A stretch of 42,407 nt of DNA from Nitrososphaerota archaeon (lineage in GTDB: Archaea; Thermoproteota; Nitrososphaeria_A; Caldarchaeales; JAVZCJ01). Shown piece by piece: positions 1-42,407 of this stretch. The translations under genes and the position numbers were made by a program. The DNA lies in contig JAWAZL010000012.1 in assembly GCA_038817485.1 (NCBI GenBank), forward strand, positions 1 through 42,407. Direction: 5' to 3'. Below the pieces are notes generated by a model, which ran no database searches, was not told the DNA's origin, and saw only the letters and a program-made list of their open reading frames with translations. Numbering within the stretch: position 1 is the stretch's first letter; every line of letters starts with the position of its first letter.

Positions 1-105
1 AAAATATGCAGAGATTGTGGAGCTAGAAACGCTCCTACAGCTGAAAGATGTAGAAAATGCAGAAGTAAAAATCTTAGATGGAAAAGGAGAGAAATAAAGC
101 GTTAA
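1..105 (+). CDS. rpl40e: Large-subunit ribosomal protein eL40 (L40e), 3' end
   Basis: The window opens inside this gene; the last 34 codons and a TAA stop are present. The visible peptide has two CxxC knuckles (CRDCG and CRKC) separated by about ten residues, followed by a basic tail ending WKRREIKR. This is the zinc-ribbon layout of archaeal L40e, a very small protein of the 50S subunit. Because the archaeal protein is only about 50 residues long, most of it is here. The start lies outside the window, so the promoter and upstream partner are unknown. The identification rests on the cysteine spacing and the basic C-terminus and is fairly safe. Confidence 0.85.
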   Translation, partial: KICRDCGARNAPTAERCRKCRSKNLRWKRREIKR

Positions 106-167
106 ATAAAGTTATTATTTTTATTTAATTTAAAAATTTTTATTCTTAAATATTGAATATTTTTATT

Positions 168-241
168 GGGCCGATGGTCTAGCCTGGTATGACGCCGCTC
201 TCACACAGCGGAGGCCGCTGGTTCGAATCCGGCTCGGCCCA
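168..241 (+). tRNA. tRNA-Val (anticodon CAC)
   Basis: A cloverleaf can be folded by eye. The 7-bp acceptor stem pairs GGGCCGA with TCGGCCC. The D arm is short. The anticodon stem CCGCT/AGCGG closes the loop CTCACAC, giving anticodon CAC, which reads GUG (valine). The T arm is GCTGG-TTCGAAT-CCGGC, and the discriminator base is A. CCA is not encoded, as is common in archaea. No intron is seen. The gene is markedly G+C-rich against its A+T-rich surroundings, as expected for a structural RNA in a thermophile or a low-GC genome. It lies 62 bases after rpl40e on the same strand. Confidence 0.95.
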
Positions 242-338
242 TCTATTTTTTAAGTGAATCCTTAAATATGAGAGCATTTGCTACCTTTTATTGATAATTA
301 TGAAGCGGAACATATCTATATTCTTCTGGTGGAATAAC

Positions 339-1251
339 ATGAAAAGTTGACGGATAACATTAACCCTTTTTTTAATTTTAATGTGTAATGCAAGAGCTAT
401 AAATTCTTCGAGTAATCCTACGAATGTTAGGGTTGGAGTATGGCTTGTAATATATTGAAAAAATTGATTTGGCTGCCAGCAGTTATCGATTAGACTTTTA
501 TCTATGGTTTAGGTTTAATTCTTCTGAGATAAGCTTAGATGATGTAAAAGAGTTTGAATTTGTTAACGGATATTCCACAAAATATGAGATATACTCAAGT
601 AAAGAGCATGGTTATCTAGAATATCGCGTTAGAGGTGACTTCATAAAAACTTTTGACTTCTCGCGATATCCATTTGAAACACATAAACTTACTATAGAAT
701 TGGAGCATAAGAAACTTAATGCTTCCTACTTATCCTTTGAAATAGACCAAACGTCGAATGTTGATGAAACTGTTAACATAGCAGGATGGGAGATTGGAGA
801 TTTTGAAGCAAGTGCAACAGAGCATTCATACGGTAATGAGATATATTCTAGATTTATTTTTAGCATTACATTAAAGCGTCCTTTCATCTCATCATTTATC
901 AAAAGTGTTTTGCCCATTGCTGTTATAACTACTATATCTTTACTTGCTTTCGTTATATCACCCAAAACTTTGCTCAAAGAATAAGCTTGGGTGTCACAAC
1001 CCTTATGTCCGCAACGGCTTTCCATTTGGCATTACTTAGTGGTATACCTCCTATTGGTTATCTAACTTTAGCTGACAGAATAATGCTCATCATATATGCA
1101 ATTTTCCTTTACAATCTTTCAGTATCTGTTTATATCATGAAGCTTGTAGATGCAAAAAAAGACAGAAGGAGCACAAATATTTAACAAGAGGGCATTGAAA
1201 ATACTGCCAATAATAATCATGGTCTTAATAATAGCTCAATTGGTCTTTTAA
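339..1251 (+). pseudogene. Decayed pentameric ligand-gated ion channel (Cys-loop receptor superfamily)
   Basis: Joining three reading-frame segments gives the layout of a prokaryotic pLGIC: a hydrophobic leader (RITLTLFLIL...), then VRVGVWLV, SYRLDFYLWFRF, the conserved FDFSRYPFETHKL strand, M1 (FIKSVLPIAVITTISLLAF), M2 (QRISLGVTTLMSATAFHLAL), M3 and an M4-like helix ending LIIAQLVF. The gene is broken: a TGA stop at 348-350, four codons into the leader, and frame changes near 450, near 970 (between M1 and M2) and near 1175 (before M4). The frame pattern is 0, 1, 0, 1, so no long product can be made. Stretches of the extracellular domain look richer in G+C than neighbouring genes, which would fit transfer. 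Such channels are known in many bacteria and only a few archaea. The family call is strong, and decay is more likely than sequencing error because there are four separate lesions. Confidence 0.85.
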
Positions 1252-1463
1252 ATTATATAGTGCATAATTATTAAATAATTAAGGCTTTTCAATTTCTTTC
1301 TCCTTTTTATACTTTGATAATGATTATTAAACATTCTTGCAACGATAATTTCATAGAAAATAAAAAAGAGTCGCTTTAACTTCTTATTCTTTAATAATTT
1401 TTTATAAAAAATATTAAAATTAGAGATATTTATAATTAGGTATAGTTAACGAGGTTTTTAAAA

Positions 1464-2405
1464 ATGAGTATATTAATTACTGGAGGTACAGGTACTATAG
1501 GAGTTGATACTGTTTTAAAATTTGCTAAAGAAGGTTTTAATGTAATCATATATAGTAGAAAAAGAAGAGATCTTAAAATTTTTGAAGAAATTAAAGATAG
1601 AATAGTGATGGTAGAAGGAGATATTAATGATTTATCTAAACTTATATTAACAATTAAACAATATGATGTAGATGGAATAATTCATCTTGCAGCAATAATA
1701 TTTGAAAGTGTATGTAGACAAAATTTAATTGAATGTTTTAGAACAAATGTTATAGGAACATTGAATGTTCTAGAAGCTGCTAGAAATCAAAATTTAAAAA
1801 AAGTAATTTATGCAAGTTCTAGAGCTGTTTTTGGAGAAAGAAAAGGATTAGAACCTATTAAAGAAGATGATCCAATTAATCCATCAGGTTTTTATGGTTA
1901 TACTAAAGCAATATCTGAAACTTTAATGGAAGCTTATTATAAAATCTATAATATAAACTCTATTATAATAAGAACTGCATGGGTTTATGGAATAGGTCAA
2001 ACTGAACTTTTTCATCCAATTACACGTTATCTTAGAGCAATAGCAAAAGGAGAAGAAATAAAAGAAGAATCTGGAGCAGATTTTTTTGCTAATTTTTCAT
2101 ACTCTAAGGACGTTGCTAATGGTATTTACTTACTTTACACTGCAAAGAAATTAAAGCATAGAGTATATCATATTGGAAGTGGTAAAAATTATACTATACG
2201 CGAAGTTGTAAATGCAATTAAAGAAGTTATACCTGAAGCAAAAATTTCAATAGGTCCAGGTTTAGGAGACTATATAAAAGAACATCCGCTTAGGGGTCCT
2301 TTAGATATAACACGTATAAAAGAAGAATTAAACTTTAAACCTTATGAATTAAAAGAAGCTATAAAAGAATATTATACTTTAATTAAAAAATTTGAATATA
2401 CTTAA
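1464..2405 (+). CDS. NAD-dependent epimerase/dehydratase (extended SDR family)
   Basis: At 313 residues this is a full-length extended short-chain dehydrogenase of the UDP-glucose 4-epimerase type. The N-terminal Rossmann motif GGTGTIG (residues 7-13) binds NAD. HLAA follows near residue 74, and the catalytic pair appears as SSR...YGYTK, with the Y-x3-K near residues 145-149. The C-terminal half is the usual substrate domain. Substrate cannot be told from sequence alone; nucleotide sugars are typical, but aldonate or other sugar dehydrogenation is possible. The ATG is preceded by ACGAGG and a TATA-like ATTTATAAT about 40 bases upstream. It converges on the hypA/hypB pair with a short A/T-rich gap between. 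Confidence 0.85.
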   Translation: MSILITGGTGTIGVDTVLKFAKEGFNVIIYSRKRRDLKIFEEIKDRIVMVEGDINDLSKLILTIKQYDVDGIIHLAAIIFESVCRQNLIECFRTNVIGTLNVLEAARNQNLKKVIYASSRAVFGERKGLEPIKEDDPINPSGFYGYTKAISETLMEAYYKIYNINSIIIRTAWVYGIGQTELFHPITRYLRAIAKGEEIKEESGADFFANFSYSKDVANGIYLLYTAKKLKHRVYHIGSGKNYTIREVVNAIKEVIPEAKISIGPGLGDYIKEHPLRGPLDITRIKEELNFKPYELKEAIKEYYTLIKKFEYT

Positions 2406-2447
2406 TTAAAAATTTTCTTACTTTAGAAAATAAAAATAAAAACATTT

Positions 2448-3185
2448 TTATAATTTTTCTAATATTTTTTCTAACTTTTTTGAAAAATTTGTTTTAAGAA
2501 GCTTTAAAGGATTTGATAAATTTTTCTCTATTTTATAATCAAATGGTATATATCCTAAATATTTTACTTTATATTTTTTCGCTAATGTTACAACACTCTT
2601 TTCTTTTCCTTTTTTCATGTTTTCTATTATTCCCAATATTTTTACATTTGAAATTTTTAGCATTTCTATAACTTTTTTAAAAGTTTCTATAGCAAGCTTA
2701 GATGGAGTTGTTATAATTAGCACTTCACAATTTTTAACAAGTTTAATAATATCTAATACTTCATCACCAATTCCAGGAGGCATATCAATAAATAAATAAT
2801 CAAGAGAATTCCATTTAACTATTGTAAATATTTCTATTATCGTATCTGTTATTTCTTTCCCTCTTAATGGTAATGGTTTTTCTTTAGAATAATACACAAT
2901 AGACATGAATTTTATTCCATGTGCTATTGGAGGAATAACTCCTTTATTTTCAATTGGTTTTCCATTAAAAAAGCCAAGTATTGTATGACATGATGGATTT
3001 TGAATATCTAAATCTAATAATCCAACATTTTTCCCATTTTTAGAAAGGATTAAACTTGATATTGTTGCAATTAAAGATTTTCCAACTCCACCTTTTCCAC
3101 TTAATACAACTATTATTCTATTTATTTTTTCTAAACGTTTATTTATAATTGATATTCTTGGATCATTATCATTTTCTCTACTCAT
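2448..3185 (-). CDS. MinD/Mrp-type P-loop ATPase, probable ATPase-type HypB nickel-insertion partner
   Basis: The 245-residue protein has the deviant Walker A motif SGKGGVGKS (residues 29-37) with its signature lysine, followed by LLDLDIQNP (switch I) and the IDMPPGIGDE segment (Walker B/switch II). That places it in the SIMIBI ParA/MinD/Mrp class. It starts 19 bases after the stop of hypA, in the same transcript. In Thermococcales an ATPase of this class (HypB-AT) binds HypA and drives nickel acquisition for NiFe hydrogenase in place of the GTPase HypB. The hypA linkage makes that role the best inference. Alternatives are Mrp/NBP35-like iron-sulfur carriers, but no C-terminal CxxC scaffold motif is seen, which argues against them. 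Confidence 0.8.
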   Translation of the reverse strand: MSRENDNDPRISIINKRLEKINRIIVVLSGKGGVGKSLIATISSLILSKNGKNVGLLDLDIQNPSCHTILGFFNGKPIENKGVIPPIAHGIKFMSIVYYSKEKPLPLRGKEITDTIIEIFTIVKWNSLDYLFIDMPPGIGDEVLDIIKLVKNCEVLIITTPSKLAIETFKKVIEMLKISNVKILGIIENMKKGKEKSVVTLAKKYKVKYLGYIPFDYKIEKNLSNPLKLLKTNFSKKLEKILEKL

Positions 3186-3204
3186 ATCATTTTCCTCATT
3201 AAAA

Positions 3205-3603
3205 TCATTTTATTTTTTCAATCCATACATCTTTTCCCTTAATTATTTCAAAATCCATGCTATTACATTTTGGGCAATTAATAAATGAGTGAATTATTTC
3301 TGGAATAAAATGTATTGCCTCAATATTTTGCTCTTCAATCTTTCTTTTTGCTTCTTTATAACTCCATTCATATTCACAAACTCTGCACTTCAATATTGCT
3401 TCTTCAATACTTATATTAAAAATAGCCCCTTCTAAAAGAGTATTTTCAGATAAAGTTTTTAAAGCAAGAGAAAGTATTTCTATATCTATTTGTCTTAGCT
3501 CACCTATTTTAATTTCTACTTCTAATATTTTTCTAATATTCATTTCATTAGCTTTTTCTATTATATAAGATATAATAGATTCGGCTAAAGCCCATTCATG
3601 CAT
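3205..3603 (-). CDS. hypA: Hydrogenase nickel incorporation protein HypA
   Basis: The protein begins MHEWALAES: the invariant Met1-His2-Glu3 start supplies the nickel ligands. Two cysteine pairs, C73/C76 (CRVC) and C110/C113 (CPKC), form the structural zinc site. The segment between them, about 33 residues, is longer than in bacterial HypA, as in archaeal orthologues. Total length is 132 residues. HypA delivers Ni(II) to the large subunit of NiFe hydrogenases. It is the first gene of a two-gene unit with the MinD-like ATPase downstream. No hydrogenase subunit or other hyp gene lies in the window, so the client enzyme must be elsewhere. Confidence 0.93.
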   Translation of the reverse strand: MHEWALAESIISYIIEKANEMNIRKILEVEIKIGELRQIDIEILSLALKTLSENTLLEGAIFNISIEEAILKCRVCEYEWSYKEAKRKIEEQNIEAIHFIPEIIHSFINCPKCNSMDFEIIKGKDVWIEKIK

Positions 3604-3740
3604 ACTTATTCACTCTTTTTTATGCATTTAAGAAGATATTAAATAATAAATTTAATGTTTATAAAAGATATTTCTCATAAATATTGTTTCCATTTTTTAA
3701 ATAAGTAAAATTAAAAATTATGGGAAAGCTTCGAGATTTT

Positions 3741-5267
3741 TTATTCTATTCCTATCTTTAAAAGCTTTTCACAATATTCTCTAGAACTACTATAAGCTTC
3801 TTTGAAAATTTTAAAAATTTCTTTGTATATTTTAACATTTTCCAATATTGGTTCATGCTCTTCTTCATCTTTTACTAATTCTTTTGTAGCTTCCTCCATA
3901 CTCTTATATTCTCCTATTGCTATTCCTGCTAATATTGCTGCGCCTAAAGCTGATGCTTCTTCAACATTAGTTTTAACAACTTTTTTCTCAAAAATATCGC
4001 TTATAATTTGTCTCCATAGATATGATTTTGCTCCACCTCCACCTATTTTAATTAAATCTATTTTAGTATATTCTTCTAAAGCATCAGCTATCCATTTCAT
4101 TGTAAAAGATACTCCTTCAATTATTGATCTTATAATATGTCCTTTTTTATGTCCAAGACTTAAACCAAATAGCATTCCTCTAACATAAGGGTCTCTTATT
4201 GGAAACCTTTCTCCAGACATAAAAGGTAAAAACATAAGGCCATTACATCCTGCTGGAATTTTTTCAGCTTGTTCATCTAAGATTTTATAAACATCTATTC
4301 CTAATTCTATAGCTTTTTCTTTCTCTTTTTCAGCAAAATTATCTTTATACCATTTTAAAATAATTCCACAATTGTTTACTGCTCCACCACATAACCAATG
4401 TTTTGAAGCAACATAGTAACAGAAAAACCTCATTTTTTCATTATCCCACATTGGATGTTTTGATACAATTCTAACAGCTCCACTTGAACCTAAATTTATT
4501 GCACAAATACCATTTTTTACAGCACCAAGTCCAACATTAGATAATGCACCATCAGATGCTCCTAGAGCTACAGGTATTCCTTCTTCTAAACCCAATTGTG
4601 TTGCAACATTAGCTGGAAGCTTCTCAAAAACTTTATCACCTTCAATTAAAATTGGAAGATTATCTTCTGTAATTCCAATAGTTTCTAAAATTTTTTCATC
4701 CCATTTTATAGAAGTGATATTAAGCAATTGAGAACCAGATGCAATAGAAGGATTTGTATAATGATTTCCAAATAGTCTAAAGATTACATAATCTTGTGCT
4801 GATAAAAATTTTTTACATTTAGAAAAAATATTTGGCAAATTTTCTTTAATCCAAAGTATTTTTGGAGCTACATAAACAAAAAGTGGTGGACAACCTGTTC
4901 TTTTATAAATTTCTTTTGCTCCTAAAATTTCTTCAAGTTTTTTTGCTTGTTCTCCAGCTCTAACATCAGCCCATGGAATAAGATTGGTTAAAGGCTTTCC
5001 ATTTTTATCAAGACAACATAAGCCATGCATTTGTCCACAGAAACCAATTGCTTTTACATGCTTTTTCACATTTTTTTCAAGAGTATTTATTGCTTTTATT
5101 GTGGCATTGTAAAGTTCTTCTGGATTCTGCTCAGCCCAATTTGGTTTAGGATGATAAATATTTATTTCAATTTTTGATTGCCCAACTATTTTTCCTTCAG
5201 TATTAAATGCGAATGCTCTAATTGCAGTTGTTCCAATATCTATTCCAAGCAGAATATCTTTATTCAA
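3741..5267 (-). CDS. xylB: Xylulokinase-like FGGY carbohydrate kinase
   Basis: The 508-residue protein has both FGGY domains. The phosphate-binding loop GIDIGTTAIRAF lies at residues 8-19, CGQMHGL near 77 and PWADVRA near 97. GASDGALSNVGLGA, carrying the putative catalytic Asp, is near 240. The ATP-site motifs GGGGAKSYLWRQI and ASALGAAILAG are in the C-terminal half. GQMHGL is characteristic of xylulokinases, which phosphorylate D-xylulose with ATP. Other FGGY substrates remain possible. Translation most likely begins at TTG (5267), seven bases after GGAGATG. A TATA-like AATTTAAATA lies about 65 bases upstream. It follows a DHDPS-family gene and a truncated sugar permease on the same strand, suggesting a sugar-uptake and catabolism cluster. 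Confidence 0.85.
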   Translation of the reverse strand: MNKDILLGIDIGTTAIRAFAFNTEGKIVGQSKIEINIYHPKPNWAEQNPEELYNATIKAINTLEKNVKKHVKAIGFCGQMHGLCCLDKNGKPLTNLIPWADVRAGEQAKKLEEILGAKEIYKRTGCPPLFVYVAPKILWIKENLPNIFSKCKKFLSAQDYVIFRLFGNHYTNPSIASGSQLLNITSIKWDEKILETIGITEDNLPILIEGDKVFEKLPANVATQLGLEEGIPVALGASDGALSNVGLGAVKNGICAINLGSSGAVRIVSKHPMWDNEKMRFFCYYVASKHWLCGGAVNNCGIILKWYKDNFAEKEKEKAIELGIDVYKILDEQAEKIPAGCNGLMFLPFMSGERFPIRDPYVRGMLFGLSLGHKKGHIIRSIIEGVSFTMKWIADALEEYTKIDLIKIGGGGAKSYLWRQIISDIFEKKVVKTNVEEASALGAAILAGIAIGEYKSMEEATKELVKDEEEHEPILENVKIYKEIFKIFKEAYSSSREYCEKLLKIGIE

Positions 5268-5402
5268 TTTTTTTACATCTCCAATATATTATTTTCATTC
5301 ATTTTAAAATATTTTTTAAAGCTCAATGAAGTATTTAAATTGAATAAAAATATAGAAGTATTAAATTATGATAAATATTTAAAATTATATTGTAAATTTT
5401 TT

Positions 5403-6305
5403 TTATTTTAAATATGGACTATATTTATTTAGTATTTCTTTTAATTCATTTATTTCATTTTCTTTTAATGGTTTTAATGGAGGACGTGGTATACCACCTG
5501 CTAATCCAAGTATATCCAAAGAAGCTTTTATAACACTTATCCAACCATATTTCTTTCTAAATTCATAAATTGGTTTAATTATTTCTTCTATTTCATGAAC
5601 TTTTTTCCAATCTTTATTAATTGCTGCTTCATAAAGTTCTAATGGTAATTTAGGTATAATACTAGCAATACCACATGTAAATCCTTTTATTCCAAGTTCA
5701 AAATAATAACGAATGGTATTCGTTCCATAATCAATTCCAGAAATCCACGCTACTTCTTTATCTATAATATGCATTAATGATGCAAGATTGTCTAAATTTT
5801 TCTCTTCATATTTAATAGATATAACATTTTCTAATTCTATTATTTTTCTAAAAGTTGAAAGATTGCATTGAAGTATACTTCCAGTAGCAAAAATTTGAAT
5901 AGGAAGATCTATCGAATTAATAATTTTTTTATAATATTCATATATTCCATCTTCAGTTATTGGACCAATAGGCGGGAAAATAAGTAAAGTATCTACTCCT
6001 ATATCTTGAGCATATTTACTTATTTCTAAAGCTGATTTTATACCTGGAGGAATACCTACAATTAAAAACATATTCCCTTTTTCTTCATTAGCAATTTCTA
6101 ATAATTTTTTATGTTCATTAATAGATAAAGACCATATTTCTCCTGTTCCTCCACATATTGTTATAATTTTTATGTTATTATCTTTTAAGAAAGATATATT
6201 CCTCCTAAATCCTTCTTCATTAATTTTCATAAAATCATTTTTATCAAATGGGGTAGTAAGATATGCATGAACTCCTTCTAATCTTTTAATCATTTCCTTC
6301 ATCAT
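5403..6305 (-). CDS. DHDPS/NAL-family aldolase or dehydratase
   Basis: At 300 residues this is a full (beta/alpha)8 class I aldolase-family enzyme. The Schiff-base lysine is K165 in VISIKYEEK, and GGTGEIWSL (residues 52-60) matches the phosphate/carboxylate loop. That loop is closest to the GGTGE-F-FSL of 5-dehydro-4-deoxyglucarate dehydratases; most dihydrodipicolinate synthases have GTTGE. The usual catalytic tyrosine (motif YN-x-P) is replaced by phenylalanine: QIFATGS, F139. The context (xylulokinase downstream, sugar permease upstream) favours a sugar-acid substrate over lysine synthesis. Two adjacent ATGs and a third at codon 5 make the exact start uncertain. Confidence 0.8.
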   Translation of the reverse strand: MMKEMIKRLEGVHAYLTTPFDKNDFMKINEEGFRRNISFLKDNNIKIITICGGTGEIWSLSINEHKKLLEIANEEKGNMFLIVGIPPGIKSALEISKYAQDIGVDTLLIFPPIGPITEDGIYEYYKKIINSIDLPIQIFATGSILQCNLSTFRKIIELENVISIKYEEKNLDNLASLMHIIDKEVAWISGIDYGTNTIRYYFELGIKGFTCGIASIIPKLPLELYEAAINKDWKKVHEIEEIIKPIYEFRKKYGWISVIKASLDILGLAGGIPRPPLKPLKENEINELKEILNKYSPYLK

Positions 6306-6359
6306 TATTTTAAAAAAATTAAGTGATTATTAAAAATTTACAGGAGGAATTAATTAAAA

Positions 6360-6977
6360 TTATCTTTTTAATGCTCCTTTTACTAAACCTATTATTATAT
6401 ATTTCTGAAGAACCATATAAAGTATTACTGGAACTAATCCAGTAAAAACTGCTACTGCTGATAAACCAACAGGATCTACTATTTCTCCTCCCCATAGAAA
6501 GAAATTCATTTCAAGAGGTAATGTATAAAGTTCAGTACTACTTAATAATACTAATGCAAATAATAAATCATTCCAAGAAAGAGTAAATGCAAATACAAAT
6601 GATGTTACAAGTCCAGGAGCTGATAATGGCAAAGTAATTCTTAAGAAGGACATAAATCTTGTGCATCCATCTATAAGTGCTGATTCTTCCAATTCTATAG
6701 GAATTTCACTAAAATAGCTTCTTAACATTAATGTTGAATATGGAAGCGTATATGCAAGGTGTACAAATATTAATCCTTGTAAAGTATTTAATAAACCAAT
6801 TTGTTTTAAAATAACCATTAATGGTATTGCTAGCATAAATGTAGGGAATATATAAGCAAATAAAATGTAATATGTAACAATTTGTTTACCTTTATAATAA
6901 AATCTAGCTAAATTATATCCTGCTAACATTCCAATAGTAGTACTAACAATAGCAGTGATTATAGCAACAAGAAATAG
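6360..6977 (-). pseudogene. Truncated sugar ABC transporter permease (MalG type)
   Basis: From codon GGA-ATG at 6929 downstream the sequence reads as the C-terminal two thirds of a MalG/UgpE-type inner-membrane permease. It includes the EAA loop EESALIDGCTRFMSFLRITLPL, where the E..A...DG core contacts the ATPase, and the last membrane spans. Homology continues upstream of that ATG for 16 more codons (LFLVAIITAIVSTTIG) to 6977, where a stop precedes it in frame and dehydrogenase sequence takes over. The first membrane span and periplasmic loop are missing, and the full family length is about 270-280 residues. No binding protein, MalF partner or ATPase of this class is present. A 189-residue product from the ATG is possible but unlikely to transport. 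Confidence 0.8.
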
Positions 6978-7524
6978 TTAATAAAGGATCAACAATAGCA
7001 ATTTTTGGAATGATATTTACACTTCCAATAAGCATTTTTCTTTTTCTTTCAGTATCAGTAATCACTGTAAATTTTGTAACTTCACTTCCTGTTCCAGCAG
7101 TTGTAGGAACAGCTATTAATGGAGCTTGTGGTTTAGGAATTTTTTCTAATCCTTCATAATCTCTTAAAGAACCGCCATTAGTAGCAAGTAAAGCTATTCC
7201 CTTAGCAGTATCTAATATGCTCCCGCCACCAATTGCAATTATTAATTCACAATTTTTTTCTTCATATATTTTTAATCCATTATATACAAAATCCATTTCA
7301 GGTTCTTTAGGAATTTCATTAAAAATTTCTATGTTTATATTCATTTTTTTAATAGATTCTATTATTTCTTTTACATAATTTGTTTCGATAACTTTTTTTC
7401 CAGTAACTAATAAAATATTTTTTGAATTCATTTCCTTAATTACTTCGATTATTTTTTTATAGCATCCTATTCCATATATGATTCTTTGTGGAATTCTAAA
7501 TTCAAAATTCTTTATAGGCAACAT
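6943..7524 (-). pseudogene. Iron-containing alcohol dehydrogenase, N-terminal half only
   Basis: The first about 185 residues are a normal group III Fe-alcohol dehydrogenase N-terminal domain: RIIYGIG near residue 14, the NAD(P) motif GGGSILD at 99-105, PTTAGTGSEVT at 140-150 and IVDPLLT at 177-183. Intact family members are about 380 residues long. Here homology ends at about 6970 and the frame runs a further nine codons through antisense-unrelated permease DNA (CCYNHCYC) before TAG. The whole C-terminal helical domain, with the metal-binding Asp and His residues, is lost, so it cannot be an active enzyme. A TATA-like ACTTATAAG lies upstream, so it may still be transcribed into the sugar gene block. 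Confidence 0.85.
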
Positions 7525-7628
7525 TTTAAGAAAAATATTGAAGAAAAATCTTATAAGTTTTTAATATAAGGATTTTGATAATTAATTAAAAAATACTTAT
7601 ATTTTAATCGAGATAAATTATTTGAAAA

Positions 7629-8384
7629 ATGATAAAGAAAAAGTTAGGGTCTACAAATTTAGAAGTTTCAATCATAGGATTCGGTGGAATACCTATATCA
7701 TATTTATCATTAAATGAAGCTATAGAAGTCGTTAAATATGCATTTAATAAAGGAATAAATTTTTTCGACACTGCAAGAGCATATGGGGATAGTGAAGAAA
7801 AAATAGGAATAGCATTAAAAGATGTTAGAGAAAAATGTATTATAGCTACAAAAACTCATCATAAAACAAAAGAAGAAGCTGCAAAGAAAGGATTAGAAAT
7901 AAGTTTATCAAAATTAAAAACGGATAGAATAGATTTAGTTCAATTGCATGGAATAGATGATGAAAATACTCTTAAAAAAGCTATTTCTAAAAATGGTTCT
8001 TTAGCAGCTTTAAAAGAAGCTAAAAGGAAAGGAATAATAGATTTTATAGGAATATCAAGTCATAATCCAGAAATACTTTGCAAAGCATTAAAAACAAACG
8101 AATTTGATACGGTAATGGTTCCATTTAATTTAATTAATAGAGACGCTAAGAGAATATTCCCTTTAATAAAAGAAATGAATATAGGATTAATTGTAATGAA
8201 GCCTTTTGGAGGGCCTTTAAATGAAAGAAGTTTAGAAATGAGAAAGATATTAAACGGTGATTTATATTCCTCTGCTAAAAAAGCATTATCATTTATTTTA
8301 AAATATGAAGAAGTTTCTACAATCATTCCCGGATTTTCATCTAAAGAAGAAGTAGATGCAGCTATAAAAACGGTTTATTTTTAA
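7629..8384 (+). CDS. Aldo/keto reductase family protein
   Basis: The protein starts MIKKKLGSTNLEVSIIGFGG, the standard AKR opening. The catalytic set is present: D47 and Y52 in FFDTARAYGDSEEKIG, K75 in ATKTHHK, and the active-site histidine in LVQLHG near residue 107. NADPH contacts appear late in the barrel (MKPFGG, IIPGFSS). At 251 residues it ends soon after the last strand and lacks the C-terminal extension of longer members, some of which carry ferredoxin domains; this may be natural. It is divergent from the broken alcohol dehydrogenase, with separate TATA-like boxes in the shared 104-base gap (ACTTATATTTTA on this side). The substrate is unknown. Confidence 0.88.
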   Translation: MIKKKLGSTNLEVSIIGFGGIPISYLSLNEAIEVVKYAFNKGINFFDTARAYGDSEEKIGIALKDVREKCIIATKTHHKTKEEAAKKGLEISLSKLKTDRIDLVQLHGIDDENTLKKAISKNGSLAALKEAKRKGIIDFIGISSHNPEILCKALKTNEFDTVMVPFNLINRDAKRIFPLIKEMNIGLIVMKPFGGPLNERSLEMRKILNGDLYSSAKKALSFILKYEEVSTIIPGFSSKEEVDAAIKTVYF

Positions 8385-8406
8385 ATCTAGAATAAAAAAT
8401 TAATTA

Positions 8407-9393
8407 TTAAACTAATGGAAAATGACATGCTACAAGTCTATCATTAGAATCTAACGGATTTAAAATTGGTTCTAGTTTAAGACATTTCTCTTTTGTATAA
8501 GGACAACGATTATAAAATCTGCATCCCTTAAAACCTATTGGAATATAAGCTTCACCCCTTACTATTTTTTTAATTTTTCTTAAGTCAGGATCGGTACTTG
8601 GTAAAGAAGATAAAAGCATATAAGTATATGGATGGGCTGGATTATCTAAAATTTTATTAGTTGAGCCTACTTCAAATATTTTCCCTAAATACATTACAGC
8701 AACTCTATCACACATAAAATCTACGATGCTAAGATTGTGCGTTATAAATAAATATGTTAATTTAAAATCCATCTTTAATTTTTTAAATAAGTTTAATATT
8801 TGAGCCTGAATGGATAAATCAAGAGCTGAGGTAGGTTCATCTAAAATAATGAATTCAGGTTTTACAGATAATGCTCTTGCAATAGCTACTCTTTGCTTTT
8901 GCCCATCACTTAATTCATGAGGGTATCTATTAATGTGTTCAGGTTTTAATCCAACCATTTCTAATAGATTTAATACATAATTAACTACTTCATTCCTATC
9001 ACAAAGTTTATAAAACTCTATTCCTTCGCTAATTATTTCACCTATTCTCATTCTTGGATTAAGAGAAGCTGTAGGATTTTGAAAAACAATTTGCATTTTC
9101 CTCCTAAAGCTTGACATATTTTTTAATTGTGTTATATCCACCCCATTATAAAGTATTTTTCCAGAGTCTGGCTCAATTAATCTGAGTATACATCTTCCTA
9201 AAGTAGTCTTTCCACTACCACTTTCTCCTACAAGACCAAGAGTTTCGCCACTTTTAATATCTAAACTTACACCATCTACAGCTTTAACACTTTTCTTTTT
9301 AAAAATACCAGTCCTTACATAAAAGTATTTCTTTAAATTGATGATTTTTAAAAGAGAACTATTATTAATCATTTCATATTTATTAAGTGACAT
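8407..9393 (-). CDS. dppF: Peptide ABC transporter ATPase, OppF/DppF type
   Basis: The 328-residue nucleotide-binding subunit has Walker A GESGSGKT, signature LSDGQKQR (the canonical family form is LSGGQ; here D replaces the first G), Walker B FIILDEP and the H-loop ITHN. The C-terminal oligo_HPY region carries [14 protein letters not shown] and a final ACHF, four cysteines that in DppD/DppF relatives bind an Fe-S cluster. It energises peptide import as a heterodimer with DppD. Its start overlaps the end of the dppD gene by 25 bases, implying translational coupling. It is the last gene of the five-gene dpp operon and converges on the aldo/keto reductase. Confidence 0.93.
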
Positions 9394-10328
9394 GCAACTA
9401 AATGCCCCTCTTCAATTTCTAATAATTCAGGATTGTTTTCAATACATTTATCCATTGCATATTCACACCTATTACTAAATCTACATCCTTTAGGAGGATT
9501 TATTAAACTAGGTACTATTCCTGGAATTGTTGCAAGCCAATCAACATTACGTTTAGGCAATGCTTTAAGTAAACCAATCGTATATGGATGCTTAGGGTTT
9601 TTAAAAATTTGTTTTATAGAGCCTTTCTCAACTATTTTTCCTGCATACATTACAGCAACTCTATCACACATTTCAGCTATTACTCCAAAATCATGACTTA
9701 TTAATAATATTGAAATATTAAATTCTCTTTGTAACTCTTTCATTAATTCAAGTATTTGAGCTTGAATTGTAACATCAACAGCAGTTGTAGGCTCATCTGC
9801 AATTACAAGTTTAGGTTTACAAGCTAGAGCCATGGCTATTACAACTCTTTGCTTCATTCCTCCACTAAGCTCATGAGGATATTTTCTTAAAGTTTTCTCA
9901 GGTTCTGGCATTCCAACAATTTCAAGTAATTTAGCAGCCTCCTTATAAGCGTCTTTTTTAGACATATTTTTATGAAACATTAAAACTTCAGCTATTTGAA
10001 AACCAACATTCATTAATGGATTTAATGAAGTATTAGGATTTTGGAAAATCATTGATATTTTATTTCCTCTTATTTGATTCATTTCTTCTTCATTTTTAGA
10101 TAGTAAATCTTCATTGAGAAACATTATTTTCCCACTAACTTTACTATTTTTAGGAAGGAGTTTCATTATAGCTAAACCAGTAGTTGATTTTCCACATCCG
10201 CTTTCTCCTACAAGACCAAGAGTTTCCCCTTCATTAATTTCTAAATCTATCCCATCAACTGCTTTTACTTCCCCTTCATCAGTCTCAAAGTAAACTTTTA
10301 AATTTGATATTTTAAGTAATTCTAGCAT
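9369..10328 (-). CDS. dppD: Peptide ABC transporter ATPase, OppD/DppD type
   Basis: This 319-residue partner ATPase has Walker A GESGCGKS, Q-loop FQNPN, signature LSGGMKQR, Walker B LVIADEP and H-loop ISHD. The C-terminal oligo_HPY domain has the cysteine set CRFSNRCEYAMDKC plus a late ACHL. The methionine in LSGGMKQR is typical of DppD and distinguishes it from DppF. Its start codon overlaps the dppC stop in a TAATG arrangement, so the two are coupled. Together with DppF it hydrolyses ATP on the cytoplasmic face of the DppB/DppC channel. Confidence 0.93.
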   Translation of the reverse strand: MLELLKISNLKVYFETDEGEVKAVDGIDLEINEGETLGLVGESGCGKSTTGLAIMKLLPKNSKVSGKIMFLNEDLLSKNEEEMNQIRGNKISMIFQNPNTSLNPLMNVGFQIAEVLMFHKNMSKKDAYKEAAKLLEIVGMPEPEKTLRKYPHELSGGMKQRVVIAMALACKPKLVIADEPTTAVDVTIQAQILELMKELQREFNISILLISHDFGVIAEMCDRVAVMYAGKIVEKGSIKQIFKNPKHPYTIGLLKALPKRNVDWLATIPGIVPSLINPPKGCRFSNRCEYAMDKCIENNPELLEIEEGHLVACHLINMK

Positions 10329-11215
10329 TAAGTTAACCTCCTTAATCTTGGATCAAGAGCTTCTCTTAAACCATCTCCGAGTAAATTTAATCCGATTACT
10401 GCTAAAAATATAGCCATTCCAGGAAAAACAGAAACCCAAGGAGCTGTTCTTAAATAATGTCTTCCAGTACTTACCATTGCACCCCATTCAGGAGTAGGTG
10501 GTTGAGCACCAAGCCCAAGAAAGCTAAGAGCTGAAGCTACTAATATAGCATCTGCAATTTGTAAAGTTGATAAAACTATTATTGGTGGTAAAACATTAGG
10601 TAGAATGTGCTTAAAAATTATTCTAAAACTATTTAATCCTAAAGCTTTTGCACCTTCAATAAATTCAAGTTCTCTAATATAAAGCACAGAACCTCTCACA
10701 AGCCTTGCATATATTGGTATAGAAAATATGCCTACAGCAAGTATAGCATTTTCTAATCCTCTACCTATTATTGAAACTATGAAAAGTGCTAATAAGAAAT
10801 CTGGAAGAGCAAATAAAATATCTACTATTCTCATTATTAAATTGTCTTTCCAACCACCATAATATCCAGAAATTAATCCTAATGGAACTCCAAAAAGTAA
10901 ACCAATAGATATAACTAATAATCCTACAGTAAGAGATATACGTGAGCCATAAACTACTCTACTAAAAATATCTCTACCAAGATGATCAGTACCCATAGGA
11001 TGTTCCAAAGATGGGGGGAGTAAAGCTTTTCCAAGCAATTGTTCATTAGGATCATAAGGAGCAATTATTGGAGCAAATAAAGCAATAAGTGATAAGAAAA
11101 TAACTATAGATAAACCTATTTTAGAGCTCCTTTTTCTTTTTAAAACATTCCAAAGATCTCTTAATGAAAAGAAATAATCTGTTAATTTTGTAGAGAGTTT
11201 TGTTATTTTAAACAT
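10328..11215 (-). CDS. dppC: Peptide ABC transporter permease, OppC/DppC type
   Basis: The 295-residue membrane protein has the N-terminal OppC_N segment (RKRSSKIGLSIVIFLSLIALFAP) and the family hallmark HPMGTDHLGRDIFSRVVYG. It carries about six membrane spans and the EAA loop EGAKALGLNSFRIIFKHILPN that docks on the ATPases. The family end (GDGLREALDPRLRR) is intact. It forms the heterodimeric transmembrane channel with DppB, encoded 13 bases upstream in the same operon. Confidence 0.93.
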   Translation of the reverse strand: MFKITKLSTKLTDYFFSLRDLWNVLKRKRSSKIGLSIVIFLSLIALFAPIIAPYDPNEQLLGKALLPPSLEHPMGTDHLGRDIFSRVVYGSRISLTVGLLVISIGLLFGVPLGLISGYYGGWKDNLIMRIVDILFALPDFLLALFIVSIIGRGLENAILAVGIFSIPIYARLVRGSVLYIRELEFIEGAKALGLNSFRIIFKHILPNVLPPIIVLSTLQIADAILVASALSFLGLGAQPPTPEWGAMVSTGRHYLRTAPWVSVFPGMAIFLAVIGLNLLGDGLREALDPRLRRLT

Positions 11216-11228
11216 TTTTACTCACTAA

Positions 11229-12173
11229 TTACTCATATCTAATCCTTGGATCTATGATCCCGTAAATTAAATCAATAAATAAATTAATTGATACAAATAA
11301 TATTGAGTAAATTAATACTATTCCTTGGACTAGTGGATAATCTCTTGAAATTATAGCATCTACTAAAAGCCTACCGATACCTGGCCAAGCAAAAACTGTT
11401 TCTGTTACTATAGCTCCACCTAATAAATAACCAAATTGCATTCCAATTATTGTTATTAATTGAATAAGAACATTTCTAATACAATGTCTAAAAATTATTA
11501 TATTCATTTTAAGTCCTTTTGCTTTAGCTGTTCTAATATATTCTTGTTCTAATACTTCAATCATACTAGATCTTGTTATTCTAGCAAAAACTCCTGCAGA
11601 TGGAGCTGCTATAGTTATCGAAGGAAGTATTATATGAGATAATCCTTCAATTGTCCATAATGGTCCACCTCTTTCACCTACTGGTAAAATTCCTAAACTT
11701 AAAGAGAAAATATAAATTAATATTAAACCCATCCAAAAAACTGGAATTGAAACTCCAGAAAGTGCAAAAATTGAGAGTAATGTGTCTGATAATTCTCCCC
11801 TTTTAATAGCTGCAATTATTCCTATTGGAATACCTATAATTATTGCAAGCAATAAACCCATAATGGTTAATTCTATTGTATTTGGTAAACGTGAAAATAT
11901 TTCAAAAGCAACAGGTCTATTCGTTCTTATTGAAATACCTAAATCTCCTTTAAGGATATTTGAAATCCATTTAATAAATTGAATATGAATAGGCTCTTTT
12001 AAACCAAGTTGAATACGTATTCTTTCAACATCTTCTTCACTAGCCATAATTCCAGCTATAGTTCTAGCTGGATCTCCTGGAATAAGCCTAATCATTATAA
12101 ATACTAAAAAACTAACAGTTAAAATAACTGGAAAAAAATAAAAAAGGCGTTTAATGAAGTATCTTAAAACCAT
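11229..12173 (-). CDS. dppB: Peptide ABC transporter permease, OppB/DppB type
   Basis: At 314 residues this is a full-length DppB: start MVLRYFIKRLFYFFPVI, the RLIPGDPA motif after the first span, and the EAA loop EYIRTAKAKGLKMNIIIFRHCIRN. The family ending VFAWPGIGRLLVDAII ... LIYGIIDPRIRY is present. It starts six bases after the stop of the binding-protein gene, so the operon order is binding protein, dppB, dppC, dppD, dppF. The substrate class (di- or oligopeptides, or glycans as in some archaeal relatives) cannot be fixed from sequence. Confidence 0.93.
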   Translation of the reverse strand: MVLRYFIKRLFYFFPVILTVSFLVFIMIRLIPGDPARTIAGIMASEEDVERIRIQLGLKEPIHIQFIKWISNILKGDLGISIRTNRPVAFEIFSRLPNTIELTIMGLLLAIIIGIPIGIIAAIKRGELSDTLLSIFALSGVSIPVFWMGLILIYIFSLSLGILPVGERGGPLWTIEGLSHIILPSITIAAPSAGVFARITRSSMIEVLEQEYIRTAKAKGLKMNIIIFRHCIRNVLIQLITIIGMQFGYLLGGAIVTETVFAWPGIGRLLVDAIISRDYPLVQGIVLIYSILFVSINLFIDLIYGIIDPRIRYE

Positions 12174-12179
12174 GTTTTT

Positions 12180-13841
12180 TTAGCCACCCTTTGGTGAAGT
12201 AAAGTAAGATTTATAGAAATCTATTTCGCCTTCTGATGGAGTTAAAATTACGCCTCCTACTATTTTCTTTGTAGCTACCATAGTATATTTACTATAGAAA
12301 TGAATCCATGCTACATCATCAACTATTAATTTTTGTGCTTCTGCTGCCAATTTCTTCCTTTCTTCGAAAGATGGAGTTTGAGATACTTTTATAATAAGCT
12401 CATCTACTTTACTATTATTGTATAAGCCACAATTTGCCCAACCAGTTGAATAGAATAGGAATGGGAAATAATGGTCTGGATCGCCAGCGCCAGCTGCCCA
12501 CCAAATATACCCTGCATCAAATTGATGAGTTACAAGCATATCAACCCATGTTCCATATTCGAAAATTTGAATTTTCATATCTATTCCTATTTTTCTAAGA
12601 TAGCTCTGCACAGCTGTTACAAGATCTTCAGCTTCTTTACCCTCTTGGGTTATACATACAAATGAGAATTTTTTACCATCTTTTTCTAGTATACCATCTG
12701 GACCTGGTTTCCATCCAGCTTCTTCTAAAAGAGCTTTAGCTTTTTCAGGATTATATTCGAATTTATTAACATCTTCTGTATATGCCCAGGATGCTAATGG
12801 TAATGGTGAATATATCCTTACACCTATACCTTTAAATAGAGTATTAACTATTTCATCTTTATCTATCGCATAATTTAATGCTTGTCTAACACGTTTATCC
12901 ATGAAGAATTCACTTTTACAATTAAATACAATACCAAATGTTGTATAACCTGGCATTTTGTAAACTTTTATATTAGGATCTTTTTCTAATATTTCAAGAG
13001 ATTCTTTAGGTATAGAAAGTATTACATCCACTTGACCTGCTTGTAAAGCTGCTACTTGAGCTGCACTTTCAGGCATCGGTTTAAATATTAAAGTATCTAT
13101 CATGGGTGCTCCTCCCCAATAATCCGGATTTTTTACAAGAACTACTCTTTCTCCAGGAATCCATTCTTTAAACATAAAAGGCCCTGTTCCAACAGGATGG
13201 TTTGAAAAATCATCTCCATATTTTTTAACTGCTGTTGGGCTTACTATCATTGCTCCTTGATTTCTTATTATTCTATCCAAGAAAGATGCTAATGGATTTT
13301 TTAAATGAAAAACTACTGTGTATTCATCAATAACTTCTACACTTTCTACATTATCTCTAAAATCTTGCGATAATGGAGATTTACTTTGAGGGTCTAAAAC
13401 TCTATCTATAGTAAATTTTACTGCTTCTGCATTAAATGGAGTCCCGTCATGAAACTTCACACCTTTTCTTAATTTAAAAGTCCATGTTTTAGCATCTTCT
13501 GAAGCTTCCCAAGAAATCGCTAACCCAGGTTCATATTGTTTTGTTTCATGATTATATCTTACTAGAAAATCAAATATTTGATAAGCAATAGTAGCTGTTG
13601 GAACATCTGTTATAAGCATTGGATCCATTCTAAGAACATCTGCTATATTAGCTATGACTAATTCTCCACCATATTTTCCTGTTATTTCCGTTTTAGTAGG
13701 AGCTGTAGTAATTAAAGTTGTTTCTACTGGTTTTTGTGGAGGCGCTTGGAAAAAGTATAGCCATGCAAAAGCTATTATGAGAACTATAGCAATAATTATG
13801 GCAATAGCTAATAGTTTAAATTTTTGAGGGAAGGTATTCAC
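12180..13841 (-). CDS. dppA: ABC transporter solute-binding protein, family 5 (OppA/DppA)
   Basis: The 553-residue extracellular receptor has an N-terminal hydrophobic anchor (residues 11-32), a Thr/Pro-rich linker typical of archaeal surface proteins (about 33-55), and then the SBP_bac_5 fold. Clear motifs include WTFKLRKGVKFHDGTPFNAEAVKFT and the hinge strands ending WIHFYSKY. No lipobox cysteine follows the hydrophobic segment, so it is probably membrane-anchored by the helix. The start is GTG inside GGGGGTGA. A promoter-like CGAAAATTTTAAATAC lies on this strand at about 13898-13912. It is the first gene of the dpp operon and presumably the most highly expressed. Confidence 0.9.
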   Translation of the reverse strand: MNTFPQKFKLLAIAIIIAIVLIIAFAWLYFFQAPPQKPVETTLITTAPTKTEITGKYGGELVIANIADVLRMDPMLITDVPTATIAYQIFDFLVRYNHETKQYEPGLAISWEASEDAKTWTFKLRKGVKFHDGTPFNAEAVKFTIDRVLDPQSKSPLSQDFRDNVESVEVIDEYTVVFHLKNPLASFLDRIIRNQGAMIVSPTAVKKYGDDFSNHPVGTGPFMFKEWIPGERVVLVKNPDYWGGAPMIDTLIFKPMPESAAQVAALQAGQVDVILSIPKESLEILEKDPNIKVYKMPGYTTFGIVFNCKSEFFMDKRVRQALNYAIDKDEIVNTLFKGIGVRIYSPLPLASWAYTEDVNKFEYNPEKAKALLEEAGWKPGPDGILEKDGKKFSFVCITQEGKEAEDLVTAVQSYLRKIGIDMKIQIFEYGTWVDMLVTHQFDAGYIWWAAGAGDPDHYFPFLFYSTGWANCGLYNNSKVDELIIKVSQTPSFEERKKLAAEAQKLIVDDVAWIHFYSKYTMVATKKIVGGVILTPSEGEIDFYKSYFTSPKGG

Positions 13842-13897
13842 CCCCTTTTTCTTTTTTTTTTACTCTTTTTTATTTTCAAAAATTTTTTAATTAAAAG

Positions 13898-13913
13898 TAT
13901 TTAAAATTTTCGG
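13898..13913 (-). promoter_or_regulatory. BRE/TATA-like promoter of the dpp operon
   Basis: Read on the minus strand this is CGAAAATTTTAAATAC: a purine-rich BRE-like element followed by a TTTTAAATA box. It lies about 60 bases upstream of the GTG start of the binding-protein gene, leaving room for a leader that contains the GGGGG Shine-Dalgarno run. The assignment is by pattern only. Confidence 0.5.
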
Positions 13914-13995
13914 TCTTGATTTATTAATATTTTAATTAAAAAAGAATAAAAGCTTAAATAAATTCTTGTTTTTAAAAAGTATAAAGTGATTAAGA

Positions 13996-14670
13996 ATGAA
14001 GGAAATTTTTTCTCCTGTAAAAACATTTTCAATGGTTGTAAGAGGAAAAAATGGAGCATTTGGAGTAGCTGTTGCAACAGCTGCACCTGCTGTTGGAGCA
14101 CTTTGCCCATTTGCTGAAGCAAATGTAGGAGCAATAGCAACACAATCATTTGTAAATGTAAATTTAGGAAGAAAAGGAATACAATTAATGAAGCAAGGAT
14201 TACATGTAGATACTGTTCTTAAAGCTCTTTTAGAAGAAGATAAATACAGAGACTATAGACAAGTAATAGGAATAGATAATGAAAGAACCTTTGCTTTTTC
14301 AGGTGAAAAATGCGATGGATGGTATGGACATCTAATTGGAAAAGATTTTGTTGTAGCAGGAAATATGCTTTCAGGAGAAGAAGTAGTAAAAGAAATGTAT
14401 AGATCCTTAGAAGCTTCTTATAATGAGCCGTTAGAAGAGAGGTTGCTTAAAGCTCTCGAAGCAGGACAAGCAGCGGGAGGGGATAAAAGAGGGAAAGAAT
14501 CTGCAGCTTTATTAATAGCAAGTAAAGAGCCTAAATGGTACCATAATATAAGAGTAGATCTTCATCCAGATCCAGTAAAGGAGCTTAGAAGAATATATGA
14601 AGCAATCGTAAATAAAATGCGTGAATTTGAGCAAAAATATGGTGATGCGATGAAGATTATCGAATTATAA
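13996..14670 (+). CDS. DUF1028 family (Ntn-hydrolase-like) protein
   Basis: The 224-residue protein shows the DUF1028 signature: [20 protein letters not shown] near residue 10, [22 protein letters not shown], and [22 protein letters not shown] (the GGDxRG core) near residue 150. The family has an Ntn-hydrolase fold in which a Thr/Ser near the N-terminus could be the nucleophile after processing; TFS here would fit. Members are often encoded beside peptide transporters, and this one is divergent from the dpp operon. A role in hydrolysing an imported peptide or amide is therefore a reasonable but unproven inference. A TATA-like GCTTAAATAAA precedes it. Confidence 0.85.
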
Positions 14671-14675
14671 ATATA

Positions 14676-14930
14676 ATGATAAAAATAAAAATCACCTTAA
14701 AATTTTTAAGAAATATGTTTAAAAAGAGTGAAATTAAAGCGATTGTAATAACAAAAGATATTTTTGGAAAGAGAAAGAAAAGAATTGGTAGAGGTTTTTC
14801 AATAAATGAGTTAAAAGAAGCAGGAATAACAATTGATGAAGCAAGAAAAATTGGCATATATATTGATTATAGAAGAAAGTCTAAACATGAAGAAAATATT
14901 AAAAAATTAAAAGAATTAATCAAGAAGTAA
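14676..14930 (+). CDS. rpl13e: Ribosomal protein eL13 (L13e)
   Basis: The 84-residue basic protein contains the family block [16 protein letters not shown] (from residue 36) followed by the [21 protein letters not shown] run and a lysine-rich helix, matching archaeal L13e. This 50S protein is found in eukaryotes and in TACK/Asgard archaea but not in Euryarchaeota generally, so it helps place the organism. It starts five bases after the DUF1028 stop. No clear Shine-Dalgarno precedes the first ATG, and a later ATG (14715, MFKKSEIK) is an alternative start. It converges on padR with a nine-base gap. Confidence 0.85.
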
Positions 14931-14939
14931 GAAATATTT

Positions 14940-15254
14940 TTAATTAAATGTTTTTTCTGAGATTTTTTCTATAATTTCTTTTAAATATCGAATTCCTTCA
15001 TCTAAAAGCTTTTTCCCCTTTAAGTTAATATAATAATACTTTCTATCTCCTTTCCAATAAGATTCTACATAACCCTCTTTTTCTAATTTATATAAAACTA
15101 CGTAAGAAGTTATTCTTGCAGGTTTAAATCCAAATTTTCTATAAATTTCATCTCTTATTTCATAAGCATACATATCTCTTTCTTTTAATAAACTTAGGAT
15201 ATATATCCATAAGACGTCTTTTGTAGTTTTTTCTTTTAAGCGTTTTAAAGCCAT
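14940..15254 (-). CDS. PadR-family winged-helix transcriptional regulator
   Basis: The 104-residue protein is a single PadR winged helix: DVLWIYILSLLKERDMYAYEIRDEI as the first helices, ITSYVVLYKLEKEGYVES as the recognition helix region, and RKYYYINLKGKKLLDEG as the wing. A short C-terminal helix for dimerisation follows. It has no effector domain, as in the shortest PadR group. It is divergent from ino1. The 69-base gap between them carries two copies of an 18-base palindrome, which would be a natural operator for both genes. Autoregulation and control of inositol-phosphate synthesis are inferences. Confidence 0.88.
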   Translation of the reverse strand: MALKRLKEKTTKDVLWIYILSLLKERDMYAYEIRDEIYRKFGFKPARITSYVVLYKLEKEGYVESYWKGDRKYYYINLKGKKLLDEGIRYLKEIIEKISEKTFN

Positions 15255-15269
15255 AATTAATCAAAAATT

Positions 15270-15314
15270 ATTTTATAATCATAAAATATAAATATTATTT
15301 TATACATATAAAAT
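15270..15314. promoter_or_regulatory. Twin palindrome, probable PadR operator in the padR/ino1 promoter region
   Basis: Two 18-base inverted repeats of the form ATTTTAT-N4-ATAAAAT lie at 15270-15287 (spacer AATC) and 15297-15314 (spacer ACAT). Both arms are identical in both copies and their starts are 27 bases apart. The second copy ends nine bases before the ino1 ATG, so a bound dimer would cover the start region. The first sits 16 bases from the padR start. A/T richness makes single palindromes cheap, but two exact copies with the same spacer length in a regulator's divergent promoter are unlikely by chance. Confidence 0.65.
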
Positions 15315-15323
15315 ATAGAAAAA

Positions 15324-16400
15324 ATGAGTCGAAAAATTAGAGTTGCGATAATAGGGGTAGGAAATTGCGCCTCAGCTCTTATTCAAGGAGTACATTATTA
15401 TAGAAATATTGATGAAAAAGAAAATATTCCAGGATTAATGCATGTTAAACTTGGAGATTATCATATAGGAGACATAGAATTTGTAGCAGCTTTTGATATA
15501 GATAAAAATAAAGTTGGTAAAGATTTAAGTGAAGCAATATTTACTCCACCAAATAATACTTATAAAATTACAGATGTGCCTAAATTAGGCGTAACCGTTA
15601 GACCTGGGATAGTTTATGATAGTTTAGGAAAATATCTTTCACAAATTATTGAAGAAACTAATATGAAATATGAAGAAATATCAGATATTCTTAAAGAAGA
15701 AAAAGCAGAAATTGTAGTAAATTATTTACCAGTAGGAAGTGAAAAAGCTACAGAATATTATGTAAATCAAGCTCTTGAAGCAAAATGTGCATTCGTGAAT
15801 TGTATTCCAGTTTTTATAGCTAGTAATCCTAAATGGCAAGAAATTTTTAAAAATAAAGGAGTACCAATTATTGGAGATGATATAAAATCTCAAGTAGGAG
15901 CTACAATTGTTCATAGAGTTCTTACAAAGCTTTTATTAGATAGAGGAGTAAAAATTTTAAGAACAATGCAATTAAATATAGGAGGAGACATGGATTTTTA
16001 TAATATGTTAGAAAGAGAAAGATTGATTTCTAAAAAAATTTCTAAAACTCAAGCTATAACAAGTTTATTAAATTATGATATTGGAGAGAAAAATATTCAT
16101 ATAGGACCAAGCGATTATGTTGCTTGGTTAGAAAATAGAAAATGGGCTTATATACGTTTAGAGGGAGAAGCATTTGGTAGAGTACCATTGAATATAGAAT
16201 TGAAACTTGAAGTATGGGACGCTTATAATTCTGCAGGAATAGTTGTTGATGCCATTAGATGTGCAAAAATAGGCTTAGATAGAGGTTTAGCAGGACCATT
16301 GATAGGCCCATCAGCATATTTTATGAAATCACCGCCAATACAATATCCAGATGATATTGCAAGAAAATTGGTTGAAGAATTTATTTCTGGGAAAGATTAA
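15324..16400 (+). CDS. ino1: myo-Inositol-1-phosphate synthase
   Basis: The 358-residue protein converts glucose 6-phosphate to L-myo-inositol 1-phosphate with NAD. In archaea the product feeds phosphoinositol ether lipids and, in hyperthermophiles, di-myo-inositol phosphate. The N-terminal Rossmann loop is [16 protein letters not shown]. Further family blocks are [37 protein letters not shown] and the C-terminal [18 protein letters not shown]. The length matches the shorter archaeal/actinobacterial class. The start is close to the TATA-rich gap shared with padR, giving a very short leader. Confidence 0.93.
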
Positions 16401-17249
16401 CTATTTTTTACTTTCAATTATTGATAAATATATTTTCTTCATTTCTATTGAATCTAAATCTAATATAGGACTTTCACTTATAATTACTGGATTTAATCCT
16501 TGTTCAATAATTACTTCTGCTAACCATTGAAAACTTGGACCATAATCTTTTTCTGAAAGTGTATGATGTTTTTTCTCACCTTTATCTGTAAATTCTACAT
16601 GAGTAAAATGGCAATGAAGTTCCTTAACAATTTTTGATCCTAATCTTTTCTCGATCAAATCTACTATTTTTATATAATCATCTTTACTTTTTATTCCACC
16701 ATTACTTCTAGCATGAATATGAGCAAAATCTATTGTTGGCCTAGTTTTTTCAATTTTCTCACATATTTCTAATATTTCTTCAAGAGTACCTATTTGAGAT
16801 TTTTTACCTGTTGTTTCAGGACCAAGATAAATATCTTTAATTCCTAAAGCATTAATTTTTTCTACAACTTCGTTTAAAGCTTTAATACATTTTTTAAAAG
16901 ATTCTTCACTATCCTTTTTACCATAATATCCTGGATGAAAAACAACATGATGTGCACCCATCCATTTTGCAGCTTTAATACTCTTTATTAATCTTTGCTT
17001 ACTTGCTGTAATAACTTTTCTTTCTCCACCTAAATTAATGAAATAAGGAGCATGCAAAGTTAACCATACATCACATTCTTTTGCATTTAATCCAAGTTTT
17101 TCAGCATCTTTTTTACTTATTTTAACACCTCTTGTAGCTTGATATTCTAAAGCATTTAATCCTTCATTACGTAAATAAAAGGGTGCTTCAATTGAAGGGC
17201 CTTTGTAATTGATTGGAAAACCGGCTGGTCCAAACCTTGTTTCAGGCAT
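16401..17249 (-). CDS. nfo: Endonuclease IV (AP endonuclease, TIM barrel)
   Basis: The 282-residue protein carries the metal-ligand motifs of the Nfo family in order: LHAPYF, FHPGYYG, PETTGK, DFAHIHARSNG, LHCHFTHVEF and a late ISESP. These supply the His/Asp/Glu ligands of the trinuclear zinc site. It incises DNA 5' to abasic sites in base-excision repair. I prefer the ATG at 17249 (MPETRFGPAG) over the GTG three codons earlier, because GTGATAATT then acts as ribosome-binding sequence. Its stop codon directly abuts the ino1 stop on the opposite strand. Confidence 0.92.
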   Translation of the reverse strand: MPETRFGPAGFPINYKGPSIEAPFYLRNEGLNALEYQATRGVKISKKDAEKLGLNAKECDVWLTLHAPYFINLGGERKVITASKQRLIKSIKAAKWMGAHHVVFHPGYYGKKDSEESFKKCIKALNEVVEKINALGIKDIYLGPETTGKKSQIGTLEEILEICEKIEKTRPTIDFAHIHARSNGGIKSKDDYIKIVDLIEKRLGSKIVKELHCHFTHVEFTDKGEKKHHTLSEKDYGPSFQWLAEVIIEQGLNPVIISESPILDLDSIEMKKIYLSIIESKK

Positions 17250-17258
17250 AATTATCAC

Positions 17259-17590
17259 TTTTTATTTTAATTTTTCAAATATTAATATTTTATTTCTTCA
17301 TAGTCTTATATTAATTTTTTAAAAAAAAGGTTTACTCTAGTTCTTAAATGAGGGGTTTAAAGGGTAGTAAAACTATGGAAATTACTGAAATGGATTATAA
17401 TATACATAGGGAAAATAAAGAAATTAATCTTTTTATCCATATCTAAAGTCAAAATAAGAATTAAAAGAGCAAAGTGAAGAAATAAAAGTTCTTTTATATA
17501 AAGTGTCATTAAAATTTTTACTTTTCTAAATTTTATTTTAAAAATAACTTTAAATAGAAAATGTTTTTAAAATGAATTTAACAAAACGAC
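17259..17590. other. Gene-free stretch with possible coding remnants
   Basis: Between nfo and the RecB-like nuclease gene lie about 330 bases with no convincing gene. On the plus strand a 32-codon frame from 17348 (containing MEITEMDYNIH) is followed, in another frame, by a short run reading ELKEQSEEIKVLLYKVS that ends near 17526. Both look charged and helix-like and could be scraps of one decayed gene, but I recognise no family. The ends are A/T-rich and must hold the nfo promoter (minus strand). Confidence 0.4.
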
Positions 17591-18298
17591 TTAACCTCTT
17601 TTATTATATTCATTTAATTTCCTAATCACATTTTTTAAGCTTTTTTCAATATTTGTTAATCTTTTTTCAAAAGATAAATATCCAAGAATTCTTATAGCTT
17701 GTTTTCTAATAGTTTTATAATTTCTTGTACTTGAAAAAATCTTTTTTGATTTTAAATAAGCTATTGTTTTACTGAAATTTTCTACACTCATTTTGGCAAT
17801 GTTTGCAGCATCCACAATATTATCAGTTGTAGCTATAGCTTCAATTATTTTCGCATCTTTTCTAGAAATTTTCTTTCCAAAAAAGAACATTTGTGGCTCA
17901 TAATCTTCCAATGCATCTTGAATAGCATGACGAATAATTAATTCGAGTTCCTCAGGCTCTAAAAGCAAATAATAATCTGGAAGTTGAATAACTTTAACAT
18001 TCAATTCTGAAGCAATTGTTTCAGCCGCGGTATCTATAAAACCTTTACAAACTATTAATGGACTTAAATTAAGAAGTTTTGCATTAGCATATGCGTGTCG
18101 CACATCACTTACAGATATTTTACCAGCTTTAATTTCTACAGAGTAAGTTATATTCTCAGGACTTTTAGCAATTGCATCTACTTCGGCTACTTCAACACCA
18201 TTTATTACTATCTTTTTCCTTTCTTCAAGTACTTGAAAATTCATTCTTTCAAGTATTCCTCGAGCTATTCTTTCACTACTTAAACCTCTACTAGCCAT
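17591..18298 (-). CDS. RecB-like PD-(D/E)XK nuclease-fold protein with C-terminal helical domain
   Basis: The 235-residue protein begins with a restriction-endonuclease-like domain: EVAEVDAIA followed about a dozen residues later by YSVEIKAGK, the D...ExK core of PD-(D/E)XK nucleases. Then come alternating strands and helices that run to about residue 125. The second half is helical (SRKDAKIIEAIATTDNIVDAANIAKMS...) and looks like a helix-turn-helix DNA-binding unit plus a coiled tail. It sits ten bases after the macro-domain gene, with an AGGTT ribosome site in the gap, so the two form an operon. Archaeal proteins of this build are conserved but poorly studied. A role in DNA repair or nucleic-acid handling is an inference. 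Confidence 0.7.
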   Translation of the reverse strand: MASRGLSSERIARGILERMNFQVLEERKKIVINGVEVAEVDAIAKSPENITYSVEIKAGKISVSDVRHAYANAKLLNLSPLIVCKGFIDTAAETIASELNVKVIQLPDYYLLLEPEELELIIRHAIQDALEDYEPQMFFFGKKISRKDAKIIEAIATTDNIVDAANIAKMSVENFSKTIAYLKSKKIFSSTRNYKTIRKQAIRILGYLSFEKRLTNIEKSLKNVIRKLNEYNKRG

Positions 18299-18308
18299 AA
18301 TTTTAACC

Positions 18309-18881
18309 TTATTTTAAATTTCCAAATATTTCTTTTAAAGCTTCTTCATATATCTTAAAATCTTTTTCAGTAAATAAAACGATCCTAACTTCTTCTATTT
18401 TATTTTCTTTTTCCAAAAATTTTTTAATAGTAGTAAGAGCTACTCTACTTGCTTTTTCTATAGGATAACCATAAGCTCCAGTACTTATAGATGGAAAGGA
18501 AATAGTTTTTAAATTATTTTCTATAGCTAATTTAAGAGAATTTATATAAGCTTTTTCAAGCAATTGAGCTTCATTATGCAACCCTCCTTTCCATATAGGA
18601 CCAACCGTATGGATTACATATTTTGCTTTTAAATTCCCTCCAGTAGTTATTACTGCTTCACCTGTCGGTAAACCATTAGGCCATTTTGTTTCTCTAATTT
18701 TTTTGCATTCTTCTAATATTTTAGGTCCGCCTTTTCTATGAATTGCTCCATCAACTCCCCCTCCCCCCATAAGGCTTGGATTAGCAGCATTCACTATAGC
18801 ATCGGTATCTTGCTCAGTAATATCTCCTTTAATAAGTACTAATCTTGCTTTACCAATATTAATTACTTTAGAACTATTCAT
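18309..18881 (-). CDS. Macro-domain protein (ADP-ribose binding, probable O-acetyl-ADP-ribose deacetylase)
   Basis: The 190-residue protein is a single macro domain of the YmdB/MacroD type. IVNAANPSLMGGGGVDGAIH (residues 30-49) supplies the catalytic-loop Asn and the Gly-rich ribose loop. VIHTVGPIW is the next strand, and SISTGAYGYP is the diphosphate-binding loop. Such enzymes remove ADP-ribose from acidic side chains or deacetylate O-acetyl-ADP-ribose. It is first in an apparent two-gene operon with the RecB-like nuclease, which might link ADP-ribose signalling to DNA damage; that link is only contextual. Confidence 0.92.
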   Translation of the reverse strand: MNSSKVINIGKARLVLIKGDITEQDTDAIVNAANPSLMGGGGVDGAIHRKGGPKILEECKKIRETKWPNGLPTGEAVITTGGNLKAKYVIHTVGPIWKGGLHNEAQLLEKAYINSLKLAIENNLKTISFPSISTGAYGYPIEKASRVALTTIKKFLEKENKIEEVRIVLFTEKDFKIYEEALKEIFGNLK

Positions 18882-18959
18882 TGAAAAATATAATAAATTA
18901 TTAAGTTAAAAATTTTTAATTTAAAAATTTTTAAAATATGAAATAAAATGAGGAGAACA

Positions 18960-20543
18960 ATGAAATATCCTAATATTCCTTTACCATATTTTTTAATAAA
19001 TTCAGCTAAAAAATATCCTAAAAAAGTAGCTATAATTTTTAATGATAAAAAAATTATTTATTCTGAATTAAAAAATCTTTCTATAAAATTTGCTAATTCA
19101 TTAAAAAATATTGGTGTAAGAAAAAATGATAGAGTAGCTCTATTCCTCCCTAATTGTCCACAATTCGTTATAAGCTATTATGGAGCATTAATGATAGGCT
19201 CAATAATTACCGCATTGAATCCACTTTTTAAAGAAAAAGAAATAGAATTTCAATTATACGATTCTGGAGCTGAGACAATAATAGTATTAGATAATCTTTA
19301 TCCATTATTAAAGAAAGCTTTAGAAAAAACTAAAATTAAAAGAATTATAATTACAAGTTTTAATAAAGAAATAGAAATAAATGAAAAAAGTAATAAATTA
19401 GGAATTTACAATTTTGAAGAATTTATTAAAGAGAGTAGCATAGAATTTCCTAAGGTATCTATAAATCCTAAAGAAGATTTAGCAACAATACAGTACACTG
19501 GAGGAACAACAGGTATTCCTAAAGGAGCTATGCTAACTCATTTTAATTTAGTTTCAAATGCTATAGCATTTTCAAAATGGCTTAAATTGAAAAAAGCAAA
19601 AGAAACTTTTCTAACAGCATTACCTTTATACCATGTTTATGGAATGACTACTTCAATGAATACTGCTATATATTCAGCTGCAACAATGGTAATCATATCT
19701 AGATTTAATCCAGAGGAAACATTAAAACTTATTCAAGAATATAAAGTTACAATTTTCTGTGGAGTACCAACAATGTACTCATTATTATTATCAACTTCGA
19801 AAATAAATGACTATAATTTATCTTCATTAAAAGTATGCATTTCAGGAGCCTCACCCCTTCCACCAAATATTCAAAAAGAATTTATGGAAAAAACTGGGGC
19901 TTTATTAATTGAAGGTTATGGTTTATCAGAAGCATCTCCAGTAACACATTGTAATCCTGTAGATAAAACTCTTAAAAGTGTTAAAATTGGATCTATAGGA
20001 TTACCATTATATGATACTAAAGCTAAAATAGTTGATATTGAGAAAGGGGAGAAAGAATTGCCAATCGGAGAAATAGGAGAGCTAATCATTAAAGGGCCTC
20101 AGATAATGAAGGGATATTGGAATAAACTTGAAGAAACTAAAAATGTTTTAAAAAATGGGTGGCTTTATACTGGAGATTTGGCAAAAATGGATAAAGATGG
20201 ATACTTCTACATAATAGATAGAAAAAAGGATTTAATTAAGTATAAAGGATATAGTGTTTATCCAAGAGAAATTGAAGATATTTTATATGAACATCCAAAT
20301 GTAAAACTTTGTGCAGTAATTGGAAAGCCTGATCCAATTGCAGGAGAAATTCCTAAAGCATATATAGTTTTAAAAGAAGATTCTAAAACAACAAAAGAAG
20401 AAATAATGGATTTTGTTAATAAAAGAGTTGCATCTTATAAAGCTATAAGAGAAGTTGAATTTAGAAAAGAATTGCCTTTATCAACTGTTGGAAAAATATT
20501 GAAAAGAATTTTAAGAGAGGAAGAAAAATTATCTACTTCATAG
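18960..20543 (+). CDS. Long-chain acyl-CoA synthetase (AMP-binding ligase)
   Basis: The protein is an ANL-superfamily adenylate-forming ligase: P-loop YTGGTTGIPKGAMLTH near residue 175, GYGLSEASP near 320, the hinge YTGDLAKMDKDGYFYIIDRKKDLIKYKG, and the C-terminal catalytic lysine in STVGKILKR. It activates a carboxylic acid through acyl-AMP to the CoA thioester. Overall length (about 527) and motifs fit medium/long-chain fatty acid ligases. I prefer the second ATG (18960), since GAGGAG overlapping the first ATG (18948) then forms a Shine-Dalgarno. Archaea lack conventional fatty-acid lipids, so the substrate may be an exogenous acid. Confidence 0.9.
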   Translation: MKYPNIPLPYFLINSAKKYPKKVAIIFNDKKIIYSELKNLSIKFANSLKNIGVRKNDRVALFLPNCPQFVISYYGALMIGSIITALNPLFKEKEIEFQLYDSGAETIIVLDNLYPLLKKALEKTKIKRIIITSFNKEIEINEKSNKLGIYNFEEFIKESSIEFPKVSINPKEDLATIQYTGGTTGIPKGAMLTHFNLVSNAIAFSKWLKLKKAKETFLTALPLYHVYGMTTSMNTAIYSAATMVIISRFNPEETLKLIQEYKVTIFCGVPTMYSLLLSTSKINDYNLSSLKVCISGASPLPPNIQKEFMEKTGALLIEGYGLSEASPVTHCNPVDKTLKSVKIGSIGLPLYDTKAKIVDIEKGEKELPIGEIGELIIKGPQIMKGYWNKLEETKNVLKNGWLYTGDLAKMDKDGYFYIIDRKKDLIKYKGYSVYPREIEDILYEHPNVKLCAVIGKPDPIAGEIPKAYIVLKEDSKTTKEEIMDFVNKRVASYKAIREVEFRKELPLSTVGKILKRILREEEKLSTS

Positions 20544-21456
20544 ATAAACTTTCTAGTATCTTTTTAGGGAATTTAGCAACTATAGTCCAAAAGTTCCCTA
20601 AAGAAATTCTTGCTATTTGTGTACATAATTGAAAAGCATTCCATTTATCAATACCATATTTTTCTTCAAGCCATAAAATTAATTCTATAAAAGCTGTTTT
20701 TATGGCACCTTCAAGGTTTTTATTAACACCTGTTACACATACTACTCCTATTTCTTCATTTGTTTCTATTCTAGGCCAATCTATTTTATAATTTTTTATT
20801 AAATCTACTTTAAGTGTAATTTCTGCAGGCATTTCTATTGCTGTACCACATAATTCACCTTCCCCTTGAATTGCATGCACATCTCCAATGAATAATAAAG
20901 CACCTTCATTATAAATTGGAAAATATATTTTTGAATTTATTGATATATCTATTAAATCCATATTACCCCCATGAGAACCTACAGAATCACTAGATATAGA
21001 TTCAAGTTGAGGGGCTACACCAATTGTACCTATCATTGGATTATATGGCAAAACGTATTTACCAAAGAATACTTTCCCATTTTTTATTGGACATATAATT
21101 GTGCCGTGAGGAATTTCTAAAGATAAAAATTTTGATAATGGAATATTTAAAAAATAATAATCTAAACTTGGGATCCTTGTAGCACCTTGACCTATTAATG
21201 GCTTAATATCTTTTACTTCAACTATTAATGTATCATTAGGAGTTGCTCCTTCAATAAATATTGGACCGGAAACTGGATTACTATATGGAATTTTTTTCAG
21301 ATCTCTTCTATCACCTTCTTTTCTAATTTGCCCTGAAAAAGCATCTTCTGTTTCGATAATGAAAGTTTCACCTGGTTTAACAAAAAGCTTTGGTTTAATA
21401 GAATTGCTTAAAACATAGTATAATTCTCCCTGATCTTTTAAAGATAACTTTTTCAA
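20533..21456 (-). CDS. Acetamidase/formamidase family protein
   Basis: The 307-residue protein has the FmdA_AmdA fold: PVSGPIFIEGATPNDTLIVEV near residue 60, VGSHGGNMDL near 155, and the hallmark GDVHAIQGEGELCGTAIE near 195 with likely metal-binding His/Asp. These zinc enzymes release ammonia from formamide, acetamide or small amides. Translation may start at TTG (21456), six bases after GGTGA, instead of the ATG four codons upstream, which lacks a ribosome site. Its 3' end overlaps the acyl-CoA synthetase by 11 bases tail to tail. Confidence 0.88.
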   Translation of the reverse strand: MKKLSLKDQGELYYVLSNSIKPKLFVKPGETFIIETEDAFSGQIRKEGDRRDLKKIPYSNPVSGPIFIEGATPNDTLIVEVKDIKPLIGQGATRIPSLDYYFLNIPLSKFLSLEIPHGTIICPIKNGKVFFGKYVLPYNPMIGTIGVAPQLESISSDSVGSHGGNMDLIDISINSKIYFPIYNEGALLFIGDVHAIQGEGELCGTAIEMPAEITLKVDLIKNYKIDWPRIETNEEIGVVCVTGVNKNLEGAIKTAFIELILWLEEKYGIDKWNAFQLCTQIARISLGNFWTIVAKFPKKILESLSMK

Positions 21457-21530
21457 AATAATCACCATAGTAAGCTTTATAATCTTCTATTTAAATTCTT
21501 TTTATAAAAATATTTTCAATATTGATAAAA

Positions 21531-21956
21531 ATGTTTAATAAGGATTTAGAGATTGCTAAAGAAATTTTGAAAAAAGGCAATTACTCACTTGTTTTTGTTA
21601 AAAATAGTGAAGTATTATTTAGTAGCAAAGAAAGTGGAATAAGTAGTTTTATTAAAGCGATAGATAAATGCGGAAAGAATTTAAAAAATTCTTCTCTTGC
21701 TGATAGGGTTGTAGGTTTAGCGATTGCAATGCTTTCAGTTTATATTGAAGTAAATAGTATTTATGCATGTATTATAAGCAAATTAGGAATGAAGTATTTA
21801 AAAGAAAATAGAATCCCTTTCATTTATGAAAAAGAAGTAAAGGAAATTCTTAATAAAAATAAGAAAGAAATATGTCCATTTGAAAAAATTGCTATGCAAT
21901 CAAAAACACCAAAAGAAGCTTATTTAAAAATTAAAGAGTTTATAAAATCATTTTAA
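21531..21956 (+). CDS. DUF1893 domain protein (deaminase-like fold)
   Basis: The 141-residue protein matches the DUF1893 pattern: LKKGNYSLVFVKNSEVLFSSKESGISSF at the N-terminus, SSLADRVVGLAIAML near residue 60, and the ending CPFEKIAMQSKTPKEAYLKIKEF. The family is conserved in archaea and some bacteria. It has a cytidine-deaminase-like fold without the zinc-binding motifs, so it is thought to bind a nucleotide or ligand. The biochemical role is unknown. A TTG three codons upstream is a possible start. Its end overlaps the DUF711 gene by nine bases tail to tail. Confidence 0.8.
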   Translation: MFNKDLEIAKEILKKGNYSLVFVKNSEVLFSSKESGISSFIKAIDKCGKNLKNSSLADRVVGLAIAMLSVYIEVNSIYACIISKLGMKYLKENRIPFIYEKEVKEILNKNKKEICPFEKIAMQSKTPKEAYLKIKEFIKSF

Positions 21957-23009
21957 TTTTAAAACAGGTATTTTACCAAATTTTTTAATTTTAATAATTT
22001 TTCCAGGATTGCATTTTATAGGAATTACTCTAATTCCTGATGGTTTATTTTTACTATATAGAAATGCATAACAATCTTTCATAAAATTGAAAAAATTATC
22101 AAAATTATCTATCGAAAAAAGGACCATATCTAATCCTGCAACACATATGCTAGATAAAGATAATAAATCATATGTTGAAATTAATCCTTTCTTTCCAAGT
22201 TCCATTAATCTTGAATCTTCTGCATAAGGTAGCATTACTTCATTAAAACCACAATGATTATTTTTAGAGGAAATTTCTCTAATTAATTTATTTAAATAAA
22301 AAATTGCATATCTTATTCCTGGACTATTAAATTTTTTCTTACAAATTTTTTCCAATAATAAAGCTACACTTTCTTCCATCCATGGAGATAATGATAAATC
22401 AACTCCATAATTTTTAACAATTAAATTAGATGATAAATTCGATAAAAATTCATTAGCAATATTATCTATTTTAGAAATTTTTTTATATAAATCAGATTTA
22501 TTTTTAAGACATTCCATTAAATCATTAACATAAAATAATGCAGCTGCTATGCCTATTTCTCCATTCTTTGCTGATGCGGAAGGAAAATATGGAGTTAATA
22601 AAGGTCCATTAAAAGTAAAACAAATTCTCGTACAATCAAATGGACTTAATTTATTGGAAACATTATAAACTATTTTTATGAAAATTTCAAAATTTTCTTC
22701 ATCTCCAAAGAATGATAAAAATATTTTTTTATTAATTTTTAATATTTTAAGAATAATGCTAATAATATTTTTATTATTTTTCAATTCTACTGGAATAGCA
22801 ACATAATCTATGTTTTCATTCAATGAATTAACAATTTTATTAGACATATCTAATAAATCATTAATATTTATTGGGTTTATTGCTATTCTTTTAGTCCATA
22901 TTTCTATATTTGAATTTTTTGAATAAAGCAAAAATTTATTAATTAATTTTTCAAACTCATTGTGATATTCAAAGTAATCTATTAAAAGAGTAAGAGCTCT
23001 AACCCTCAT
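21948..23009 (-). CDS. DUF711 / UPF0210 family protein
   Basis: The 353-residue protein contains the family core RICFTFNGPLLTPYFPSASAKNGEIGIAAALFYVND (residues about 130-165), ending with a Leu/Gly-rich region SVCVAGLDMVLFS-like and IRVIPIKCNPGK. DUF711 members are widespread, have a pyruvate-formate-lyase-like fold and no established activity; in bacteria the gene often follows an ACT-domain protein, which is absent here. At 353 residues it is shorter than bacterial members (about 450), as seen in archaeal versions. An AAGGT site precedes the ATG. It is followed on neither side by a clear partner, though htrA lies upstream on the same strand with a 22-base gap and may be cotranscribed. Confidence 0.78.
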   Translation of the reverse strand: MRVRALTLLIDYFEYHNEFEKLINKFLLYSKNSNIEIWTKRIAINPININDLLDMSNKIVNSLNENIDYVAIPVELKNNKNIISIILKILKINKKIFLSFFGDEENFEIFIKIVYNVSNKLSPFDCTRICFTFNGPLLTPYFPSASAKNGEIGIAAALFYVNDLMECLKNKSDLYKKISKIDNIANEFLSNLSSNLIVKNYGVDLSLSPWMEESVALLLEKICKKKFNSPGIRYAIFYLNKLIREISSKNNHCGFNEVMLPYAEDSRLMELGKKGLISTYDLLSLSSICVAGLDMVLFSIDNFDNFFNFMKDCYAFLYSKNKPSGIRVIPIKCNPGKIIKIKKFGKIPVLKLK

Positions 23010-23031
23010 TTATTATTACCTTATTTAAAAA

Positions 23032-23964
23032 TTAAGGAGATTTACTTAATTCTACTTTAACATCATATGTTTTATAATCTCTAATTATTCTAATAGTTAT
23101 TTCCTCTCCTACTTTCTTATTTTGTATAATTTTTTGAAGTTCTACCATATTCTTTATTGGTATTCTATCTACACTTAATATTATATCACCTTCTTCTATT
23201 CCTGAAATATCAGCTGGACTTCCTCGAATTACTTTAGCAATAATAACTCCTTCTTGAACAGGAAGATTATAATAAGAAGATAATTGAGGTGTTAAATCTA
23301 CACCGTATATTCCAAGCCATGGTCTTATAACTTTTCCATATTTTATTAAATCTTCAGCAATTTTCTTAACTTTATTTATTGGAATTGCAAACCCTATTCC
23401 TTGAGCAAAGGGTATTATTGCAGTAGCTAAAGCTATAACTTTTCCATTAAGGTCTATAAGTGGCCCACCACTATTTCCTGGATTAATAGCAGCATCTGTT
23501 TGAATTAAATCTTCCATTATTCCTTTTTCAGTATTTATTGATCTGTTTATTGCACTAATAACACCAATTGTAACAGTTGGTCCACCACGTAAACCAAATG
23601 GATTACCAATAGCTATTATGAATTGCCCGGCTTTAAGATTAGATGAGTCTCCCAATTCAGCAGCTTTAAGATTTTTTGCATCTATTTTAATAATAGCTAA
23701 ATCACTACTTGGATCTCTGCCAATTATTCTTCCTTTAAAAACTCTACCATCATTTAAAGATACTTCAACTGCTTCAGCTCCTTCAATAACATGATTATTA
23801 GTTACTATATATCCATCTGAATCTATTATTACTCCAGAACCTACACCTTTAATAGGAACACTATAAAAAGGAAAAACATCTAACAAATGGACTGTACTTA
23901 CATTTACTACTGAGGGATTCGTTTTTTCAACTATTTCAACAATTTTATTTTCATCTAAATACAT
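23032..23964 (-). CDS. HtrA/DegP-family serine protease with one PDZ domain
   Basis: The 310-residue protein has a trypsin-like domain with a complete triad: H58 in VTNNHVI, D88 in PSSDLAI and S165 in NPGNSGGPL. A single PDZ domain follows (about residues 215-305: LGIYGVDL..., GSPADISGIEEGDIILSVD). There is no signal peptide or membrane anchor, so it should act in the cytoplasm, unlike most bacterial HtrA. It would degrade or chaperone unfolded proteins. It is divergent from asnS and lies just upstream of the DUF711 gene. Confidence 0.92.
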   Translation of the reverse strand: MYLDENKIVEIVEKTNPSVVNVSTVHLLDVFPFYSVPIKGVGSGVIIDSDGYIVTNNHVIEGAEAVEVSLNDGRVFKGRIIGRDPSSDLAIIKIDAKNLKAAELGDSSNLKAGQFIIAIGNPFGLRGGPTVTIGVISAINRSINTEKGIMEDLIQTDAAINPGNSGGPLIDLNGKVIALATAIIPFAQGIGFAIPINKVKKIAEDLIKYGKVIRPWLGIYGVDLTPQLSSYYNLPVQEGVIIAKVIRGSPADISGIEEGDIILSVDRIPIKNMVELQKIIQNKKVGEEITIRIIRDYKTYDVKVELSKSP

Positions 23965-24080
23965 TTTTTATTCGATAAAAGAAAAATATACATTAATAAA
24001 AGTATTTTCATTAATTTTTCTTATAAAATTTTATATTTATATAGAGCTTTTTAGAATGAAAAATTTAAGAGGGAAAATTA

Positions 24081-25373
24081 TTGAAAAGTGTATATACTTC
24101 AGATATACTTAATATGGAAGAAGGTAAAACTGTTGAAATAATGGGATGGGTTTATAATAAGAGAATACATGGAAATTTATTATTCATAGATTTAAGAGAT
24201 TCTAAGGGTATTATACAAATAACTATTAAAAAAGGTATTGCAAGTGATAAAAGTATAGAAATAGTTAAAGATATTAATAAAGAGTCTTCAATAAAAGTTT
24301 TAGGAATAGTAAAAAAAGACCCAAGAGCACCAAATGGAGTAGAAATAATTTGTAAAGAAATTGAAGTTATTGGTTCATCTTATCAAGAATTTCCTATAAA
24401 ACCGGGAGCAGGGACTAGATTCTTATTTGATAATAGGCATTTATATCTTAGAAGCAGAAAAGTATCAGCAATAATGAAAATAAGGTCTGCTTTTTTAGAT
24501 GCTGCACGCGAATGGTTTAAGGAAAATGATTTCATAGAAATTGATTGTCCAATATTTATAACTGCTGCATGTGAAGGAGGAGCAACATTATTTCCAGTAG
24601 ATTATTTTGGAAGAAAAGTTTATTTATCACAAAGTGTTCAATTATATCAAGAAGCAGCAATTTATGGGCTTGAAAAAGTTTATAGTATTCAACCCAGTTT
24701 TAGAGCTGAATTAAGTAGAACAAGAAGACATTTAACAGAATTTTGGCAAATAGAAGCTGAAATTGCTTTTGCAAAACTTGAAGATATTATGATTATTCAA
24801 GAAAAACTCTTAAATCATATTGTACATGCATTAGCTGAAAGATGTATAGAAGAATTTAAAATATTAGGGAAAAAAATAAATGAAAAAATTGCTGAACCGC
24901 CTTATGAAAAGATTACTTATGATGAGGCATTGGAAATACTTCACAAAAATGGAGTAAAAATAGAGTGGGGAGAAGATTTTGGAGCTGATGAAGAAAGAGT
25001 TTTATGTAATCAATTTGAAAAGCCATTCTTTGTTACACATTACCCAAGAAAAGCAAAAGCTTTTTATCATATGCCAGATGAAAAAAGGCCAGAAGTTGTA
25101 AAATGTGTTGATTTATTAGCTCCTAAAGGATATGGAGAAATTTCTGGTGGAGGTCAAAGGATACACGATTATGAAGAATTAATCAATAGTATAAAATTAT
25201 TTAATTTAGATCCAAAGGACTATGAGTGGTACATAGATTTAAGAAAATATGGAAGTGTTCCACATTCAGGTTTTGGGTTAGGAGTTGAAAGAACTCTTAG
25301 ATGGTTACTTGAATTGCCACATATAAGAAGTGCGTGCTTATTTCCAAGAACACCTTCAAGAGTATATCCATAA
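24081..25373 (+). CDS. asnS: Asparaginyl-tRNA synthetase
   Basis: The 430-residue class IIb synthetase has an N-terminal OB-fold anticodon domain (VEIMGWVYNKRIHGNLLFIDLRD). The catalytic core carries motif 2 (FRAELSRTRRHLTEFWQIEAE) and motif 3 (GFGLGVERTLRWLL). GGGQRIHDYEEL and the ending LFPRTPSRVYP favour AsnRS over archaeal AspRS. It charges tRNA-Asn directly, so this archaeon need not rely on the amidation route for Asn-tRNA. The start is TTG, eight bases after GAGGG. The methyltransferase gene follows 14 bases later, so the two are probably cotranscribed. Confidence 0.9.
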   Translation: MKSVYTSDILNMEEGKTVEIMGWVYNKRIHGNLLFIDLRDSKGIIQITIKKGIASDKSIEIVKDINKESSIKVLGIVKKDPRAPNGVEIICKEIEVIGSSYQEFPIKPGAGTRFLFDNRHLYLRSRKVSAIMKIRSAFLDAAREWFKENDFIEIDCPIFITAACEGGATLFPVDYFGRKVYLSQSVQLYQEAAIYGLEKVYSIQPSFRAELSRTRRHLTEFWQIEAEIAFAKLEDIMIIQEKLLNHIVHALAERCIEEFKILGKKINEKIAEPPYEKITYDEALEILHKNGVKIEWGEDFGADEERVLCNQFEKPFFVTHYPRKAKAFYHMPDEKRPEVVKCVDLLAPKGYGEISGGGQRIHDYEELINSIKLFNLDPKDYEWYIDLRKYGSVPHSGFGLGVERTLRWLLELPHIRSACLFPRTPSRVYP

Positions 25374-25387
25374 AGTAATCTTAAAAA

Positions 25388-26104
25388 ATGAAAATAAATG
25401 GTTTTAAAATAGAAATATTTGAAGATGTTTACAAACCGTCAGAAGATACTTTTCTTTTATATGATTCGATAATTAATAATTATGAAAAAAGTTTTGAAGT
25501 TGGATCTGGAGTAGGTTTAATAACTCTTAAACTTGCAAAAAAATCAAATTATGTTTTAGCTTCAGATATAAGTTTTGAAGCAACTAAGAATACATTATAT
25601 AATGTTAAACAAAATCTTTTAAATGATAAAGTAGATATTGTATGTGGAGATTGTTTGTCATTTTTAAAAAATAAAATATTTTTTGATTTAATAGTTTTTA
25701 ATCCACCTTATTTACCATCTGAAAATTTTAATAAAAAAATTTTTGATTTATCATGGTGTGGTGGAAAAAGAGGATTTGAAATAACATTGAAATTTCTTAA
25801 AGAAGCAAAGAAGCATATAAATGAAAAAGGTACTATAATGATAATTTCATCTTCCTATATAATAAATGAAGTTTTAAATATAATTAAAAAAATGAATTTA
25901 AAATACTCAATTAAAAGAGAGAAAAAGATGTTTTTTGAAAAAATATATGTAGTAGAAATAAAAAAAAGGAGGGAAATAAAAAATAAGCATAATATTCGGA
26001 GTTACCACTCTTCCTCTTCTTCCTCTTCCGGTTCTTCTAGTTCAAATTCTTCCTCTTCCTCAAATTCTTCTTCCTCAAATCCTTCCTCTTCTTCCATTTT
26101 CTAA
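25388..26104 (+). CDS. HemK/PrmC (Mtq2-like) class I methyltransferase with aberrant Ser-rich tail
   Basis: Residues 1 to about 200 form a compact SAM-dependent methyltransferase: EVGSGVGLITLKLA (SAM loop), ASDISFEA, and the catalytic NPPY in VFNPPYLPS, which binds a glutamine amide. Archaeal proteins of this length without the bacterial N-terminal domain are Mtq2 orthologues that methylate the GGQ motif of release factor aRF1 together with Trm112, which is also encoded in this window (31034-31411). Homology should stop near KKRREIKNK (about 25985). The frame instead continues 35 codons as a poly-Ser tract because it runs antisense through the acidic microprotein gene. An eight-A run at 25960 could mark a frameshift that removed the normal stop. 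The tail is probably not functional. Confidence 0.85.
   Translation: MKINGFKIEIFEDVYKPSEDTFLLYDSIINNYEKSFEVGSGVGLITLKLAKKSNYVLASDISFEATKNTLYNVKQNLLNDKVDIVCGDCLSFLKNKIFFDLIVFNPPYLPSENFNKKIFDLSWCGGKRGFEITLKFLKEAKKHINEKGTIMIISSSYIINEVLNIIKKMNLKYSIKREKKMFFEKIYVVEIKKRREIKNKHNIRSYHSSSSSSSGSSSSNSSSSSNSSSSNPSSSSIF
25960..25983 (-). terminator. Oligo-T terminator for the acidic microprotein gene
   Basis: On the minus strand this stretch reads T6, ATTTCCCTCC, T8, starting about 19 bases after the stop codon of the microprotein gene. Oligo-T tracts are the standard intrinsic termination signal for archaeal RNA polymerase. It lies inside the methyltransferase coding region on the other strand, where the same bases encode lysines. 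Confidence 0.5.
26002..26097 (-). CDS. Poly-glutamate microprotein (31 aa)
   Basis: On the minus strand a complete small gene encodes 31 residues: Met, then runs of four to seven Glu interrupted by Gly6, Phe7, Phe12, Phe18, Leu20 and Pro23, ending in Trp31. Some 23 of 31 residues are Glu, so the product would be extremely acidic and probably disordered alone. Evidence that it is real: a perfect AAGGAGGAG Shine-Dalgarno nine bases before the ATG, a TTTAAATA promoter box upstream and oligo-T downstream. The regular spacing of aromatic residues suggests short linear motifs for binding a partner. I recognise no family; Sem1/Dss1-like acidic adaptors and DNA-mimic proteins are loose analogies only. 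Its reverse strand is the odd Ser-rich tail of the methyltransferase frame. Confidence 0.75.
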   Translation of the reverse strand: MEEEEGFEEEEFEEEEEFELEEPEEEEEEEW

Positions 26105-26150
26105 CTCCTCCTTGAAGCTTCCTTATATAATAAAAACGTCTATTTAAACT
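26098..26150 (-). promoter_or_regulatory. Promoter and strong Shine-Dalgarno of the acidic microprotein
   Basis: Read on the minus strand: AAAG-TTTAAATA (box at 26141-26148), then about 28 bases to a start region, then AAGGAGGAG (26105-26113) followed by TTAGAAA and ATG. The Shine-Dalgarno is the best match to the anti-SD in the window, which implies high translation of a very small product. Confidence 0.6.
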
Positions 26151-26197
26151 TTACTTTTTATAATAAACTTAATAAGTAAGAAAAATTAAGGGTTTAA

Positions 26198-26667
26198 GTG
26201 AGGAACAATTAAAACTGTTTACTTTAAAAATTCAGGAGATCATACTAAAGAAATTTTTGAAAATAGTTAAAGAATTTATTAAGGAGGAAAAAATAAAGAA
26301 CATAGTTGTTGTATTTACAACAGGTAAAACAGGAGCCTTTGTATCTTCAATTTTTAAAGGATAGAATGTTATGGTTGTTACTCATTCAACAGGATTTGCT
26401 AAACCAAATTATCAAGAATTATTAGAAGAAAATTTAATACAATTCTTCCATTGGAAATTATCGCAAACACTTTAAGATTATTTGATGAAGGTACTAAGGT
26501 AGCTATTGAAATAACTATTATGGCTACAGATGCTGAACTTATAAACGCAGGAGAGATATGTTATAGCTATTGCTGGAACAGGAAAAGGGACAGACTGCTT
26601 TAATTAATGAAGCAGCAAATTCATTTAATTTTTTGATTTAAAAATTAGAAAATTATTTGCAAACCAT
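26198..26667 (+). pseudogene. Decayed stand-alone pyruvate kinase C-terminal-domain protein
   Basis: Stitching frames recovers the archaeal single-domain PK_C family: TVYFKNSGDHTKEIFE, then KNIVVVFTTGKTGAFVSSIFKG, NVMVVTHSTGFAKPNYQELLEE, EIIANTLRLFDEGTKVAIEITIMATDAELI, an IAGTGKGTD-like stretch and NSFNFFDLKIRKL. Lesions include an extra base just after the GTG start (26198), a stop at 26362-26364 (TAG after FKG), a deletion that removes the segment normally holding THALSGVERA, and further frame changes near 26555, 26590 and 26630. No frame longer than about 60 codons survives. Relatives carry an alpha/beta domain with a bound ligand and no known activity. The region otherwise appears as an unexplained 570-base gap between genes. 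Confidence 0.8.
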
Positions 26668-26674
26668 ACGATTT

Positions 26675-27001
26675 TTAAACTACTCTAGATCCGTTCTTTA
26701 TTTTTTTTATTGGAGCAATAGGTGCTATTTCCTTCTCTTCATCTTCAACAGCTGCTAATAGCATACATTCAGATAATTCTCCTCTAAATTTAGCGGGTTT
26801 TAAATTTACAAGAAAAACAAATTGATTTCCTAAAAAGAAATCTGGATTATACATATGAGCTAAGCCAGTTATCGCTTGTTTAGTATATTCTCCAAAATCT
26901 ACTATTAATTTAATTAATCTTTCTGAACCACTTACACGTTCTGCTTTTATAACTGTTCCAACTCTTAATTCAATTTTCTTAAAATCTTCCATCGAAATCA
27001 T
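26675..27001 (-). CDS. tRNA-binding OB-fold protein, MetRS beta-subunit (MetG C-terminal) type
   Basis: The 108-residue protein is one EMAP-II-like tRNA-binding domain: FKKIELRVGTVIKAERVSGSERLIKLIVDFG, then QAITGLAHMY and VFLVNLKPAKFRGELSECMLLAAV, the standard series for the C-terminal domain of methionyl-tRNA synthetase. In many archaea this domain is a separate gene that works in trans with MetRS. I place the start at the ATG at 27001 because GGTGA lies five bases upstream; two GTG codons further up are less likely. It converges on the PK_C pseudogene. Confidence 0.9.
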   Translation of the reverse strand: MISMEDFKKIELRVGTVIKAERVSGSERLIKLIVDFGEYTKQAITGLAHMYNPDFFLGNQFVFLVNLKPAKFRGELSECMLLAAVEDEEKEIAPIAPIKKIKNGSRVV

Positions 27002-27164
27002 TTTTATCACCACATTTTTTAATGTATTTTATTAAAGATAAAGTATTAAAAACTTATTTAAGAAAAATATTATCCAAGTATTACATTAAGATTTTCTTAG
27101 AAAAATTTATAACGAAAAGTAAAAATATAACTACTCATAATTTTATAATGGAAAATGGAATAGG

Positions 27165-27995
27165 ATGAAGCTAAAAGAAATACTATTAAGAATAAAGAAT
27201 ACTTTAAAAAATAAAGGAGAAAAAACATGGACTAATGAAGTAGAGAATAGACTTATAGATGTGGAAAGATTATATAAGCCTGAAGAATTTATACTTAAAA
27301 TAGAAGAAATAATAGGAAAATTAGATATTCAAATTCAAAAACTTAAAAAGAAATATTCTAATTTGGAGCAAAAAAATAAAGAATATTTTGAAAAATGCAT
27401 AGAGGCATTAGCAAATAAGGATGAAGAAAGAGCAAAAATTTATGCTCAAGAAGTTGCAGAAATTAGAAAACTTGCTAGAATGATATTTCATAGTGAATTA
27501 ATATTTGAACAAATAAAGCTTAGATTGGAAACAATAGAAGAATTAAGAGAAGTTGTTGGATTACTTACACCTTTAAATAAAGTAATTTTAAGTATAAAAG
27601 AAGAAGTAAGGGGAATTATCCCAGAAGCAGCTTTAACATTAACAGAATTGCAAGAAAGTATAGAAGGATTTATATCAGCTACAACAGGAATGCCAATAGA
27701 AGAGATTAGTATATCAACCGATTTAAGTGGAGAAGCTAGGGATATATTAGAGGAAGCGAGCATAGTTGCTTCTGAAAGGATAGAAAAAAGTTTTCCGGAA
27801 ATAATTGAAGCAAAAGATGGACAAATTAAGGAAATGGTTTATGCATATATTAAAGAACATTATAAAGATTTTGATATAGAAGAATGCGCATCTACTTTAA
27901 GTTTATCAGAAGAAGAAATTGAAAGAGCAATAGAAATACTTGAAAAGGAAGGGAAAATAATTTTAAAGAAAGAAAGAGAAGAAGAGCACTATTAA
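27165..27995 (+). CDS. cdvB: ESCRT-III-family cell-division protein CdvB with C-terminal winged helix
   Basis: The 276-residue protein has an ESCRT-III core of charged helices to about residue 205 (ERLYKPEEFILKIEEIIGKL..., EYFEKCIEALANKDEERAKIYAQEVAEIRKL), a short linker with SFPEI (209-213) that may serve as a MIT-interacting motif, and a winged-helix-like end (about 219-270: IKEMVYAYIKEHYKDFDIEECASTL...). In Sulfolobus the equivalent broken winged helix of CdvB binds CdvA and recruits the ring to the membrane. No cdvA is seen next to it. A TATA-like AATTTATAACG lies about 60 bases upstream. It should polymerise at mid-cell during division and be remodelled by CdvC. Confidence 0.92.
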   Translation: MKLKEILLRIKNTLKNKGEKTWTNEVENRLIDVERLYKPEEFILKIEEIIGKLDIQIQKLKKKYSNLEQKNKEYFEKCIEALANKDEERAKIYAQEVAEIRKLARMIFHSELIFEQIKLRLETIEELREVVGLLTPLNKVILSIKEEVRGIIPEAALTLTELQESIEGFISATTGMPIEEISISTDLSGEARDILEEASIVASERIEKSFPEIIEAKDGQIKEMVYAYIKEHYKDFDIEECASTLSLSEEEIERAIEILEKEGKIILKKEREEEHY

Positions 27996-28105
27996 GCAGT
28001 TTTATTAGAATTTTTTATCATTTTTCCATAATTTAAATAAAAAAGAAAATCTTAAAAATAAGGATAAAAATTTAAAAAGCACTTATTATTTTTTTAAAGT
28101 AGATA

Positions 28106-28873
28106 TTGCTAAATATAGCTAATAATAAGATCATTTTCTTATTAATACTTTCTTCATTTTTACTTAGCTTATTTTATATAAATAATTCTTCATTAAATTA
28201 TGCTATAAATAAATATTCAACATATGAAAGAAATATTATAAAAATACCACTTGCGTTTCATACATTACCATTAAATAAGTTAAGCGAAAAGTTTAATGAA
28301 ACAGATAATAGTAAAATTAAACAAAAGATGGAAGAAATTATAGATGAAATGGTAATATGCACAAATAACATATGGAAAGTAGCAGGAATATTATTTTTAA
28401 AAGCAAGAATATTTTGGGAAGATGCTCCAGAAGCTCCAGATAGTTTTCATAGAGCTATGTTAAGGAAAAGAGTAAATGAAGAGTATCCATTATATTATCA
28501 TATTTTTCTTATCGATGGGCCATTTCCTGATTGGCCAATGACACAAGCAATAACTAAAGAATATTATGGAACTTTTTTAACATATGAAGCTTGGACTAAT
28601 GATCCAAATATCCCAGATGATGATAATGACCCAAAGAATGGATGGTTTGGTGAAGAACCTCCAGGAGAAATACTAGCGCATGAATTAGGGCATGCTCTTG
28701 GTTTATTACCTGGTCCAAAGGAAAAGAGAGCTACTCGTCATTATAGAGGCATAGCTTTCAGAGATAGATTAATGCATGAAGATATCCCTTGTGGGATAAC
28801 TCTCACGTATTTTGATATAATAGCTGCAAGGGATAGTCCTTTAGCTAGAAAATTTAAAGATTATAATGAGTGA
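28106..28873 (+). CDS. Secreted or membrane-anchored zincin-like metalloprotease
   Basis: The 255-residue protein has an N-terminal hydrophobic segment (residues 9-25), so it is exported or anchored. The motif EILAHELGHALGLLPG places H192, E193 and H196 as zinc ligands and general base, with the following Gly as in metzincins. The classical third histidine (HExxHxxGxxH) is proline here (P202). H212 in TRHYRG or H224 in RLMHED, the latter near a Met-turn-like methionine (M223), may replace it. It is most like matrixin-type M10 proteases, but divergent. The TTG start has no obvious Shine-Dalgarno. It lies between cdvB and cdvC, on the cdvB strand; whether it has any division role is unknown. 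Confidence 0.75.
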   Translation: MLNIANNKIIFLLILSSFLLSLFYINNSSLNYAINKYSTYERNIIKIPLAFHTLPLNKLSEKFNETDNSKIKQKMEEIIDEMVICTNNIWKVAGILFLKARIFWEDAPEAPDSFHRAMLRKRVNEEYPLYYHIFLIDGPFPDWPMTQAITKEYYGTFLTYEAWTNDPNIPDDDNDPKNGWFGEEPPGEILAHELGHALGLLPGPKEKRATRHYRGIAFRDRLMHEDIPCGITLTYFDIIAARDSPLARKFKDYNE

Positions 28874-28982
28874 AATGAAGATTTCTTCTAATAATAGGAA
28901 AAAATAAATTCGTAAAGAAATTGCTTAGAAATTAAAATTTAAATTTGGTATTTTTTAAAAATAAAAAATTTTAAAAATAAAA

Positions 28983-30104
28983 TTATAAAGCCATCCATCT
29001 TCTAGCCCATTCTTCATATTTTTTAATACTATCAAAAGAAACACTTGGACGTCTAGTTTTTATAGCTTCCAAGAAATCGAACATATTAATTAATCTAGGT
29101 TTCATACCTTTTTCAGCAGCACCACTTTCAAATAATTCTCTTACAACTTTAATTTGAACACTCATGCAAATATCTCGAATATCGTTTCCACTATATCCAT
29201 TTGTTAATATTGCTAATTCCTCGAAATCAACATCATCACTAAGAGCTAAATCCTTTGTGTAATGTTTAAATAAAGCTAATCTATTTTCTTTATCTGGTAA
29301 AGGGACATAAATACGTTTTTGAAATCTTCTTATGAATGGTTCATCTAAATCCCAAGGCTTATTAGTAGCGCCTATAACATACAAATGCTCAGTTTTAGAT
29401 TTTTCAGAAAGACCATCCATTTCTTTTAAAATTTGATTCCTAGCTCTAGTTTCTCCACCAACCTCAACTTGATGAATAGAAGTAAGAGAATCTATTTCAT
29501 CTATAAATATAATAGCTGGACGATTTTTACTAATAGATTTCCTTGCAGAAGAAAAAAGCCTAGCAACATTTTTCTCAGATTCTCCAAGCCATTTAGAAAT
29601 TATTGAAGCTGCATCAACATAATAAAAAGTAGCATCTATCTCAGATGCTACAGCTGCTGCTAAAAGTGTTTTTCCACATCCTGGAGGACCATATAATAAT
29701 ATGCCTTTAGGCCAACCTAATGGAAATAAATCTGGCCTTTTAACAGGATAAACTATGCTTTCTCTTATAGATTTTTTAGCTTCTTCTAAACCTATTATAT
29801 CATTCCATGAAACATTTGGTTTTTCTTTTAAAACTAAATCATTAAATTTAGCCGCTTCCTCAACTTTAATAGATTCACCTTCCACCATCGATTCAAGTAC
29901 ATGAATACGCTCTTCATAGCTTTTCATTTTTTCATAATATACTTTTTTAATAGTAGGATCTTCAGTTAAATTATAAAGTTTAAAAAGAAGATCGACTACT
30001 TGTCGATATTTAAGAATAGCCATTGAATAATTTCCTTGTTTATCAAGTTTTATTGCTTCATTAGCTTTTTCAGAAGCTATTTTTCTAAGTTCTTCAGAAA
30101 ACAA
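28983..30104 (-). CDS. cdvC: CdvC, Vps4-like AAA ATPase with MIT domain
   Basis: An N-terminal MIT three-helix bundle (about residues 5-72) is followed by a AAA module: Walker A GPPGCGKT, Walker B IIFIDEID, pore-loop KWLGESEK, second region of homology GATNKPWDLDEPFIRRF and a Vps4-type C-terminus. The enzyme disassembles CdvB polymers by pulling them through its pore, docking through MIT on proline motifs such as those in the two CdvB proteins here. I favour TTG at 30104 as start, because AGGTGA ends five bases before it; the GTG three codons upstream lies inside that ribosome site. It is divergent from the second cdvB paralogue. Confidence 0.95.
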   Translation of the reverse strand: MFSEELRKIASEKANEAIKLDKQGNYSMAILKYRQVVDLLFKLYNLTEDPTIKKVYYEKMKSYEERIHVLESMVEGESIKVEEAAKFNDLVLKEKPNVSWNDIIGLEEAKKSIRESIVYPVKRPDLFPLGWPKGILLYGPPGCGKTLLAAAVASEIDATFYYVDAASIISKWLGESEKNVARLFSSARKSISKNRPAIIFIDEIDSLTSIHQVEVGGETRARNQILKEMDGLSEKSKTEHLYVIGATNKPWDLDEPFIRRFQKRIYVPLPDKENRLALFKHYTKDLALSDDVDFEELAILTNGYSGNDIRDICMSVQIKVVRELFESGAAEKGMKPRLINMFDFLEAIKTRRPSVSFDSIKKYEEWARRWMAL

Positions 30105-30206
30105 TTTTTTCACCTAAATACATATTTTATAGAAAAATAAATATATAAGTATTTTAAAATCCCATTTTAAGAAATATCATAAGATTTTTTTAAAAAAAAA
30201 GTTTAG

Positions 30207-30216
30207 AATTTAAATA
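30207..30216 (+). promoter_or_regulatory. TATA-like box of the cdvB paralogue
   Basis: AATTTAAATA lies about 80 bases upstream of the ATG of the second cdvB gene, in the 179-base gap shared with cdvC. GAGAGG just before the ATG and GGTG a little further up can serve for ribosome binding. Pattern-based only. Confidence 0.4.
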
Positions 30217-30292
30217 GAAAAATTTTTCAAGCAATAGATTAATATAGTAGTAAATATAGGAATATTTTACAAATATAATGGTGTGAGAGGTA

Positions 30293-30934
30293 ATGATTAA
30301 ATTTCCTTTTTGGAAAAAGCATGAAGAAATAAAAGTTCTTCCTCCCTCACCTCCTGAAAAGAAAACTACAGAAAGAATAAGCGAAATTATAATGCTTTTA
30401 AGAATTCAATCTGAAAAACTTAATAGAACAGTTCAAAGACTAACTGAAAGAGGAAAAGAACTTTTTGAAAAATGTGTAAAAGCAAGTCAAGAGCAAGATA
30501 CTGCTAGGGCTACTGTATATGCAAATGAAGTTGCACAACTTAGAAAAATGTCTAGAACTCTTCTTAGAAGTCAACTTTCACTTGAACAAGTTATTCTTAG
30601 ATTAGAAACTGTAAAGGAATTTGGAGATATAAGTAAAATTTTAGGACCTGCTGCGAATATTGTTCAGCAAGTTCAAGGAGAGCTAAGCGGAGTTGTTCCA
30701 GAAGTAGCTATTAATTTAAGTAGAGTGGGAGATATGCTAGATAATCTTTTAACAGAAGTTAGTAGTGTGTCTGGTACTGTAGTAAGTATCTCTGCATATG
30801 ATGAAGAAGCTAAGAAAATACTTGAAGAGGCAAATGAAATTGCAGCTCAAAGAATGAAAAATGCTTTTCCTGAATTACCTGAACCATATAAGTATTATGA
30901 AAATAAAGAAGAAGGTTCTTCTAAAAAGGAATAA
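30293..30934 (+). CDS. ESCRT-III-family protein, CdvB paralogue without winged helix (CdvB1/B2 type)
   Basis: The 213-residue protein is an ESCRT-III core without the winged helix: residues 27-190 are charged helices (ERISEIIMLLRIQSEKLNRTVQRL, RGKELFEKCVKASQEQDTARATVYANEVAQLRKM) clearly homologous to the upstream CdvB. It ends with FPELPEP (192-198), a proline motif of the MIM2 type that should bind the CdvC MIT domain, and a charged tail. The N-terminus has a basic/aromatic patch (MIKFPFWKKH) that may touch membrane. In Sulfolobus such paralogues form the constricting ring after CdvB is removed. It is divergent from cdvC, an arrangement that would allow co-regulation. Confidence 0.9.
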   Translation: MIKFPFWKKHEEIKVLPPSPPEKKTTERISEIIMLLRIQSEKLNRTVQRLTERGKELFEKCVKASQEQDTARATVYANEVAQLRKMSRTLLRSQLSLEQVILRLETVKEFGDISKILGPAANIVQQVQGELSGVVPEVAINLSRVGDMLDNLLTEVSSVSGTVVSISAYDEEAKKILEEANEIAAQRMKNAFPELPEPYKYYENKEEGSSKKE

Positions 30935-31033
30935 AAATCTTTATTATTTTCCAATTTTGATAAATAGATAATATTTAAAATATAATGTTTTCTTTAAAAA
31001 ATAATCTATAATTTTTCATAAATTTTAAATTAG

Positions 31034-31411
31034 TTAACCTATCAAATTGTATGGTTTTCCGCCTTCAATTATTTTTAAAGGTGTTTTATCTTTCCATTTA
31101 GATAAAAATGATAAATCTTTATTTTTATCTCTTAAATCATCTGGAAGCATTTGTGGAATTTCTTCTATAATTGGATACCATCTATTACAATTAGAACAAA
31201 AAAGAATACCTTCAGCTATTTCTCTTGAAAGACAATCTTCACAATTAAGCTTTTCAAGTTTAGAAACAAATTCTTTTGAAAAACCGCAATATTCTTCACA
31301 TTTCCATTCTTTAGGCTTATATCTTGATTTAGTTTCATCAAATACAATAAGCTCTAATGGAAATTTTTTACATATTGGACAAGCAAGAATATCCATTAAT
31401 CTATATTTCAT
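31034..31411 (-). CDS. Trm112-family zinc-finger activator of methyltransferases
   Basis: The protein (125 residues from the ATG at 31411) starts MKYRLMDILACPICKKFPLEL, the Trm112 opening with a CPxC zinc knuckle. It continues through EGILFCSNCNRWYPIIEEIPQMLPDDLRD, the second CxxC and the hydrophobic strand that pairs with the client methyltransferase. The cysteine pairs form the zinc site. A central insertion (KEWKCEEYCGF..., NCEDC) adds more cysteines. Archaeal Trm112 stabilises several methyltransferases, including Mtq2; a candidate Mtq2 lies at 25388. AGGTG sits seven bases before the chosen ATG. Confidence 0.88.
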   Translation of the reverse strand: MKYRLMDILACPICKKFPLELIVFDETKSRYKPKEWKCEEYCGFSKEFVSKLEKLNCEDCLSREIAEGILFCSNCNRWYPIIEEIPQMLPDDLRDKNKDLSFLSKWKDKTPLKIIEGGKPYNLIG

Positions 31412-31508
31412 ATAAAACACCTAACTTAAAAATTGTTATATATTTTCATTTATTTAAGCTTTAGTTATTACGTTAAAAAATAAATATATTTTTATTTTTT
31501 TTAATAAT

Positions 31509-32504
31509 TCAAGCATATAAATAGCATGCAACAAATCTATCTTTTTCAATTTCTATTTCAATTGGATCAGTTTTTTTACATATATCCATAGCTTTTGGGC
31601 AGCGTGGTGCAAAACGACAACCAGGTGGAGGATTAACTAAATTTGGGACTTCCCCCCCAATAACTAATTTTATTCTTTCAGCAGTGGGATCTGGACTTGG
31701 AACAGCTGCCATAAGTGCTTGAGTATATGGATGCAAAGGTTCATTAACTAATTTTTCAGATTCGGCCATTTCAACAATTTTACCTGCATACATTATACCC
31801 ATTCTTTCACTCATATGTCTTCCTATTGCTAAATCATGAGTAATGAAAAGATAAGATATTTTGTATTCATCTCTTAATTTTAACATTAAATTTAATACTT
31901 CAGCTCTTATAGAAACATCAAGCATAGAAACCGGTTCATCTGCAACTATAAACTCTGGTTTAAGAATTAATGCTCTTGCAATCGCTACTCTTTGACGTTG
32001 CCCACCACTAAGTTCATGTGGATACCTATCCATAAAATCTTCAGGAGGTATTATTTCAACTTCTTCAAGAGCTCTCGCTATAATTTCTTGTTTTTCATTA
32101 GGATCTTCAGTTATTTTATGAATATCAAGTGGTTCACTTAATATATCATACACAGTCATTCTTGGATTTAATGATTCATAAGGATCTTGAAAAATAATTT
32201 GCATTCTTTTTCTAAAAGGCTTTAATTGTTCTTTATTCAATTTAAGAATATCTATTCCATTAAATATTACTGAACCAGAAGTAGGTTCTATAAGTCTAAG
32301 AATGGCTCTTCCAGTAGTTGTTTTTCCACATCCAGATTCTCCAGCTAATCCAAATATTTCACCTTTTTTAATGTTGAAAGAAATATTATCTACAGCATGA
32401 ACATAAAGTTCTGGACCACCAAGTATAGAAGATAGAAAACCTCTTCTTAATGGGAAATATTTTTTTAAATTCTTAACTTGAAGTAAAGTTTCTTCTGAAT
32501 TCAT
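31509..32504 (-). CDS. Peptide ABC transporter ATPase, OppF/DppF type (second copy)
   Basis: The 331-residue ATPase has Walker A GESGCGKT, Q-loop FQDPYES, signature LSGGQRQR, Walker B FIVADEP and H-loop ITHD. The oligo_HPY tail carries CRFAPRCPKAMDIC and a final ACYL. It diverges well from the copy at 8407, so the two pairs are old paralogues or separate acquisitions. Only the OppD partner lies beside it; no permease or binding protein is encoded next to the pair. It may therefore energise a transporter encoded elsewhere. Confidence 0.92.
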   Translation of the reverse strand: MNSEETLLQVKNLKKYFPLRRGFLSSILGGPELYVHAVDNISFNIKKGEIFGLAGESGCGKTTTGRAILRLIEPTSGSVIFNGIDILKLNKEQLKPFRKRMQIIFQDPYESLNPRMTVYDILSEPLDIHKITEDPNEKQEIIARALEEVEIIPPEDFMDRYPHELSGGQRQRVAIARALILKPEFIVADEPVSMLDVSIRAEVLNLMLKLRDEYKISYLFITHDLAIGRHMSERMGIMYAGKIVEMAESEKLVNEPLHPYTQALMAAVPSPDPTAERIKLVIGGEVPNLVNPPPGCRFAPRCPKAMDICKKTDPIEIEIEKDRFVACYLYA

Positions 32505-32510
32505 AAATTC

Positions 32511-33470
32511 TCACTTCTTTAATAAATGACAAGCTGCATAATGACCTTTATCAATTTCTATTAATAAAGGTTCTTCTTCTTTACATTTTTCCATTACATA
32601 TTGACATCTAGGATGGAATCTGCATCCTGATGGTGGAAATAAAAGATTTGGTGGAGAACCTGGAATTGAAATAAGTTTTTTTCTTGGACCTTTAAGAGAT
32701 GGAAAAGAATTCATTAATCCTTGAGAATATGGATGTAAAGGATTTTTAAATAATCTAACTACATCAGCCATTTCAACAATTTTACCTGCATACATTATAG
32801 CTACTTTATTACATGTTTCAGCTATAACTGATAAATCATGAGAAATCATTATAAAAGAAAGGTTTAATTCTTCTTTAAGCTTTTTTAAAAGCTTTAAAAC
32901 TTGAGCTTGAACTATAACATCCAAAGCAGTTGTAGGCTCATCTGTTATAACTATATCTGGATTGCATGCTAATGCCATAGCAATCATAGCTCTTTGTTTC
33001 ATTCCTCCACTAAATTCAAAAGGATAATTATTTATTCTAGATGGATCTATACCTACTAATTCAAAAAGTTTTATAACTCTTTCTTTAGCTTCTTCATTAG
33101 AAATATCTTCATGAGTAAGAATAGCTTCCATTATTTGATCCCCGACTGTATACACGGGATTTAAAGCATTCATGGCACCTTGAAAAACTATTGAAATACG
33201 CTTCCATCTAATATTTTTTCTTAATATTTCTTCAGGCAAAGCAATTAAATCTACTCCATCGAAAATAATTTTCCCATCTAATATTTTTCCATTTGGTGGA
33301 AGAAGCTTTATTATAGATAAGCCAGTAGTTGTTTTTCCACATCCAGATTCTCCAGCTAATCCAAAAGCATCCCCTTTTTCTAATGAAAAACTAACATTAT
33401 CTACAGCTTTAACATATCCTTTAGTAGTTTCAAAATAAGTTTTTAATCCATGAACTTCAAGAAGAGGCAA
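32511..33470 (-). CDS. Peptide ABC transporter ATPase, OppD/DppD type (second copy)
   Basis: The 319-residue ATPase has Walker A GESGCGKT, Q-loop FQGAMNALNPV, signature FSGGMKQR (first residue F in place of the usual L), Walker B IVITDEP and H-loop ISHD. The C-terminal cysteine group is CRFHPRCQYVMEKC with a late ACHL. FQGAMNALNPV is typical of a DppD subgroup common in thermophilic archaeal sugar/peptide systems, so the substrate could be an oligosaccharide. The start is TTG at 33470. Six bases separate it from the OppF gene downstream, so the two are cotranscribed. Confidence 0.92.
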   Translation of the reverse strand: MPLLEVHGLKTYFETTKGYVKAVDNVSFSLEKGDAFGLAGESGCGKTTTGLSIIKLLPPNGKILDGKIIFDGVDLIALPEEILRKNIRWKRISIVFQGAMNALNPVYTVGDQIMEAILTHEDISNEEAKERVIKLFELVGIDPSRINNYPFEFSGGMKQRAMIAMALACNPDIVITDEPTTALDVIVQAQVLKLLKKLKEELNLSFIMISHDLSVIAETCNKVAIMYAGKIVEMADVVRLFKNPLHPYSQGLMNSFPSLKGPRKKLISIPGSPPNLLFPPSGCRFHPRCQYVMEKCKEEEPLLIEIDKGHYAACHLLKK

Positions 33471-33640
33471 AATTTTCCAACTCCATTTATTTTTTAAAAA
33501 ATATTTTAAGATATTAATTAATGTTTTTTAAGAAATAAAGTTATTTATTAACTTATATATAAAAATGTAAAAAATCATAAATTTTTAAATTTTTCCTTAT
33601 TTTTAGAATAAAATATAGTTTTAAGGTAAAGTAATAAAGA

Positions 33641-34462
33641 ATGAAAAAAGATTATGAATATAAAACGATTATAGAATATTTTCTATTAATATTAATTGTT
33701 ATAATAATTTCTTTTAGTTTTTCGTATGCATATTCCATAATTAAACCTCCAATTAAAGAAGAATTAAATTTTTTAAAAATTATAGAAACTACTCTTTTAT
33801 TTGGTGGTATAGGTTTAATAGGTTTAACTATTTTATACCTAATTTTATTAAAAAGGACTTCCATTTATATAAAAGCAATGATAAGTGCGATTTTATCACC
33901 AGTAATAGTTATGGGACTAGTAATTTTTGCTGAGACATTAATTCTCATATTATATAAACAATTAAGCATAGCATTAATTTCTTTAATAATTCTTGCTTCA
34001 CTCTATTTAACAATGATAATAGAAATACTGATAATAACAGATATGCTTCCAATTAAAATAAAAAATTTTATAATGGTTTTCTATGGAGCAATATTTGGAT
34101 CGTTTTTTGGAGTAATTATACCAACTATAGTAATTATATTAATAGGTATTTTAATAGCATTCTTTGATGTATTTTTAGTGAATTTTATTTTCTTAAAAAA
34201 AGTAAAGGAATTAATTGGAAAAGGGGCATATGTAGGAAAATTCATTGAAATTGGATTAGGAGAATTTATTTTTTATGCTATTCCACCTTCTTTATCTTAT
34301 TATAGATTTGGATTTTTAATATTTATTTTATCTTCATTATTAATATTTTTAGGATGCATAATAAATTTCTTAATTTTATTACGTAAACGAATTGTAGCTG
34401 GATTAACTATACCCACTCTACTTGGAATTATACCGCCTTTAATAAATCATATAATAAAATAA
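33641..34462 (+). CDS. Presenilin/SPP-like (A22) polytopic membrane protein with variant catalytic motifs
   Basis: The 273-residue protein has about eight or nine hydrophobic spans. Three spots match the order and spacing of presenilin-type intramembrane aspartyl proteases: AFFD (D176; usual YD), IGLGE (205-208; usual GLGD) and IPTL (258-260; usual PAL). The first aspartate is thus kept, while the second is glutamate. A diaspartyl pair would not form, so it may be inactive, or use Glu, or belong to a sister family. Archaeal homologues of presenilin are known and the length fits. It stands alone, with its promoter region facing the opp pair. I am moderately sure of the superfamily and unsure of any activity. 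Confidence 0.6.
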   Translation: MKKDYEYKTIIEYFLLILIVIIISFSFSYAYSIIKPPIKEELNFLKIIETTLLFGGIGLIGLTILYLILLKRTSIYIKAMISAILSPVIVMGLVIFAETLILILYKQLSIALISLIILASLYLTMIIEILIITDMLPIKIKNFIMVFYGAIFGSFFGVIIPTIVIILIGILIAFFDVFLVNFIFLKKVKELIGKGAYVGKFIEIGLGEFIFYAIPPSLSYYRFGFLIFILSSLLIFLGCIINFLILLRKRIVAGLTIPTLLGIIPPLINHIIK

Positions 34463-34573
34463 ATTCTCTTAATTTAGTTATTTGAAAATAGTTAATAAGC
34501 ACTAAATTTTTCGATATAGTAATACATAATTTAAATAAAAATTTAATAATAAGTTAATTAAAACTTTTAATCT

Positions 34574-34581
34574 ATTTAAAT
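34574..34581 (+). promoter_or_regulatory. TATA-like box of the rpoD-rpl18e-rpl13 operon
   Basis: ATTTAAAT in the context TCTATTTAAATAC lies 30 bases before the rpoD ATG. Transcription would begin only a few bases before GAGG-AAAA-ATG, giving a very short leader that still holds a Shine-Dalgarno. Confidence 0.5.
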
Positions 34582-34611
34582 ACTATGAAAATTATTAAAA
34601 AATGAGGAAAA

Positions 34612-35442
34612 ATGGTAGAAATAACTTTGCTTGAATTGAATGAAAAATATGCAAAAATTATTTTAGAAGATATACCTTTAGCTATTGCAAATGCTATAAG
34701 AAGAAATATTATAAATGAAGTTCCAACAATGGCTATTGAAGAAGTTTTAGTTCTTGAAAATTCCTCAGCAATGTCTGATGAAGTGTTAGCTCATAGATTA
34801 GCTTTAATTCCATTTATTTCAGATATAGATAATTATGTTTTACCAGAAAAATGTGATTGTGGTAGTAAGCTAGGATGTAATAAATGTGTTGTAAGATATA
34901 CCCTTATAAAAGAAGCAAATGAAGATTTTATAACAGTATATTCAGGAGATATGGTTCCAGAAGATCCTAATACTAAAGTTATTCCAGTAAGTAAAAATAT
35001 TCCAATAGTTAAACTTGCTCCTGGACAAAAAATTTCCTTAGAACTTTATGTAAGAGTTGGTACTGGAACAAAAAATGCTAAATGGCAATCAGGAATAGCT
35101 ACTTTAAAATACATGCCTTCAATAACGATAGATTATGAAAAATGCGATTTATGTAAGAAATGTATTGATATTTGTGCTAAGAAAATTTTATTCATAAAAA
35201 ATGATAAAATATTTTTTGAAAATATTTATGATTGTACTTTATGTAAAGATTGTGTTAAAGTGTGTCCTAAAGAACCCCCAGCAATTTCAATTAGTGAAGT
35301 GAATAATTCTTACATACTTTATATCGAATCTTTTGGTTTTTTACCACCTCTTAGAATGTTTAAAGAAGCAATTAAAATTTTACATCAAAAATTAGAAGAA
35401 TTTGAGAAAAATATAAAAATTTTAGAAGGGAATAAGGAATGA
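34612..35442 (+). CDS. rpoD: DNA-directed RNA polymerase subunit D (Rpo3) with two 4Fe-4S motifs
   Basis: The 276-residue protein is the archaeal counterpart of Rpb3. It has the alpha-like dimerisation domain (IPLAIANAIRRNIINEVPTMAIEEV, LAHRLALIPF), a cysteine cluster CDCGSKLGCNKC (81-92) and an inserted ferredoxin-like domain. That domain has two complete CxxCxxCxxxC sets: C178/181/184/188 and C208/211/214/218. It pairs with subunit L to nucleate polymerase assembly. Many archaeal D subunits keep only one or no cluster, so the double set is of note. It opens the classical archaeal rpoD-L18e-L13-S9-rpoN-eno-S2 operon; its TGA overlaps the L18e ATG. Confidence 0.96.
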   Translation: MVEITLLELNEKYAKIILEDIPLAIANAIRRNIINEVPTMAIEEVLVLENSSAMSDEVLAHRLALIPFISDIDNYVLPEKCDCGSKLGCNKCVVRYTLIKEANEDFITVYSGDMVPEDPNTKVIPVSKNIPIVKLAPGQKISLELYVRVGTGTKNAKWQSGIATLKYMPSITIDYEKCDLCKKCIDICAKKILFIKNDKIFFENIYDCTLCKDCVKVCPKEPPAISISEVNNSYILYIESFGFLPPLRMFKEAIKILHQKLEEFEKNIKILEGNKE

Positions 35443-35801
35443 AAAAATACAAAAGCAAAATAAAAAACCCTATGAAAATAAGATTGTATAGGATACTAAA
35501 AGAGGCTGGAAAAAAATCAAATTTTTGGGAAAGAATAGCAGAAGAAGCTTTAAAACCTAGAAGGAGAAAAAAAGTAGTAAATATATCTAAAATTAATAGA
35601 CTTACTAAGTCCATGGATAAAGTAATTGTTCCAGGAAAAGTTCTTGGAAATGGGGAAATAAATCATTCAATAACTTTATCAGCTTTTGAATTTTCCAGAA
35701 AAGCTATTGAAAAAGTTTTATCTGCAAATGGAAAAATTTTAACTATTGAAGAAATGATTAAGAAAAATCCAACAGGTAAGGGTGTGAAAATAATTGTCTA
35801 A
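35439..35801 (+). CDS. rpl18e: Ribosomal protein eL18 (L18e)
   Basis: The 120-residue protein has the L18e/L15 pattern: NPMKIRLYRILKEAGKKSNFWERIAEEAL, then VPGKVLGNGEINHSITLSAFEFSRKAIEKV and a C-terminal KNPTGKGVKIIV. It is a core protein of the archaeal and eukaryotic large subunit. Its ATG overlaps the rpoD stop (ATGA) and its own stop overlaps the L13 TTG start, so translation is coupled in both directions. Confidence 0.95.
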   Translation: MKKYKSKIKNPMKIRLYRILKEAGKKSNFWERIAEEALKPRRRKKVVNISKINRLTKSMDKVIVPGKVLGNGEINHSITLSAFEFSRKAIEKVLSANGKILTIEEMIKKNPTGKGVKIIV

Positions 35802-36282
35802 AAATATTTTAAAAATAAAAGAAAGAAACCCTATAGTTATAGATGCAACTAATCATAAAATTGGAAGATTAGCTTCAATAATTGCTAAAAAGCTTTTAAA
35901 TGGAGAAAGAATAATAATTGTAAATGCTGAAAAAGCAATAATTACTGGAAATAAAAAAGCTATTCTTGAAAGATATTTAATGCTTCGTAGAAGAAGACAA
36001 TTTACATCTCATAAAAAAATTACAGTATGGTTTCCTATAAGACCTGATAGAATATTAAAATATGCTATTATTAGGATGCTACCAAGGAAAAAAGATAAAG
36101 GAAGAAAAGCTGCTAAAAGATTAAAAGTTTATATAGGATTACCAAAAGAATATTCAAAAATGAATATTCAAAAAATTAATGAGGCTGAATTTAAATCAAG
36201 ATATTCTTCTTCTGGGAAAATGATAAATTATATTACAATTGAAGAATTATCTAAAGAATTAGGGTGGAAAGGAATTGAGTAA
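35794..36282 (+). CDS. rpl13: Ribosomal protein uL13
   Basis: The 162-residue protein shows the uL13 core: VIDATNHKIGRLASIIAKKLLNGERIIIVNAEKAIITG near the N-terminus and GRKAAKRLKVYIGLPKEY later. The start is TTG within the last codons of L18e, with GGGTGTGA upstream as ribosome site. The C-terminal extension resembles other archaeal L13. It binds 23S rRNA early in 50S assembly. Confidence 0.95.
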   Translation: MSKNILKIKERNPIVIDATNHKIGRLASIIAKKLLNGERIIIVNAEKAIITGNKKAILERYLMLRRRRQFTSHKKITVWFPIRPDRILKYAIIRMLPRKKDKGRKAAKRLKVYIGLPKEYSKMNIQKINEAEFKSRYSSSGKMINYITIEELSKELGWKGIE

Positions 36283-36676
36283 AAAACATTTAGGAGTATT
36301 CACAGGAAAAAGAAAAACCTCTGTAGCTAGATTAGTTGTTAAGCCGGGAAGTGGAATAGTTCGTATAAACAATGTTCCAATAGATATATTTGAAAATGAA
36401 ATATTTCGTCAAAAAGTTTTAACACCTCTTTATCTTGCACCAGATATATGGAAAAAATATGATTTTGAAATAAATGCTAAAGGTGGAGGAATAATTTCTA
36501 TGGCTGAAGCTTCAGCAATAGCTCTTGCAAGAGCATTAGCTACTATTCAACCAAAGATAAAAGAAAAAATAATTTCTTATGATAGGAATCTTTTAGTAGG
36601 AGATCCCAGAAGGACTGAACCAAAAAAACCTGGCAGAAGGTCTGCTAGAAGATTTAAACAAAAGTCATATAGGTGA
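36275..36676 (+). CDS. rps9: Ribosomal protein uS9
   Basis: The 133-residue protein has [19 protein letters not shown] at the start, [20 protein letters not shown] in the middle and the basic tail ending [13 protein letters not shown], whose terminal residues reach the P-site tRNA in the 30S subunit. The TTG start overlaps the L13 stop by eight bases. The Lys/Arg-rich end and final -KSYR agree with the family. Confidence 0.96.
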
Positions 36677-36681
36677 ATAAA

Positions 36682-36921
36682 ATGTTTCCAATTAGATGTT
36701 TTTCATGTGGTTCATTAATAGCTGATAAATGGGAAGAGTATAAAAGAAGAGTTGATGCAGGAGAAGAACCTGGCAAAGTATTAGATAATTTAGGAATAAA
36801 AAGGTATTGTTGTAGAAGAATGTTTTTATCACATGTAGAAGTTTTTGAAGAAGAAGTTGTTAGATTTTCTTATCAATTTGGAAAAGGGGTGAAAAAAATT
36901 GGAGAAACAAACAATTATTAA
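36682..36921 (+). CDS. rpoN: RNA polymerase subunit N (Rpo10)
   Basis: The 79-residue protein starts [20 protein letters not shown] and carries [13 protein letters not shown]. The CxxC and CC pairs form the atypical zinc bundle of Rpb10/RpoN, which anchors subunit D in the polymerase. It is somewhat longer than usual (about 65) owing to a C-terminal extension. The ATG at 36682 is chosen because AGGTGA lies just before it; the GTG at 36673 is part of that site. It overlaps the enolase start by 23 bases. No separate rpoK gene is visible here, although it often lies at this position in other archaea. Confidence 0.95.
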
Positions 36922-38158
36922 AAAAATTATAGCTAGAAAAGTATTTGATAGTAGAGGGGAAGAAACAATAGAAATTGAAGTAGAAACATTTTCAGCAAAA
37001 GCAACATTTGCAGCTCCTGCTGGAAAAAGTAAAGGAGTAAAGGAAGTAGAATATTATCCTAAAGGAGGGGTGGATGAAGCAATAAAAATATTCAATGAAA
37101 ATATTGCTCCAAAATTAATAAATTTAGATTCATGCTATCAAATTGAAATAGATAATCTTTTAAAAGAAATAGATGGGACTGAAAGATTTGAAGTAATTGG
37201 AGGAAATACTGCTATAGCAACTTCTTTAGCAATTGCTGAAGTAGCTTCAAAATCTCTTAATATACCACTTTTTATGCATTTAGGAGGGGTATTTTCTCAT
37301 ATTCTTCCTCTTCCACTTGGAAATGTTTTAGGAGGGGGTAAGCATGCTGGAGAAGGAGCTCCAGATATACAAGAATATTTAGTTGTTCCACTTAACCCAA
37401 AGAATATTTATGAAGCTATAAAAGCAAATATTGCTGTACATAGAAAACTTGGCGAAATTCTTTCAAAAAATATAAAAGGGTTTACGAAAGGTAAAGGAGA
37501 TGAAGGAGCATATGCACCAAATATAGATAGTTTAAAAGCTTTAGAATATGTTTCTGAAGCAGTTAATGAAGTAATAGATGAAATGGGAATAAAAATTGGA
37601 ATTGGATTAGATGTTGCAGCTTCATCATTATGGAATGAAAAAGAAAAAGTTTATTTCTATAGTAGAGAGAATGTTAAATTAAATACAGAAGAACAAATAG
37701 AGAGAATGTTATCTTTAATAGATAAATATAACATAGTTTATTTAGAAGATCCTTTGCATGAAGATGATTTTGAAGGATTTTCTGAATTAACTAAAAATTC
37801 TAAAAATACATTAATATGTGGAGATGATTTATTTACTACAAGAAAAGAATTGCTTGAAAAAGGTTATTCTATGAAAGCTGGAAATGCTATTATAATAAAA
37901 CCAAATCAAGTTGGAACATTAACTGATACATATGAAACTGTTGATTTTGCGAAAAAGCATGGATATACTCCTGTTGCTTCACATAGATCAGGAGAAACGG
38001 AATATGGATATTTAGCACATATAGCAGTAGGATTTAATTGTCCAATGATTAAAGCAGGAGTTATAGGAGGAGAAAGAGTTGCTAAAGCAAATGAATTGAT
38101 AAGAATTAGTGAATATTTAGGAAAATTTGCAAAAATGGCTTCTTTGGAGTTGAAATAG
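36899..38158 (+). CDS. eno: Enolase
   Basis: The 419-residue glycolytic and gluconeogenic enzyme interconverts 2-phosphoglycerate and phosphoenolpyruvate. Visible motifs are [11 protein letters not shown] at the start, [23 protein letters not shown] near 135-157, GLDVAAS near 230 (first metal Asp), [19 protein letters not shown] (third metal ligand), [10 protein letters not shown] with the catalytic lysine, and [18 protein letters not shown] replaces the usual DSRGNPT loop. The start is TTG six bases after GGGGTGA, inside the rpoN end. Its position in the rpoD-S2 operon is typical of archaea. Confidence 0.96.
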
Positions 38159-38159
38159 A

Positions 38160-38780
38160 ATGACAGAGCAAAAAGATACAACTACTCAATCTACATTACA
38201 AGAAATTTTTATTAAAAATGGATTGCATATAGGTTCTAGAATAAAAGTTGTAGATATGGAAAAATTCATATATACTTTAAGACCTGACGGAATTTATTTA
38301 ATAGATATAAATAAAACTATTGAAAGATTAAATATTGCTGCAAAATTCATTTCTTTTTTCCCTCCTGAAAAAGTTATTATAACTACTTCGCATGTATATG
38401 GCGTAAAACCAGTTGAAAAATTTTGTGAAATAACTGGAACAATTCCTGTAGTAAAGAAATTTCAAGCAGGATTGCTTACGAATAGAAATTTAAGTACTTT
38501 TAGTGAACCAAAATTGTTATTAGTAACTGACCCAAGATATGATAGTCAAGCAATTGAAGAGGCATCTATTGCAGGAATACCAGTAATAGCTTTTTGTAGT
38601 ACAGATAATATAGCAAAGAATGTTGATTTAATAATTCCAATAAATAATAGAGGTAGAAATTCTCTTGGATATGCTTTTTGGTATTTAGCAAAAAAAGTTT
38701 TAGAAGAAAGAGGTATTTTACAACCTAATACTGAACCTAATTTTAAGCCTGAGGATTTTATTACTCCTCAACAATCATAA
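38160..38780 (+). CDS. rps2: Ribosomal protein uS2
   Basis: The 206-residue protein has the archaeal S2 series: LQEIFIKNGLHIGSRIKVVDMEKFIYTLRPDGIYLIDINKTIERL, FQAGLLTNRN, LLLVTDPRYDSQAIEEASIAGIPVIAFCSTDN and IPINNRGRNSLGYAFWYLAKKVL. It sits on the solvent side of the 30S subunit. The ATG begins one base after the enolase stop and is served by GGAG in the enolase end. The operon may continue into the MEMO gene after a 90-base gap. Confidence 0.96.
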   Translation: MTEQKDTTTQSTLQEIFIKNGLHIGSRIKVVDMEKFIYTLRPDGIYLIDINKTIERLNIAAKFISFFPPEKVIITTSHVYGVKPVEKFCEITGTIPVVKKFQAGLLTNRNLSTFSEPKLLLVTDPRYDSQAIEEASIAGIPVIAFCSTDNIAKNVDLIIPINNRGRNSLGYAFWYLAKKVLEERGILQPNTEPNFKPEDFITPQQS

Positions 38781-38870
38781 ATTATTAAAAAAAGTTAAGT
38801 ATTAGTTTTTCAATTTAATATTTTAAGTTTTTAATAGGAAGAGTGTTTTATTTTATGAGGTTATTTTAAA

Positions 38871-39734
38871 ATGAGTAGTAGATTTCCAGTAGTTGCAGGA
38901 GCTTTTTATCCATCTTCAAAAGATTTACTTATAAAAGAGATAGAAAAATGTTTTAAGCATCAATTAGGACCAGGAAAAGTGCCAGATAAACCTATCGAAT
39001 ATTTTTCTAGAATAAGCTTCCTAATTTCACCTCATGCAGGTTATGTTTATTCTGGCCCAGTAGCCGCTCATGGTTACTATAATCTTTACAAAAACCCTTT
39101 ACCAAAAACCATTATTATTTTAGGCCCGAATCATCAAGGATATGGAACAAGCGTATCGATTTATCCTGAAGGAACTTGGCGTACACCTTTAGGAGAAGTG
39201 AAAATAGATAAAGAATTAGCATACAGTATAGCAAGAGTATCAGATGTTTTTTCATTAGACGAAGCATCCCATATGTATGAACATTCGATAGAAGTTCAAA
39301 TACCTTTTTTGCAATATATTTTGAAAGATTTTAAAATTGTTCCCATATGTATGCTTGATCAAAATAAGAAAACAAGTATTGAAGTAGGTGAAGCTATTGC
39401 TTCAATTATAGCTGATAAAAAAGATGTTGCAATAATTGCTTCAACAGATTTTACGCATTATGAATCTGCAAAAGATGCAAATAGAAAAGATAATGAAGCT
39501 ATAAAAGCAATAATAGATTTAGATGTAGATAAATTTTATAATATTATAGAAGAATTAAATGTTTCTATGTGTGGTTTTGGACCTGTTTCATCATTAATGA
39601 CTATAGCTAAAAAAATTGGAGTAAAAAAAGGAAACTTATTAAAATATGCAACAAGTGGAGATATAACTGGAGATTACAGCTCAGTTGTAGGATATGCTTC
39701 AATATTTTTTGAAGCAATAAAAAATAACGTCTAA
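38871..39734 (+). CDS. MEMO1-family protein
   Basis: The 287-residue protein has the MEMO pattern: VVAGAFYPSSKDLL at the start, ISPHAGYVYSGPVAAHGYYNL near 50, ILGPNHQGYG near 85, EHSIEVQIPFLQYIL near 140 and IIASTDFTHYESA near 190. The conserved His/Asp/Cys residues, with H in SPHAGY, H in GPNH and H in DFTHY, form the metal site related to extradiol dioxygenases. Human MEMO1 binds iron or copper and affects redox signalling; the archaeal function is unknown. It follows rps2 here as in many archaeal genomes, often ahead of mevalonate kinase, which is not seen. Confidence 0.9.
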   Translation: MSSRFPVVAGAFYPSSKDLLIKEIEKCFKHQLGPGKVPDKPIEYFSRISFLISPHAGYVYSGPVAAHGYYNLYKNPLPKTIIILGPNHQGYGTSVSIYPEGTWRTPLGEVKIDKELAYSIARVSDVFSLDEASHMYEHSIEVQIPFLQYILKDFKIVPICMLDQNKKTSIEVGEAIASIIADKKDVAIIASTDFTHYESAKDANRKDNEAIKAIIDLDVDKFYNIIEELNVSMCGFGPVSSLMTIAKKIGVKKGNLLKYATSGDITGDYSSVVGYASIFFEAIKNNV

Positions 39735-39771
39735 GACAAGGAACGAATAAAATTCTATTTGATATATTTAC

Positions 39772-40092
39772 TTATATTATTTCTTTCATTTCTTTAATAA
39801 AATTTTTATAAAGTTTAAATCTTTCTTCATCAACTACATGGAATTCAAAAGGTTCATCAAATCCTTCTTTTCTTAATTTTGCAATAACTTCATTAGGTTT
39901 TAGTTTTGTTAAAATTAATACATCAATATCACTTATTAAAACATATTCATTCTTTGTTACAGAACCAAATAGGAAAACTTTAGATTCTTTATCCATTTCA
40001 TTTAATATCTTTTTTATTTCCTTTAAAAGTTCAGGTAAATTTTTAAAAATCTCTTCTTTTCTAATAGCTTCTCTAATAAAAATATCTTTCAA
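39772..40092 (-). CDS. MNT-type minimal nucleotidyltransferase (antitoxin of HEPN/MNT pair)
   Basis: The 106-residue protein has the MNT signature FLFGSVTKNEYVLISDIDVLI (G-S-x10-D-x-D), with two metal-binding aspartates, and a later acidic patch FHVVDEE that may supply the third. In HEPN/MNT systems this enzyme AMPylates or otherwise neutralises the HEPN partner. The TTG start lies within the HEPN gene end (20-base overlap), so the two are translationally coupled. No other domain is attached. The cognate pair is assigned by order and overlap. Confidence 0.88.
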   Translation of the reverse strand: MKDIFIREAIRKEEIFKNLPELLKEIKKILNEMDKESKVFLFGSVTKNEYVLISDIDVLILTKLKPNEVIAKLRKEGFDEPFEFHVVDEERFKLYKNFIKEMKEII

Positions 40093-40465
40093 TTAAATTT
40101 TCAACCTCTTTAAGGAAATTTTTTAATTTTTCAACTTCTTCCTTTTCAAAATCTCTTGGGAAATATCTAGCAGTAATATAAGCATCTTCTAAACTTGCAA
40201 ATTCTAAAGATTTTTCACTTTCAAATTTTTTAAATTCTTCGAATTTTTTTAAGATTTCTCCTAATAAAAGAAAAAGTTTTCTTAATGTATGAGTCTTAGG
40301 GAATTCTACCCCTTTTTGTAATAACTTTGCTTTTAAAAAAAGTTGCAATGATTGTTCTATATTAAATGCAGCAAGATCATAATCTCCTCTTGAAAAATGA
40401 AATTCGGCAGCATCCTTAAATTTCTTTGACCTTTCTAATAGTTTTTCTATTTCTTCTTTTCTCAT
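40073..40465 (-). CDS. HEPN-domain protein (toxin of HEPN/MNT pair)
   Basis: The 130-residue all-helical protein contains the HEPN core FHFSRGDYDLAAFNIEQSLQLFLKAKLLQKGVEFPKTHTLRKL and the ITARYFPRDF stretch that is typical of the small archaeal HEPN group. The R-x4-6-H ribonuclease motif of HepT/RNase toxins is not visible, so it may be a non-catalytic HEPN or a binding partner. It is the first gene of a two-gene unit with the nucleotidyltransferase. Such pairs are abundant in thermophilic archaea. Confidence 0.88.
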   Translation of the reverse strand: MRKEEIEKLLERSKKFKDAAEFHFSRGDYDLAAFNIEQSLQLFLKAKLLQKGVEFPKTHTLRKLFLLLGEILKKFEEFKKFESEKSLEFASLEDAYITARYFPRDFEKEEVEKLKNFLKEVENLIERYFY

Positions 40466-40594
40466 AAGCTTTTCTATATTAGTATTTTAATTTATACTTA
40501 TAAGTATTATTTTTATTTTTTTCTTATTTTAAAAATTATGTTAAAAAAATTCTGGATAATATTTCTATTTTTAAAAATATTTTTTAAAAAAGAA

Positions 40595-40996
40595 TTAACT
40601 TATTGGGCGAAATTTATATCCATAGTATATTATTCCACTTTCACTTTCTTCACCAATTTTTCTAAAAGTAAGTTCTACTGGCATTCCAATTTTCAAATCT
40701 TCAATTTTGCAATCAACTATCTCAGCTGTAAGCCTACATCCATTTTCAAGTTCTACAATAGCCATTATATATGGACCATAATTTTCTCTTTCAGAAGGGA
40801 GGGCATTAATAATTGTATAGGAGTATATTTTACCTTTTCTAGGAAGAAGAATATCTTCCAAATCCATAGATTTACAATTTGGACAAATTTTCCTAGGACT
40901 AATAAAGCTTTTTCCACAATTTTTACATTTTGTTCCAATTAATCTATATCTTCTTTCAGCAAGTTGCCATATTCTAGGAGAAGTAGGTTTAGACAT
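40595..40996 (-). CDS. DUF35 OB-fold/zinc-ribbon protein of the thiolase-HMGCS complex
   Basis: The 133-residue protein has a zinc ribbon CKNCG...CPNCKS (near residues 23-41) followed by an OB fold (GKIYSYTIINALPSERENYGPYIMAIVELENG). In archaea this protein bridges acetoacetyl-CoA thiolase and HMG-CoA synthase, sharing a CoA site so the unfavourable thiolase product passes directly on. I set the start at ATG 40996 (MSKPTSPRIW), four bases after the thiolase stop, with AGGTGAT as ribosome site; the longer upstream frame overlaps thiolase and is not needed. It is third in the operon. Confidence 0.92.
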   Translation of the reverse strand: MSKPTSPRIWQLAERRYRLIGTKCKNCGKSFISPRKICPNCKSMDLEDILLPRKGKIYSYTIINALPSERENYGPYIMAIVELENGCRLTAEIVDCKIEDLKIGMPVELTFRKIGEESESGIIYYGYKFRPIS

Positions 40997-41000
40997 ACGA

Positions 41001-42167
41001 TCACCTCTTTTTCCTACCAAAAATATGAACATAACATGAACTACCAGAGCCCCCAATATTATGCGTTAAGCCAATTTCAGCATTTGAAACTTGTCTTTTT
41101 CCAGCTTCTCCTCTAAGTTGATAAACAATTTCACATACTTGAGCTACACCAGTAGCTCCAACTGGATGACCTTTAGATTTTAATCCACCACTAGTATTTA
41201 TTGGAATTCTTCCACCGATTTCTGTTTCTCCATTTTCAATCATTTTTCCTCCTTCTCCTTTTTTACAAAATCCTAAATCTTCATATTCTATTATTTCAGC
41301 TATAGTAAAGCAATCATGAACTTCAGCAACATCAATATCTTTAGGTTCTAAATGAGCAAATGAATAAGCTTTTCTTGAAGCTTCAATAGTAGATTTCATT
41401 ATTGTAATATCTTCTCTATCATGTAATGCAATAGTATCTGTTCCTTGTCCAGAGCCTAAAACATAAATCGGAGTATCGGTATACTTTTTAGCAATATCCG
41501 AAGAGCATAAAATGCATACTGCAGCTCCATCACTTATAGGTGAACAATCAAGTAAAGTAAGAGGGTCTGCAACAATTGGAGAATTAAGAACCTCATCTAT
41601 AGTAACTTCTCTTTGAAATTGAGCTTTTGGATTTTTAGAACCATTTTTATGATTTTTTACTGAAACCATTGCAAGTTGTTCCCTTTTTGTTCCATATTGA
41701 TACATATGTCTTCTTGCCATTAATGCAAATAAACCTGGAAAAGTCATTCCAAAAAATGCTTCCCACTCTCTATCTGCTGCACTAGCTAAGAAAGTTGTAC
41801 TATTTTCTGTTGGAACATCAGTCATTTTTTCTACACCTCCAACCATTACTATATCATATAAACCAGATGCTATGGCCATGTAAGCAATATAAAAAGCAGC
41901 TCCACTTGATGCGCATGCACTTTCAATACGCATAGCTGGTTTAGGAGATATCCCTAAATAATCTGCAAGCAATGGACCTAAATGTTCTTGTTGAACCCAT
42001 GTTCCAGCTGAATAATTCCCAATAAATAATGCTTGAATTTCTTTTAAATCTATTTTACAATCATTAATAGCTTCTATAGCTGCCTCTATAAATATATCTC
42101 TTAATTGCTTATCCCACAATTCTCCAAATTTACTCATTCCTACTCCAATTACAGCTACATCACGCAT
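41001..42167 (-). CDS. Acetyl-CoA C-acetyltransferase (archaeal thiolase)
   Basis: The 388-residue protein has the thiolase catalytic set: the nucleophile cysteine in [11 protein letters not shown] near residue 88, HDCFTIAEI near 285 and GHPVGATG near 340. The tail is [18 protein letters not shown]. It is of the SCP-x-like archaeal class that makes acetoacetyl-CoA for the mevalonate pathway and so for isoprenoid ether lipids. Its start codon overlaps the stop of HMG-CoA synthase (ATGCGTGA), and DUF35 follows directly, giving the order HMGCS, thiolase, DUF35 of the known channelled complex. Confidence 0.93.
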
Positions 42168-42407
42168 AATTTACACCTCTTATTAATGACATATGTCTGC
42201 TATATCTCCCATAGGATAAAAATATTTTTCTATTTAAATAATATTCAACTTTTGGTGCAAGGTCTCTTTTTTCTTCAATGCAATCTTGAACAATTATGCT
42301 AAAAGCATCTGCTCCAGCTCCTGATCCAAAAGAAACTAATAATATTCTTTCTTCAGGTTTTGCTTGATCTAGAACTTTGCATAAACCAGTAGGTGAAGAA
42401 CCTGAAT
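42160..42407 (-). CDS. Hydroxymethylglutaryl-CoA synthase, C-terminal part
   Basis: The last 81 codons before the stop at 42160-42162 are in the window; the 5' part lies beyond the edge. They read [15 protein letters not shown], then [18 protein letters not shown], the Gly-rich CoA-binding loop of archaeal HMG-CoA synthase, then [20 protein letters not shown]. The enzyme condenses acetyl-CoA with acetoacetyl-CoA. It is the first visible gene of the operon with thiolase and DUF35. The stop overlaps the thiolase ATG by translational coupling. Confidence 0.9.

Follow-up and report, generated by a model that had tools for sequence, protein, structure and literature searches.

An apparently unnamed family of glutamate-rich microproteins with aromatic C-termini in an archaeal phylum

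Can an ORF of 31 residues, 23 of them Glu (74%), represent a genuine gene, and what would its product do? The question is raised by the sequence MEEEEGFEEEEFEEEEEFELEEPEEEEEEEW, encoded on the minus strand at positions 26002-26097 of the window, i.e., the whole stretch of 42,407 nucleotides analysed here. As an earlier note on this DNA had described, this is a poly-Glu microprotein with a C-terminal Trp; it also contains three Phe and one Leu, and its computed net charge and pI are approximately -23 and 4.05, respectively. The signals claimed around it were all located on the minus strand: a TATA-like box, TTTAAATA (26141-26148), a Shine-Dalgarno sequence, AAGGAGGAG (26105-26113), placed 7 nt ahead of the ATG with its AGGAGG core 9 nt ahead, and two oligo-T runs beyond the stop codon, T6 at 25978-25983 and T8 at 25960-25967, which likely constitute a terminator (25960-25983). 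The Shine-Dalgarno sequence is strong, being among the two best of the 42 predicted starts examined; the statement that it is the best in the window was slightly overstated, since the ABC gene with its start at 10328 carries AAGGAGGT. Shuffling the window 200 times under an order-2 Markov model yielded no ORF of 25-60 residues with at least 50% Asp/Glu.

In the congener (G001), the counterpart of the microprotein is MEEEEGFEEEFEEEEEFELEEPEEEEEEW, and all elements of the locus are kept: the TATA-like box, with AAAGTAAAGTTTAAATA identical in both genomes, the Shine-Dalgarno sequence (AAGGGGGA), the ATG, the terminal Trp, the stop codon and both oligo-T runs. The insertions and deletions between the two ORFs comprise whole codons only, and all nine changed codons are synonymous. 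The convergent neighbour on the plus strand is an mtq2-like methyltransferase gene (25388-25966), located downstream of an AsnRS-like class II tRNA synthetase gene (24081-25373, plus strand). In the window, the mtq2 ORF extends from 25388 to 26104, having lost the stop codon relative to the congener, and runs into the microprotein antisense. Because the congener gene stops at EIKK, just past the position corresponding to 25966, we interpret the additional plus-strand segment (25967-26104), absent in the congener, as read-through; its Ser-rich "tail" thus reads as the microprotein antisense and not as a conserved protein part. Such read-through would conceal the small gene from annotation. Further along the plus strand, positions 26190-26645 contain a gene related to the congener's pyruvate-kinase alpha/beta-domain protein (L005:8492-9049, PF02887), here broken by frameshifts and a stop codon.

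A direct protein search recovered the congener alone, because the peptide is short and of low complexity; relatives were therefore sought with DNA patterns and by synteny. On its own, the terminal EEEW pattern identified no relative outside the genus, and a Shine-Dalgarno-plus-ATG-Glu pattern added no relative by itself. The pattern EE[FWLC]EE..[FWLC]EE matched in 33 of the 44 genomes of the window's order, with a control near zero, and the ORFs read from these matches were of the same type, except at a second site in G008, where the match falls in a long chance frame. Copies in genus g11 were detected once the patterns allowed for its spacing and for TAG stops. Taking together the pattern matches, the window's genome, its congener and the g11 genomes (via EEEF-stop patterns), equivalent ORFs are present in 43/44 genomes and in all 14 genera of the order; the sole genome without one, G025, is 78% complete. 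The earlier note had proposed a search for small ORFs beside asnS/mtq2 in relatives, and Glu-rich ORFs were found there, as acidic/aromatic ORFs of 31-46 residues convergent with mtq2; the ATG, the ribosome site and an aromatic C-terminal residue are conserved, whereas a lack of conservation of the ATG, the ribosome site and the C-terminal Trp would, according to the note, have refuted the gene. The microprotein gene and mtq2 lie tail-to-tail in f1, g3 and g13; approximately 2.3-2.7 kb separate them in g8 and f4, where the orientation is likewise convergent. In the g11 genomes examined, asnS is the directly convergent neighbour and mtq2 does not intervene; in f2, the microprotein gene is located elsewhere. 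The asnS/mtq2 neighbourhood is found in three of the four families of the order.

Across the phylum, an acidic/aromatic-core DNA pattern, consisting of the order pattern with a further EE, matched in 147 of the 398 genomes sampled, while the reversed pattern, the one genome-wide background used for this count, gave a control near zero. This number is an undercount, because looking upstream of ABCE1 finds the gene in genomes missed by the strict pattern; a few of the 147 matching genomes may represent unrelated frames. Nearly every one of the 30 loci read first specifies a short peptide of the same type; two of the matches fall in long unrelated frames (L113 and L132) and three in zinc-ribbon fusions (L128, L129 and L135). 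A generic detector run over all loci yielded 112 distinct ORFs, whose core consists of 76% Glu, 12% Trp, 6% Phe and 3% Asp. The aromatic residues are mostly spaced every 4-6 residues, with spacings of 4 or 5 being the commonest. The last residue is aromatic in 96 ORFs (Trp in 65, Phe in 29 and Tyr in 2), against approximately 20, with a maximum of 35, when it was drawn at random from each core in 2,000 trials, and it is immediately preceded by EEE in 104. These microproteins of 20-60 residues apparently constitute an unnamed archaeal family distributed across the whole phylum; by gene content, the genomes resemble those of TACK archaea. Common descent across families is argued from composition and synteny, with low complexity barring proof; its support from synteny holds within the order and also between families linked to ABCE1, and is weaker from one of these groups to the other.

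Codon changes in 27 close pairs, some of which share a member, indicate what is being conserved. Third positions account for 275 changes, first positions for 57 and second positions for 43; 228 of the 313 changed codons are synonymous (85 are not), as compared with approximately 17% expected, a ratio somewhat flattered because the alignment of repeats favours matches. The pattern is that of purifying selection at the protein level, in which the product is conserved beyond the DNA alone. Judged by these comparisons, the tiny, nearly all-Glu ORF of the window is a genuine gene, and the earlier opinion that genes of this type are overlooked by length cut-offs is borne out by a real, conserved ORF; the high expression that the note proposed stands as a conjecture.

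In Pfam and NCBIfam, eight stand-alone peptides had no family match at E≤1, a search in which low-complexity correction could mask weak matches, and two relatives had no match in the PDB at E≤10. Zinc-ribbon-fused and LysW-like relatives gave weak family matches; the fused L135 scored 37.4 against an NCBIfam cut-off of 75 and 27.1 against a Pfam cut-off of 27. In the open literature searched, no description of such a microprotein family was found; within these libraries and this literature, the family is apparently new. AlphaFold returned one continuous helix spanning residues 2-30 with a pLDDT of 92.9, a prediction that is not trustworthy for poly-Glu; the chain is probably disordered.

Outside the order, the microprotein gene shares a strand with ABCE1 and precedes it by 49-612 nt at 43 loci belonging to 26 families, 12 of these loci coming from an ABCE1-centred and hence biased search; in 16 of the 43, TFS lies between the two genes. 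At roughly half of the loci found by pattern outside the order, ABCE1 is not adjacent, nor is it in the window's order. Among the upstream neighbours, named from their sequences, are THUMP, Cgi121, phosphoribosyltransferase, asparaginase or Sua5-like genes. ABCE1 of the window's genome is directly preceded by a Cgi121-like ORF with no microprotein between them, which suggests that the microprotein gene has changed location. In G044 there are two copies (L145 and L178), of which one lies next to ABCE1 and the other elsewhere. The release factor whose action immediately precedes that of ABCE1 is methylated by Mtq2 homologues. The spread over the phylum and the ABCE1 linkage go beyond what the earlier note described, and the linkage points to a role in translation; nevertheless, the adjacency may be mere housekeeping clustering, because the neighbours include tRNA-modification and metabolic genes.

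We infer that the microprotein works through binding, and the explanation that we favour, with a probability of roughly 35%, is that of a trans-acting acidic/aromatic docking peptide which, anchored by its C-terminal aromatic residue, would engage ABCE1 and related translation factors in the manner of a free ribosomal-stalk tail. The flexible tail of archaeal aP1 is acidic and, like the microprotein, has terminal hydrophobic/aromatic residues. It docks on aEF1A, aEF2, aIF5B and aABCE1, with a conserved Phe entering hydrophobic pockets (PMC6791870). By analogy, the Glu stretches would grip a basic surface of the partner, while the internal aromatic residues and the terminal one, with its carboxylate, would occupy hydrophobic pockets. 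The likeliest clients would be ABCE1 and further translation factors that bind the stalk or act after termination; the peptide could recruit, shield or time them. The conservation in the order, the phylum matches, the synonymous codons, the aromatic ends and the adjacency to ABCE1 and to asnS/mtq2 are all counted in support of this docking role, and the near-invariant EEE-[W/F]-COOH end argues for a binding pocket and against bulk charge. Against it, stalk tails rely on hydrophobic residues clustered close to the C-terminus and not on a Trp every 4-6 residues. In addition, the microprotein is free-standing, with Trp/Phe repeated along the chain, and lacks the N-terminal dimerisation/ribosome-binding domain of aP1, most ORFs being too short for it and without a Pfam match. 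We consider it rather unlikely that this is an unrecognised core archaeal gene whose free-standing, stalk-tail-like product would control ABCE1-driven ribosome recycling across the phylum.

Nearly as good, and tentatively possible, is a Dss1- or SSB-tail-like mimicry of ssDNA or RNA, in which Glu would take the role of phosphates and Trp/Phe that of bases; the peptide would thereby cap or hand over basic proteins, such as OB-fold or RNA-binding proteins, Alba, histones or ribosomal proteins. The composition and the aromatic spacing fit this role, and the window's genome encodes an archaeal histone-like protein (L251:7530-7760). The bacterial SSB C-terminal tip and the T7 gp2.5 tail likewise combine an acidic stretch with a terminal aromatic residue, whereas the microprotein is a separate gene without an OB-fold and has a far longer acid-aromatic array. 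Dss1/Sem1 is also small, highly acidic and Trp/Phe-bearing, with a disordered chain such as is proposed for the microprotein, and its binding sites are disordered stretches joining aromatic residues and negative charge (PMC9381478); D/E repeats tune DNA/RNA-binding proteins (PMC10250230). However, the microprotein is approximately half the length of Dss1/Sem1, is nearly all Glu with little Asp, and lacks a C-terminal helix segment outside the acidic run. The stand-alone peptides tested had no Pfam match at E≤1, the DSS1_SEM1 profile included, subject to the low-complexity correction mentioned above, and mimicry would leave the ABCE1 neighbourhood unexplained.

An Lto1-like adaptor, whose terminal Trp/Phe would bring the Fe-S assembly machinery to ABCE1, appears improbable. 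Eukaryotic Lto1 requires its C-terminal Trp (Phe in some organisms) for the Fe-S loading of Rli1/ABCE1 (PMC4523923), and the terminal aromatic residue and its carboxylate dominate recognition (PMC13082141). The microprotein shares with this CIA targeting-complex C-terminus a terminal Trp or Phe following an acidic residue, as well as the link to ABCE1; 94/112 ORFs end in Trp or Phe. Nevertheless, it lacks the deca-GX3 domain, and the third residue from the C-terminus is Glu and not Leu/Ile/Met, so that the end does not conform to [LIM][DES][WF]. Moreover, a published survey regards the C-terminal signal as a hallmark of eukaryotic CIA clients and reports its absence from archaeal orthologues (PMC10623007). 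Nor does the gene consistently accompany Cia2/MIP18: G029 and G031 carry the microprotein and have no match to the MIP18/Cia2-like PF01883, an absence that is uncertain in these incomplete drafts (95% and 93%).

A slightly lower probability is assigned to a cis-acting leader ORF, whose acidic nascent chain would stall or destabilise the ribosome, sense recycling and control the downstream ABCE1. Acidic nascent chains can destabilise bacterial ribosomes, and in 26 families the ORF lies just before ABCE1. This explanation is disfavoured because most copies in the order have their own TATA-like box, suggestive of an independent promoter, and nothing downstream on their strand; these copies, not located upstream of ABCE1, are under equal protein-level selection. 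TFS often intervenes between the microprotein and ABCE1, and in the window's genome it is the Cgi121-like ORF that directly precedes ABCE1.

Marginally less probable again is a bulk charge or metal/polyamine buffer with no specific partner; a charge buffer is one of the roles suggested in the earlier note, alongside an adaptor and a nucleic-acid mimic. The extreme charge would suit it, but buffering would need neither the conserved aromatic C-terminus nor the regular internal aromatic residues, and as a pure role it is disfavoured. A fortuitous reading antisense to the 3′ end of mtq2, suggested by the overlap of the two ORFs in this genome, is rejected with near certainty, since the congener has an intact microprotein although its mtq2 ends earlier, the ORF is conserved throughout the order and the phylum, and its codon changes are synonymous.

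A gene present in nearly every genome of the order and encountered across its phylum, for which no curated family exists, would fill a gap in the known archaeal machinery for information processing, probably in translation, and raises the question of whether Archaea possess a dedicated small ABCE1 partner. It makes concrete a blind spot: genes of this type escape notice when ORFs are cut off by length or filtered for low complexity. The window peptide, having no Lys or Arg, would not be cut by trypsin and could be overlooked in trypsin-based proteomics.

Similar acid-aromatic tails are fused to zinc-finger or LysW-like domains at L128/L172, L129/L150, L135/L153 and L160, and the f14 peptides (L121-L124 and L146) contain an internal EDWGE, the C-terminal signature of LysW. 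The LysW/ArgW amino-group carriers are likewise acidic, and in the L135/L153 relative a LysW-like zinc ribbon is joined to the tail; however, most microproteins lack a zinc ribbon and have a last residue other than Glu. A LysW mechanism was rejected for the window ORF, which has no zinc ribbon, no terminal Glu and no C-terminal EDWGE.

Near the microprotein gene, the window contains an ESCRT-type cluster of CdvB/Snf7-like and MIT-Vps4-like genes (27165-27995, 28983-30113 and 30293-30934), by which lies a metalloprotease-like ORF with the motif HELGHALGL (28106-28873). A protein resembling RNA polymerase subunit D, with a Cys-rich insert of ferredoxin-like type, is encoded at 34612-35442 on the plus strand of the window.
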